Shown here: positions 1 through 40,331 of the stretch, in pieces | Numbering within the stretch: the stretch's first letter is position 1 | Layout of the letters: every line of letters starts with the position of its first letter | NCBI GenBank assembly: GCA_025464895.1 | Contig: JAODMG010000143.1 | Location: 1 to 40,331, forward strand | Reading direction: 5' to 3' | Source: Microbacteriaceae bacterium | GTDB lineage: Bacteria; Actinomycetota; Actinomycetes; Actinomycetales; Microbacteriaceae | DNA: 40,331 bases | The notes under the pieces: generated by a model | The model's database searches: none | What the model saw: only the letters and a program-made list of their open reading frames with translations | Told to the model about the DNA's origin: nothing | Translations under genes and position numbers: made by a program

Positions 1-1
1 C

Positions 2-823
2 TCTGGACCGACCATCATCGTCGGCTCGCAGGCCTACTACTCCAACACGATCATCGCGGAGATCTATTCGCAGGCACTCGAGGCAGGCGGATTCAAGGTC
101 GATCGCCAATTCAACATCGGCCAGCGCGAGGTATACCTGCCAGAGATCGAGGCGGGAAAGATCGACGTGTTCCCCGAATACATCGGCAGCCTCGACCAGC
201 AGATCAACAAAGACCAGAACAAGGTAGCACCGGGCGGATCGGCCGACGAGGTCTACGCGAACCTGACATCGGTCCTGCCGGCCGGATTGCGAGTGCTCGA
301 CAAAGCCGCCGCTGCCGACCAGAACTCCTGGACGGTCACCCAGGCATTCCAGAAGAAGTACAACCTGACCGACATCGCGTCGCTGAAGAACGTCACGGAA
401 CCGATCACGGTCGGCGGCAACGCGGAGCTCGAAACGCGTCCGTACGGACCTACCGCGCTGAAACAGAAGTACGGGATCACGACCGCAGGCTTCAAGGCTG
501 TGCAGGACAGCGGCGGACCGCTGACGGTCAAGGCGCTGGTCGACAACCAGATCCAGCTCGCCAACATCTACACGGCGGATCCGAACATCAAGTCGAACAA
601 GCTCTATGCGCTCAAAGACCCGGACCACCTGTTCTTCCCGGACAATGTGGCTCCGATCGTCTCCACGAAGGTGGACAAGACCGCCGCGGGCATCCTCAAC
701 AAGGTGGATGCGAAGCTGTCGCAGAGCGATCTGGTCAACCTGAACTCGCAGAGCGTGAACGAGCAGAAGCAGACCGCCGCGATTGCCAAGGCATGGCTCG
801 CGAAGGTGGGCATCGTCAAGTAG
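2..823 (+). CDS. Osmoprotectant-type ABC transporter substrate-binding protein (partial, 5' end missing)
   Basis: This is the 3' part of a gene that begins before the window and reads in frame from base 2. The visible protein has the layout of the OpuAC/ProX substrate-binding family, whose members carry glycine betaine, choline, carnitine or related compounds to an ABC importer at the cell surface. The run GSQAYYSNTIIAEIYSQALE followed by IDVFPEYIGSL matches the family's pattern of an early ligand-contact segment followed by the 'P(E/D)YxG' motif. The C-terminal lobe ends at LAKVGIVK. The signal peptide or lipobox would lie outside the window. The partner permease and ATPase genes are not visible and would lie upstream. 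A terminator-like hairpin follows at 859-892. The family is clear; the ligand cannot be told from the sequence. Confidence 0.85.
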   Translation, partial: SGPTIIVGSQAYYSNTIIAEIYSQALEAGGFKVDRQFNIGQREVYLPEIEAGKIDVFPEYIGSLDQQINKDQNKVAPGGSADEVYANLTSVLPAGLRVLDKAAAADQNSWTVTQAFQKKYNLTDIASLKNVTEPITVGGNAELETRPYGPTALKQKYGITTAGFKAVQDSGGPLTVKALVDNQIQLANIYTADPNIKSNKLYALKDPDHLFFPDNVAPIVSTKVDKTAAGILNKVDAKLSQSDLVNLNSQSVNEQKQTAAIAKAWLAKVGIVK

Positions 824-858
824 GAATCGCCGGTTCTGACCGGCCCAACGGATGCGCT

Positions 859-892
859 CGGTCGGGCGGAGGCGAATCGCCTCGCTCGACCG
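859..892 (+). terminator. Terminator-like hairpin after the substrate-binding protein gene
   Basis: Left arm 859-875 and right arm 877-892 pair over about 15 bp with one mismatch and one bulge, closing on a GAATC loop. It starts 36 bp after the stop codon. The downstream run is only GGGCGTTTCG, so there is no proper U-tract. It also lies downstream of the minus-strand dedA gene and could serve both convergent transcripts. Confidence 0.5.
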
Positions 893-931
893 GGCGTTTC
901 GTCGTCGGCCGGGTTGGGCGGCCCGATCCGG

Positions 932-1606
932 TCAGGCGTCGTCGCGGGTGTTCGGATCGCCGTCGCCCGGGTGTTCCATGTGCCGTGCCTCTCGTCGCTC
1001 GATCAGCTTCTTGATGAGCAGCACCAGGATGAAGAAGACCACGATGATCGCGACGAAGACATAGCCGGCGAAGTGGAGTCGATCGGAGAGGTGGCGATAC
1101 GAGTCGGCCGCAGCCCAGCCGACCGACACGTAGGCCACGGCCCAGAGGATGCAGGCCGGTGCGGTCCAGGCGATGAACTTGCGGTAGCGCATGGCGCTCA
1201 TGCCGACGGTGAGCGGAATCAGCGAGTGCAGCACCGGAAGAAAGCGGGAGATGAAGATCGCGATACCGCCGCGGCGGTCCAGGTAGTTCTCCGCCCTCGT
1301 CCAGTGGCCCTCTCCGATGCGCCGCCCGAGCCTGCTCCGCCTGATCTTCGGCCCGAAATAGTGGCCGAGCGCGAAGCCGACGCTCTCGCCACCGAGCGCA
1401 CCGACAACGGTGGCGACCAGCAGGGCACCGAACTCCAGCCAGTTGGTGATTCCCGTGGACGCAACGATCACGACGGTGTCGCCTGGCACGACCAACCCGA
1501 TCAGGATCGATGTCTCGCAGAAAATGGCGGTGCCGGCGAGCAGGATGCGGAGCACCGGATCGACATCGCGGACAGCGTTCAGGATCCAGCCGAGGAGCTC
1601 GTTCAC
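932..1606 (-). CDS. DedA family membrane protein
   Basis: A polytopic membrane protein of 224 aa, the usual DedA length. DedA proteins are linked to membrane lipid flipping and proton-dependent membrane homeostasis. Family marks include the acidic residue E31 followed by GLVVPGD at about 37-43, then RFLP at 121-124, and several hydrophobic segments (about 18-50, 57-80, 145-165 and 180-205). The open frame extends about 99 codons further upstream, but that part is antisense-like and Arg-rich. The GTG at 1606 overlaps the stop of the upstream pabC-like gene as GTGA, so translational coupling decides the start. Oddity: the second conserved Arg of the RFxPxxR motif is His127 here. The exact substrate is unknown. 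Confidence 0.88.
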   Translation of the reverse strand: MNELLGWILNAVRDVDPVLRILLAGTAIFCETSILIGLVVPGDTVVIVASTGITNWLEFGALLVATVVGALGGESVGFALGHYFGPKIRRSRLGRRIGEGHWTRAENYLDRRGGIAIFISRFLPVLHSLIPLTVGMSAMRYRKFIAWTAPACILWAVAYVSVGWAAADSYRHLSDRLHFAGYVFVAIIVVFFILVLLIKKLIERREARHMEHPGDGDPNTRDDA

Positions 1607-2457
1607 TGGCGCACCGCCGCGGGCGGAAGCGGCTTCCGCAGCCGGTCGAGGAGGGTGCGCCATTTCGCCAGCCGCCCCGGCTCCTGCGCCGTCTGCGGCC
1701 CGTCGACCCAGGCCGTGACGATGCGGATGCCGTGCAGCGCGTTCACCGCCCAGATTTCGAGCCCGTCCAACTCGGTTGGTGCGACATCCTCGTGATAGAT
1801 GTCGACGCCGAGAGCCGCGGCGAGGGTGAGTATGCTCTTCGCGGTCACGCTGTCGACCCGATCGAGCTCCGGGGCGGGCGAACACAGGATGTCCCCGCGC
1901 CACCAGAGAAGCGCTGTGTGAGCGCCATCGACGACGGACCCGCCAGGCGACAGCAGTACGGCCTCACCCGCTCCTCGCTGCTGGACCTCCGCGCGGATCC
2001 GTTGCATCGCATCCAAGTCGGGTCCCTTGATGCGTGGCGCGGTCCTCGGGTCAATTCCATGGTGACTCGCGAGCACGAGTGAACGGCCGCGCTCCGGTGC
2101 TTCCCGCAGCCGAAAGGCGGCGAGCGCTGTCCCGTTGTGCGACTGCAGCTCCACCCGCGGGAACCAGTCACCGTTTCTCGGGATAGTGGCGACAGCGGCA
2201 TCCCAGAATTCTTCGGCCCCGGGAAGGGTGAAACCCCTCGCCGTGATGGACGTGAGGAAGCGACTGCGGTGCAGGGGCAGCGCGAGAGCCGTGCCATCCG
2301 TGACCAGCCAGGAATCCGCGACCTCGATGGTGGAATCGGGCGCGCTCCCGGGATCCGCTGCGCTTTCTGGTCCTGTCGTTGCGGCAGGATCGAGCAGCTC
2401 CAACGCGCCTCCCGTCCAGCGGTAGCTGGCTACTGTGGTCGACCCTCTGCTGCTCAT
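1603..2457 (-). CDS. pabC: Aminotransferase class IV, 4-amino-4-deoxychorismate lyase-like
   Basis: A PLP-dependent fold-type IV protein of 284 aa. The expected reaction is elimination of pyruvate from 4-amino-4-deoxychorismate to give p-aminobenzoate for folate synthesis. The likely PLP lysine is K144 in RIKGPDLDAMQ. A C-terminal substrate and phosphate-binding region follows (EAVLLSPGGSVVDGAHTALL, then SVTAKSIL). It is divergent from pabB with only 11 bp between start codons, which strongly supports a joint PABA role. A -10-like TAACCT sits 6 nt before the ATG, so the mRNA is probably leaderless. The 3' end overlaps dedA by 4 bp. Class IV enzymes also include branched-chain and D-amino acid aminotransferases, so the assignment rests on context as well as sequence. 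Confidence 0.82.
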   Translation of the reverse strand: MSSRGSTTVASYRWTGGALELLDPAATTGPESAADPGSAPDSTIEVADSWLVTDGTALALPLHRSRFLTSITARGFTLPGAEEFWDAAVATIPRNGDWFPRVELQSHNGTALAAFRLREAPERGRSLVLASHHGIDPRTAPRIKGPDLDAMQRIRAEVQQRGAGEAVLLSPGGSVVDGAHTALLWWRGDILCSPAPELDRVDSVTAKSILTLAAALGVDIYHEDVAPTELDGLEIWAVNALHGIRIVTAWVDGPQTAQEPGRLAKWRTLLDRLRKPLPPAAVRQ

Positions 2458-2469
2458 AGAGTTAGGTTA
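2457..2469. promoter_or_regulatory. Interlocked divergent leaderless promoters of pabC and pabB
   Basis: On the plus strand TAGAGT (2457-2462) is followed by exactly 6 nt and then the pabB ATG at 2469. On the minus strand TAACCT (2469-2464) is followed by exactly 6 nt and then the pabC ATG at 2457. The two -10-like hexamers are mirror-placed about base 2463, and each abuts or overlaps the other gene's start codon. No strong -35 is visible for either. Transcription starting at the start codons is inferred. Confidence 0.55.
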
Positions 2470-3878
2470 TGCGCCGCCGCGTGATCCGACATCTCCTCGG
2501 TGAGTGGACCGACCCTGCCGTCGCGTTTTCGGCGCTGTACGCGACCGCCGATCGCGCGTTCTGGCTCGACAGCGGAAACGCCGCTCTGGGAGGGCGCAGC
2601 TATCTCGGGCACGGCGGTCGCGTGGTCACGGCCTCCGCGGCCAGGGCGGAACTGCGGTTCGATCCGCCCGGGCCGACCTTCGACGGAAGCATTTTCGAGT
2701 TCCTCGCGGCCGAGCAGTCCGGGTCGCCGGGGTTGGTCGATCCTTCGGCCCCGACCACGGGGTTTCAGCTCGGCTGGGTCGGCTGGTTCGGCTACGAACT
2801 CCGCTCCCAAACGATGTACTCTCCGAGACCCGTTCGCCCGCGCCGCTCTCACTATCCGGATGCCGCCTGGCTCGAGGTCACCCGCGCACTCGAGTTCGAC
2901 CACTCGACCCAGACGGTGACGTTGCTGGCGCTCGGCGAGGACTGGACCGGCGAACTGGGGGAGTGGCGCAATGCCGTTGTGCTCGCTCTCGCGCATGCTG
3001 CTGCCGCAGCCGTTCCGGTGGCGGTTGCGCATCGCTCGGTCCCTTCGCAGGCCCGTTGGCTCTACAGCGACGACGAGTACCTGGGGATGATCCGCGAATG
3101 CCAGGCCGCGATCGCGAGTGGGGACGCGTACCAGCTGTGCCTCACCAGCGAGGCGAGGGTGGATGCTCGTCCGGATCCGCTGGCGACCTATCTGGCGCTT
3201 CGGGCGGAGAGCCCGACCCATCATGGTGCGCTGTTGAGGGTCGGCGAGTTCTCGCTGCTCAGTGCGACGCCGGAGCAGTTTCTCTCCGTGTCGCCAGAGG
3301 GTGTCGTCGAGTCGAAGCCGATCAAGGGAACGCGTCGAAGGGGCAGTTCCGCTGCCGAGGACGACCTGCTTCGGCTCGAGCTGGAGCAGAGCGACAAGGA
3401 ACGTGCAGAAAACCTCATGATCGTCGATCTCATGCGGAACGACATCGCGCGAGTGAGCGAGGTCGGCTCGGTCACCGTGCCCAGCCTGCTCGCGGTCGAG
3501 AGCTACGCGCAGGTACACCAACTCGTGAGCACCGTCCGCGGGAAGCTCGCTGCCGGCCTTCGCCCGGTGGATGCCGTCGTCGCCTGTTTCCCGGCTGGAT
3601 CGATGACCGGTGCGCCCAAGTCGAGTGCGACGGCCATCCTCGACCGCTTGGAACGGCGGCCGCGCGGCATCTATTCTGGCGTGTTCGGATACTTCGGGCT
3701 GGACGGTCGCGTCGACCTCGCCATGGTCATCCGGAGCATCGTGATCGACGGCCAGGGTGCGACGGTCGGTGCGGGGGGCGGCATTACCGCCCTTTCGGTG
3801 CCGGACGAGGAGCTCGACGAGGTCAAACTGAAGGCCGCCGTGCTGCTCCGGGTGCTCGGGGTGACGGTCGCGGAGTAG
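2469..3878 (+). CDS. pabB: Aminodeoxychorismate synthase component I
   Basis: A 469 aa chorismate-binding enzyme. It converts chorismate plus ammonia, supplied by a PabA glutaminase subunit not seen here, to 4-amino-4-deoxychorismate. The PIKGT motif at residues 284-288 carries Lys286, the residue that distinguishes PabB from anthranilate synthase TrpE (PIAGT). Other family motifs follow: the acidic stretch DLMRNDIARV, then PAGSMTGAPK, then GIYSGVFGYF near the C-terminus. The N-terminal domain (about 1-170) contains the degenerate GWVGWFGYELR segment. The start is the ATG at 2469, placed 6 nt after a -10-like TAGAGT, with no ribosome-binding site. With the divergent pabC-like gene it forms a PABA pair. 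Confidence 0.92.
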   Translation: MRRRVIRHLLGEWTDPAVAFSALYATADRAFWLDSGNAALGGRSYLGHGGRVVTASAARAELRFDPPGPTFDGSIFEFLAAEQSGSPGLVDPSAPTTGFQLGWVGWFGYELRSQTMYSPRPVRPRRSHYPDAAWLEVTRALEFDHSTQTVTLLALGEDWTGELGEWRNAVVLALAHAAAAAVPVAVAHRSVPSQARWLYSDDEYLGMIRECQAAIASGDAYQLCLTSEARVDARPDPLATYLALRAESPTHHGALLRVGEFSLLSATPEQFLSVSPEGVVESKPIKGTRRRGSSAAEDDLLRLELEQSDKERAENLMIVDLMRNDIARVSEVGSVTVPSLLAVESYAQVHQLVSTVRGKLAAGLRPVDAVVACFPAGSMTGAPKSSATAILDRLERRPRGIYSGVFGYFGLDGRVDLAMVIRSIVIDGQGATVGAGGGITALSVPDEELDEVKLKAAVLLRVLGVTVAE

Positions 3879-3927
3879 CCCGACAGCGCCGCAGAACCCG
3901 TCGTGCGTTCTCCCTGGCTACGCCCAG

Positions 3928-3966
3928 TAACCTTGAACACGGCCGTGCCCCGGATTCGTCGGGCAC
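3928..3966 (+). promoter_or_regulatory. Possible leuS promoter and short leader hairpin
   Basis: TAACCT at 3928-3933 is a -10-like hexamer of the kind seen at other genes in this window. About 12 bp downstream, GTGCCC (3945-3950) and GGGCAC (3961-3966) form a 6 bp hairpin with a 10 nt loop. The leader of roughly 73 nt is too short for a T-box. The promoter call is weak because no clear -35 is seen. Confidence 0.25.
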
Positions 3967-4012
3967 ACGATCGAAGGCGATCCGGCTTTCTCCGTAATGA
4001 ATTGAGAGTCCC

Positions 4013-6595
4013 GTGGCATACCAACACGACAACGCCGACAACGGCGAGCAAGAGCCGGAATACAACCCTGCCCGCCTGCAGGAGAAGTGGCTCCCCGTCT
4101 GGGACGAGCTGAAGCCGTTCCGCGCCGGTGACCCGAACGACAAGCGCCCGCGCAAGTACATCCTCGACATGTTCCCGTACCCGTCCGGCGACCTGCACAT
4201 GGGTCACGCGGAGGCGTTCGCGCTCGGCGATGTGGTCGCGCGCTACTGGCGCCAGCAGGGCTTCACTGTCATGCATCCGATCGGATGGGACTCGTTCGGC
4301 CTGCCTGCGGAGAACGCGGCGATCAAGCGCGGGGTGGACCCGCGCGAGTGGACCTACGCCAACATCGAGCAGCAGAAGCAGAGCATGCGGCGCTATGCGG
4401 CATCCTTCGACTGGGATCGTGAACTGCACACGAGTGACCCCGAGTACTACAAGTGGAACCAGTGGCTCTTTCTCAAGCTGTACGAGAAGGGGCTGGCCTA
4501 CCGCAAGGACAGCTGGGTCAACTGGGATCCGATCGACCAGACGGTGCTCGCGAACGAGCAGGTGCTTCCGGATGGAACATCCGACCGCTCTGGCGCGGTG
4601 GTCGTCAAGAAGAAGCTCACCCAGTGGTACTTCAAGATCACCGACTACGCCGACCGCCTGCTCGACGACCTGAACCAGCTCGAGGGCTCATGGCCGACGA
4701 AGGTGCTGAGCATGCAGCGCAACTGGATCGGACGATCGATCGGCGCGGATGTCGACTTCGTCATCGAGGGCAGGGATGAGGCTGTCACGGTCTTCACCAC
4801 CAGGCCGGACACCCTCTATGGCACCACGTTCATGGTGGTTGCCCCCGATTCCGATCTCGCGGCCGAGTTGGTGGCCGGGTCGAGTGCGACGGTGCAGGCC
4901 AACTTCGCCGAATACCTGACCCAGGTGCAGAAGATGACCGAGATCGACCGGCAGGATGCCAGCCGGGACAAGACCGGGGTGCCGCTCGACCGGTTTGCGA
5001 TCAACCCGGCCACCGGCGAGCGAATCCCGATCTGGACGGCAGACTACGTGCTGGCCGACTACGGACATGGCGCGGTGATGGCCGTGCCGGCACACGATCA
5101 GCGCGATCTCGATTTCGCCCGCAAGTTCGGACTTCCGGTGCGGGTGGTGGTCGACACGAACGCTCCGGTGACCGGGGCGATCCCGATCATCACCGCCGAG
5201 GCCATTCTGAGCGGTGAGCTGCCGGATGACCTTCCCCCGCTCGATCCGGCCGCGACGGGTGTCGCCCTGGTCGGCGAGGGCCGGATGATCAATTCCGGTT
5301 CACTGGACGGCCTGAGCAAGAGCAACGCGATCCGCAAGATCATCGAACAGCTGGAGAAGGCGGGAACCGGCCGTGCGGCGAAGACCTACCGGCTGCGCGA
5401 CTGGCTGATCTCCCGCCAGCGATTCTGGGGAACCCCGATCCCGATTATCCACGGCGAGAACGGCGAACTCATCCCGGTGCCGGAGGACCAGCTGCCGGTG
5501 CGGCTGCCCCCGACCGACGGTCTCGACCTGAAGCCGAAGGGCACGTCGCCGCTCGGCGCGGCCGAGGACTGGGTGAACGTGCCGAACCCGATCGATGGCA
5601 CGCCGGCGAAACGGGATCCAGACACCATGGACACCTTCGTCGACAGCTCGTGGTACTTCCTGCGGTTCATGAACCCGACGGATGACACCAGGGCATTCGA
5701 TCCGGCCGAGGCGGACAAGTGGGCACCGGTCGACCAGTATGTCGGCGGCGTCGAGCACGCCATCCTGCACCTGCTGTACGCGCGATTCATCACCAAGGTG
5801 CTGTACGACCTCGGCTACGTGGGTTTCACCGAGCCGTTCAGCGCACTGCTGAACCAGGGCATGGTGCTTTCTGGCGGCTCCAAGATGAGCAAGAGCAAGG
5901 GCGGGGTCGACCTCTCGACCGAGATCGATGCCCACGGTGTCGACGCGATCCGGCTCACTATGGCTTTCGCGGGACCGCCTGAAGACGACATCAACTGGGA
6001 GGATGTGTCGGCTGCAGGTTCCGCGAAGTTCCTTGCCCGCGCCTGGCGCCTGGCCAACGACGTGGCGAGCGCTCCCGAGATCGATTGGCGCACCGGTGAC
6101 GTCGGGCTTCGTCGGGTGACACATCGATTCCTCTCGGAGGCACCGAGCCTGGTCGAAGCATTCAAGTTCAACGTCGTCGTCGCCAAGCTGATGGAGTTGG
6201 TCAGCGCGACCCGCAAGGTGATCGACAGCGGCGCCGGGCCTGCGGATGCCGCGGTGCGCGAGGCCGCGGAGACCGTTGCCCTTGCGCTCAGCCTCTTCGC
6301 CCCCTATACCGCGGAGGAGATGTGGGAGAAGCTCGGTTATCCACCGCCGGTCGCACTATTCGGCTGGCGGAAGGCCGATCCGACCCTGCTCGTTCAGACC
6401 GCGGTAACCGCCGTCGTGCAGATCGACGGCAAGGTACGCGATCGGCTCGAGGTCGCGCCGACCATTGATCCGTCGGACCTCGAGAGCCGCGCCCGCGAGC
6501 TTCCCTCTGTGGTTCGCGCGCTCGGCGAGCGAAAGATCGGCAGCGTCATCGTGCGCGCGCCCCGACTGGTGAACATCGTCACCGTTCGCGAGTAG
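4013..6595 (+). CDS. leuS: Leucyl-tRNA synthetase
   Basis: A class I aminoacyl-tRNA synthetase of 860 aa that charges tRNA-Leu in the cytoplasm. The HIGH signature is HMGH at 62-65, preceded by FPYPSGDL. The KMSKS signature is exact, at 624-628. Between them lie the CP1 editing domain (about 230-430, with [14 protein letters not shown]) and a second catalytic half ([16 protein letters not shown]). The C-terminal anticodon-binding and tail domain ends in VNIVTVRE. The start is a GTG at 4013 with a weak upstream site; the next residues AYQHDN are followed by the conserved [10 protein letters not shown]. The gene stands alone, and a palindromic repeat cluster (6638-6711) follows that may act as a terminator. 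Confidence 0.97.
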
Positions 6596-6637
6596 GCGCC
6601 GGCCTTCTCCCTCAGAGCTAATGCTCCCGGACACGCG

Positions 6638-6711
6638 CCAGTCCTTCCCCTGGCCAGCCAGTCCTCCCCTTGAAAAGCCAGCCAGTCCTCCCCTTGAAAA
6701 GGGGGAGGACT
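6638..6711. repeat. Palindromic direct-repeat cluster after leuS, upstream of comEA
   Basis: Two 20 bp units beginning CCAGTCCTCCCC lie at 6658-6677 and 6682-6701, a period of 24 bp. A degenerate third unit is at 6638-6652. The last unit forms a strong hairpin: AGTCCTCCCC (6684-6693) pairs perfectly with GGGGAGGACT (6702-6711). A related single unit is at 8365-8394, at the same place relative to the second comEA copy. It may be the leuS terminator, a repetitive extragenic palindrome, or both. Confidence 0.7.
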
Positions 6712-6758
6712 GAGCTCACATTTCCCCGGCGGCGACGTCTCACGGCTGTGCTGCATCG

Positions 6759-6764
6759 TACGTT
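6759..6764 (+). promoter_or_regulatory. Predicted -10 of comEA, leaderless
   Basis: TACGTT at 6759-6764 is followed by 6 nt and the comEA ATG at 6771. No Shine-Dalgarno is present. The second comEA copy shows the same layout with TATCGT. The -35 region is not recognisable. Confidence 0.4.
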
Positions 6765-6770
6765 TCTGGG

Positions 6771-7433
6771 ATGACACTGCCGGGCCTACTCGCCACGCCG
6801 CGCCGCAGCCGCCTCAGGGTCGGGCTCGGTGCCGCGGTGGTCCTGCTTCTGCTCGGACTCGGGATCGCCGTGTTGGTGACGGCCACCGGGTCGCACGGGA
6901 AGACCACGGCCCTCGGTGCCGGCTCGACCGCCGGCTCGACCTCCGGCCCCGCCGGATCGGGCTCGACCAGCACAGCGTCGTCATCCGCGGGCGGCTCGCC
7001 TGGCGCGACCGTCTACGTCCATGTCGTCGGGGCGGTGCTGCATCCCGGGTTGTTCCCGCTTCGGGACGGCGACCGGGTGGTGGATGCGGTGGCAGCCGCC
7101 GGCGGGTTCGCCGACACGGCCGACCAGACGCAGGTGAACCTCGCCCGTTTCGTGACCGACGGTGAACAGCTCGCCGTTCCCGTGATTGGGGCGCCGGTGG
7201 TGGCGGCCCCGGGCGCCGCGAATGGCGGAGCCGTCCCAGGCGCCAAGGTGAACCTCAACACGGCCGACCTCGCGTTGCTCGACACCCTGCCACAGGTCGG
7301 CCCGGCGATGGCCAAGCGAATTCTCGATTGGCGGACGGCCAACGGCAAGTTCACCTCGGTCGAGGACCTGATGAGTGTCACCGGCGTCGGCGACAAGACC
7401 TTCGAGCAGCTGAAAGACCTCGTCACCGTATGA
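6771..7433 (+). CDS. comEA: ComEA-type DNA-binding competence protein (intact copy 1)
   Basis: A membrane-anchored DNA-binding protein of 220 aa. The family binds incoming double-stranded DNA outside the membrane and hands it to the ComEC channel. A short basic N-terminus is followed by one membrane segment (about 20-43), then a Ser/Gly/Thr-rich linker (about 44-78), a SLBB domain (about 79-135, VYVHVVGAVLHPGLFPLRDG) and a C-terminal helix-hairpin-helix pair (about 156-220, VNLNTADLALLDTLPQVGP and then FTSVEDLMSVTGVGDKTFE). The stop overlaps the next ATG as ATGA. Downstream is only a comEC remnant. The functional comEC lies beyond a second, damaged comEA copy (8454-8833), so this is probably the working ComEA of the locus. 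Confidence 0.92.
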   Translation: MTLPGLLATPRRSRLRVGLGAAVVLLLLGLGIAVLVTATGSHGKTTALGAGSTAGSTSGPAGSGSTSTASSSAGGSPGATVYVHVVGAVLHPGLFPLRDGDRVVDAVAAAGGFADTADQTQVNLARFVTDGEQLAVPVIGAPVVAAPGAANGGAVPGAKVNLNTADLALLDTLPQVGPAMAKRILDWRTANGKFTSVEDLMSVTGVGDKTFEQLKDLVTV

Positions 7434-7612
7434 CGGTCGACCTCCGCCTGGCCCTTCCTGCGGGGATCGCCTGGATTGCTGCCGGGGTGTTCCTGGGCGT
7501 TCCGGCCGCCCTGCCGGTGTTCGCCGTCGTGATCGTGACGGCAACCCTTCGACTACGCTATGGCTCCGTGGAGCTCAAGCGTGAACGGATCGACTGTGTC
7601 TACAAGTGGTGA
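7430..7612 (+). pseudogene. comEC: Truncated comEC remnant (copy 1)
   Basis: The reading frame begins at the ATG overlapping the comEA stop, just as intact comEC does at 8830. Its first residues MTVDLRLALPAGIAWIA match MTVDLRLAIPAGIAWIA of the intact copy. After PAALP it jumps to FAVVIVTAT, which corresponds to FAVVIATAA some 44 residues further on in the intact protein. It then leaves homology and stops after 60 codons. In the intact copy, GCCGTCGT occurs at 8920-8927 and 9052-9059, flanking the missing part, so deletion between short repeats is a plausible cause. The membrane channel and metallo-beta-lactamase parts are absent, so it cannot act as ComEC. Confidence 0.85.
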
Positions 7613-7724
7613 TCTCGTAGTGGATGCCCGATCGTCGGCCAGGGCAAGGTCATTGTCAACGGAACGTCCTCGCTGGATACGTCAATCCAGGCAGGTGCGT
7701 TCGCCACGTCGGAGGCAGTGAACC

Positions 7725-8108
7725 TTGGCTAAAGCAGCAGGTGCAAACAATCGGACGGGATTCAGCAGGTCGGCGCTACACCTAATCTGGACGCTGCCGC
7801 TCGCGCTTCTGATCGGATACCCGCTCTGGTTTGCGGCCCGGTTGGGCTGGTGCGGCTACGGCGGATGTTTCGGCTCGCACGAGCCGGATCAGCAGGCGAA
7901 CCTTGTACTGGGCATCGGGCTCGCGATACTGTGCGCACTGCTGGTGATCGCCGCAATCACGATCCCACCGTGGTTCCACCCGTGGTGGGTGCGACTGATC
8001 GCGGCGATCGTGCTTGCGGTTGTAGCCTCCTACGTCTTCGGGTGGGGGCGCGCGCCGTCGGTCATCCCCTTCCTGCCCACGATCCCGTTCGGCGGAATCC
8101 GGTTCTGA
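7725..8108 (+). CDS. Hypothetical small membrane protein between the two com copies
   Basis: A 127 aa protein that I do not recognise. It has three likely membrane segments (about 18-38, 60-82 and 88-107) joined by a Cys-containing loop (GWCGYGGCFGSHEPD, Cys48 and Cys53), and it ends in a Pro/Phe-rich tail (SVIPFLPTIPFGGIRF). The start is a TTG at 7725 with a good GGAGG site at 7711-7715, and hydrophobic codon choice is sustained through the frame, so it looks like a real gene. It lies in the segment unique to the space between the duplicated comEA-comEC copies and has no counterpart beside the second copy. Upstream (7613-7724) I see only a 53-codon Arg-rich open frame of doubtful value. Function unknown. 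Confidence 0.6.
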   Translation: MAKAAGANNRTGFSRSALHLIWTLPLALLIGYPLWFAARLGWCGYGGCFGSHEPDQQANLVLGIGLAILCALLVIAAITIPPWFHPWWVRLIAAIVLAVVASYVFGWGRAPSVIPFLPTIPFGGIRF

Positions 8109-8364
8109 CGATGCTCAGATCCGGCGGTAGTTCGCGTCACTGACGTGCTCGAGCGAGGTGGCGTCCACACATCGCCTACTTGGGGCTATAGGAACTGCGC
8201 ATTGGCGGAGCTCAACCGGGGACGTATGTTGGGCTGCCATCGGCCGTCATCAGCTCTAGGAACCCACGACTGTTCAATCCATGCACCGGGGGGGAGAGGG
8301 TTGAATTTCGCGCTGATGGAATTCTCCGGGTGGGTTGCTCTCCTCGGGGTAATCCCCCTGAAAG

Positions 8365-8394
8365 CCAGTCCTCCCCTTGACTTAGGGAAGGACT
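8365..8394. repeat. Single palindromic repeat unit upstream of comEA copy 2
   Basis: CCAGTCCTCCCCTTGA at 8365-8380 repeats the unit found upstream of comEA copy 1. AGTCCTCCCC (8367-8376) pairs with GGGAAGGACT (8385-8394) with one mismatch. Its placement suggests it was carried along in the duplication of the locus. Confidence 0.6.
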
Positions 8395-8441
8395 GAGTCC
8401 CCAGTTCGCCCGCGCCGGGATCCAGTTGTCCCGCTTCGACA

Positions 8442-8447
8442 TATCGT
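8442..8447 (+). promoter_or_regulatory. Predicted -10 of comEA copy 2
   Basis: TATCGT at 8442-8447 lies 6 nt before the ATG at 8454, the same layout as copy 1. If active, this promoter would drive the intact comEC through the broken comEA frame. Confidence 0.4.
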
Positions 8448-8453
8448 TCGGGC

Positions 8454-8833
8454 ATGACACTGCCGGGCCTTCTCGCTGCGCCTCGCCGCGGTCGCCTGCG
8501 GGTCGGGTTTGGGGTGGCAGTGATCCTGCTACTGTGCGGGCTCGGGATCGCAGTGCTGGTGACGGCCACCGGTTCGCACGGCGAGACCACGGTGGTCGGT
8601 TCCGGCCCGAGGGTCGGCGGCCGGACCGCGGCGGCCCTCGGCGCCAAGGTGAATCTCAACACCGCCGACCCAGCCTGCTCGACACCCTGCACATGGTCGG
8701 ACCGGCGATGATCAAGCGAATCGTCGATTGGCGGACGGCCAACGGCAAGTTCACCTCGGTCGAGGACCTGATGAGTGTCACCGGCGTCGGCGACAAGACA
8801 TTCGCGGAGCTGAAAGACCTCGTCACGGTATGA
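8454..8833 (+). pseudogene. comEA: Frameshifted and shortened comEA (copy 2)
   Basis: The first 50 residues match intact ComEA closely (MTLPGLLAAPRRGRLRVGFG against MTLPGLLATPRRSRLRVGLG, then the same membrane segment and LVTATGSHG). The linker and the whole SLBB domain are missing: the frame goes from the linker straight to AALGAKVNLNTADPA. There a 1 nt loss relative to copy 1 shifts the frame near 8671, and the original frame stops at 8711. The helix-hairpin-helix region continues in another frame (LLDTLHMVGPAMIKRIVDW to LKDLVTV) up to the TGA at 8831-8833, overlapping the comEC start exactly as in copy 1. A sequencing error could explain the frameshift but not the missing SLBB domain. Confidence 0.88.
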
Positions 8834-11259
8834 CGGTCGACCTGCGTCTCGCTATTCCGGCCGGCATCGCCTGGATCGCGGTCTGGATACTCCTGGGGAT
8901 TCCCGCCGCCCTGCCATTAGCCGTCGTCGTCTGCTGGGCCATGGCCGCGGCCGGCACAGTGGTTGCGGTCCTGGCCAGGCGATGGGGTAAATCAGCGCGC
9001 ACGCGGCGCAGGGGCATTGTTGGCGCTGGCTGGAGAAGATGGGCGGCGTTCGCCGTCGTGATCGCGACGGCGGCTGCCATGGTGTTGAGCTCCGCGGCGG
9101 TGCGCGACCAGCAGCGGCATCCGGACTGGATGACGGCCGCGGCGTCCTCCGGCCGTTTCGTCGTGGCGACCGCGACCACGACCGAGACCCTGCACGCCGG
9201 CCAGGACCGGTTCGACGCGACCCTCGAGTCGGTGACCATCGGCGGGCGGACCACTGCGGTGGAGGTGCCGGTCACCGTGTTCGGCTCGGCGCAGTCCTCG
9301 CCAGCGCAGTCCCCAGCAGCGCAGTCGGCAACTGTCGTCGGACTCGGGAGCACGATCACCCTGTCCGGAACCCTCGCCGACACGGATCCGGGGGAGTCCA
9401 GTGCCTATCTGTTCTTCAGCTCGTCCTCTGCCGCGACCTCAGTGGTGAGCGAGCCTCCGTGGTTCCTGGACTGGGCCAACGCGCTTCGCGCCGGATTCCA
9501 GGATGCCGCGGCCGCTCTCCCGGGAGACGGGGCGGGGCTCCTTCCCGGGCTGGCGATCGGCGACACCAGCGCGGTGAGCGCGGAGCTGAATTCCGCGATG
9601 AAGACGAGTTCTTTGAGCCATTTGACTGCCGTATCCGGTGCGAACTGTGCCGTGATCATCGGCCTGATCATGATCGCCGGCGGCGCCCTGGGCGTCCGGC
9701 GAGGGCTACGGGTGTCCGCGTCCCTCGCCGTTCTGCTCGGGTTCGTGGTGCTGGTCACGCCCCAGCCGAGCGTGCTTCGCGCTGCGGTGATGGCGGTGCT
9801 GGTGCTGGTCGCACTCGGGAGTGGCCGGCCGGCTCGCGGCATCCCGGTGCTCGCGCTCGCGGTTCTCGTGCTGCTGGTCACCGACCCGTGGCTGTCGCGC
9901 AGCTACGGGTTCATCCTCTCGGTGCTCGCGACCGGCGGCCTGCTGGTGCTGGCCAGGCCGCTGACCACCCTGCTCTCCCGCTGGATGCCGGTGGCCGTCG
10001 CGGCGGTGATCTCCATCCCGCTCGCGGCCCAGCTGGCCTGCCAGCCGGTGCTCATCCTGCTGAACCCGTCGATTCCGTTGTATGCAGTGCCCGCGAACGT
10101 CCTGGCGGAACCGGCAGCACCGCTCGCGACGGTGCTCGGACTCGCCGCCTGCGCCATCCTGCCGCTGTGGCCGTTCCTCGGCGATCTGATCGCCGCGATG
10201 GCCTGGGTTCCGTCGAGCTGGATCGCCGCCGTCGCCCGGTTCTTCTCCGGACTGCCCGGCAGCAGTCTCCCGTGGCTGTCCGGGGCGGCAGGGGCGGTGC
10301 TCGTAGCCATGATCGTGCTGCTCGCGCTGGTGGTCCTGCTGCGGCCGGATGCACGCTGGAGCCGGTCGCGCAGGATCGGGACGGCGGCACTCGCGGTGAT
10401 CCTCGTGGCCTATCCGAGCATCCTGGCCGGGGATCGCATCCGACAGGAGATCTCCCGTCCATCCGATTGGGAGATTGCCGCCTGTGACATCGGGCAGGGC
10501 GACGCAGTTCTGGTGCGGAGCGGCGGGATGGTCGCGCTGATCGATGCAGGCCCGGAGCCCGCCAGACTGAGCCGATGCCTGGACATCCTGGGCATCGGGC
10601 GAATCGACCTGCTGGTTCTCACGCACTACGACCTCGATCACGTCGGTGGCGCCCCTGCGCTCTTCGGACGAGTCGACCGGGCGATTATCGGCCCGGCCGC
10701 CGACGCGAACGACACCCGCCTGGCCGGTCAACTGCGACACTCCGGGGCCGAGGTGGACCAGGTCAATCTCGGCGACACCGGCCGACTCGGCGAGCTTCGC
10801 TGGCAGGTGCTCTGGCCGCCGGCCAGGCTGGGCGGCATCCAACTGGGCAACGACGCGAGTGTCACCCTGGAATTCGGTGGCGTCGGCACCTGCGGCAACG
10901 GGTGTCTCAGCTCACTGTTCCTCGGCGATCTCGGGGAGGAACCGCAGGCCAGGATGATGGCCGCCAACCGGCTCCTGGCGGCGGTAGATGTCGTGAAGGT
11001 CGCGCATCACGGATCCGCCGACCAGAACAGCCGCCTGTACGACAAGGTGCGGGCGGCCGTCGGGATCATCGGGGTCGGGAAGACGAATACCTACGGCCAT
11101 CCGACCGAGGCACTGTTGGCGATGCTGGTGCACTCGGGGACGTTGGCGACTCGCACCGATCGCGACGGGATGATCCTCATCTCGCCACGGCTGGACGGCA
11201 CTGTCAGCGTCTGGACCGAGAAGGATGGGGCGGTGAAGTCTGACGGTGCTCGCGAATAA
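8830..11259 (+). CDS. comEC: ComEC/Rec2 competence DNA channel (intact copy)
   Basis: An 809 aa membrane protein that in competent bacteria forms the channel passing single-stranded DNA into the cytoplasm. Hydrophobic segments at the N-terminus are followed by an OB-like periplasmic region (about 95-200), then the Competence domain with many membrane segments (about 225-535; SGANCAVIIGLIMIAGG), and a C-terminal metallo-beta-lactamase domain (about 550-800) with THYDLDH at 598-604 and KVAHHGSADQN further on. The ATG at 8830 overlaps the comEA-frame stop as ATGA; a longer frame from 8728 only reads through the shifted comEA. holA follows after 39 bp, the usual comEC-holA order. Length and motifs are complete, so it should be functional. 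Confidence 0.94.
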   Translation: MTVDLRLAIPAGIAWIAVWILLGIPAALPLAVVVCWAMAAAGTVVAVLARRWGKSARTRRRGIVGAGWRRWAAFAVVIATAAAMVLSSAAVRDQQRHPDWMTAAASSGRFVVATATTTETLHAGQDRFDATLESVTIGGRTTAVEVPVTVFGSAQSSPAQSPAAQSATVVGLGSTITLSGTLADTDPGESSAYLFFSSSSAATSVVSEPPWFLDWANALRAGFQDAAAALPGDGAGLLPGLAIGDTSAVSAELNSAMKTSSLSHLTAVSGANCAVIIGLIMIAGGALGVRRGLRVSASLAVLLGFVVLVTPQPSVLRAAVMAVLVLVALGSGRPARGIPVLALAVLVLLVTDPWLSRSYGFILSVLATGGLLVLARPLTTLLSRWMPVAVAAVISIPLAAQLACQPVLILLNPSIPLYAVPANVLAEPAAPLATVLGLAACAILPLWPFLGDLIAAMAWVPSSWIAAVARFFSGLPGSSLPWLSGAAGAVLVAMIVLLALVVLLRPDARWSRSRRIGTAALAVILVAYPSILAGDRIRQEISRPSDWEIAACDIGQGDAVLVRSGGMVALIDAGPEPARLSRCLDILGIGRIDLLVLTHYDLDHVGGAPALFGRVDRAIIGPAADANDTRLAGQLRHSGAEVDQVNLGDTGRLGELRWQVLWPPARLGGIQLGNDASVTLEFGGVGTCGNGCLSSLFLGDLGEEPQARMMAANRLLAAVDVVKVAHHGSADQNSRLYDKVRAAVGIIGVGKTNTYGHPTEALLAMLVHSGTLATRTDRDGMILISPRLDGTVSVWTEKDGAVKSDGARE

Positions 11260-11298
11260 GCTGGTCGAAGCAGACGATCGCCGACCGGAGGAGTTTTC

Positions 11299-12315
11299 GT
11301 GGCAGGCAAGGCGCAGCCGAAAACCGCGGTGGCGATACCGCAGCTGAGCTGGCAAAAAGTGCGTCCCGCGCGGGTGGTGCTCGTCTCCGGTACCGAGGGC
11401 GTGCTCGCCGACAGGGCCATCCGGCTGCTTCGGGACACCCTTCGCGCCGAGGATCCGAGCCTCGAGGTCAGCGACATCGAGGCCGACGACTATGCCCCTG
11501 GCGAGCTGCTCACACTGGCCAGCCCTTCGCTGTTCGCCGAGCCACGTTTCATCCGGGTGACGAACGTCGAGAAGTGCACGGATGTCTTCATCACCGAGGC
11601 CATGGACTACCTCCAGTCGCCGGCCGACGACACCTACCTGGTGCTCAGGCACGGTGGCGGAGTCCGCGGCAAGAAACTGCTCGACGCCGTGCGTTCCGGC
11701 CTCGGCGGCGGCATCGAGATCGTCTGCGCGGAGCTGAAGAAAGACACGGAGAAGTTCGATTTCGCCGCGGCCGAGTTCTCGACCGCCGGACGCCGGGTCA
11801 GCGCGGGCGCATTGCGAGCGCTCACCGCGGCGTTTTCCGACGACCTGGCCGAGCTGGCCTCCGCCTGCCAGCAGTTGCTCGCGGATGCCAGCGAGGAGAT
11901 CACGGAGGCGATCGTCGAGAAGTACTACTCGGGACGGGTGGAGACGAATGCCTTCCGGGTCGCGGATGTCGCCATCTCCGGTCGGCACGGCGAGGCGCTC
12001 ATCCTGCTGCGTCACGCCATCGCGTCCGGCGCTGACCCGGTTCCCATCGTCGCCGCCTTCGCCAGCAAGCTGCGCACCATGGCGAAGATCGCCGGCTCAC
12101 GCGGTGGCTCTGGGCAGCTCGGCCAGCAGTTCGGCCTTGCACCGTGGCAGGTCGACCGGGCGCGCCGCGACCTGCAGGGCTGGAGCGACGCCGGCCTCGG
12201 ACGCACCATCGAACTGCTGGCGGAGACGGATGCGGCAGTCAAGGGTGCGGGCAGGGACCCGGTCTTCGCGCTCGAGCGCATGGTCAATGTCGTGAGCGCT
12301 CGGGGCGAGCTCTAG
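11299..12315 (+). CDS. holA: DNA polymerase III subunit delta
   Basis: A 338 aa clamp-loader subunit. Delta opens the beta sliding clamp within the DnaX complex during replication. The N-terminal AAA+-like part contains RVVLVSGTEGVLADRAIRLL (about 25-44), and the central part holds DTYLVLRHGGGVRGKKLLDA. The C-terminal collar domain includes AFASKLRTMAKIAG and WQVDRARRDLQGW, typical of HolA. The start is a GTG at 11299 preceded by GGAGGAG at 11287-11293. It follows comEC by 39 bp, an arrangement common in actinobacteria, and may share its transcript. Confidence 0.92.
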   Translation: MAGKAQPKTAVAIPQLSWQKVRPARVVLVSGTEGVLADRAIRLLRDTLRAEDPSLEVSDIEADDYAPGELLTLASPSLFAEPRFIRVTNVEKCTDVFITEAMDYLQSPADDTYLVLRHGGGVRGKKLLDAVRSGLGGGIEIVCAELKKDTEKFDFAAAEFSTAGRRVSAGALRALTAAFSDDLAELASACQQLLADASEEITEAIVEKYYSGRVETNAFRVADVAISGRHGEALILLRHAIASGADPVPIVAAFASKLRTMAKIAGSRGGSGQLGQQFGLAPWQVDRARRDLQGWSDAGLGRTIELLAETDAAVKGAGRDPVFALERMVNVVSARGEL

Positions 12316-12338
12316 CTGCGGTTTCGGCGGTCGCGAAA

Positions 12339-12384
12339 GGGCAAAATCCGCCCTAAGACGCGAGTTTTAGGGCCGATTCTGCCC
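12339..12384. repeat. Long imperfect hairpin after holA
   Basis: Left arm 12339-12356 (GGGCAAAATCCGCCCTAA) and right arm 12367-12384 (TTAGGGCCGATTCTGCCC) pair at 16 of 18 positions around a 10 nt loop. It begins 24 bp after the holA stop. It may be a terminator or a repetitive extragenic palindrome. No U-tract follows. Confidence 0.55.
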
Positions 12385-12449
12385 GCTCGCGGAACTCGCG
12401 CGTGGGAACGAGAGCGACGAGAGGTAGTACAAACCACGCAGGTGGCAAA

Positions 12450-12480
12450 GAAATAGCCCGGTCGATGACCGGGCTATTTC
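12450..12480 (-). terminator. Rho-independent terminator of rpsT
   Basis: GAAATAGCCCGGT (12450-12462) and ACCGGGCTATTTC (12468-12480) form a perfect 13 bp stem with a 5 nt loop. Read on the minus strand, the stem is followed by TTTGCC. It lies 58 bp beyond the rpsT stop and could also stop transcription coming from holA. Confidence 0.85.
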
Positions 12481-12538
12481 CTGACTAGCTGAAGGCTATG
12501 CCACAGGGATGCCCCGAAGAGCACCACCAGGACAAGGC

Positions 12539-12799
12539 TTAGAGGGAGCTGACCTGCTTGGCGATCGCGGACTTGCGGTTCGCGACCTGGTTCTTGTGCA
12601 GCACGCCCTTGCTGGCGGCCTTGTCAAGCTTCTTGGACGCCAGCGCGAGGGCCGCGGTGGCCTTGTCCTTGTCACCGGCTGCGATCGCTTCGCGGGTCGC
12701 GCGAACGGCGGTCTTGACCTCGCTGCGAACTGCCTTGTTGCGGTCGGTCGCCTTCTTGTTGGTGAGGATGCGCTTGATCTGCGACTTGATATTTGCCAC
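12539..12799 (-). CDS. rpsT: 30S ribosomal protein S20
   Basis: A small basic protein of 86 aa, the normal S20 length, that binds 16S rRNA early in 30S assembly. The N-terminus [10 protein letters not shown] and the central [20 protein letters not shown], followed by [20 protein letters not shown], are typical. The start is a GTG at 12799 with an AGAAGGT site about 8 nt upstream; the frame is open for 19 more codons, but those are not S20-like. The gene is divergent from lepA, the standard actinobacterial arrangement. A strong hairpin terminator at 12450-12480 ends the transcript. Confidence 0.96.
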
Positions 12800-12938
12800 G
12801 TTAATAACCTTCTGTTGATCCGGATAGTTTCTGGCAGCCGCGCCCGCCGCAACCAAGAGTCGTTACGAGAGCTGGTACCCGGCTGCAATTCGCACTCCGA
12901 TTCGCCCTGGGGCGACCGTATGCGCAAGCCAACGGGCA

Positions 12939-12968
12939 ACTTTACCAGTAGTGAGCCTTTTCCGGCAA
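12939..12968 (-). promoter_or_regulatory. Candidate rpsT promoter
   Basis: On the minus strand, TTGCCG (12968-12963) is followed by an 18 bp spacer and TAAAGT (12944-12939), which is preceded by TGG as an extended -10. This would give a 5' leader of about 130 nt before rpsT, long enough for S20 autoregulation. No conserved leader structure was identified. Confidence 0.4.
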
Positions 12969-13094
12969 TCCGCGTCGACCGGTTCGCGCCGACGGCATCG
13001 GCCGACTAGGAAAGCCATTCCGACAGTGGGCCGCACCGACGCGGCGGCATGGGAGAATTGTGCGACCCTGACCCAGAGCACCACAGAGGAACGC

Positions 13095-14945
13095 GTGAGC
13101 CCCAGAGCATCGAAGGCACTTGAGCCGGCGTCGACCGACCCCGCGTTCATCCGCAACTTCTGCATCATCGCTCACATCGACCATGGCAAGTCGACCCTTG
13201 CCGACCGGATGCTGCAGATCACCGGCGTGGTCAGCGACCGCGACATGCGTGCGCAGTACCTCGACCGGATGGACATCGAGCGCGAGCGCGGCATCACCAT
13301 CAAGAGCCAGGCGGTGCGGATGCCGTGGGCAGAGGACGGGCAGACCTACGCCCTCAACATGATCGATACTCCCGGCCACGTCGACTTCACCTACGAGGTC
13401 TCCCGCAGCCTCGCCGCCTGTGAGGGGGCGATCCTCCTGGTGGATGCCGCGCAGGGGATCGAAGCACAGACGCTCGCGAACCTGTACCTCGCGCTCGACA
13501 ACGACCTCACCATCATCCCGGTGCTCAACAAGATCGACCTGCCGGCCGCCGACCCGGACAAGAACGCCAAGGAGCTGGCCGGCCTCATCGGGGGTGACCC
13601 CGCCGACGTGCTGCGGGTGTCCGGCAAGACCGGAGACGGCGTCGAGGAGCTCCTGAAGCGCGTCGTAGAACTGATCCCGGCACCGGTCGGGATCAAGGAT
13701 GCCCCGGCCAGGGCCATGATCTTCGACTCGGTCTACGACGCCTACCGTGGGGTCATCACTTACGTGCGCATGATCGATGGCACCCTCTCGCCGCGCGAGA
13801 AGGTCATGATGATGAGCACCAAGAGCACGCACGAACTGCTCGAGATCGGGGTCAGCGCTCCAGAACCGACACCGACCAATGGCCTCGGCGTCGGCGAAGT
13901 CGGTTATCTCATCACCGGCGTCAAGGATGTTCGCCTCAGCAAGGTCGGCGACACCGTAACCAGCTTCGCGAAGCCGGCCACAGTCGCCCTGAAGGGGTAT
14001 TCCGAGCCGAAGCCGATGGTCTTCTCCGGCTTGTACCCGATCGACGGCTCCGACTATCCGGTGCTCCGCGAAGCGCTCGACAAGCTCAAGCTCAGCGACG
14101 CAGCGCTCGTCTACGAACCGGAGACCAGCGTCGCGCTCGGCTTCGGGTTCCGCTGCGGATTCCTCGGCCTCCTCCACCTCGAGATCGTCACTGAGCGGCT
14201 TGAGCGCGAGTTCGGCCTCGACCTGATCGCGACCGCGCCGAGCGTGATCTACCAGGTCACCACCGACGACAAGAAGACCGTGACGGTGACGAATCCGAGC
14301 GAGTTCCCCGGCGGCAAGATCGCGTCGGTGTCAGAGCCGATCGTCAAGGCGTCGATCCTCGCGCCGAAGGACTACGTCGGCACGATCATGGAACTCTGCC
14401 AGGGCAGGCGCGGAACGCTGCAGGGCATGGAATACCTCGGAGAAGACCGGGTCGAGCTGCACTACACGATGCCGCTCGGCGAGATCGTGTTCGACTTCTT
14501 CGATCATCTGAAGAGTCGCACCCAAGGCTACGCGTCGCTCGACTACGAACCGATCGGCGACCAGGATGCGGACCTCGTGAAGGTCGACATCCTCCTGCAG
14601 GGGGAAGCGGTCGACGCGTTCAGCGCCATTGTGCACAAGGACAACGCCTACGCGTACGGCGTGCTGATGACCGAACGCCTGAAGAAACTGATTCCCCGCC
14701 AGCAGTTCGAAGTGCCGATCCAGGCGGCCATCGGGGCTCGAATCATCGCCAGGGAGAGTATCAGCGCCATGCGCAAGGATGTCCTGGCCAAGTGTTACGG
14801 CGGTGACATCACCCGCAAACGTAAGCTGCTCGAGAAGCAGAAGGAGGGAAAGAAACGCATGAAGATGGTCGGACGCGTAGAGGTCCCCCAGGAGGCTTTC
14901 ATCGCAGCGCTGTCCGGTGAGACAGAAAAGAAGGAAAAGAAGTAA
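13095..14945 (+). CDS. lepA: Elongation factor 4 (LepA)
   Basis: A 616 aa translational GTPase that acts on the ribosome and affects initiation and back-translocation. The G1 motif AHIDHGKS is at 26-33, followed by the G2 region RERGITIKS, the G3 motif DTPGHVDF and the G4 motif NKIDLP. Domains II, III and V follow, and the LepA-specific C-terminal domain ends in the [16 protein letters not shown] block. The GTG at 13095 is preceded by AGAGGA at 13085-13090. A longer frame from 12951 adds 48 unconserved residues and is rejected. The stop overlaps the next gene's ATG by one base, so the DUF1990 gene is probably translated from the same message. Confidence 0.96.
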
Positions 14946-15601
14946 TGCCCCGGCCGGTTCTGTGGGAACTGCCGGTCAACTACGCCGCGGTGGGTTCCAC
15001 CCAGGCGGTTGACATGATGCAGTACCCGCCGCGAGGGTATCGCCCGTACGAGAAGTCGGTGCGGATCGGCTATGGCCCGGCGCGTTGGGATTTCGCCTGG
15101 CACGCGGTGCTCTCCTGGGGCGTCAAGAAGCGGAGCGGCTTCAGGATCGAACTCGCCGGGAAGCCACCGCAAGGGGCGGAAACCAGCTACACACCGGTCT
15201 CATTCGATGCGGCGGGAACGCCGATCTCAGCGGCGACCATCGGCACGGACGGCGACTCGGTCTTCGGTCCGGATGGCATGCCGTTCGTGACTCCTGGTGA
15301 TTCTGCCTGGCTGCTGGCGCCGGTCGGCCCATTCCGCTTCCGCGAACCCGTTCGGGTCGTGTACGTCGTGGACGAGCCGAATCGCAAGGGCTTCGCCTAT
15401 GGCACCCTGCCGGGTCATCCGCTGAGCGGCGAGGACGCGTTCTTCGTCGACCAGGCGGACGACGGATCGGTATGGCTTACCGTCCGGTCGATTTCCCGCC
15501 CGGCCACCGGGTTCTGGTGGCTCCTCTATCCCGCCCTTCGCATCGGGCAGGTCATCTTCCGCAGGCGCTACCTCAGGGCCCTGTCCGGCCCTACAGAATG
15601 A
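14945..15601 (+). CDS. DUF1990 family protein
   Basis: A 218 aa protein matching the DUF1990 family, found widely in actinobacteria and plants with no settled function. Marks include MQYPPRGYRPYEKSVRIGYG (about 25-44), the central FREPVRVVYVVDEPNRKGFA and the following YGTLPGHPLSGEDAFFV; the C-terminal half ends in a hydrophobic WWLLYPALRIGQVIFRRRYL. The start ATG overlaps the lepA stop codon (TAATG), so expression is coupled to lepA. hemW begins 13 bp after its stop. The sequence gives no sign of catalytic residues I can name. Confidence 0.8.
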   Translation: MPRPVLWELPVNYAAVGSTQAVDMMQYPPRGYRPYEKSVRIGYGPARWDFAWHAVLSWGVKKRSGFRIELAGKPPQGAETSYTPVSFDAAGTPISAATIGTDGDSVFGPDGMPFVTPGDSAWLLAPVGPFRFREPVRVVYVVDEPNRKGFAYGTLPGHPLSGEDAFFVDQADDGSVWLTVRSISRPATGFWWLLYPALRIGQVIFRRRYLRALSGPTE

Positions 15602-15614
15602 ACGCTCGCTGACC

Positions 15615-16841
15615 ATGCCGAGCGCACTCCCCATCGCCGATCCGGCTCCCTTGGACGGGGCGCTGCCGGCATCCGTCGTCTCCGGTGCAGCCGAACGCAA
15701 CTTCGGTGTGTACCTGCACGTGCCGTTCTGCCGGGTGCGATGCGGGTATTGCGACTTCAACACCTACACTTCCGACGAATTGCGCGGGGCGAGGCGTACC
15801 GACTACGCCGGGCAGGCGATCGCCGAGGTCGCCATGGCGAGAGGCATCCTTGAGCGGGCGGCGCTGCCTGAGCGTCCGGTGTCCACGGTGTTCTTCGGCG
15901 GCGGAACCCCGACAATGCTCCCGGTGACCGACCTGGCGGAGATGCTCGCGGCGGTCGCAACCACCTGGGGGCTCGAGCCGGGGGCCGAGGTGACGACCGA
16001 GGCTAATCCGGATTCTGTGGATGCCGACTACCTGTCCGCGCTCGCGGCCGCCGGGTTCACCAGGGTGTCGTTCGGGATGCAGTCGGCCGTTCCGCGGGTT
16101 CTCGCGACTCTCGAGCGCACCCATGATCCAGAGCGGATCCCGCTGGTGGTCGAGTGGGCGAGGGCTGCCGGACTGCAGGTCAGCCTCGACCTCATCTACG
16201 GCACGCCCGGCGAGACCATCGACGACTGGCGGGCCTCGCTCGAGCACGCCATCGCCCAGAAGCCCGATCACCTCTCCGCCTATTCGCTCATCGTCGAGGT
16301 CGGCACGAAGCTCGCGCGCCAGATCGCCAGGGGCGAGGTGGCAGAACCGGACGAAGACCTGCAGGCCGACATGTACGAGCTGGCGGATGCGCTGCTCACC
16401 GAGGCCGGCTACGAGTGGTACGAAGTGAGCAACTGGGCCAGTTCACCCGACCATGCATCGCGTCACAATATGGCCTACTGGCAGGGACAGGATTGGTGGG
16501 GCGTCGGGCCGGGAGCACATAGTCACGTCGGTGGCGTCCGCTGGTGGAACGTCAAGCATCCCGCGGCCTACGCGGAGAGAATCGCGGCGGGACAGTCCCC
16601 GGGCGCCGGTCGAGAAGAGCTCGACGACGAGACCCGCCGGATCGAGAGGGTGCTGCTTCGCACCAGGATTCGATCCGGCCTCGACATCGCCGAACTCACG
16701 ACGGATGGCCGCCTCGCGGTAGCCGGCCTCATAGCCGACGGGCTGATCGACGGCAGGGCCGCCATCCACGGCGTCGTCGAACTGACCATGCGCGGACGCC
16801 TGCTCGCCGACGCCGTAGTGCGAAGACTGCTGGTCGACTGA
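15615..16841 (+). CDS. hemW: Radical SAM protein HemW (coproporphyrinogen III oxidase-like)
   Basis: A 408 aa radical SAM protein. HemW family members bind a [4Fe-4S] cluster and haem and are proposed haem chaperones; older annotation calls them oxygen-independent coproporphyrinogen oxidase. The CxxxCxxC cluster motif is C39, C43 and C46 in CRVRCGYCDF, preceded by YLHVPF. SAM-site motifs FFGGGTPTML and EANPDSVD follow, and the HemW C-terminal domain contains the RHNMAYWQGQDWWGVGPGAH segment. The family usually sits next to lepA and upstream of hrcA, as here. The gene converges on a DUF4870 gene with 8 bp between. Confidence 0.93.
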   Translation: MPSALPIADPAPLDGALPASVVSGAAERNFGVYLHVPFCRVRCGYCDFNTYTSDELRGARRTDYAGQAIAEVAMARGILERAALPERPVSTVFFGGGTPTMLPVTDLAEMLAAVATTWGLEPGAEVTTEANPDSVDADYLSALAAAGFTRVSFGMQSAVPRVLATLERTHDPERIPLVVEWARAAGLQVSLDLIYGTPGETIDDWRASLEHAIAQKPDHLSAYSLIVEVGTKLARQIARGEVAEPDEDLQADMYELADALLTEAGYEWYEVSNWASSPDHASRHNMAYWQGQDWWGVGPGAHSHVGGVRWWNVKHPAAYAERIAAGQSPGAGREELDDETRRIERVLLRTRIRSGLDIAELTTDGRLAVAGLIADGLIDGRAAIHGVVELTMRGRLLADAVVRRLLVD

Positions 16842-16849
16842 GAGTCGGT

Positions 16850-17224
16850 CTACTTCACGAACTTGATGGCGAGCGGATACTCGTATGCCTCGCCGCGGTT
16901 CGCCGCAAGCGCCGCGAGGATGCTGAAGACGATGTTCGCCACCGACGCGGCGAGGATGACGAGGAACCCGACCAGGATGATCGTGAGGATCCCGCCGACC
17001 AGGAAGGCGATGGCCAGGGTGATCTGGAAGTTCAGCGCGGTTGCGGTGTGCTGCCGCACGAACGGTCCGCGATCCTTCAGGATCAGGAAGCCGATGAGCG
17101 CAGGCAGGAAGTTGAAGAAGATTCCGCCGACGTGCACGAGCGTTGCCCAGAGCTTCTCGTCCGCCGGGCTGAGCTGCGGCGTGTTCTGGTACGGATTGGT
17201 GGGCGGTGGTGGGGATGCAGTCAT
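16850..17224 (-). CDS. DUF4870 domain membrane protein 1
   Basis: A 124 aa protein. A Pro/Asn-rich N-terminus (about 1-18) precedes the DUF4870 core: KLWATLVHVGGIFFNFLPAL, then LKDRGPFVRQHTATALNFQI, then two further membrane segments ending in GEAYEYPLAIKFVK. The family is of unknown function and has three or four membrane helices. On the minus strand TTTAAT lies 6 nt before the ATG with no ribosome-binding site, suggesting a leaderless message. A second DUF4870 gene lies just upstream, separated by a strong terminator, so the two are probably transcribed separately. Confidence 0.85.
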   Translation of the reverse strand: MTASPPPPTNPYQNTPQLSPADEKLWATLVHVGGIFFNFLPALIGFLILKDRGPFVRQHTATALNFQITLAIAFLVGGILTIILVGFLVILAASVANIVFSILAALAANRGEAYEYPLAIKFVK

Positions 17225-17280
17225 GGCCCCATTAAAGCAACAAGCTGTGGGTACACCGCAAGAAGTACTTGAGAGAACGA

Positions 17281-17315
17281 CAAGAAGGCCGGGAGTGATG
17301 CTCCCGGCCTTCTTG
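17281..17315 (-). terminator. Strong hairpin terminator between the two DUF4870 genes
   Basis: A perfect 15 bp stem, 17281-17295 against 17301-17315, closes on a TGATG loop. It lies 37 bp past the stop of the 17353-17754 gene, and on the minus strand is followed by the pyrimidine-rich TCGTTCTCTC. Confidence 0.85.
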
Positions 17316-17352
17316 GCTGTCGTACTCGTGGACGGCCCTATTCGATCAGGCC

Positions 17353-17754
17353 CTACTTAATTAGACGGAGGGCGACCGGATAGCGATATGACCCGCCGGA
17401 ATTGACCCGGATGCCGCCGATGATCGAGAGCACCAGGTTGGCGATGTAGAGGATGAACGGAATGAGAAACACGAAGAGGAAGGAGAGCGGAAAGAGCGGC
17501 GTGACGGCGAAGATGCCTCCGAGGATCTGGCTGGCGATCCAGGCCGCGATCCAGGTGATCTGCCAGTTCAGCGCCTCTTTGGACTCCACCCTGGTGCGCT
17601 CTCCGCGGTCTTTGAAGACCAGGAAGATGATGAGAGAAGGCAGGATCCAGAGGACGCCGCCGAAGTGGGCGAACGACGCCCACTGCTTGTCCTCGGCCGC
17701 CGTCAGCGGAGCGGCCGGTTGAGGACCCACCGGCTGTGGTGTTGGGTCAGTCAT
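17353..17754 (-). CDS. DUF4870 domain membrane protein 2
   Basis: A 133 aa paralogue of the neighbouring DUF4870 protein. Its N-terminus is Pro-rich (about 1-20). The core has KQWASFAHFGGVLWILPSLI, then FKDRGERTRVESKEALNWQI, and membrane segments to the C-terminal SYRYPVALRLIK. The GGxxxxxP and FKDRG blocks align with LKDRG of the other copy, so this looks like an old tandem duplication. The ATG at 17754 is preceded by a GAAAGG site, unlike the leaderless partner. A 7 bp perfect palindrome (17781-17798) lies in its upstream region. Function unknown. Confidence 0.85.
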   Translation of the reverse strand: MTDPTPQPVGPQPAAPLTAAEDKQWASFAHFGGVLWILPSLIIFLVFKDRGERTRVESKEALNWQITWIAAWIASQILGGIFAVTPLFPLSFLFVFLIPFILYIANLVLSIIGGIRVNSGGSYRYPVALRLIK

Positions 17755-17780
17755 CTGCGTTGCCTTTCAGCTATGTGAAT

Positions 17781-17798
17781 CGTTTCGCGAACGAAACG
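17781..17798. promoter_or_regulatory. Palindrome upstream of the DUF4870 gene
   Basis: CGTTTCG (17781-17787) and CGAAACG (17792-17798) form a perfect inverted repeat around CGAA. It lies between the DUF4870 start (17754) and the hrcA promoter, nearer the former. It may be an operator; no protein can be assigned. Confidence 0.4.
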
Positions 17799-17912
17799 AG
17801 TTGGCGCGTGCATTCATACCCGTTTGCCCCGAATGAGAGGACTCGCGGGCACATCCATAAGGTACTGCCGAGTCAGTTCGCCCGCAATGCCCCTGGCAAC
17901 AGCGCGTCATTG

Positions 17913-17944
17913 TAGAATTGGCAGTCCAAGCCGGTGAGTGCCAG
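17913..17944 (+). promoter_or_regulatory. hrcA promoter -10 with overlapping CIRCE operator
   Basis: TAGAAT (17913-17918) is a good -10. Overlapping its last base, TTGGCAGTC (17918-17926), a 9 nt spacer and GAGTGCCAG (17936-17944) form a CIRCE element with the canonical 9-9-9 spacing. The two half-sites agree at 7 of 9 positions. CIRCE is the known HrcA binding site, so hrcA-dnaJ should be autorepressed and heat-induced. Confidence 0.85.
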
Positions 17945-17966
17945 CCGTTGAGCGGAAGGGTGTGAC

Positions 17967-18989
17967 ATGGTTTCCGATCGCAGCCTCGAGGTCCTGCGGG
18001 TCATCGTGCAGGACTACGTCGCCTCGCGCGAGCCGGTCGGATCGAAGTCCATCGTCGATCGCCACTCCTTCGGCGTGTCGGCCGCCACGATCCGCAATGA
18101 CATGGCCCTCCTCGAGGAGGAGGAGCTGATCGCCGCCCCGCACACTTCGTCCGGACGGATTCCGACCGACAAGGGCTACCGGGTATTCGTCAACCAGCTC
18201 GCCGACCTGCGCCCGCTGACCCCGGCCCAGCGCCAGGCGATCGAAACCTTTCTCGGACAGTCCGCCGATCTTGACGACGTTCTCGGCCGCACTGTCCGGC
18301 TGCTTTCGCAATTGACGCACCAGGTCGCCCTCGTGCAGTATCCGTCGCTCACCCGCTCGCGCATCCGTCACATCGAACTGGTCAAGCTGACGACGTCGCG
18401 GATGATGACGGTGCTGATCACCGACAGCGGCCGGGTCGAACAGCGCCTGCTCGACATCGGCGACGAGCTCGACGACGCCTTCCTCGAACAGCTGAGGTCG
18501 ACGTTGAATTCGTCCATTGGCGGCCTCGGTCTCGCGGAAGCCGCCGAGAAGCTCGCCGTGTTGGGGGACCAGTTCAGTGCCGAACGGGCGGTTCCGGTGC
18601 GGCGGATAGCCTCCGCCCTGGTCGAACAGGTGCTCGCCAACCGCCAGGAGAGGCTCCTGATGGCGGGGACGGCGAACCTGGTCCGCACGGAGGAAGACTT
18701 CAGCGGGAGTATTTATCCTGTACTGGAAGCGATCGAAGAGCAGGTGACACTGCTTCGGCTGTTCGGTGAGATGGAGCCGGAGCAGAACGGATTCTCGGTC
18801 AGGATCGGCAGCGAGAACGCGTCGTTCGGGCTGGGGGAGACCTCCGTGCTGGCCACCGGTTACGCGTCATCCGGCGGCGAACTGGCGCGTCTCGGCGTGC
18901 TCGGCCCGACTCGGATGGACTACTCGAATAACATCGCGGCGGTCAGGGCCGTCGCCCGATACCTCTCCCGCCTGCTCGGCGAGGACTGA
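17967..18989 (+). CDS. hrcA: Heat-inducible transcription repressor HrcA
   Basis: A 340 aa repressor of class I heat-shock genes that binds CIRCE and needs GroEL for activity. The N-terminal winged helix (about 1-75) has KSIVDRHSFGVSAATIRNDM and the wing segment HTSSGRIPTDKGYRVFV. The GAF-like central domain contains the dimer region, and the C-terminus holds VRIGSENASFGLGETSVLAT and the LGPTRMDYSNNI motif typical of HrcA. The ATG at 17967 is preceded by GGAAGGG. A CIRCE element lies only 22 bp upstream, so the gene regulates itself. It heads the hrcA-dnaJ-rsmE cluster. Confidence 0.97.
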   Translation: MVSDRSLEVLRVIVQDYVASREPVGSKSIVDRHSFGVSAATIRNDMALLEEEELIAAPHTSSGRIPTDKGYRVFVNQLADLRPLTPAQRQAIETFLGQSADLDDVLGRTVRLLSQLTHQVALVQYPSLTRSRIRHIELVKLTTSRMMTVLITDSGRVEQRLLDIGDELDDAFLEQLRSTLNSSIGGLGLAEAAEKLAVLGDQFSAERAVPVRRIASALVEQVLANRQERLLMAGTANLVRTEEDFSGSIYPVLEAIEEQVTLLRLFGEMEPEQNGFSVRIGSENASFGLGETSVLATGYASSGGELARLGVLGPTRMDYSNNIAAVRAVARYLSRLLGED

Positions 18990-19074
18990 TGCACTTTCGC
19001 CGGGAATCGGCGAATACATGGTCATGGGACTTCTGCAACAGAGTGAAGCCCGGCAATAACAATGAGGAATTAGA

Positions 19075-20181
19075 TTGGCAGACCACTACGAAGTACTCGG
19101 GGTCGAGCGCACAGCGACCACCGACGAAATCAAGAAGGCGTACCGTCGCCTGGCCAGGGAATTGCATCCGGATGTGAACCCGGGGGCCGACGCCTCGGAG
19201 AAGTTCAAGCTGGTGACTCACGCCTATGACGTGCTCTCCGACCCGAACCAACGCCAGCAGTACGACCTGGGACCGCAGACCGGATTCGGGGGAGGCGCGG
19301 GCAACTTCGGCAACTTCGGCGACATCTTCGAAACCTTCTTCGGTGGCGGCGGCGGTCGCTCAGGACCTCGGTCGCGCCGAGAACGCGGGCAGGACGCCCT
19401 GGTGCGGGTCGAGGTCGACCTCGACGAGATCATCTTCGGCACCCATCGCGAAATCGACGTCGACACGGCCGTGCTGTGCGAGACCTGCAACGGCTCGTGT
19501 TGCGCGCCTGGTACCCAGCCGGTCACCTGTGACATCTGCCGAGGCACCGGGCAGATCCAGCGCGCCGTCAGGAGCCTCCTCGGAAACGTCATGACCTCGA
19601 GCCCGTGCGGCACCTGCCGTGGTTACGGCACCGTCATCCCGAATCCGTGTCCAACCTGCCAGGGCCAGGGTCGCGTGCGGGCTCGCCGCAGCATCCCGGT
19701 CGACGTGCCTGCCGGTGTGGACACCGGCCTCCGCCTCCAGCTCCCGTCGCAGGGAGAGGTCGGGCCTGCCGGAGGTCCCAACGGCGACCTGTACCTCGAG
19801 ATCAAGGTGCGCCACCACGATGTCTTCAGCCGTAACGGCGATGACCTGTTGGCGACCCTCGAGGTGCAGATGACGGATGCCATCCTCGGCACGACGACCA
19901 CGCTGAAGACTCTCGACGGCGAGGTCGCGGTCGAGATCAGGCCGGGAACGCAGAGCGCCGAGATCATCACGATCAAGGACCGTGGTGTCACCCGGCTGCG
20001 CGGAAACGGTCGAGGCGACCTGAAGATCGGCGTGCAGGTGACGACGCCGACGAAGCTGAGCCACAAGGAGCAGGAGCTGATGAAGCAGTTCGCCAGCAGC
20101 CACAAGGGCGCGGGGCCGTCTCTCACCCACTTCCAGCAGGGACTGTTCCAGAAGCTCCGCGATCGTTTTCTGAACCTCTAG
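19075..20181 (+). CDS. dnaJ: Chaperone DnaJ (hrcA-linked DnaJ2 type)
   Basis: A 368 aa Hsp40 co-chaperone that stimulates DnaK ATPase and delivers unfolded clients. The J domain (1-68) has the HPD motif at 31-33. A G/F-rich linker follows (about 72-100), then the cysteine-rich zinc domain and C-terminal client-binding domains. The start is a TTG at 19075 with GAGGA at 19064-19068. Oddity: the first zinc repeat reads CETCNGSC at 135-142, with Cys142 where the CxxCxGxG repeat has glycine; the codon is TGT where GGT would give Gly. The other repeats ([24 protein letters not shown]) are normal. Cotranscription with hrcA is likely, 85 bp away. Confidence 0.95.
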
Positions 20182-20187
20182 ACCGCC

Positions 20188-20916
20188 ATGGCCCACTTCT
20201 ACCTGCGTGACGAGCTGAGCGGTGCCGAGGTCGGCTCGGCGGTGTCGGTTTCCGGTGCGGAAGCCAGGCACGCGGTGAGCGTGAGCCGGCTCGGCGTCGG
20301 GGACCGGATCTCGGTAGGGGATGGTGCCGGTCTCGTGGTCGATGGCGTCGTGGTCGCGGCCGCGCCGACTGAGTTCGTCATCACGGTCGAATCGCTCACC
20401 CGCTTTCCCGCGGCGACCCCGGCCATCTGGCTCGCCCAGGCTCTCGCCAAAGGCGACCGTGACGAACAGGCCGTCCAGCAGGCAACGGAACTCGGCGTGG
20501 ACGGGGTCATCCCATGGGCCGCCCAGCGGTCCATCGTGAAGTGGGAGGGCAACAAGGTCGCGAAGGGGGTGCAACGGTGGGAGGCCATCGTTCGCGAGGC
20601 CACGAAACAGTCCATTCGACCCTGGATTCCCGAGGTGGCCGACCTGGCATCCGGCGCGGTCCTCGCGAAACTCGCGGCCGAGACGCGGATGATCGTGCTC
20701 GACCCCGGCGCGGAGACCAGCCTCAGCGACCTCGAGCCAGACGGCCGCGACATCGTGCTCGTCGTCGGGCCGGAGGGAGGTGTCTCGCCAGCGGAACTGT
20801 CACGACTGGCCGCGGCAGGAGCATCCGTCTGGAATCTCGGACCGAACGTGCTCCGCACCTCGACGGCTGGTCCCGCGGCGATCGCGGTGTTGAACACCAG
20901 GCTGGGCCGTTGGTAG
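20188..20916 (+). CDS. rsmE: 16S rRNA (uracil-1498-N3)-methyltransferase RsmE
   Basis: A 242 aa SPOUT-fold methyltransferase that uses S-adenosylmethionine to methylate U1498 of 16S rRNA in the 30S decoding region. The N-terminal PUA-like domain (about 1-70) includes AEARHAVSVSRLGVGDRISV. The SPOUT domain has QALAKGDRDEQAVQQATELG, then VVGPEGGVSPAEL (about 191-203) and the knot motif LGPNVLRTSTAGPAAIAVL. The last motif normally reads LRTETA; Ser replaces the Glu here. The ATG lies 6 bp after the dnaJ stop with no clear ribosome-binding site, suggesting coupled translation. Confidence 0.93.
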   Translation: MAHFYLRDELSGAEVGSAVSVSGAEARHAVSVSRLGVGDRISVGDGAGLVVDGVVVAAAPTEFVITVESLTRFPAATPAIWLAQALAKGDRDEQAVQQATELGVDGVIPWAAQRSIVKWEGNKVAKGVQRWEAIVREATKQSIRPWIPEVADLASGAVLAKLAAETRMIVLDPGAETSLSDLEPDGRDIVLVVGPEGGVSPAELSRLAAAGASVWNLGPNVLRTSTAGPAAIAVLNTRLGRW

Positions 20917-20975
20917 CCGCGCGGATTCCCTGACTACTCGCGGGGTTCCCGACTTACCGCAGGGTCACATTCTCG

Positions 20976-20981
20976 TAGAAT
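20976..20981 (+). promoter_or_regulatory. Internal promoter -10 for the HIT gene
   Basis: TAGAAT at 20976-20981 lies 7 nt before the ATG at 20989. An earlier in-frame ATG at 20980 overlaps the -10 and would not be in the transcript. TTACCG at 20954-20959 is a possible -35 with a 16 bp spacer. Confidence 0.5.
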
Positions 20982-20988
20982 GGAGTAC

Positions 20989-21342
20989 ATGACAACCGGG
21001 AGCGCGTCCGTATTCACCCGGATCATCGCGCGCGAAATCCCGGCGGACATCGTGTTCGAGAGTGACCGGATCATCGCCTTCCGCGACATCTCACCGCAGG
21101 CTCCAGTGCACCTTCTCGTTGTGCCAAAGTCGGACGAGTACGCGAACGTCGCGGAACTCGCCGCAGGGGACCCCGCGCTGCTCGCCGAGGTAGTCGCGAC
21201 GGCCGACCGGTTGGCGAAGGAACATTCGGACGGTGAATATCGTTTGGTCTTCAATACCGGTGAGAGCGCCGGTCAGACAATTTTCCATGTCCACGCCCAC
21301 ATACTCGGTGGCACCCTTCAGGAAGGCACCCTTGGCCAGTAG
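20989..21342 (+). CDS. HIT domain protein (histidine triad nucleotide-binding)
   Basis: A 117 aa purine nucleotide-binding hydrolase of the HINT branch, which typically cleaves phosphoramidate-linked nucleotides. The triad HVHAH is at 100-104 and is followed by ILGG. The N-terminal SVFTRIIAREIPADIVFESD and FRDISPQAPVHLLVVPK are classic HINT features. The start at 20989 is chosen over 20980 because a -10 (TAGAAT) covers the earlier ATG, making 20989 a leaderless start. The 3' end overlaps the preferred phoH start by 11 bp. Its position between rsmE and phoH is conserved in actinobacteria. The physiological substrate is unknown. Confidence 0.92.
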   Translation: MTTGSASVFTRIIAREIPADIVFESDRIIAFRDISPQAPVHLLVVPKSDEYANVAELAAGDPALLAEVVATADRLAKEHSDGEYRLVFNTGESAGQTIFHVHAHILGGTLQEGTLGQ

Positions 21343-22390
21343 CGACACAGCAGGAACCCCCGGCACGGAGCGGGTTCAGATGCGCGTCGATGGTGTGGCG
21401 ATGGTGCGGCTGCTCGGCACCCAGGATCGGTTGCTCAAGACGATCGAGAAGCAGTTCCCTCTCGTCGAGGTGCTGGTTCGAGGCAACGAGATAAGCCTGG
21501 ACGGAGACCCGGACCAGGTGCATGCGGCCGTGAGGCTGGTCGAGGAGTTGGTGCAGATGATCCGTAACGAGCACGAGTTCGGCCTGGATGAGAAGAGCGT
21601 CACGGAGTCCGCGAGGATCCTGCGGAATGATCCGCGGGTGAGCCCGGCAGAGCTGCTCAGCCAGGCGATCCTGACCAGCCGGGGCAAGAGCATCCGTCCG
21701 AAGACCCTCGGCCAGAAAGAATACGTCGACGCTATCGACGAGAACACCATCGTGTTCGGCATCGGTCCGGCAGGCACCGGCAAGACCTACCTCGCGATGG
21801 CGAAGGCGGTGCAGGCGCTGCAGCGCAAGGAGGTCAGCCGCATCATCCTGACCCGTCCGGCCGTCGAGGCAGGCGAGCGGCTCGGCTACCTGCCGGGGAC
21901 ACTCACCGACAAGATCGACCCGTACCTCCGGCCACTCTACGACGCCCTCAACGAGATGATGGACCCGGAAATTGTGCCGAAGCTGCTCGCGGCCGGCACC
22001 ATCGAGGTCGCCCCGCTCGCCTATATGCGCGGGCGCACGTTGAACGACGCATTCATCGTTCTCGACGAGGCCCAGAACACCTCGCCGGAGCAGATGAAGA
22101 TGTTCCTGACCAGGCTCGGATTCGGATCCAAGATGGTCGTCACAGGAGACGTGACCCAGATCGACCTCCCGGCCGGCGCGAGTGGGCTGCAGCTGGTCAC
22201 CGGAGTGCTCGGCGGGATCGACGCGATTCATTTCGCCAGGCTCACGAGCGACGACGTCGTCCGCCACAACCTGGTCGGCCAGATCGTCGACGCATACACG
22301 AGGTACGATGCCGAGCGCCAGGCGAAGCGGTTCGAACGCGAGCAGGCGGCCGCACACCGCCGTGGCCACGACAACGGGGGCAGGCCATGA
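21332..22390 (+). CDS. PhoH family ATPase
   Basis: A 352 aa cytoplasmic PhoH-like P-loop ATPase. Related proteins are linked to RNA metabolism and usually sit next to ybeY. The Walker A motif GPAGTGKT is at about 145-152; Walker B is FIVLDEAQN, and the intervening ILTRPAVEAGERLGYLPGTL is diagnostic. The N-terminal 100 residues form a KH-like part (LVRGNEISLDGDPDQV). The start is taken as the TTG at 21332, with AGGAAGG at 21320-21326 just before it; an ATG at 21380 is the main alternative. It overlaps the HIT gene at the start and ybeY by ATGA at the end, so the three are probably coupled. Confidence 0.92.
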   Translation: MASSDTAGTPGTERVQMRVDGVAMVRLLGTQDRLLKTIEKQFPLVEVLVRGNEISLDGDPDQVHAAVRLVEELVQMIRNEHEFGLDEKSVTESARILRNDPRVSPAELLSQAILTSRGKSIRPKTLGQKEYVDAIDENTIVFGIGPAGTGKTYLAMAKAVQALQRKEVSRIILTRPAVEAGERLGYLPGTLTDKIDPYLRPLYDALNEMMDPEIVPKLLAAGTIEVAPLAYMRGRTLNDAFIVLDEAQNTSPEQMKMFLTRLGFGSKMVVTGDVTQIDLPAGASGLQLVTGVLGGIDAIHFARLTSDDVVRHNLVGQIVDAYTRYDAERQAKRFEREQAAAHRRGHDNGGRP

Positions 22391-22848
22391 GCATCGAGAT
22401 CAACAACGAGTCGGTCGTTCCGGTCGACGAGGCCGCGCTTCAGCGCCTCGCGATTTACGCGCTCGACCAGCTCCACGTGCATCCGGATGCCGAACTCGCG
22501 ATCGTGCTCGTCGACGAGGCTGCGATGGAGCAGCTTCATGTGCAGTGGATGGATGAGCCGGGCCCGACCGACGTCCTGAGTTTCCCGATGGACGAGCTTC
22601 GCCCCGGCACCGAGGAGTCGATCACCCCGGCCGGGCTGCTCGGCGACATCGTGCTCTGCCCGCAGGTCGCGATCGCCCAGGCGGAGGAGGCCGGCCATGG
22701 CGCGCTCGACGAGATGCTGCTGCTGACCACCCACGGCATCCTGCACCTGCTGGGGTTCGACCACGCCGAACCAGCAGAAGAGAAGGAGATGTTCGGCATC
22801 CAACGCGACATCCTCTCCGGTTTCAGCCTCGCCGAGCGTCGACCGTAG
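22387..22848 (+). CDS. ybeY: Endoribonuclease YbeY
   Basis: A 153 aa zinc-dependent endoribonuclease that takes part in 16S rRNA 3' maturation and ribosome quality control. The metal-binding signature HGILHLLGFDH spans 116-126, with His116, His120 and His126. Upstream blocks include MDEPGPTDVLSFPMDE and LLGDIVLCPQVAIAQA, both family hallmarks. The start ATG overlaps the phoH-like stop as ATGA. The next gene begins 6 bp after its stop. It belongs to a ribosome-related run with rsmE, phoH and era. Confidence 0.96.
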   Translation: MSIEINNESVVPVDEAALQRLAIYALDQLHVHPDAELAIVLVDEAAMEQLHVQWMDEPGPTDVLSFPMDELRPGTEESITPAGLLGDIVLCPQVAIAQAEEAGHGALDEMLLLTTHGILHLLGFDHAEPAEEKEMFGIQRDILSGFSLAERRP

Positions 22849-22854
22849 AAGACC

Positions 22855-24210
22855 ATGATCCCGATTTTCGTCAGCGTCGCCGTTCTGCTGGTGATCTTCG
22901 GTGGCTTCCTCGCAGCCGCGGATGCCGCGCTCACCGTGCTGTCGCGGGCGGACCTGCAGGAGTTGGCCGCGCATTCACGCGCCAGCCACTCGCTTCTCGC
23001 CATCGCCGCGGACGTCGGAGCCCACGTCAACGCGATCAACTTCATGCGGGTCCTGGCGGAGACCACGGCCGCCGTTCTCGTCTCGCTGTCCTTCGCCTAC
23101 CTGTTCACCGACTGGTGGTTGGCGCTTCTCGCCTCCGCCGCGATCATGACCCTGACCTCGTTCGTCCTGGTCGGATCGAGCCCCCGCAGCGTCGGGAGGG
23201 TGAACGCACGTACGCTCATCCGCTGGTCTGCCTGGACGGTTCACGGCGTGCGGGTGCTGCTCGGTCCGATAGCCGCCGCCCTCGTCGCGGTCGGTAACCG
23301 GGTTACTCCTGGACGACCGAAGACGGCGACCTTCTCATCGGAGGAGCAGCTGCTCAGCATGGTCGACGAGGCGACGGAGCTCGAGGTGCTCGAGGAGGAC
23401 GACCGCGAGCTCATCCACTCCATCTTCGAGTTCAACGACACGGTGGTTCGCGAGGTGATGATTCCGCGCACCGACATGGTGACCATTGACGGCACCGACA
23501 CCATCGGCACGGCGATGGGACTGTTCCTGAGCCGCGGTGTCTCCAGGATCCCGGTGATCGGCGACGACGTCGACCAGGTGCTCGGGGTCCTATACCTTCG
23601 GGATGTCGCCAGGCTGACCCACGAGCGTCCGCCAGGCTACGAGACGCTGATCGTCGCTGAGCTGGTGCGTCCTGCGCTGTTTGTTCCGGAGTCGAAGAAG
23701 GCGGACAGCCTGCTGCGGCAAATGCAGCAAGAATCCAACCATCTCGCGATGGTCGTCGACGAATACGGCGGAATCGCGGGGCTGGTGAGCCTGGAAGACC
23801 TCATCGAGGAACTCGTCGGTGACATCTCGGACGAATACGATCACGAGGTGGTCGAGGTGGAGGATCTCGGCGACGGGCGCTACCGGGTGAGTGCGCGGCT
23901 ACCGGTGGACGAGCTCGGCGAGATCTTCGACATCGAGCTTGAGGATGATGACGTCGACTCGGTGGGCGGCTTACTCACCAAGGCGCTCGGCCGGCTCCCG
24001 TTGCCTGGCTCGACGGCCAACTACTCTGGTCTGATCCTCACCGCGGAGCGCACAGAGGGACGGCGGAAACGGCTGAGCACCGTCCTGGTCGAACGAGACC
24101 AGGCACTGATCGATGCCCAGGCCGCGTTCAAGGCGGGGCCGGGCAACGGCAGGGCCGCGAACGCCAAAGCAGCGATGACCATCAACGAAGAGAACGGCGA
24201 TCGACCATGA
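22855..24210 (+). CDS. CNNM/CorC-type membrane protein with CBS domains (hemolysin C family)
   Basis: A 451 aa membrane protein. The N-terminal CNNM/DUF21 part (about 1-175) has a first hydrophobic helix IFVSVAVLLVIFGGFLAAAD and two or three more. A CBS pair follows (about 195-330), with VMIPRTDMVTID at its start and MVVDEYGGIAGLVSLEDLIE near its end. The C-terminal CorC_HlyC domain (about 345-430) contains RVSARLPVDELGEIF. Relatives are implicated in magnesium or cobalt efflux; older annotation calls them hemolysins. The gene overlaps era by 4 bp. The location between ybeY and era is standard, but the transported ion is not provable from sequence. Confidence 0.93.
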   Translation: MIPIFVSVAVLLVIFGGFLAAADAALTVLSRADLQELAAHSRASHSLLAIAADVGAHVNAINFMRVLAETTAAVLVSLSFAYLFTDWWLALLASAAIMTLTSFVLVGSSPRSVGRVNARTLIRWSAWTVHGVRVLLGPIAAALVAVGNRVTPGRPKTATFSSEEQLLSMVDEATELEVLEEDDRELIHSIFEFNDTVVREVMIPRTDMVTIDGTDTIGTAMGLFLSRGVSRIPVIGDDVDQVLGVLYLRDVARLTHERPPGYETLIVAELVRPALFVPESKKADSLLRQMQQESNHLAMVVDEYGGIAGLVSLEDLIEELVGDISDEYDHEVVEVEDLGDGRYRVSARLPVDELGEIFDIELEDDDVDSVGGLLTKALGRLPLPGSTANYSGLILTAERTEGRRKRLSTVLVERDQALIDAQAAFKAGPGNGRAANAKAAMTINEENGDRP

Positions 24211-25145
24211 GCGAGACTCCAGGAGCTGGTGGCCCAGACGCCAGTAGCTCGGAAACCAGTGACTACCGCGCGGGATTCGTCTCATTCGTCGGGCGGCCGA
24301 ACGTGGGCAAGTCCACACTGACCAATGCCCTCGTCGGCGAAAAGGTCGCGATCACCAGCAGCAAGCCGCAGACCACCCGCCGCGCCATCCGAGGCATCGC
24401 CCACAAGAAGAACGGGCAGCTGATCCTGGTCGACACCCCCGGCATGCACCGGCCCCGCACGCTGCTCGGCGAGCGGCTCAACAGCATCGTGCAGGACACC
24501 CTCGGCGACGTCGACGTCGTCGGCTTCTGTATGCCGGCGAACGAGAAGATCGGGCCGGGCGACCGGTACATCAACGAGCAACTGGATTCGTTTCCGCGCG
24601 CCAAGAAGGTGGCCATCGTCACGAAGATCGATGCGGCATCGCGTCCTGCCGTCGCGGCCCAGCTTCTTGCGGTATCGGACCTGCGGGACTGGGAGGCCAT
24701 CATCCCGGTGTCGGCGACGAGCCGCATCCAGCTCGACGTGCTCGCGAGCGAGCTCATTCGTCTTCTGCCGGTGTCTGCCGCTCTCTACCCGCCGGACGCG
24801 GTGACCGAGGAGGGGCTCGAGTCGCGGATCAGCGAACTCATCCGCGAGGCCGTCCTCGAGGGTGTCGAAGACGAACTGCCGCATTCGATCGCCGTCACCA
24901 TCGATGACATCGTCGAGCGTGACGACAAGGACCTGGTCGAGGTCTACGCCAACCTGTTCGTCGAGAGAGACAGCCAGAAGGGCATCATCATCGGGCACCA
25001 GGGTTCGAGGCTCGCGGATGTGGGGGCGCGGGCCAGGGCGGAAATCGAGCCGTTGGTCGGAAAACAGGTCTATCTATCGCTGCGGGTGAAGGTCGCCAAG
25101 GACTGGCAGCGCGATCCGAAACAGCTCGGTCGACTGGGCTTCTGA
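24207..25145 (+). CDS. era: GTPase Era
   Basis: A 312 aa GTPase that binds the 3' end of 16S rRNA and aids 30S assembly. The G1 motif GRPNVGKST is at 29-37, the G3 motif DTPG at 76-79, and the G4 position reads TKID in VAIVTKIDAA, where many relatives have NKxD. The C-terminal KH domain contains GIIIGHQGSRLADVGARARA and ends in KDWQRDPKQLGRLGF, a very conserved Era tail. The start ATG overlaps the preceding gene as ATGA. It is the last gene of the hrcA-to-era run; downstream is a 400 bp region with a repeat element and the leuA leader. Confidence 0.97.
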   Translation: MSETPGAGGPDASSSETSDYRAGFVSFVGRPNVGKSTLTNALVGEKVAITSSKPQTTRRAIRGIAHKKNGQLILVDTPGMHRPRTLLGERLNSIVQDTLGDVDVVGFCMPANEKIGPGDRYINEQLDSFPRAKKVAIVTKIDAASRPAVAAQLLAVSDLRDWEAIIPVSATSRIQLDVLASELIRLLPVSAALYPPDAVTEEGLESRISELIREAVLEGVEDELPHSIAVTIDDIVERDDKDLVEVYANLFVERDSQKGIIIGHQGSRLADVGARARAEIEPLVGKQVYLSLRVKVAKDWQRDPKQLGRLGF

Positions 25146-25440
25146 TCGGTCGGTAGGGGCAGTGCCAAGCTCGTCGGCAACGACGTCTTGCGCCTGCTCC
25201 CGCTCGCCGCTGTGCGCCTATTCGTGGCCGTGCTTTCGGAAATTCAGGAACTCGCGATCCGCTCGCTGCGGCGGCACCCGTGATTGCGGGCATCCGGGCG
25301 CGGCCGTCCCGTTGCGCGATCACGGACTCCTGAATTTCCGAAGGATGTGCCGCGGGGACGTGCGCGGGGAGGCGTCGGGCGAGGCCACCCGGCGCTGGTT
25401 AAGCATCCCAACCTGAAAGTCCGCGGCTGACTGTTCGACC
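25146..25440. other. Non-coding region between era and the leuA leader
   Basis: About 300 bp without a supportable gene. Short open frames here have no ribosome-binding site or recognisable domain. The region contains an inverted-repeat element at 25233-25344, described separately. It ends in the -35-like CTGACT (25427-25432) of the leuA leader promoter. Confidence 0.6.
25233..25344. repeat. Dispersed inverted-repeat element, copy A
   Basis: CTTTCGGAAATTCAGGA (25233-25249) and TCCTGAATTTCCGAAGG (25328-25344) are inverted repeats matching at 16 of 17 positions, spaced so the whole is 112 bp. The same terminal sequence bounds elements at 31988-32086 and 32165-32264. It resembles a MITE or a REPIN (paired inverted REP sequences). 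No transposase is nearby. Confidence 0.75.
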
Positions 25441-25455
25441 GAGCAGTGATAACCT
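25427..25455 (+). promoter_or_regulatory. Promoter of the leuA leader
   Basis: CTGACT (25427-25432), a 17 bp spacer and TAACCT (25450-25455) make a good sigma-A-like promoter. The GTG of the leader peptide begins 6 nt later, so the transcript probably starts at the start codon. Confidence 0.65.
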
Positions 25456-25479
25456 CGAATTGTGTTGTTCGGTTTGCTC

Positions 25480-27350
<1,871 letters not shown>

Positions 27351-27368
27351 TCTCACCGTCATCCGTAG

Positions 27369-27374
27369 TAGCGT
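27369..27374 (+). promoter_or_regulatory. Predicted -10 of alr, leaderless
   Basis: TAGCGT at 27369-27374 lies 6 nt before the alr ATG at 27381. GAGG overlaps the spacer but is too close to the ATG for a normal ribosome-binding site. No clear -35 is seen. Confidence 0.35.
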
Positions 27375-27380
27375 CGAGGC

Positions 27381-28556
27381 ATGACGAGCAGCGAATCCGG
27401 TCCTCTGGCCGTCATCCCCGACTCGCCTGTTTCCGAGGCCATTCGGCCGCTCGCCGAGAGCATCATCGACCATGCCGCCCTCGTCCGGAACCTGGGCAGG
27501 CTTCGCTCAACCAACGGTGCGAAGTTCATGGCCGTGGTGAAGGCGGGGGCGTTCGGCCACGGGGCGGTCGAGACCGCGAGGACCGCGGTCGGTGCCGGTG
27601 CGGAATGGCTCGGTGTTGCCACCATCGAAGAGGCGGTTGAACTCAGGGCCGCGGGAATCACCGCTCCGATTCTGGTCTGGCTGATCGATCCATGGTGCGA
27701 CCTTCCCGCGGCTCTGGCTGCGCGGGTGACGCTGTCCTGCGCGAACGTCGAGACGCTGACGGCGGTCGCCTCGGCCGCGGCCCGTTCCGGTGTGATCGCG
27801 GATGTGCAGCTCGAGCTCGACACGGGAATGGCCCGTGCAGGCTCAACCGAGGAGCTATGGGGCGGGCTCTGCGCTGTCGCGGTTGCGGGCGAGGCATCCG
27901 GACAGATCCGGGTCAGCGGCCTGTGGTCGCACCTCGCCATGGCGAACATTCCGGACGCGTCGAGCATCGATGGCCCGCTCAAGGCATTCGAGCGCGGAGT
28001 TGCGTCGGCACGAGCCATCGGGCTGACTCCCGACGAGGTGCACCTTGCGAATTCGGCGGCGACCCTGGCGCATCCGGAGACCGCGCTGACGATGGTGCGC
28101 TGCGGCGCGTCGCTCTACGGCATCGAGACGGTCGATGGTGAGAGCCACGGTCTCGAGCCGGCGCTGCGCCTGCTCACCAGGGTGACGCAGCTTCGCCGGG
28201 TTCCAGCCGGCACCGGCGTCGGCTACGGTCACCGCTACAGTCCGGCGCGCGACACTACGCTCGTCCTGCTGCCGGTCGGTTACGCCGACGGGGTGCCTCG
28301 GTCGCTCGGCGGTCTCGCCGAGGTCGTGATCGGCGGCATCCGCTATCCCATGGTCGGTGCCATCTCGATGGACCAGATCATGGTGGATGTCGGAGACGCG
28401 GATGTCGCGATCGGGGACGAGGTCGTCCTGCTCGGCAATCCGGCCGACGGTGAGCCGGATGCCGCGGAATGGGCGCGCATCGCCAACACTCTTTCCCACG
28501 AAATTCTGACCGGCCTCGGTGCGAGGATCAAGCAAAGGCATATAAACGTTCTATGA
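27381..28556 (+). CDS. alr: Alanine racemase
   Basis: A 391 aa PLP enzyme that converts L- to D-alanine for peptidoglycan. The PLP lysine is K54 in MAVVKAGAFGHG. The second catalytic region includes GTGVGYGHRYSP with the expected Tyr, and GYADGVPRSLG follows. The beta domain (about 255-385) has YPMVGAISMDQIMVDVGD. Oddity: the motif usually written VKA(D/N)AYGHG reads VKAGAFGHG, so Gly56 and Phe58 replace the common Asp or Asn and Tyr; the Tyr normally contacts the PLP phosphate. The stop overlaps the ddl start as ATGA, so the two D-Ala enzymes are coupled. Confidence 0.93.
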   Translation: MTSSESGPLAVIPDSPVSEAIRPLAESIIDHAALVRNLGRLRSTNGAKFMAVVKAGAFGHGAVETARTAVGAGAEWLGVATIEEAVELRAAGITAPILVWLIDPWCDLPAALAARVTLSCANVETLTAVASAAARSGVIADVQLELDTGMARAGSTEELWGGLCAVAVAGEASGQIRVSGLWSHLAMANIPDASSIDGPLKAFERGVASARAIGLTPDEVHLANSAATLAHPETALTMVRCGASLYGIETVDGESHGLEPALRLLTRVTQLRRVPAGTGVGYGHRYSPARDTTLVLLPVGYADGVPRSLGGLAEVVIGGIRYPMVGAISMDQIMVDVGDADVAIGDEVVLLGNPADGEPDAAEWARIANTLSHEILTGLGARIKQRHINVL

Positions 28557-29611
28557 CGTCATCAACCCTGAACAAGACGATTGTCGGCATCATCTTCGGC
28601 GGCGCGAACAGCGAGCACGAGGTGTCATGCGCCTCCGCCAGCGGGGTGTTCGCGAATCTCGACCGTGAGCGGTTCGAGCCGGTCCTGATCCGAATCTCAC
28701 GCGACGGCCTGTGGCAGCGGGTGGAGTCGATCGACGACCCGGCCACCGGCGGCGAGCTGTTGCCCGACCTCAGCGACCTGGACATCGTGCTCCCGGTGTT
28801 GCACGGCAGGTTCGGTGAAGATGGAACCGTCCAGGGCCTGTTCGAGCTGGTCGGCGTTCCGTATGTCGGTTGCGGTGTGCTCTCGAGCGCGCTCGCGATG
28901 GACAAACTCATGACCCAGCGAGTCCTCTCGGCCGCAGGCCTGCCGACGATCCCGACCAGGGGAGTGAGCGACCGAACCAGGCACACCGCATCCGCTGTTG
29001 CCGATGAGCTCGGCTACCCGGTCTTCGTGAAGCCCAACCGGGCCGGCTCCAGCGTCGGGGCGAGTCGGGTCGACAGCCCCGCGGAACTGGACGCGGCACT
29101 CGATCTCGCACTCGCTTCCGATTCGATCGCGTTGCTGCAGCCTGTGGTGGTTGCCGAGGAGATCGATCTCGGCGTGCTGCAGGAAATCGACGGTGAGCTT
29201 TCCATCGGCGCGCCGTTGCACATCCTTTCGGATGATGGACGGGCCTTCTTCGACTATGCCTCGAAGTACACTGCCGGCGGCCACGAATTCGAGGTGCCGG
29301 CGCGCCTGTCGGATGAGCTGCGGGCCACCCTCGAATCCTTCGCGATCACCGCCTTCCGCGCCCTCGATTGCGAGGGGCTGGCCAGGGTGGACTTCTTCCT
29401 GTCCGCCGACGGGACGGTCGCCATCAACGAGGTCAACACGCTTCCCGGCATGACGGCGCTCAGCCAGTACCCGACCATCTGGGAGGCCGCAGGAGTCGGC
29501 TATCGGGAGCTGATCACGCGGCTCATCGACCGGGGGTTAGCGGCGAGGTCCGCCGGGTCCAGGTCCGCTGGGTCCCGGTCCACTGATGCGCGGCCTGCGC
29601 AAGCGAGGTAA
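28553..29611 (+). CDS. ddl: D-alanine--D-alanine ligase
   Basis: A 352 aa ATP-grasp enzyme that joins two D-alanines to make the peptidoglycan dipeptide that ends the stem. The N-terminal signature GGANSEHEVS is at about 16-25. The ATP-grasp part contains FVKPNRAGSSVGASRV, and the C-terminal Mg site reads ARVDFFLSADGTVAINEVNT followed by PGMTALSQYP. The ATG at 28553 overlaps the alr stop; the frame extending to 28469 lies inside alr. Oddity: the last 25 residues are a Ser/Gly/Arg tail made by a 15 bp tandem repeat (29547-29576), and this tail overlaps the convergent TRIC-type gene by 75 bp. Confidence 0.95.
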   Translation: MTSSTLNKTIVGIIFGGANSEHEVSCASASGVFANLDRERFEPVLIRISRDGLWQRVESIDDPATGGELLPDLSDLDIVLPVLHGRFGEDGTVQGLFELVGVPYVGCGVLSSALAMDKLMTQRVLSAAGLPTIPTRGVSDRTRHTASAVADELGYPVFVKPNRAGSSVGASRVDSPAELDAALDLALASDSIALLQPVVVAEEIDLGVLQEIDGELSIGAPLHILSDDGRAFFDYASKYTAGGHEFEVPARLSDELRATLESFAITAFRALDCEGLARVDFFLSADGTVAINEVNTLPGMTALSQYPTIWEAAGVGYRELITRLIDRGLAARSAGSRSAGSRSTDARPAQAR

Positions 29612-30247
29612 CCGGTCGATCGTTCGCTGCTCCGGAAGGCGCCAGTTGAACAGCACCGCGAGTTCGCGCACCACGAAGGTGACGACGACGCAGACTCCTG
29701 CCGCGATGAGCACGTTGACGCCAAGCGAGACCAGGACCACCAGGGTGGTGGACCCCACGAAGGCGGCGACGGCGTAGAGCGAGCCGACGTGCATGAGTGC
29801 GATCGGAAGGTTCAGCAACATGTCGCGGAGGATCGAACCCCCGACCGCGGCCAACACCCCGACGAACACGGCGGGAACCTCGCTCACCCCCATCGACAGG
29901 GCCTTCGTCGTGCCGATCGCCCCGAACAGCCCCAGCATGAGCGCGTCGAGGACCGTGATGACCGTGCTGAGCCTCGAAAACACCTGGGCGAGCAGCATCC
30001 CGAGCAGGGCGGCGACCGTTGCTACCGGCAGGTACCAGTTGCTCTGCAGAGCTGCGGGCATGGTGTTCAGCAGGATGTCGCGGAGCAGTCCTCCGCCGAA
30101 CCCTGTGGCCACGCCGATGATGGCGATTCCGAGCAGGTCGAGCTTGCGATCGCGGAACTGCGCGGCGAACATCGCGCCCTGCAGGCCACCGATCGCGATC
30201 GACAGGAGATCGGCCCATGGCGGAATGACGAGGAGGGCCGGATGCAC
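29537..30247 (-). CDS. TRIC/UPF0126 family cation channel-like membrane protein
   Basis: A 236 aa polytopic protein of the bacterial TRIC family (formerly UPF0126), homotrimeric cation channels. Two repeated three-helix units are visible, each with the Gly-rich motif: GFGGGLLRDILLN (about 54-66) and VGGSILRDMLLNLP further on. The C-terminus beyond about 205 is Arg/Pro/Gly-rich (SGPGPSGPGPGG) and overlaps ddl in antisense. The GTG at 30247 is chosen because a -10-like GAGAAT (30259-30254) lies 6 nt before it; the open frame upstream to 31201 is antisense to recO and is rejected. The ion carried is not known. Confidence 0.9.
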   Translation of the reverse strand: MHPALLVIPPWADLLSIAIGGLQGAMFAAQFRDRKLDLLGIAIIGVATGFGGGLLRDILLNTMPAALQSNWYLPVATVAALLGMLLAQVFSRLSTVITVLDALMLGLFGAIGTTKALSMGVSEVPAVFVGVLAAVGGSILRDMLLNLPIALMHVGSLYAVAAFVGSTTLVVLVSLGVNVLIAAGVCVVVTFVVRELAVLFNWRLPEQRTIDRLPRLRRPRISGPGPSGPGPGGPRR

Positions 30248-30373
30248 CCCACCATTCTCGCGCGGCCCGCACGTCGAATCCGCCAATCGCGCATCGCTGG
30301 CGCGGCGGGTTCGCGTCGAAGTGTCCCCACGGCCGCTTTCGTGTCCAACCGGCCACTTTCGTAGCCGACGATC

Positions 30374-30379
30374 GATAAT
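30374..30379 (+). promoter_or_regulatory. Predicted -10 of recO, leaderless
   Basis: GATAAT at 30374-30379 is one base from TATAAT and lies 6 nt before the GTG start at 30386. No ribosome-binding site or clear -35 is present. Confidence 0.5.
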
Positions 30380-30385
30380 GGAAGA

Positions 30386-31117
30386 GTGCCCCTTTACCGT
30401 GATGAAGCCGTCGTGCTGCGCACCCACAAACTGGGTGAAGCCGACCGCATCGTCACGATGTTGAGCAGGCAGCACGGCAAGATCCGTGCGGTGGCGAAGG
30501 GCGTCAGGCGCACGGCATCCAAGTTCGGGGCACGGCTCGAACCGTTCATGGTGGCCGACGTTCAGCTCTTCGAGGGCCGGAGCCTCGACATCATCACCCA
30601 GGCCGAATCGCTCGGGTCCTATGGCGCGGACATCACGAGCGACTACTCCAGCTACACCGCCGCGAGCGTCATGGTCGAGACCGCGGACAAGATCACCGAT
30701 GACGACGGATCCCTGCAGCAGTATCTGCTGCTGGTCGGCGCCCTCCGCTCGCTTTCTCGCCGCGAGCACGAGCCGACACTGACCCTCGACTCCTACCTGT
30801 TGCGGGCACTCTCGATCGCCGGATGGGCCCCCAGTTTCGTCGACTGTGCCGTGACCGGCGCGCCAGGCCCGCACTCTGCGTTCGTGGTGCAGATGGGCGG
30901 CGTGGTGGCGGACGGCGTCGCACCTCCGGGCGCACCCCGGCTGGACCCCGACACCCTTCGGTTGCTCGGCGCGCTTCTCAGCGGCGATTGGGATGTCGCG
31001 GACGAGTCGAGCGAACGCTCGAGCAACCAGGCCAGCGGGGTCGTCGCGGCGTACACCCAGTTCCACCTCGAGCGCAGCCTGCGCTCGCTCCAGCACGTCG
31101 ATCGAACTCGAGCGTGA
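30386..31117 (+). CDS. recO: DNA repair protein RecO
   Basis: A 243 aa recombination mediator. With RecR it helps load RecA on SSB-coated gaps. The N-terminal OB fold (about 1-80) starts [20 protein letters not shown] and continues with [20 protein letters not shown], both strongly conserved. The helical C-terminal half includes [20 protein letters not shown]. The usual four-cysteine zinc motif found in some RecO proteins is not complete: only Cys153 is evident. The start is a GTG 6 nt after a -10-like GATAAT. uppS follows after 40 bp, the standard actinobacterial recO-uppS pair. Confidence 0.93.
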
Positions 31118-31157
31118 TCGTCGCTCGTTGGGCCGGAACCCTCGAGGGAGGCCGCCG

Positions 31158-31961
31158 ATGACACCGGTGCGAAAGACCCACAAGGATGCCGTCGACTTCA
31201 AGCCGGTCGACTGGACGGGCCTCTATCCGCCGGAGCTTCCGCGGGCCGCTGTCCCAGAGCATGTCGCCATCGTCATGGACGGCAACGGACGCTGGGCGAA
31301 CGGCCGTGGCTTGACCCGCATCGAAGGCCATCGCGCCGGAGAGGCATCGCTCCTCGATGTCGTCGCCGGTGCTATCCAGATCGGAGTCAAGCACCTCAGC
31401 GTCTACGCGTTCTCGACGGAGAACTGGAAGCGTTCGCCGGACGAGGTGAAGTTCCTGATGGGATTCAACCGGGACGTTCTGCACCGGCGCAGGGACCAAC
31501 TGAACGACTGGGGGGTGCGGGTGCGCTGGGCAGGCCGCAGGCCGCGGCTGTGGACATCCGTCATCAAGGAACTCCAGTTCGCCGAGCGCCTCACCGCGGG
31601 CAACAGCGTCCTGACCCTGACAATGTGCGTCAACTACGGCGGGCGCACCGAGATCGCGGATGCCGTTCGCTCGCTCGCGGAGGAGGTGGCCGCCGGCAGG
31701 CTCAAGCCGTCCGGCATCACCGAGAAGACCATCCAGCGGCACCTGTACACGCCCGATCTGCCGGACGTCGACCTGTTCGTGCGCAGCTCGGGGGAGCAGC
31801 GCACCAGCAACTTCATGCTCTGGCAGAGTGCGTATGCGGAGATGGTGTTCCTCGACACGCTCTGGCCGGATTTCAGCCGGGAACAGCTCTGGGAGGCGGT
31901 GTCGCTCTACGCGTCCCGCACCCGCCGCTTCGGCGGGGCGGTCGACGCGCCGCAGGGCTGA
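31158..31961 (+). CDS. uppS: Isoprenyl transferase (undecaprenyl/decaprenyl diphosphate synthase)
   Basis: A 267 aa cis-prenyltransferase that elongates an allylic diphosphate with isopentenyl diphosphate to make the lipid carrier for cell-wall synthesis. The catalytic motif [12 protein letters not shown] puts the key Asp at residue 41. Other blocks are [31 protein letters not shown] and the C-terminal [20 protein letters not shown] with the conserved Arg-Ser pair. The ATG at 31158 has GGGAGG at 31146-31151; the frame open to 30993 runs through recO. Chain length (C50 or C55) cannot be read from sequence. Two repeat elements follow. Confidence 0.95.
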
Positions 31962-31987
31962 CGCCTGCGCGCACCCACGTGCCCCAC

Positions 31988-32086
31988 CTTCGGAAATTCA
32001 GGTCTTTGGCGACGGGAACAGATGATCTGCGCCGGATTTGCGGGGGCGTCGGAGCGAGGCTCCGCCGAGTTCCTGAATTTCCGAAG
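31988..32086. repeat. Dispersed inverted-repeat element, copy B
   Basis: CTTCGGAAATTCAGG (31988-32002) and CCTGAATTTCCGAAG (32072-32086) are perfect 15 bp inverted repeats bounding a 99 bp element. Its interior shares blocks such as TTGGCGACG and TCCGCCGA with copy C. Confidence 0.75.
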
Positions 32087-32164
32087 TTGTCCGGCGCCGG
32101 ATGGCCCTACGAGCGAGTCGCGGGCAACCGCGGACACCCGCAGCGTCGCGCTGCACCTGCCCTA

Positions 32165-32264
32165 CTTTCGGAAATTCAGGAGTTCGGCGTTGGCGACGCT
32201 ACTGACCCCCGGTTTCGCGGGCGCTCCGGACTGATGTTCCGCCGACTTCCTGAATTTCCGAAGG
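32165..32264. repeat. Dispersed inverted-repeat element, copy C
   Basis: The 25 bp ends (32165-32189 and 32240-32264) are inverted repeats matching at about 22 of 25 positions, bounding a 100 bp element. It lies in the same orientation as copy B and shares interior blocks with it. Confidence 0.75.
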
Positions 32265-32384
32265 TGCCAGGCACCGGACTTGGTTCCCCGGCTGCGGCCA
32301 CTGCCGGGACCGCAACGGGGCCGCAGTCTCGAGTCGCAGCGGGGCCGCAGCCGGGGCGGCCCGCCGCTGAGCTGTCGCGCCAAC

Positions 32385-32390
32385 TACGCT
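32385..32390 (+). promoter_or_regulatory. Predicted -10 of the oxidoreductase gene
   Basis: TACGCT at 32385-32390 lies 6 nt before the ATG at 32397, with no ribosome-binding site. No -35 is recognised. Confidence 0.4.
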
Positions 32391-32396
32391 TGGACC

Positions 32397-33455
32397 ATGC
32401 CCAAGAACTCTCCCATCCGCACCGGAATCATCGGCTTCGGCCTGTCCGGCCGTGTCTTCCACGGCCCGTTCGTGGCCACCAACCCGGCCTATTCGCTCGA
32501 CCTGATCGCGACGGCGGACGCCGGACGGCAGGCGGATGCCCGGGAGCGTCATCCGCGCGCCGAAATCGTCGACACGCCGGCCGAATTGCTCGCCAGGGCG
32601 AACGAGCTCGATCTGGTCATCCTCGCCTCCCCGGCGCACGTGCACCTCGAGCAGGGGATCGCGGCACTCGAAGCGGGCTGCGCCGTGGTGGTCGACAAAC
32701 CGTTCGCGGCATCCGTCGCACAGGCGGAGCAACTGATCGAGACCGCGGAGCGCGTCGGACAGCCGCTCGCGGTGTTCCAGAACCGTCGGTGGGACAGCGA
32801 TTTCCTCACGGTCAAGAAGCTGTTGGCAGAGGGGAGGCTCGGCGCCGTGCACCGCTTCGAGTCGACGTTCGAGCGCTTCTCCGGCGGCCTTCGCGACCGT
32901 TGGCAGGACACCAGCACGGTCGACCAGGGCGCCGGAATCTCCTTCGATCTCGGCAGCCACCTCATCGACCAGGCACTGCAGCTATTCGGCCCGGCGTCGG
33001 TCGAGTATGCGGAGCTGTCGATCGTTCGGCCCGGCGGCACAAGCGACGACGAGGCGTTCATCTCGCTCCTACACGATGGAGGAGTGCGTTCGCATATCAG
33101 CCTGAGCCGGGCCGCGGCCCAGAGCGGTCCGCGGTTCCGGGTGCTCGGGTCGGAGGCAGCATACGTCGTCCACGGCCTCGACGGCCAGGAGCCGGCGCTC
33201 AAGCTCGGCGCCCTGCCGACCGACGACGGGTACGGGGTCGAGCCGGAGAGCGCGTGGGGAACGCTGGGCATCGATGGCTCGGATGTCCCGCTTGAGCGGG
33301 TGCAGAGCGAGCGCGGAGACTACCCGGCCTTCTATGCCGGCATCGCCGACAGCATCCGGAACGGCAGCCCGCTGCCGGTCGACCCGCGCGAGTCCCTCGA
33401 GACCATGCGGATCATCGAGCGGGCGCATCGGCTGAGCCCGGTAGCCGCCCGGTAG
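32397..33455 (+). CDS. Gfo/Idh/MocA family oxidoreductase
   Basis: A 352 aa NAD(P)-dependent dehydrogenase. The N-terminal Rossmann fold (about 8-125) has GFGLSG at 13-18, and DKPF at 100-103 stands in for the common EKP motif, with Lys101 a likely catalytic residue. The C-terminal alpha/beta domain contains GAGISFDLGSHLIDQALQLF, with the Asp and His typical of the family. Substrates in the family are sugars, inositols or related polyols, and I cannot assign one here. The start is the ATG at 32397, 6 nt after a -10-like TACGCT; upstream codons in the open frame lie in GC-rich non-coding DNA. It appears to be a single-gene transcript. Confidence 0.9.
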   Translation: MPKNSPIRTGIIGFGLSGRVFHGPFVATNPAYSLDLIATADAGRQADARERHPRAEIVDTPAELLARANELDLVILASPAHVHLEQGIAALEAGCAVVVDKPFAASVAQAEQLIETAERVGQPLAVFQNRRWDSDFLTVKKLLAEGRLGAVHRFESTFERFSGGLRDRWQDTSTVDQGAGISFDLGSHLIDQALQLFGPASVEYAELSIVRPGGTSDDEAFISLLHDGGVRSHISLSRAAAQSGPRFRVLGSEAAYVVHGLDGQEPALKLGALPTDDGYGVEPESAWGTLGIDGSDVPLERVQSERGDYPAFYAGIADSIRNGSPLPVDPRESLETMRIIERAHRLSPVAAR

Positions 33456-33493
33456 CCCGGCCGCGGGCCGCCTTTAACAAGGGCACCAGATCG

Positions 33494-33542
33494 TTCGGAT
33501 CCGAAATACACACTTGTCCGAAGTTTGAGGGGGCGTCATGCT
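33494..33542 (+). promoter_or_regulatory. Promoter and palindrome upstream of the class V aminotransferase gene
   Basis: TTGTCC (33514-33519), a 17 bp spacer and CATGCT (33537-33542) lie upstream of the ATG at 33549 with 6 nt between. Just before the -35 is the perfect 12 bp palindrome TTCGGATCCGAA (33494-33505), a possible regulator site. Confidence 0.45.
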
Positions 33543-33548
33543 GGAGTG

Positions 33549-34622
33549 ATGACCACAGCATTGGCGGCCACGAACCGCATCATTTCTCCCGCTCTACAAC
33601 GAGCGATCGACAGTTTCGACGACCCCCGCGGCTTTCTCGCTGTGGCATCCATTGGCATTCCGACCAAGGAGACGGTCGCCGCGCAGCGGGCCGATCTGGA
33701 GCTCTGGGCGAAGGCCCGCCGCGATCCGATGGACTACGACGGCATCATCGAGACCACCAGGGGCCACTACGCACGGCTTGTCGGGGTTGACGTCGATCGG
33801 GTCGCCACCGGGTCGCAGACCTCGGTGATGACCAGCCTGATCGCGGCAGCGGTGCCGAGCGGGGCCGAGGTGCTCTGCGTCGACGGGGACTTTAGCTCCA
33901 TCGTGTTTCCCTTCCTGCAGCGCTCCGACATCCGGGTTCGCCACACGACCGTCGCCGACCTCGCCGACGCGATCACCGACGACACCTGGCTGGTCTCCTT
34001 TTCGCACGTGCAGTCCGCGACGGGAGTGGTGGCGGATGTCGCGGCAATCGCCGCTGCCGCCCGCAACCACGGCGCCTACACCTTCTGCGACTTCACCCAG
34101 TCGGCCGGGGTCCATCCGGTCGATGCGTCGCTCGTCGACGTCTCCGTCTGTCACGCCTACAAGTGGCTGTGCAGCCCCCGCGGGGTCGCATTCCTCACGA
34201 TCAGCGAAGAATTCCAGGACAAACTGGTCCCGCTGCAGGCCGGTTGGTACGCGGGGGAGAGCGTCTGGGCCTCCTGCTACGGGCCGAACATGGTGCTCGC
34301 ATCGAACGCCCGTCGCTTCGACGTCTCGCCGGCCTGGCCCGCCTGGGTGGGGGCGGAGCCGGCCATCCGGATGTTCTCCGAGCTGGACATGGACGAGGTC
34401 TGGGCTCGTACCAGCGGCCTCGGCGACCTGCTGTGCGACGGGCTCGGCATCCCGCAGCAGCACCAGGCGATCGTCACCTGGCCGGATGCCGACGGCTACG
34501 ACCTGCGCAAACTGATCGCGGCGGACATCCGCGTCTCCGGCCGCGCCGGTCGGCTCCGCGCATCCATTCACCTGTGGAATGACGAATCGGATATCGCGGC
34601 CGTCGTGGCGGCGCTGAAATAG
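33549..34622 (+). CDS. Class V aminotransferase family protein (PLP-dependent)
   Basis: A 357 aa fold-type I PLP protein related to cysteine desulfurases and kynureninases. The PLP lysine is probably K205 in HAYKWLCSPRGVAFL; the upstream FCDFTQSAGVHPVD contains the Asp and Gln that contact the cofactor. The N-terminal GSQTSVMTSLIAAAVPSGAE forms the phosphate-binding region, and C-terminal RVSGRAGRLRASIHLWNDE carries the usual Arg. No desulfurase-type catalytic Cys loop is evident. The ATG at 33549 is supported by a promoter ending 6 nt upstream. Its substrate is unknown. It lies alone before the nad operon and need not be part of it. Confidence 0.85.
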   Translation: MTTALAATNRIISPALQRAIDSFDDPRGFLAVASIGIPTKETVAAQRADLELWAKARRDPMDYDGIIETTRGHYARLVGVDVDRVATGSQTSVMTSLIAAAVPSGAEVLCVDGDFSSIVFPFLQRSDIRVRHTTVADLADAITDDTWLVSFSHVQSATGVVADVAAIAAAARNHGAYTFCDFTQSAGVHPVDASLVDVSVCHAYKWLCSPRGVAFLTISEEFQDKLVPLQAGWYAGESVWASCYGPNMVLASNARRFDVSPAWPAWVGAEPAIRMFSELDMDEVWARTSGLGDLLCDGLGIPQQHQAIVTWPDADGYDLRKLIAADIRVSGRAGRLRASIHLWNDESDIAAVVAALK

Positions 34623-34668
34623 CGCCACTGAAATGGGGCCGCACTGAAATAGCGCCGAATCCTCCGTT

Positions 34669-34720
34669 TTGCCCACGCGTCGCCGAGTATTAGAATGCCT
34701 TAAGGTCACTTAGACCTTTA
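34669..34720 (+). promoter_or_regulatory. nrtR-nad promoter with NrtR-like operator at the start site
   Basis: TTGCCC (34669-34674), a 16 bp spacer and TAGAAT (34691-34696) predict a start near 34703. Exactly there, AAGGTC (34702-34707) and GACCTT (34713-34718) form a perfect inverted repeat around ACTTA, extendable with one mismatch to 34700-34720. The position is ideal for repression of the operon by its first gene product. Confidence 0.65.
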
Positions 34721-34742
34721 CTCTGATCGGCAGGCGGCACGG

Positions 34743-35456
34743 GTGGTTACTGGCACGGAAGCGGGAGCGCCGCCGGACGCAGCCACCGTTTCCCTGGCGG
34801 TATCGACCGTGATTTTCGCGCTGCGCGCAGACGGCGAGGGGCATCCGGCGTCGCTGCGACTTCCGTTGGTGCGACGCATCCGGGATCCGTTCGAGGGCGA
34901 CTGGGCGCTGCCTGGTGGTCCGATCGAGCCGGCCGAAAGCCTGGCCGAGGCCGCCGGCCGCAACCTTTTCGACACCACCGGCCTGCGGTCCACCTATCTC
35001 GAACAGCTGTACGCCTTCGGGGATGTCGATCGATCCCCCGGAACCAGGGTCGTGTCGATCGTCTACTGGGCGCTGGTGCGAGCGGAGGAGGCGGACCTCG
35101 CCGCCGTCGGCGAGAACGTGCGCTGGTTTCCAGCAGACGAACTCCCGGGTCTCGCCTTCGACCACAACGAGATCGTTGCCTACGCGCTCTGGCGGCTCCG
35201 CACCAAGATGGAATACAGCCGCATCGCCCAGGCGTTCCTCGGCGAGACTTTCACGCTCGCCGAGCTCCGGCAGGTGCACGAGGCCGTGCTCCGCAAATCG
35301 ATCGACCCGGCCAACTTCCGCCGTCAGCTGGAGGGATCGAAGGCGATCATCCCGACCGAACAACATCTCACCGGCGGTCGCCATCGGCCACCGCGCCTCT
35401 ATCGGTACAACTCTTCGGTCGAACTGATCGACAACGGCCCGCTCACCCGTCCCTGA
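34743..35456 (+). CDS. nrtR: NrtR-type Nudix-related transcriptional regulator of NAD synthesis
   Basis: A 237 aa protein with an N-terminal Nudix fold (about 16-150) and a C-terminal winged helix (about 155-230; RIAQAFLGETFTLAELRQVH and then DPANFRRQLEGSKAII). In NrtR the Nudix part senses ADP-ribose and the helix domain binds a palindrome upstream of NAD genes. The Nudix box from Gly59 is degenerate: after E65, the REUxEE core reads R73-N74-L75-F76-D77-T78, so hydrolysis is unlikely, as in true NrtR regulators. The GTG at 34743 has no strong ribosome-binding site. A palindrome lies 23 bp upstream, and nadABC follows directly, supporting a local autoregulated repressor. Confidence 0.88.
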   Translation: MVTGTEAGAPPDAATVSLAVSTVIFALRADGEGHPASLRLPLVRRIRDPFEGDWALPGGPIEPAESLAEAAGRNLFDTTGLRSTYLEQLYAFGDVDRSPGTRVVSIVYWALVRAEEADLAAVGENVRWFPADELPGLAFDHNEIVAYALWRLRTKMEYSRIAQAFLGETFTLAELRQVHEAVLRKSIDPANFRRQLEGSKAIIPTEQHLTGGRHRPPRLYRYNSSVELIDNGPLTRP

Positions 35457-35484
35457 GCATCGTCATCCACATCTAGGAGTTACA

Positions 35485-36789
35485 TTGTCGTCCGTCGACA
35501 CCACCATCCGCCTCATCCGCACCGGAGCGCAGGACGGCAGCATCTGCAGCCCTGACCTCGCAGAAGACCCGTGGGTCATCGACCTGGAGCGGATGCCCGG
35601 CTACGGCCCAGGCTCGTCGATGGGCGACATCATCCCGACCGGAAGCCCGCGTCAGGGCCAGATCCCGGAGGAATACCGCACGGCGTCGAAAGACGAACTG
35701 GACGCGCGCATCCGAGCCGCCAAGGAGACCCTGGGCGAACGCGTGGTCGTCCTCGGACACTTCTACCAGCGCGACGAGGTGGTCGAGTACGCCGATTTCG
35801 TCGGTGACTCCTTCCAGCTGGCGAACCAGGCGATGACGAGGCCGAAGGCCGAGGCGATCGTGTTCTGCGGTGTGCACTTCATGGCGGAGACCGCGGACAT
35901 CCTCGCGCGGCCGGACCAGTCGGTCATCCTTACGAACCTCGCGGCCGGCTGTTCCATGGCGGACATGGCCGACATCGACTCGGTGACCGAGTGCTGGGAG
36001 CAACTCGAAGCGCTGTACGGAACCGAGCCGGATGCCGACGGACGAGCGCCGGTCATCCCCGTCACCTACATGAACTCCTCAGCCGCGCTGAAGGGCTTCT
36101 GCGGCGAGCACGGCGGCATCGTCTGCACCTCGTCGAACGCGACGACGGTGCTCGAGTGGGCATTCCAGCGCGGCCAGCGCGTGCTGTTCTTCCCGGACCA
36201 GCACCTCGGACGCAACACCGCGAAGGCGATGGGGGTGCCGCTCGAGCAATTGCCGATGTGGAACCCGCGCCAGCCGCTCGGCGGCAACGACGACCAGGCG
36301 CTGGCCGACGCCAAGGTGATCCTCTGGCACGGCTTCTGCTCTGTGCACCGCCGGTTCACCGTCGACCAGGTGGAGAAGGCGCGCGTCGACTTCCCCGGCG
36401 TGACGGTGCTCGTGCACCCCGAGTGCCCGATGGCGGTCGTGGATGCAGCGGATGCCGCAGGCTCGACCGACTTCATCGGCAAGGCCATCGCGGCAGCAAC
36501 CGAGCCCGGCGTCTTCGCGATCGGCACGGAAATCAACATGGTGAACCGGCTGGCCGCCGAGTATCCGCAGCACACGATCTTCTCGCTCGATCCGGTGGTC
36601 TGCCCGTGTTCGACGATGTACCGGATTCACCCGAGCTACCTCGCCTGGGTGCTTGAGGGACTCGTCCGCGGTGAGGTCATCAACCAGATCACGGTCGATG
36701 ATGCCGTCGCCGTTCCCGCCCGCATCGCCCTCGAGCGCATGCTCGCCGCCAAGCCAGGACTGACCGCAGCCCAGGTGATCGGCGACTGA
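35485..36789 (+). CDS. nadA: Quinolinate synthase
   Basis: A 434 aa [4Fe-4S] enzyme that condenses iminoaspartate with dihydroxyacetone phosphate to make quinolinate. The likely cluster cysteines are Cys128 (FCGVHFMAET), Cys214 (VCTSSNAT) and Cys373 or Cys375 (VVCPCSTMYRIHP). Other conserved blocks are LGHFYQRDEVV (about 90-100), NLAAGCSMADMA and HPECPMAV. The first 60 residues are an extension common in actinobacterial NadA. The TTG at 35485 is preceded by AGGAG at 35475-35479. nadB follows after 2 bp. The adjacent cysteine desulfurase downstream probably helps assemble its cluster. Confidence 0.97.
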   Translation: MSSVDTTIRLIRTGAQDGSICSPDLAEDPWVIDLERMPGYGPGSSMGDIIPTGSPRQGQIPEEYRTASKDELDARIRAAKETLGERVVVLGHFYQRDEVVEYADFVGDSFQLANQAMTRPKAEAIVFCGVHFMAETADILARPDQSVILTNLAAGCSMADMADIDSVTECWEQLEALYGTEPDADGRAPVIPVTYMNSSAALKGFCGEHGGIVCTSSNATTVLEWAFQRGQRVLFFPDQHLGRNTAKAMGVPLEQLPMWNPRQPLGGNDDQALADAKVILWHGFCSVHRRFTVDQVEKARVDFPGVTVLVHPECPMAVVDAADAAGSTDFIGKAIAAATEPGVFAIGTEINMVNRLAAEYPQHTIFSLDPVVCPCSTMYRIHPSYLAWVLEGLVRGEVINQITVDDAVAVPARIALERMLAAKPGLTAAQVIGD

Positions 36790-36791
36790 TC

Positions 36792-38381
36792 GTGCCCAGT
36801 GTCATTGTCGTCGGTACCGGCATCGCCGGCCTGGTCGCGGCCCTCGAAGCGAGCAGGACGCACTCCGTCACCCTTGTGACGAAGGCGGAGCTCGCGGAGA
36901 GCAACACCAAGTACGCGCAGGGAGGCGTCGCCGCGGTGATGTTTCCGGATGACAGCATCCGGTCGCACATCGAGGACACCCTGCTCGCCGGGGCCGGCCT
37001 CAACTCGCGGAGAGCGGTCGAGGTGCTCTGCTCGGAGGGTCCACCTCGGGTGCGGGACCTCATCCGGCTCGGCGTCGAGTTCGACCTCGAGCACGGCGAG
37101 CTGGCGAGGGGGAGGGAGGCCGCGCATTCGAGCGCGAGGATCCTGCACGCCGGGGGTGACGCCACGGGTGCTGCCATCGAGGCCGCGCTCGTGTCGGCGA
37201 TCCGCGAGTCGGATGTGCGGATCCTCGAGCACAGTTTCGTCAGCGACCTCGTGTTGATCGATGGTCGAGTGGTCGGGGTCGATGTGCTCGACGCGATCGG
37301 TGCATCGCACCGGTTCGAGGCGGACTCGGTCATCCTCGCGAGTGGTGGAGCGGGCCAGCTGTACCGGCACACCACCAATCCGGCGGTGGCGACCGGCGAC
37401 GGAGTTGCGGCGGCCGCACGGGCCGGCGCGGTGCTCGACGACGTCGAGTTCTACCAATTTCACCCGACCTCCCTCGCCGTGCCAGGCAACTTCCTGGTGT
37501 CAGAGGCGGTTCGGGGCGAGGGCGCCGTGCTGCTCGACCTCGACGGCCGACGGTTCATGACCGAGCGGCATCCGGACGGCGAGCTCGCACCGCGAGACGT
37601 GGTCGCGCGGGGAATCGCGGAACAGATGGCCGAGCAGGGTGGAGCCCCGGTGCTCCTCGACGCCACCGCCCTCGGCTCCGAATTCCTTGCCGAGCGTTTC
37701 CCCGGCATCACCGCGGCGTGCCTCACGAGCGGCCTGGACTGGGGCCGGGAACCGATCCCAGTGACTCCGGCGGCGCACTACTGGATGGGTGGTATCCGCA
37801 CCGACGAGTGGGGACGCACATCGCTTCCTGGGCTCTTCGCCGTCGGCGAGGTGGCCTGCACCGGAGTGCACGGCGCCAATCGGCTGGCATCCAACTCGCT
37901 GCTCGAGTCCCTGGTCTTCGCCTGGCGTTCGGTCGGAAAGCTGGACCGGGACTGGCCGGATGAGCCGCTCGCGGCATCCGTGGGGGCACTGCCAGGCGCC
38001 GTGTCTACCGGTGCGGCGGGGTCCGTCATCCGTCCGTCCCAGTACCACGACTCCACGCCGCGGTTCGAGCGCCGCGAGCTGCAGCAACTGTTGTGGGATC
38101 ACGCCGGGCTGTTCCGCGATGCGGACGGCCTCGAGGCCGCTGCGGACCGGCTCGCCGCCTGGCAATCGGCGGCGACGTCGGCGATGCAGCTCGCCGGACC
38201 CCAGGAGCGGGTAGCGGCCAGCGAGGACGCGAACCTGCTCGAGCTCGGCCGCATCCTGGTCACGTCCGCTCTCGCTCGCGAAGAGTCGCGTGGCGCCCAC
38301 TACCGCACAGATTTTCCCCAGTCACGCCCCGAAATGGCCCACCACCTGCGGTGGGCGAGAAAGGTCACTGTTCCATGTTGA
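36792..38381 (+). CDS. nadB: L-aspartate oxidase
   Basis: A 529 aa flavoprotein that oxidises L-aspartate to iminoaspartate, the substrate handed to NadA. The FAD-binding Rossmann motif is VVGTGIAGLVAALEA near the N-terminus. ESNTKYAQGGVAAVM and HSSARILHAGGDATGAAIEA follow, and ANRLASNSLLESLVFAWRS is the signature near residue 362. The HPTSL segment and the succinate dehydrogenase-like capping domain are present. The C-terminal helical domain (about 415-529) contains RIEL-type sequence only loosely. The start is the GTG at 36792, just after the nadA stop. It overlaps nadC by 7 bp. Confidence 0.96.
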   Translation: MPSVIVVGTGIAGLVAALEASRTHSVTLVTKAELAESNTKYAQGGVAAVMFPDDSIRSHIEDTLLAGAGLNSRRAVEVLCSEGPPRVRDLIRLGVEFDLEHGELARGREAAHSSARILHAGGDATGAAIEAALVSAIRESDVRILEHSFVSDLVLIDGRVVGVDVLDAIGASHRFEADSVILASGGAGQLYRHTTNPAVATGDGVAAAARAGAVLDDVEFYQFHPTSLAVPGNFLVSEAVRGEGAVLLDLDGRRFMTERHPDGELAPRDVVARGIAEQMAEQGGAPVLLDATALGSEFLAERFPGITAACLTSGLDWGREPIPVTPAAHYWMGGIRTDEWGRTSLPGLFAVGEVACTGVHGANRLASNSLLESLVFAWRSVGKLDRDWPDEPLAASVGALPGAVSTGAAGSVIRPSQYHDSTPRFERRELQQLLWDHAGLFRDADGLEAAADRLAAWQSAATSAMQLAGPQERVAASEDANLLELGRILVTSALAREESRGAHYRTDFPQSRPEMAHHLRWARKVTVPC

Positions 38382-39259
38382 CCGCGCAACACATCATCCC
38401 GACCGTTCGTGCCGCCCTCGCGGAGGACGCCCCGTGGGGGGATATCACCTCCGAGAGCCTGATCCCGCAGAGCGCGCGGGCCACCGCACGTCTTGTCGCC
38501 CGTGAGGCAGGAGTCCTCAGCGGCTCCGAGGTGTTCAGCGCGGCGATGACGATCACCGACGGGTCGATCGCTGTCACCTTCTTCCTCGCCGACGGCGACG
38601 AATTCGACCGGGGAACCGTGCTGGCCGAGGTCACCGGCCCGGCGCGCGCCGTTCTGCAGGCAGAGAGGGTCGCACTGAACTTCGTGCAGCGGATGTCCGG
38701 AATCGCCACGATCACGGCCAAATACGTCGCGGAGGTAGCCGGCACCGGCGCGCACGTCGTGGACACTCGCAAAACCACACCCGGCCTCCGCCAGTTCGAG
38801 CGTCACGCAGTGCGTTCGGGCGGCGGGAGAAATCATCGATTCTCCCTCTCCGATGCCGTGATGGCGAAAGACAACCACCTCGCTGTCCTCACCGCCGGCG
38901 GCCGGGATCTCACCGAGGCCCTCCTCGAAGTGCGGGGGAGGCTGTCCCACACGACCCATTTCGAGGTCGAAGTCGACCGGATCGAGCAGATCGAACCGGT
39001 GCTCGCCGCGGGCATCGACACGATCATGCTCGACAACTTCAGCATCTCAGAGCTCCACGAGGGTGTGGCGCTGGTCGACGGTCGCGCGATCGTCGAGGCG
39101 AGCGGATCGGTCACCCTCGACACCATCGGGGAGATCGCCCGAACCGGTGTCGACATCATCTCGGTCGGTGCGCTAACCCACAGCGTCCGCTCGCTCGATC
39201 TTGGCCTCGACATCGAGCTGGGCATCGTCCCCGGAACGGATCCGGTCGACGCACCATGA
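38375..39259 (+). CDS. nadC: Nicotinate-nucleotide diphosphorylase (carboxylating)
   Basis: A 294 aa quinolinate phosphoribosyltransferase that makes nicotinate mononucleotide from quinolinate and PRPP. Conserved blocks are EDAPWGDITSESL (about 16-28), ALNFVQRMSGIATITAKYV, then VVDTRKTTPGLRQFERHAVR and DAVMAKDNHLAVL. The C-terminal LDNFSISELHEGVALVDGR carries the final active-site region. The start is the ATG at 38375 inside the end of nadB; the frame open to 38093 lies within nadB and is rejected. The stop overlaps the next ATG (ATGA). Confidence 0.96.
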   Translation: MLTAQHIIPTVRAALAEDAPWGDITSESLIPQSARATARLVAREAGVLSGSEVFSAAMTITDGSIAVTFFLADGDEFDRGTVLAEVTGPARAVLQAERVALNFVQRMSGIATITAKYVAEVAGTGAHVVDTRKTTPGLRQFERHAVRSGGGRNHRFSLSDAVMAKDNHLAVLTAGGRDLTEALLEVRGRLSHTTHFEVEVDRIEQIEPVLAAGIDTIMLDNFSISELHEGVALVDGRAIVEASGSVTLDTIGEIARTGVDIISVGALTHSVRSLDLGLDIELGIVPGTDPVDAP

Positions 39260-40331
39260 TCTACCTGGACAATGCGGCGACAACGCCAGTGCGCCGCGAG
39301 GTGCTCGAGGCGATGTGGCCGTACTTGACCGGCGAATTCGGTAACCCGTCCAGTCACCACGAGATCGGCGAGGCCGCCGCCCGCGCCCTCGCCGCCGCAC
39401 GCGAATCGATCGCGGTGGCCCTCGGCGCGAGGTCATCCGACATCGTCTTCACCTCGGGAGGAACCGAGGCCGACAACCTTGCCGTGAAGGGGATCGCGCT
39501 CGCGAATCCCCGCGGCCGTCACATCATCACAACGGCGATCGAACACGAGGCGATTCTCGAGAGTTGCGCGTACCTGGTGCGGCACCACGGGTTCCGGGTC
39601 AGCGAGGTTCCGCTCGGCGCGGACGGACTGGTGGATCCCGCGGAGGTGGAGCGTCTCATCCGGCCAGACACCACCCTCGTCACGATCATGCACGCGAACA
39701 ACGAGGTCGGCACGGTACAGCCGATCGAGGAGATCGCGGCGGTGGTGTCGAGGTTCGGCGTGCCGATCCACACCGATGCTGTGCAGTCGGCCGGGTGGCT
39801 GCCGGTCGGGTTGTCCACTCTCGGCGTCGACGCGCTCAGCCTCTCCGGCCACAAGCTCGGGGCGCCGAAGGGCATAGGACTGCTCGCGGTGCGGGGCACG
39901 ATACCGCTCGAGCCGGTGCTGCACGGCGGCGGCCAGGAGCGCGGCAGGCGGTCGGGAACCGAGAACGTTGCGGGCATCGTCGGCCTGGCCGAGGCGCTGC
40001 GGCTGTCATCGTCGATCGCCGATTCCGCCGGCAAGGTCGCCCGCATCCGCGACCTCATCATCGACGGCATCCTGGACTCCGTCCCGGGCGCACTCCTCAC
40101 CGGGTCGAGGCGGTCGCGGCTGCCGAACAGCGCGTCGTTCTGCTTCCCCGGGACGAGCGGTGAGGCCGTACTGCTCGAACTGGAGAGCCACGGGATCGTG
40201 GTTTCGAGCGGGTCGGCCTGCGCGGCGGGCAGCGACGAGGCATCCCATGTGCTCGTCGCGCTCGGCATCGAACCGGAGGTCGCGAAGACCGCGGTGCGCT
40301 TCACCCTCGGATCGTCGATCGACGAGGTGGA
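39256..40331 (+). CDS. Cysteine desulfurase, NifS/IscS type (3' end outside window)
   Basis: The first 358 codons of a PLP enzyme that takes sulfur from cysteine for Fe-S clusters and other uses. The N-terminus MIYLDNAATTPVRREVLEAM is typical. The PLP lysine is K200 in SGHKLGAPKGIGLL, the catalytic Cys is Cys322 in SSGSACAAGSDEAS, and HGGGQERGRRSGTENVAGIV is present. The frame continues past the window end with no stop. The start ATG overlaps the nadC stop by 4 bp, so it belongs to the nad operon. A dedicated desulfurase for the NadA cluster, as with nifS beside nadBCA in Bacillus, is the likely role; it could also serve tRNA thiolation. Confidence 0.92.
   Translation, partial: MIYLDNAATTPVRREVLEAMWPYLTGEFGNPSSHHEIGEAAARALAAARESIAVALGARSSDIVFTSGGTEADNLAVKGIALANPRGRHIITTAIEHEAILESCAYLVRHHGFRVSEVPLGADGLVDPAEVERLIRPDTTLVTIMHANNEVGTVQPIEEIAAVVSRFGVPIHTDAVQSAGWLPVGLSTLGVDALSLSGHKLGAPKGIGLLAVRGTIPLEPVLHGGGQERGRRSGTENVAGIVGLAEALRLSSSIADSAGKVARIRDLIIDGILDSVPGALLTGSRRSRLPNSASFCFPGTSGEAVLLELESHGIVVSSGSACAAGSDEASHVLVALGIEPEVAKTAVRFTLGSSIDEV

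Follow-up and report, generated by a model that had tools for sequence, protein, structure and literature searches.

Two diverged comEA-comEC units, each with one whole gene, between leuS and holA in a Microbacteriaceae draft genome

Analysis of the window, i.e., the entire 40,331-nt stretch of the Microbacteriaceae draft contig JAODMG010000143.1, revealed two homologous comEA-comEC units that follow one another in the same orientation between leuS (4013..6595) and holA (11299..12315), with all of these genes on the (+) strand. The source assembly comprises 2.83 Mb in 239 contigs, with an estimated completeness of 87% and a reported contamination of 0.6%. The order leuS-comEA-comEC-holA, which characterizes the Microbacteriaceae locus, is present here. 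Open reading frames, domain matches, and alignment of the copies confirmed what the first-pass annotation had observed, namely, that each unit retains one whole gene and that comEA joins comEC by a GTATGA overlap in both. The gene anatomy it described also held, but the duplicated unit begins ~90 bp further upstream than proposed, at a hairpin that precedes both comEA copy 1 (6683..6712, (+) strand; −30.2 kcal/mol for 6675-6725) and copy 2 (8366..8395, (+) strand; −21.3 kcal/mol for 8358-8405). Homology between the copies, comprising 255 nt at 85% and 172 nt at 80% in addition to the comEA-upstream hairpin, is far above chance. A pattern search placed the hairpin only at these two positions of the locus and nowhere else in the genome, which rules out a dispersed hairpin repeat as the cause of the doubling. 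The hairpin at 6683-6712 is perhaps the leuS terminator. Tandem partial repeats of GCCAGTCCTCCCCTTGAAAA at 6640-6712 precede the hairpin of comEA copy 1, and none were seen before copy 2.

In the first unit, comEA is intact and extends from the ATG at 6771 to the TGA at 7433 (6771..7433; 220 aa). Its product has the architecture of a Gram-positive-type ComEA, i.e., an N-terminal hydrophobic anchor, an SLBB/OD domain (SLBB, 1.4e-14), and a C-terminal HhH region (HHH_3, 1.1e-22), and it matches TIGR01259 comE at 9e-29, yet below the family cut-off. The adjoining comEC (7430..7612) starts at the ATG at 7430 within the GTATGA overlap and is a stub of 60 codons, with an internal deletion of ~114-130 bp near codon 28 and homology to comEC that stops at ~7541. 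A profile search returned no domain match for this stub.

The second unit shows the opposite state. Its comEA starts at the ATG at 8454 and reads into the beginning of the HhH region (KVNLNTAD), where the frame breaks and closes at the TGA at 8709-8711, while the HhH frame itself carries on across 8672-8833. Across the SLBB region, the offset between the copies shrinks from 1683 to 1401, and a single additional base brings it to 1400; therefore, copy 2 is short of 282 bp (an in-frame deletion of 94 codons) plus 1 base. The earlier description of this gene as frameshifted was thus correct with respect to the 1-nt frameshift but incomplete, since an in-frame deletion of the SLBB region is also present; the N-terminal part (8454..8711, (+) strand) encodes the anchor fused in frame to the HhH start. 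With SLBB deleted and the frame broken, copy 2 lacks the Gram-positive-type architecture. The premature stop overlaps the ATG (8708-8710) of a 41-codon ORF in the HhH frame (8708..8833, (+) strand), which reaches the GTATGA junction with comEC. By our estimate, such an ATGA overlap at 8708-8711 is not improbable by chance. Because the HhH frame could restart at this ATGA and ends in GTATGA, the translation of comEC could remain coupled despite the truncation of comEA. The comEC of this unit is intact (8830..11259; 809 aa) and has the domain content of comEC/Rec2, with matches to PF03772 (Competence, 8.6e-42) and PF00753 (metallo-beta-lactamase, 6.2e-11); against TIGR00361 it scores 1.6e-50 and 172 bits, under the cut-off of 190. 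It is the sole comEC in the assembly.

A comEA match was found in 55 of 58 related genomes, all from outside the source's genus, and a comparable doubling in none of the 55. Additional comEA matches among the relatives proved to be either weak HhH hits within long frames of 794-1092 aa or a second fragment of the same gene. In the 31 comEA loci examined (29 from the 58 related genomes and 2, at 50-55% identity, from a contig scan), leuS precedes and comEC follows comEA wherever this could be scored, and most relatives show leuS-comEA-comEC. The comEC-holA order also occurs at two of these loci, L034 and L035, the latter (Amnibacterium sp. CER49) displaying the full leuS-comEA-comEC-holA order, and a putative 4-nt start/stop overlap is present at the end of comEA in 25 of the 31. 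The expectation that relatives carry one copy was therefore borne out, both by the 55 genomes with a comEA match and by the 31 loci. A literature search by title and abstract returned no paper on a tandem duplication of comEA/comEC.

Outside a 76-nt tract described below, the copies are ~80% identical. With the tract left out, dS between them is 0.47, dN is 0.13, and omega is 0.28, in rate tests that cover ~117 aligned codons, and when one copy was simulated as neutral over the whole period, at most 1% of runs reached an omega as low as 0.28. Since a dS of ~0.47 is combined with a purifying omega, the copies appear to have diverged mostly as constrained, working genes, with decay coming late. 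The duplication had been described as recent, which a dS of this size does not support; the decay, unlike the duplication, may be recent. When the shared tract is masked, the comEA tree places the two copies as sisters (support 100/97), with protein branch lengths of 0.30 for copy 2 and 0.018 for copy 1. The long protein branch of copy 2, together with the loss of near-invariant P and A from its HhH region, is fitting for relaxation. At the start of comEC, the copy 1 stub agrees with L034 slightly better than the intact copy 2 gene does, which, in this short stretch, argues against long decay of the stub. With regard to origin by duplication within the lineage versus acquisition, the copies are sisters, yet their dS is 0.47 and the relatives all belong to other genera.

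The 76-nt tract (hereafter R) is located within the HhH region, where 7324..7399 (R1) and 8724..8799 (R2), both on the (+) strand, are exactly identical, while the other aligned blocks are 78-93% identical. Strong conservation was ruled out as the cause: among relatives, the tract region is 65% conserved versus 64% in the flanks, and no pair of relatives has an exact HhH match longer than 29 nt. The simplest reading is a recent exchange between the copies, by gene conversion or crossover, the alternative being a crossover made by the assembler. The starts of R1 and R2 are exactly 1400 nt apart, every lesion falls between them, and the outer halves are whole. Because all of the damage is confined in this way, a single R1-R2 recombination would excise 1.4 kb and yield one whole operon with a GTATGA junction.

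This arrangement is also what integration at R would produce, a tentative alternative to which we give roughly one chance in four. A native single operon, consisting of the 5′ half of copy 1, R, and the comEC of copy 2, would have received a degenerate, ~80% identical comEA-comEC remnant together with the unrelated DNA that now separates the copies, so that R would flank a 1.4-kb insert as direct repeats and the complementary losses would be two sides of one event. The position of all lesions between the R tracts and the restoration of the operon by an R1-R2 exchange favor it, as does the unrelated DNA between the copies (see below). However, the donor would have to be circular or concatenated, gene conversion explains R alone equally well, the first 28 codons of the comEC stub are no more degenerate than those of their partner, and the omega of this first-28-codon block, 0.16, speaks against a donor copy that had long been dead.

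The DNA between the copies, termed X (7542..8359, ~0.8 kb, not assigned to a strand), is unrelated to comEA or comEC, and nothing else in the genome matches it closely. The initial portion resembles part of a surface-protein-like gene, of which it would be the decayed 3′ end, and the second portion matches a small membrane-protein gene, with an ORF of 127 aa (7725..8108, (+) strand) that has weak paralogues elsewhere in the same genome. A relative from another genus (G028) carries the same pair of genes in the same order, in a stretch (L050 1442-4547) where genes for a phage-type integrase and a Fic-domain protein also lie, which points to a mobile island; it is this counterpart near an integrase, in another genus, that speaks for integration at R. 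X itself is best viewed as a probable relic of a gene pair foreign to the locus. Its ends share no direct 7-nt or inverted 8-nt words, which speaks against an insertion sequence; neither leuS nor comEC matches it, which speaks against remains of these genes; and searches for phage and plasmid matches returned none and one weak match, respectively. Small membrane proteins of 110-127 aa form a loose family scattered in the genome (7725-8108; L048 2269-2613 on the (−) strand; L049 1568-1900 and 1910-2242). On contig C221, the family is doubled in tandem.

An assembly or binning artefact, in which short-read assembly would have run two related sequences (from strains or paralogues) together through the 76-nt tract, is unlikely, at around one chance in eight. 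The draft state of the genome (239 contigs) is in its favor, and a perfect 76-nt repeat suits a short-k crossover, which would yield complementary halves. However, judging from the layout, two linear loci crossed at R alone could not give the observed order; X must adjoin the hairpin before copy 2, so that at least two false joins would be needed. The reported contamination (0.6%) and the flanks, which are normal leuS and holA, also stand against it.

Taken together, the complementary lesions in the aligned copies, the single copy in relatives, and the sister relationship of the copies (100/97) support duplication with complementary loss, as the first-pass annotation had proposed. Its further description as a tandem duplication fits the homologous direct units and their non-overlapping lesions, none of which occur in relatives, but a plain tandem does not account for the later exchange tract or the ~0.8 kb of foreign DNA. 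We consider it probable, at somewhat better than even odds, that two complete, diverged comEA-comEC pairs underwent complementary decay. The locus would formerly have held both pairs whole in direct tandem, having diverged under purifying selection, whether as a duplicate long maintained within the lineage or, about equally likely, before uptake from a sister lineage, in which case the second copy would have entered by uptake and been integrated by recombination next to the native copy. Subsequently, comEA copy 2 would have lost its SLBB (oligomerization) domain by in-frame deletion and acquired the frameshift, and comEC copy 1 would have been cut off by a rearrangement joining it to the unrelated relic gene pair. 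A later copy-to-copy exchange, by gene conversion or crossover, would then have erased the differences over 76 nt of the HhH region. At present, the cell would rely on the comEA of copy 1 and the comEC of copy 2, the latter probably translated by coupling, as the truncated comEA frame ends in ATGA, the HhH frame can restart there, and GTATGA leads into comEC. A more speculative version, to which we give about one chance in four, is that a DNA-uptake locus was itself changed by taking up a sister species' own version, with exchange in the HhH region giving a mosaic between collapsible direct repeats. If true, a single step could return such a mosaic to one intact operon.

It had also been suggested that the separation of comEA from comEC, with a second promoter between them, could change their relative expression. 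A scan for sigma-70-type sites revealed no sigma-70-like promoter in 6500-9000, including the region before copy 2; the second promoter is therefore unsupported. We regard selection for such an expression shift as highly improbable: ~1.4 kb and a second hairpin do lie between the two intact genes, but no promoter-like site was found, the layout is known from a single genome, and ordinary decay accounts for it.

In comparison with other cases of reciprocal degeneration of duplicates, a different gene is likewise intact in each copy. However, an operon of two genes forms the unit here, its copies are old as judged by divergence, and a recent exchange tract links them. The division of a two-gene operon between two copies is easy to read at this locus, where the exchange tract dates the contact between the copies separately from their divergence. 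The case is ordinary in kind and instructive in detail, and its consequence beyond the source genome is modest.

The organism may be naturally competent, and ATPases of the T2SSE family are present in the genome. Searches with PF02481 and TIGR00732 did not find dprA in the source genome, which is 87% complete, and found it in 19 of the 19 relatives searched. Its absence is likely due to the incompleteness of the draft; a loss of dprA, if real, would bear on competence. Orthologues of comEA, comEC, and dprA occur in Micrococcus luteus, in which deletion of comEC abolishes transformation (PMC4322843). The locus resembles the actinobacterial comEA-comEC operon, e.g., that of M. luteus, in gene order, in the anchor, SLBB, and HhH parts of ComEA, and in the Competence and metallo-beta-lactamase domains of ComEC, and differs from it in having two copies with one whole gene each and no dprA found in the incomplete draft.

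In Gram-positive bacteria, the oligomerization domain of ComEA is required for transformation, whereas Gram-negative ComEA (of the Vibrio cholerae type) is a stand-alone DNA-binding domain (PMC9747964). Judging by its position, this middle domain (OD) appears to correspond to the Pfam SLBB match found here. With an anchor, an HhH region, and no middle domain, comEA copy 2 resembles the SLBB-less Gram-negative ComEA; unlike the latter, it arose by deletion, is frameshifted, and has kept the anchor. The copy 2 relic thus records an in-frame loss of the middle (oligomerization) domain of ComEA.
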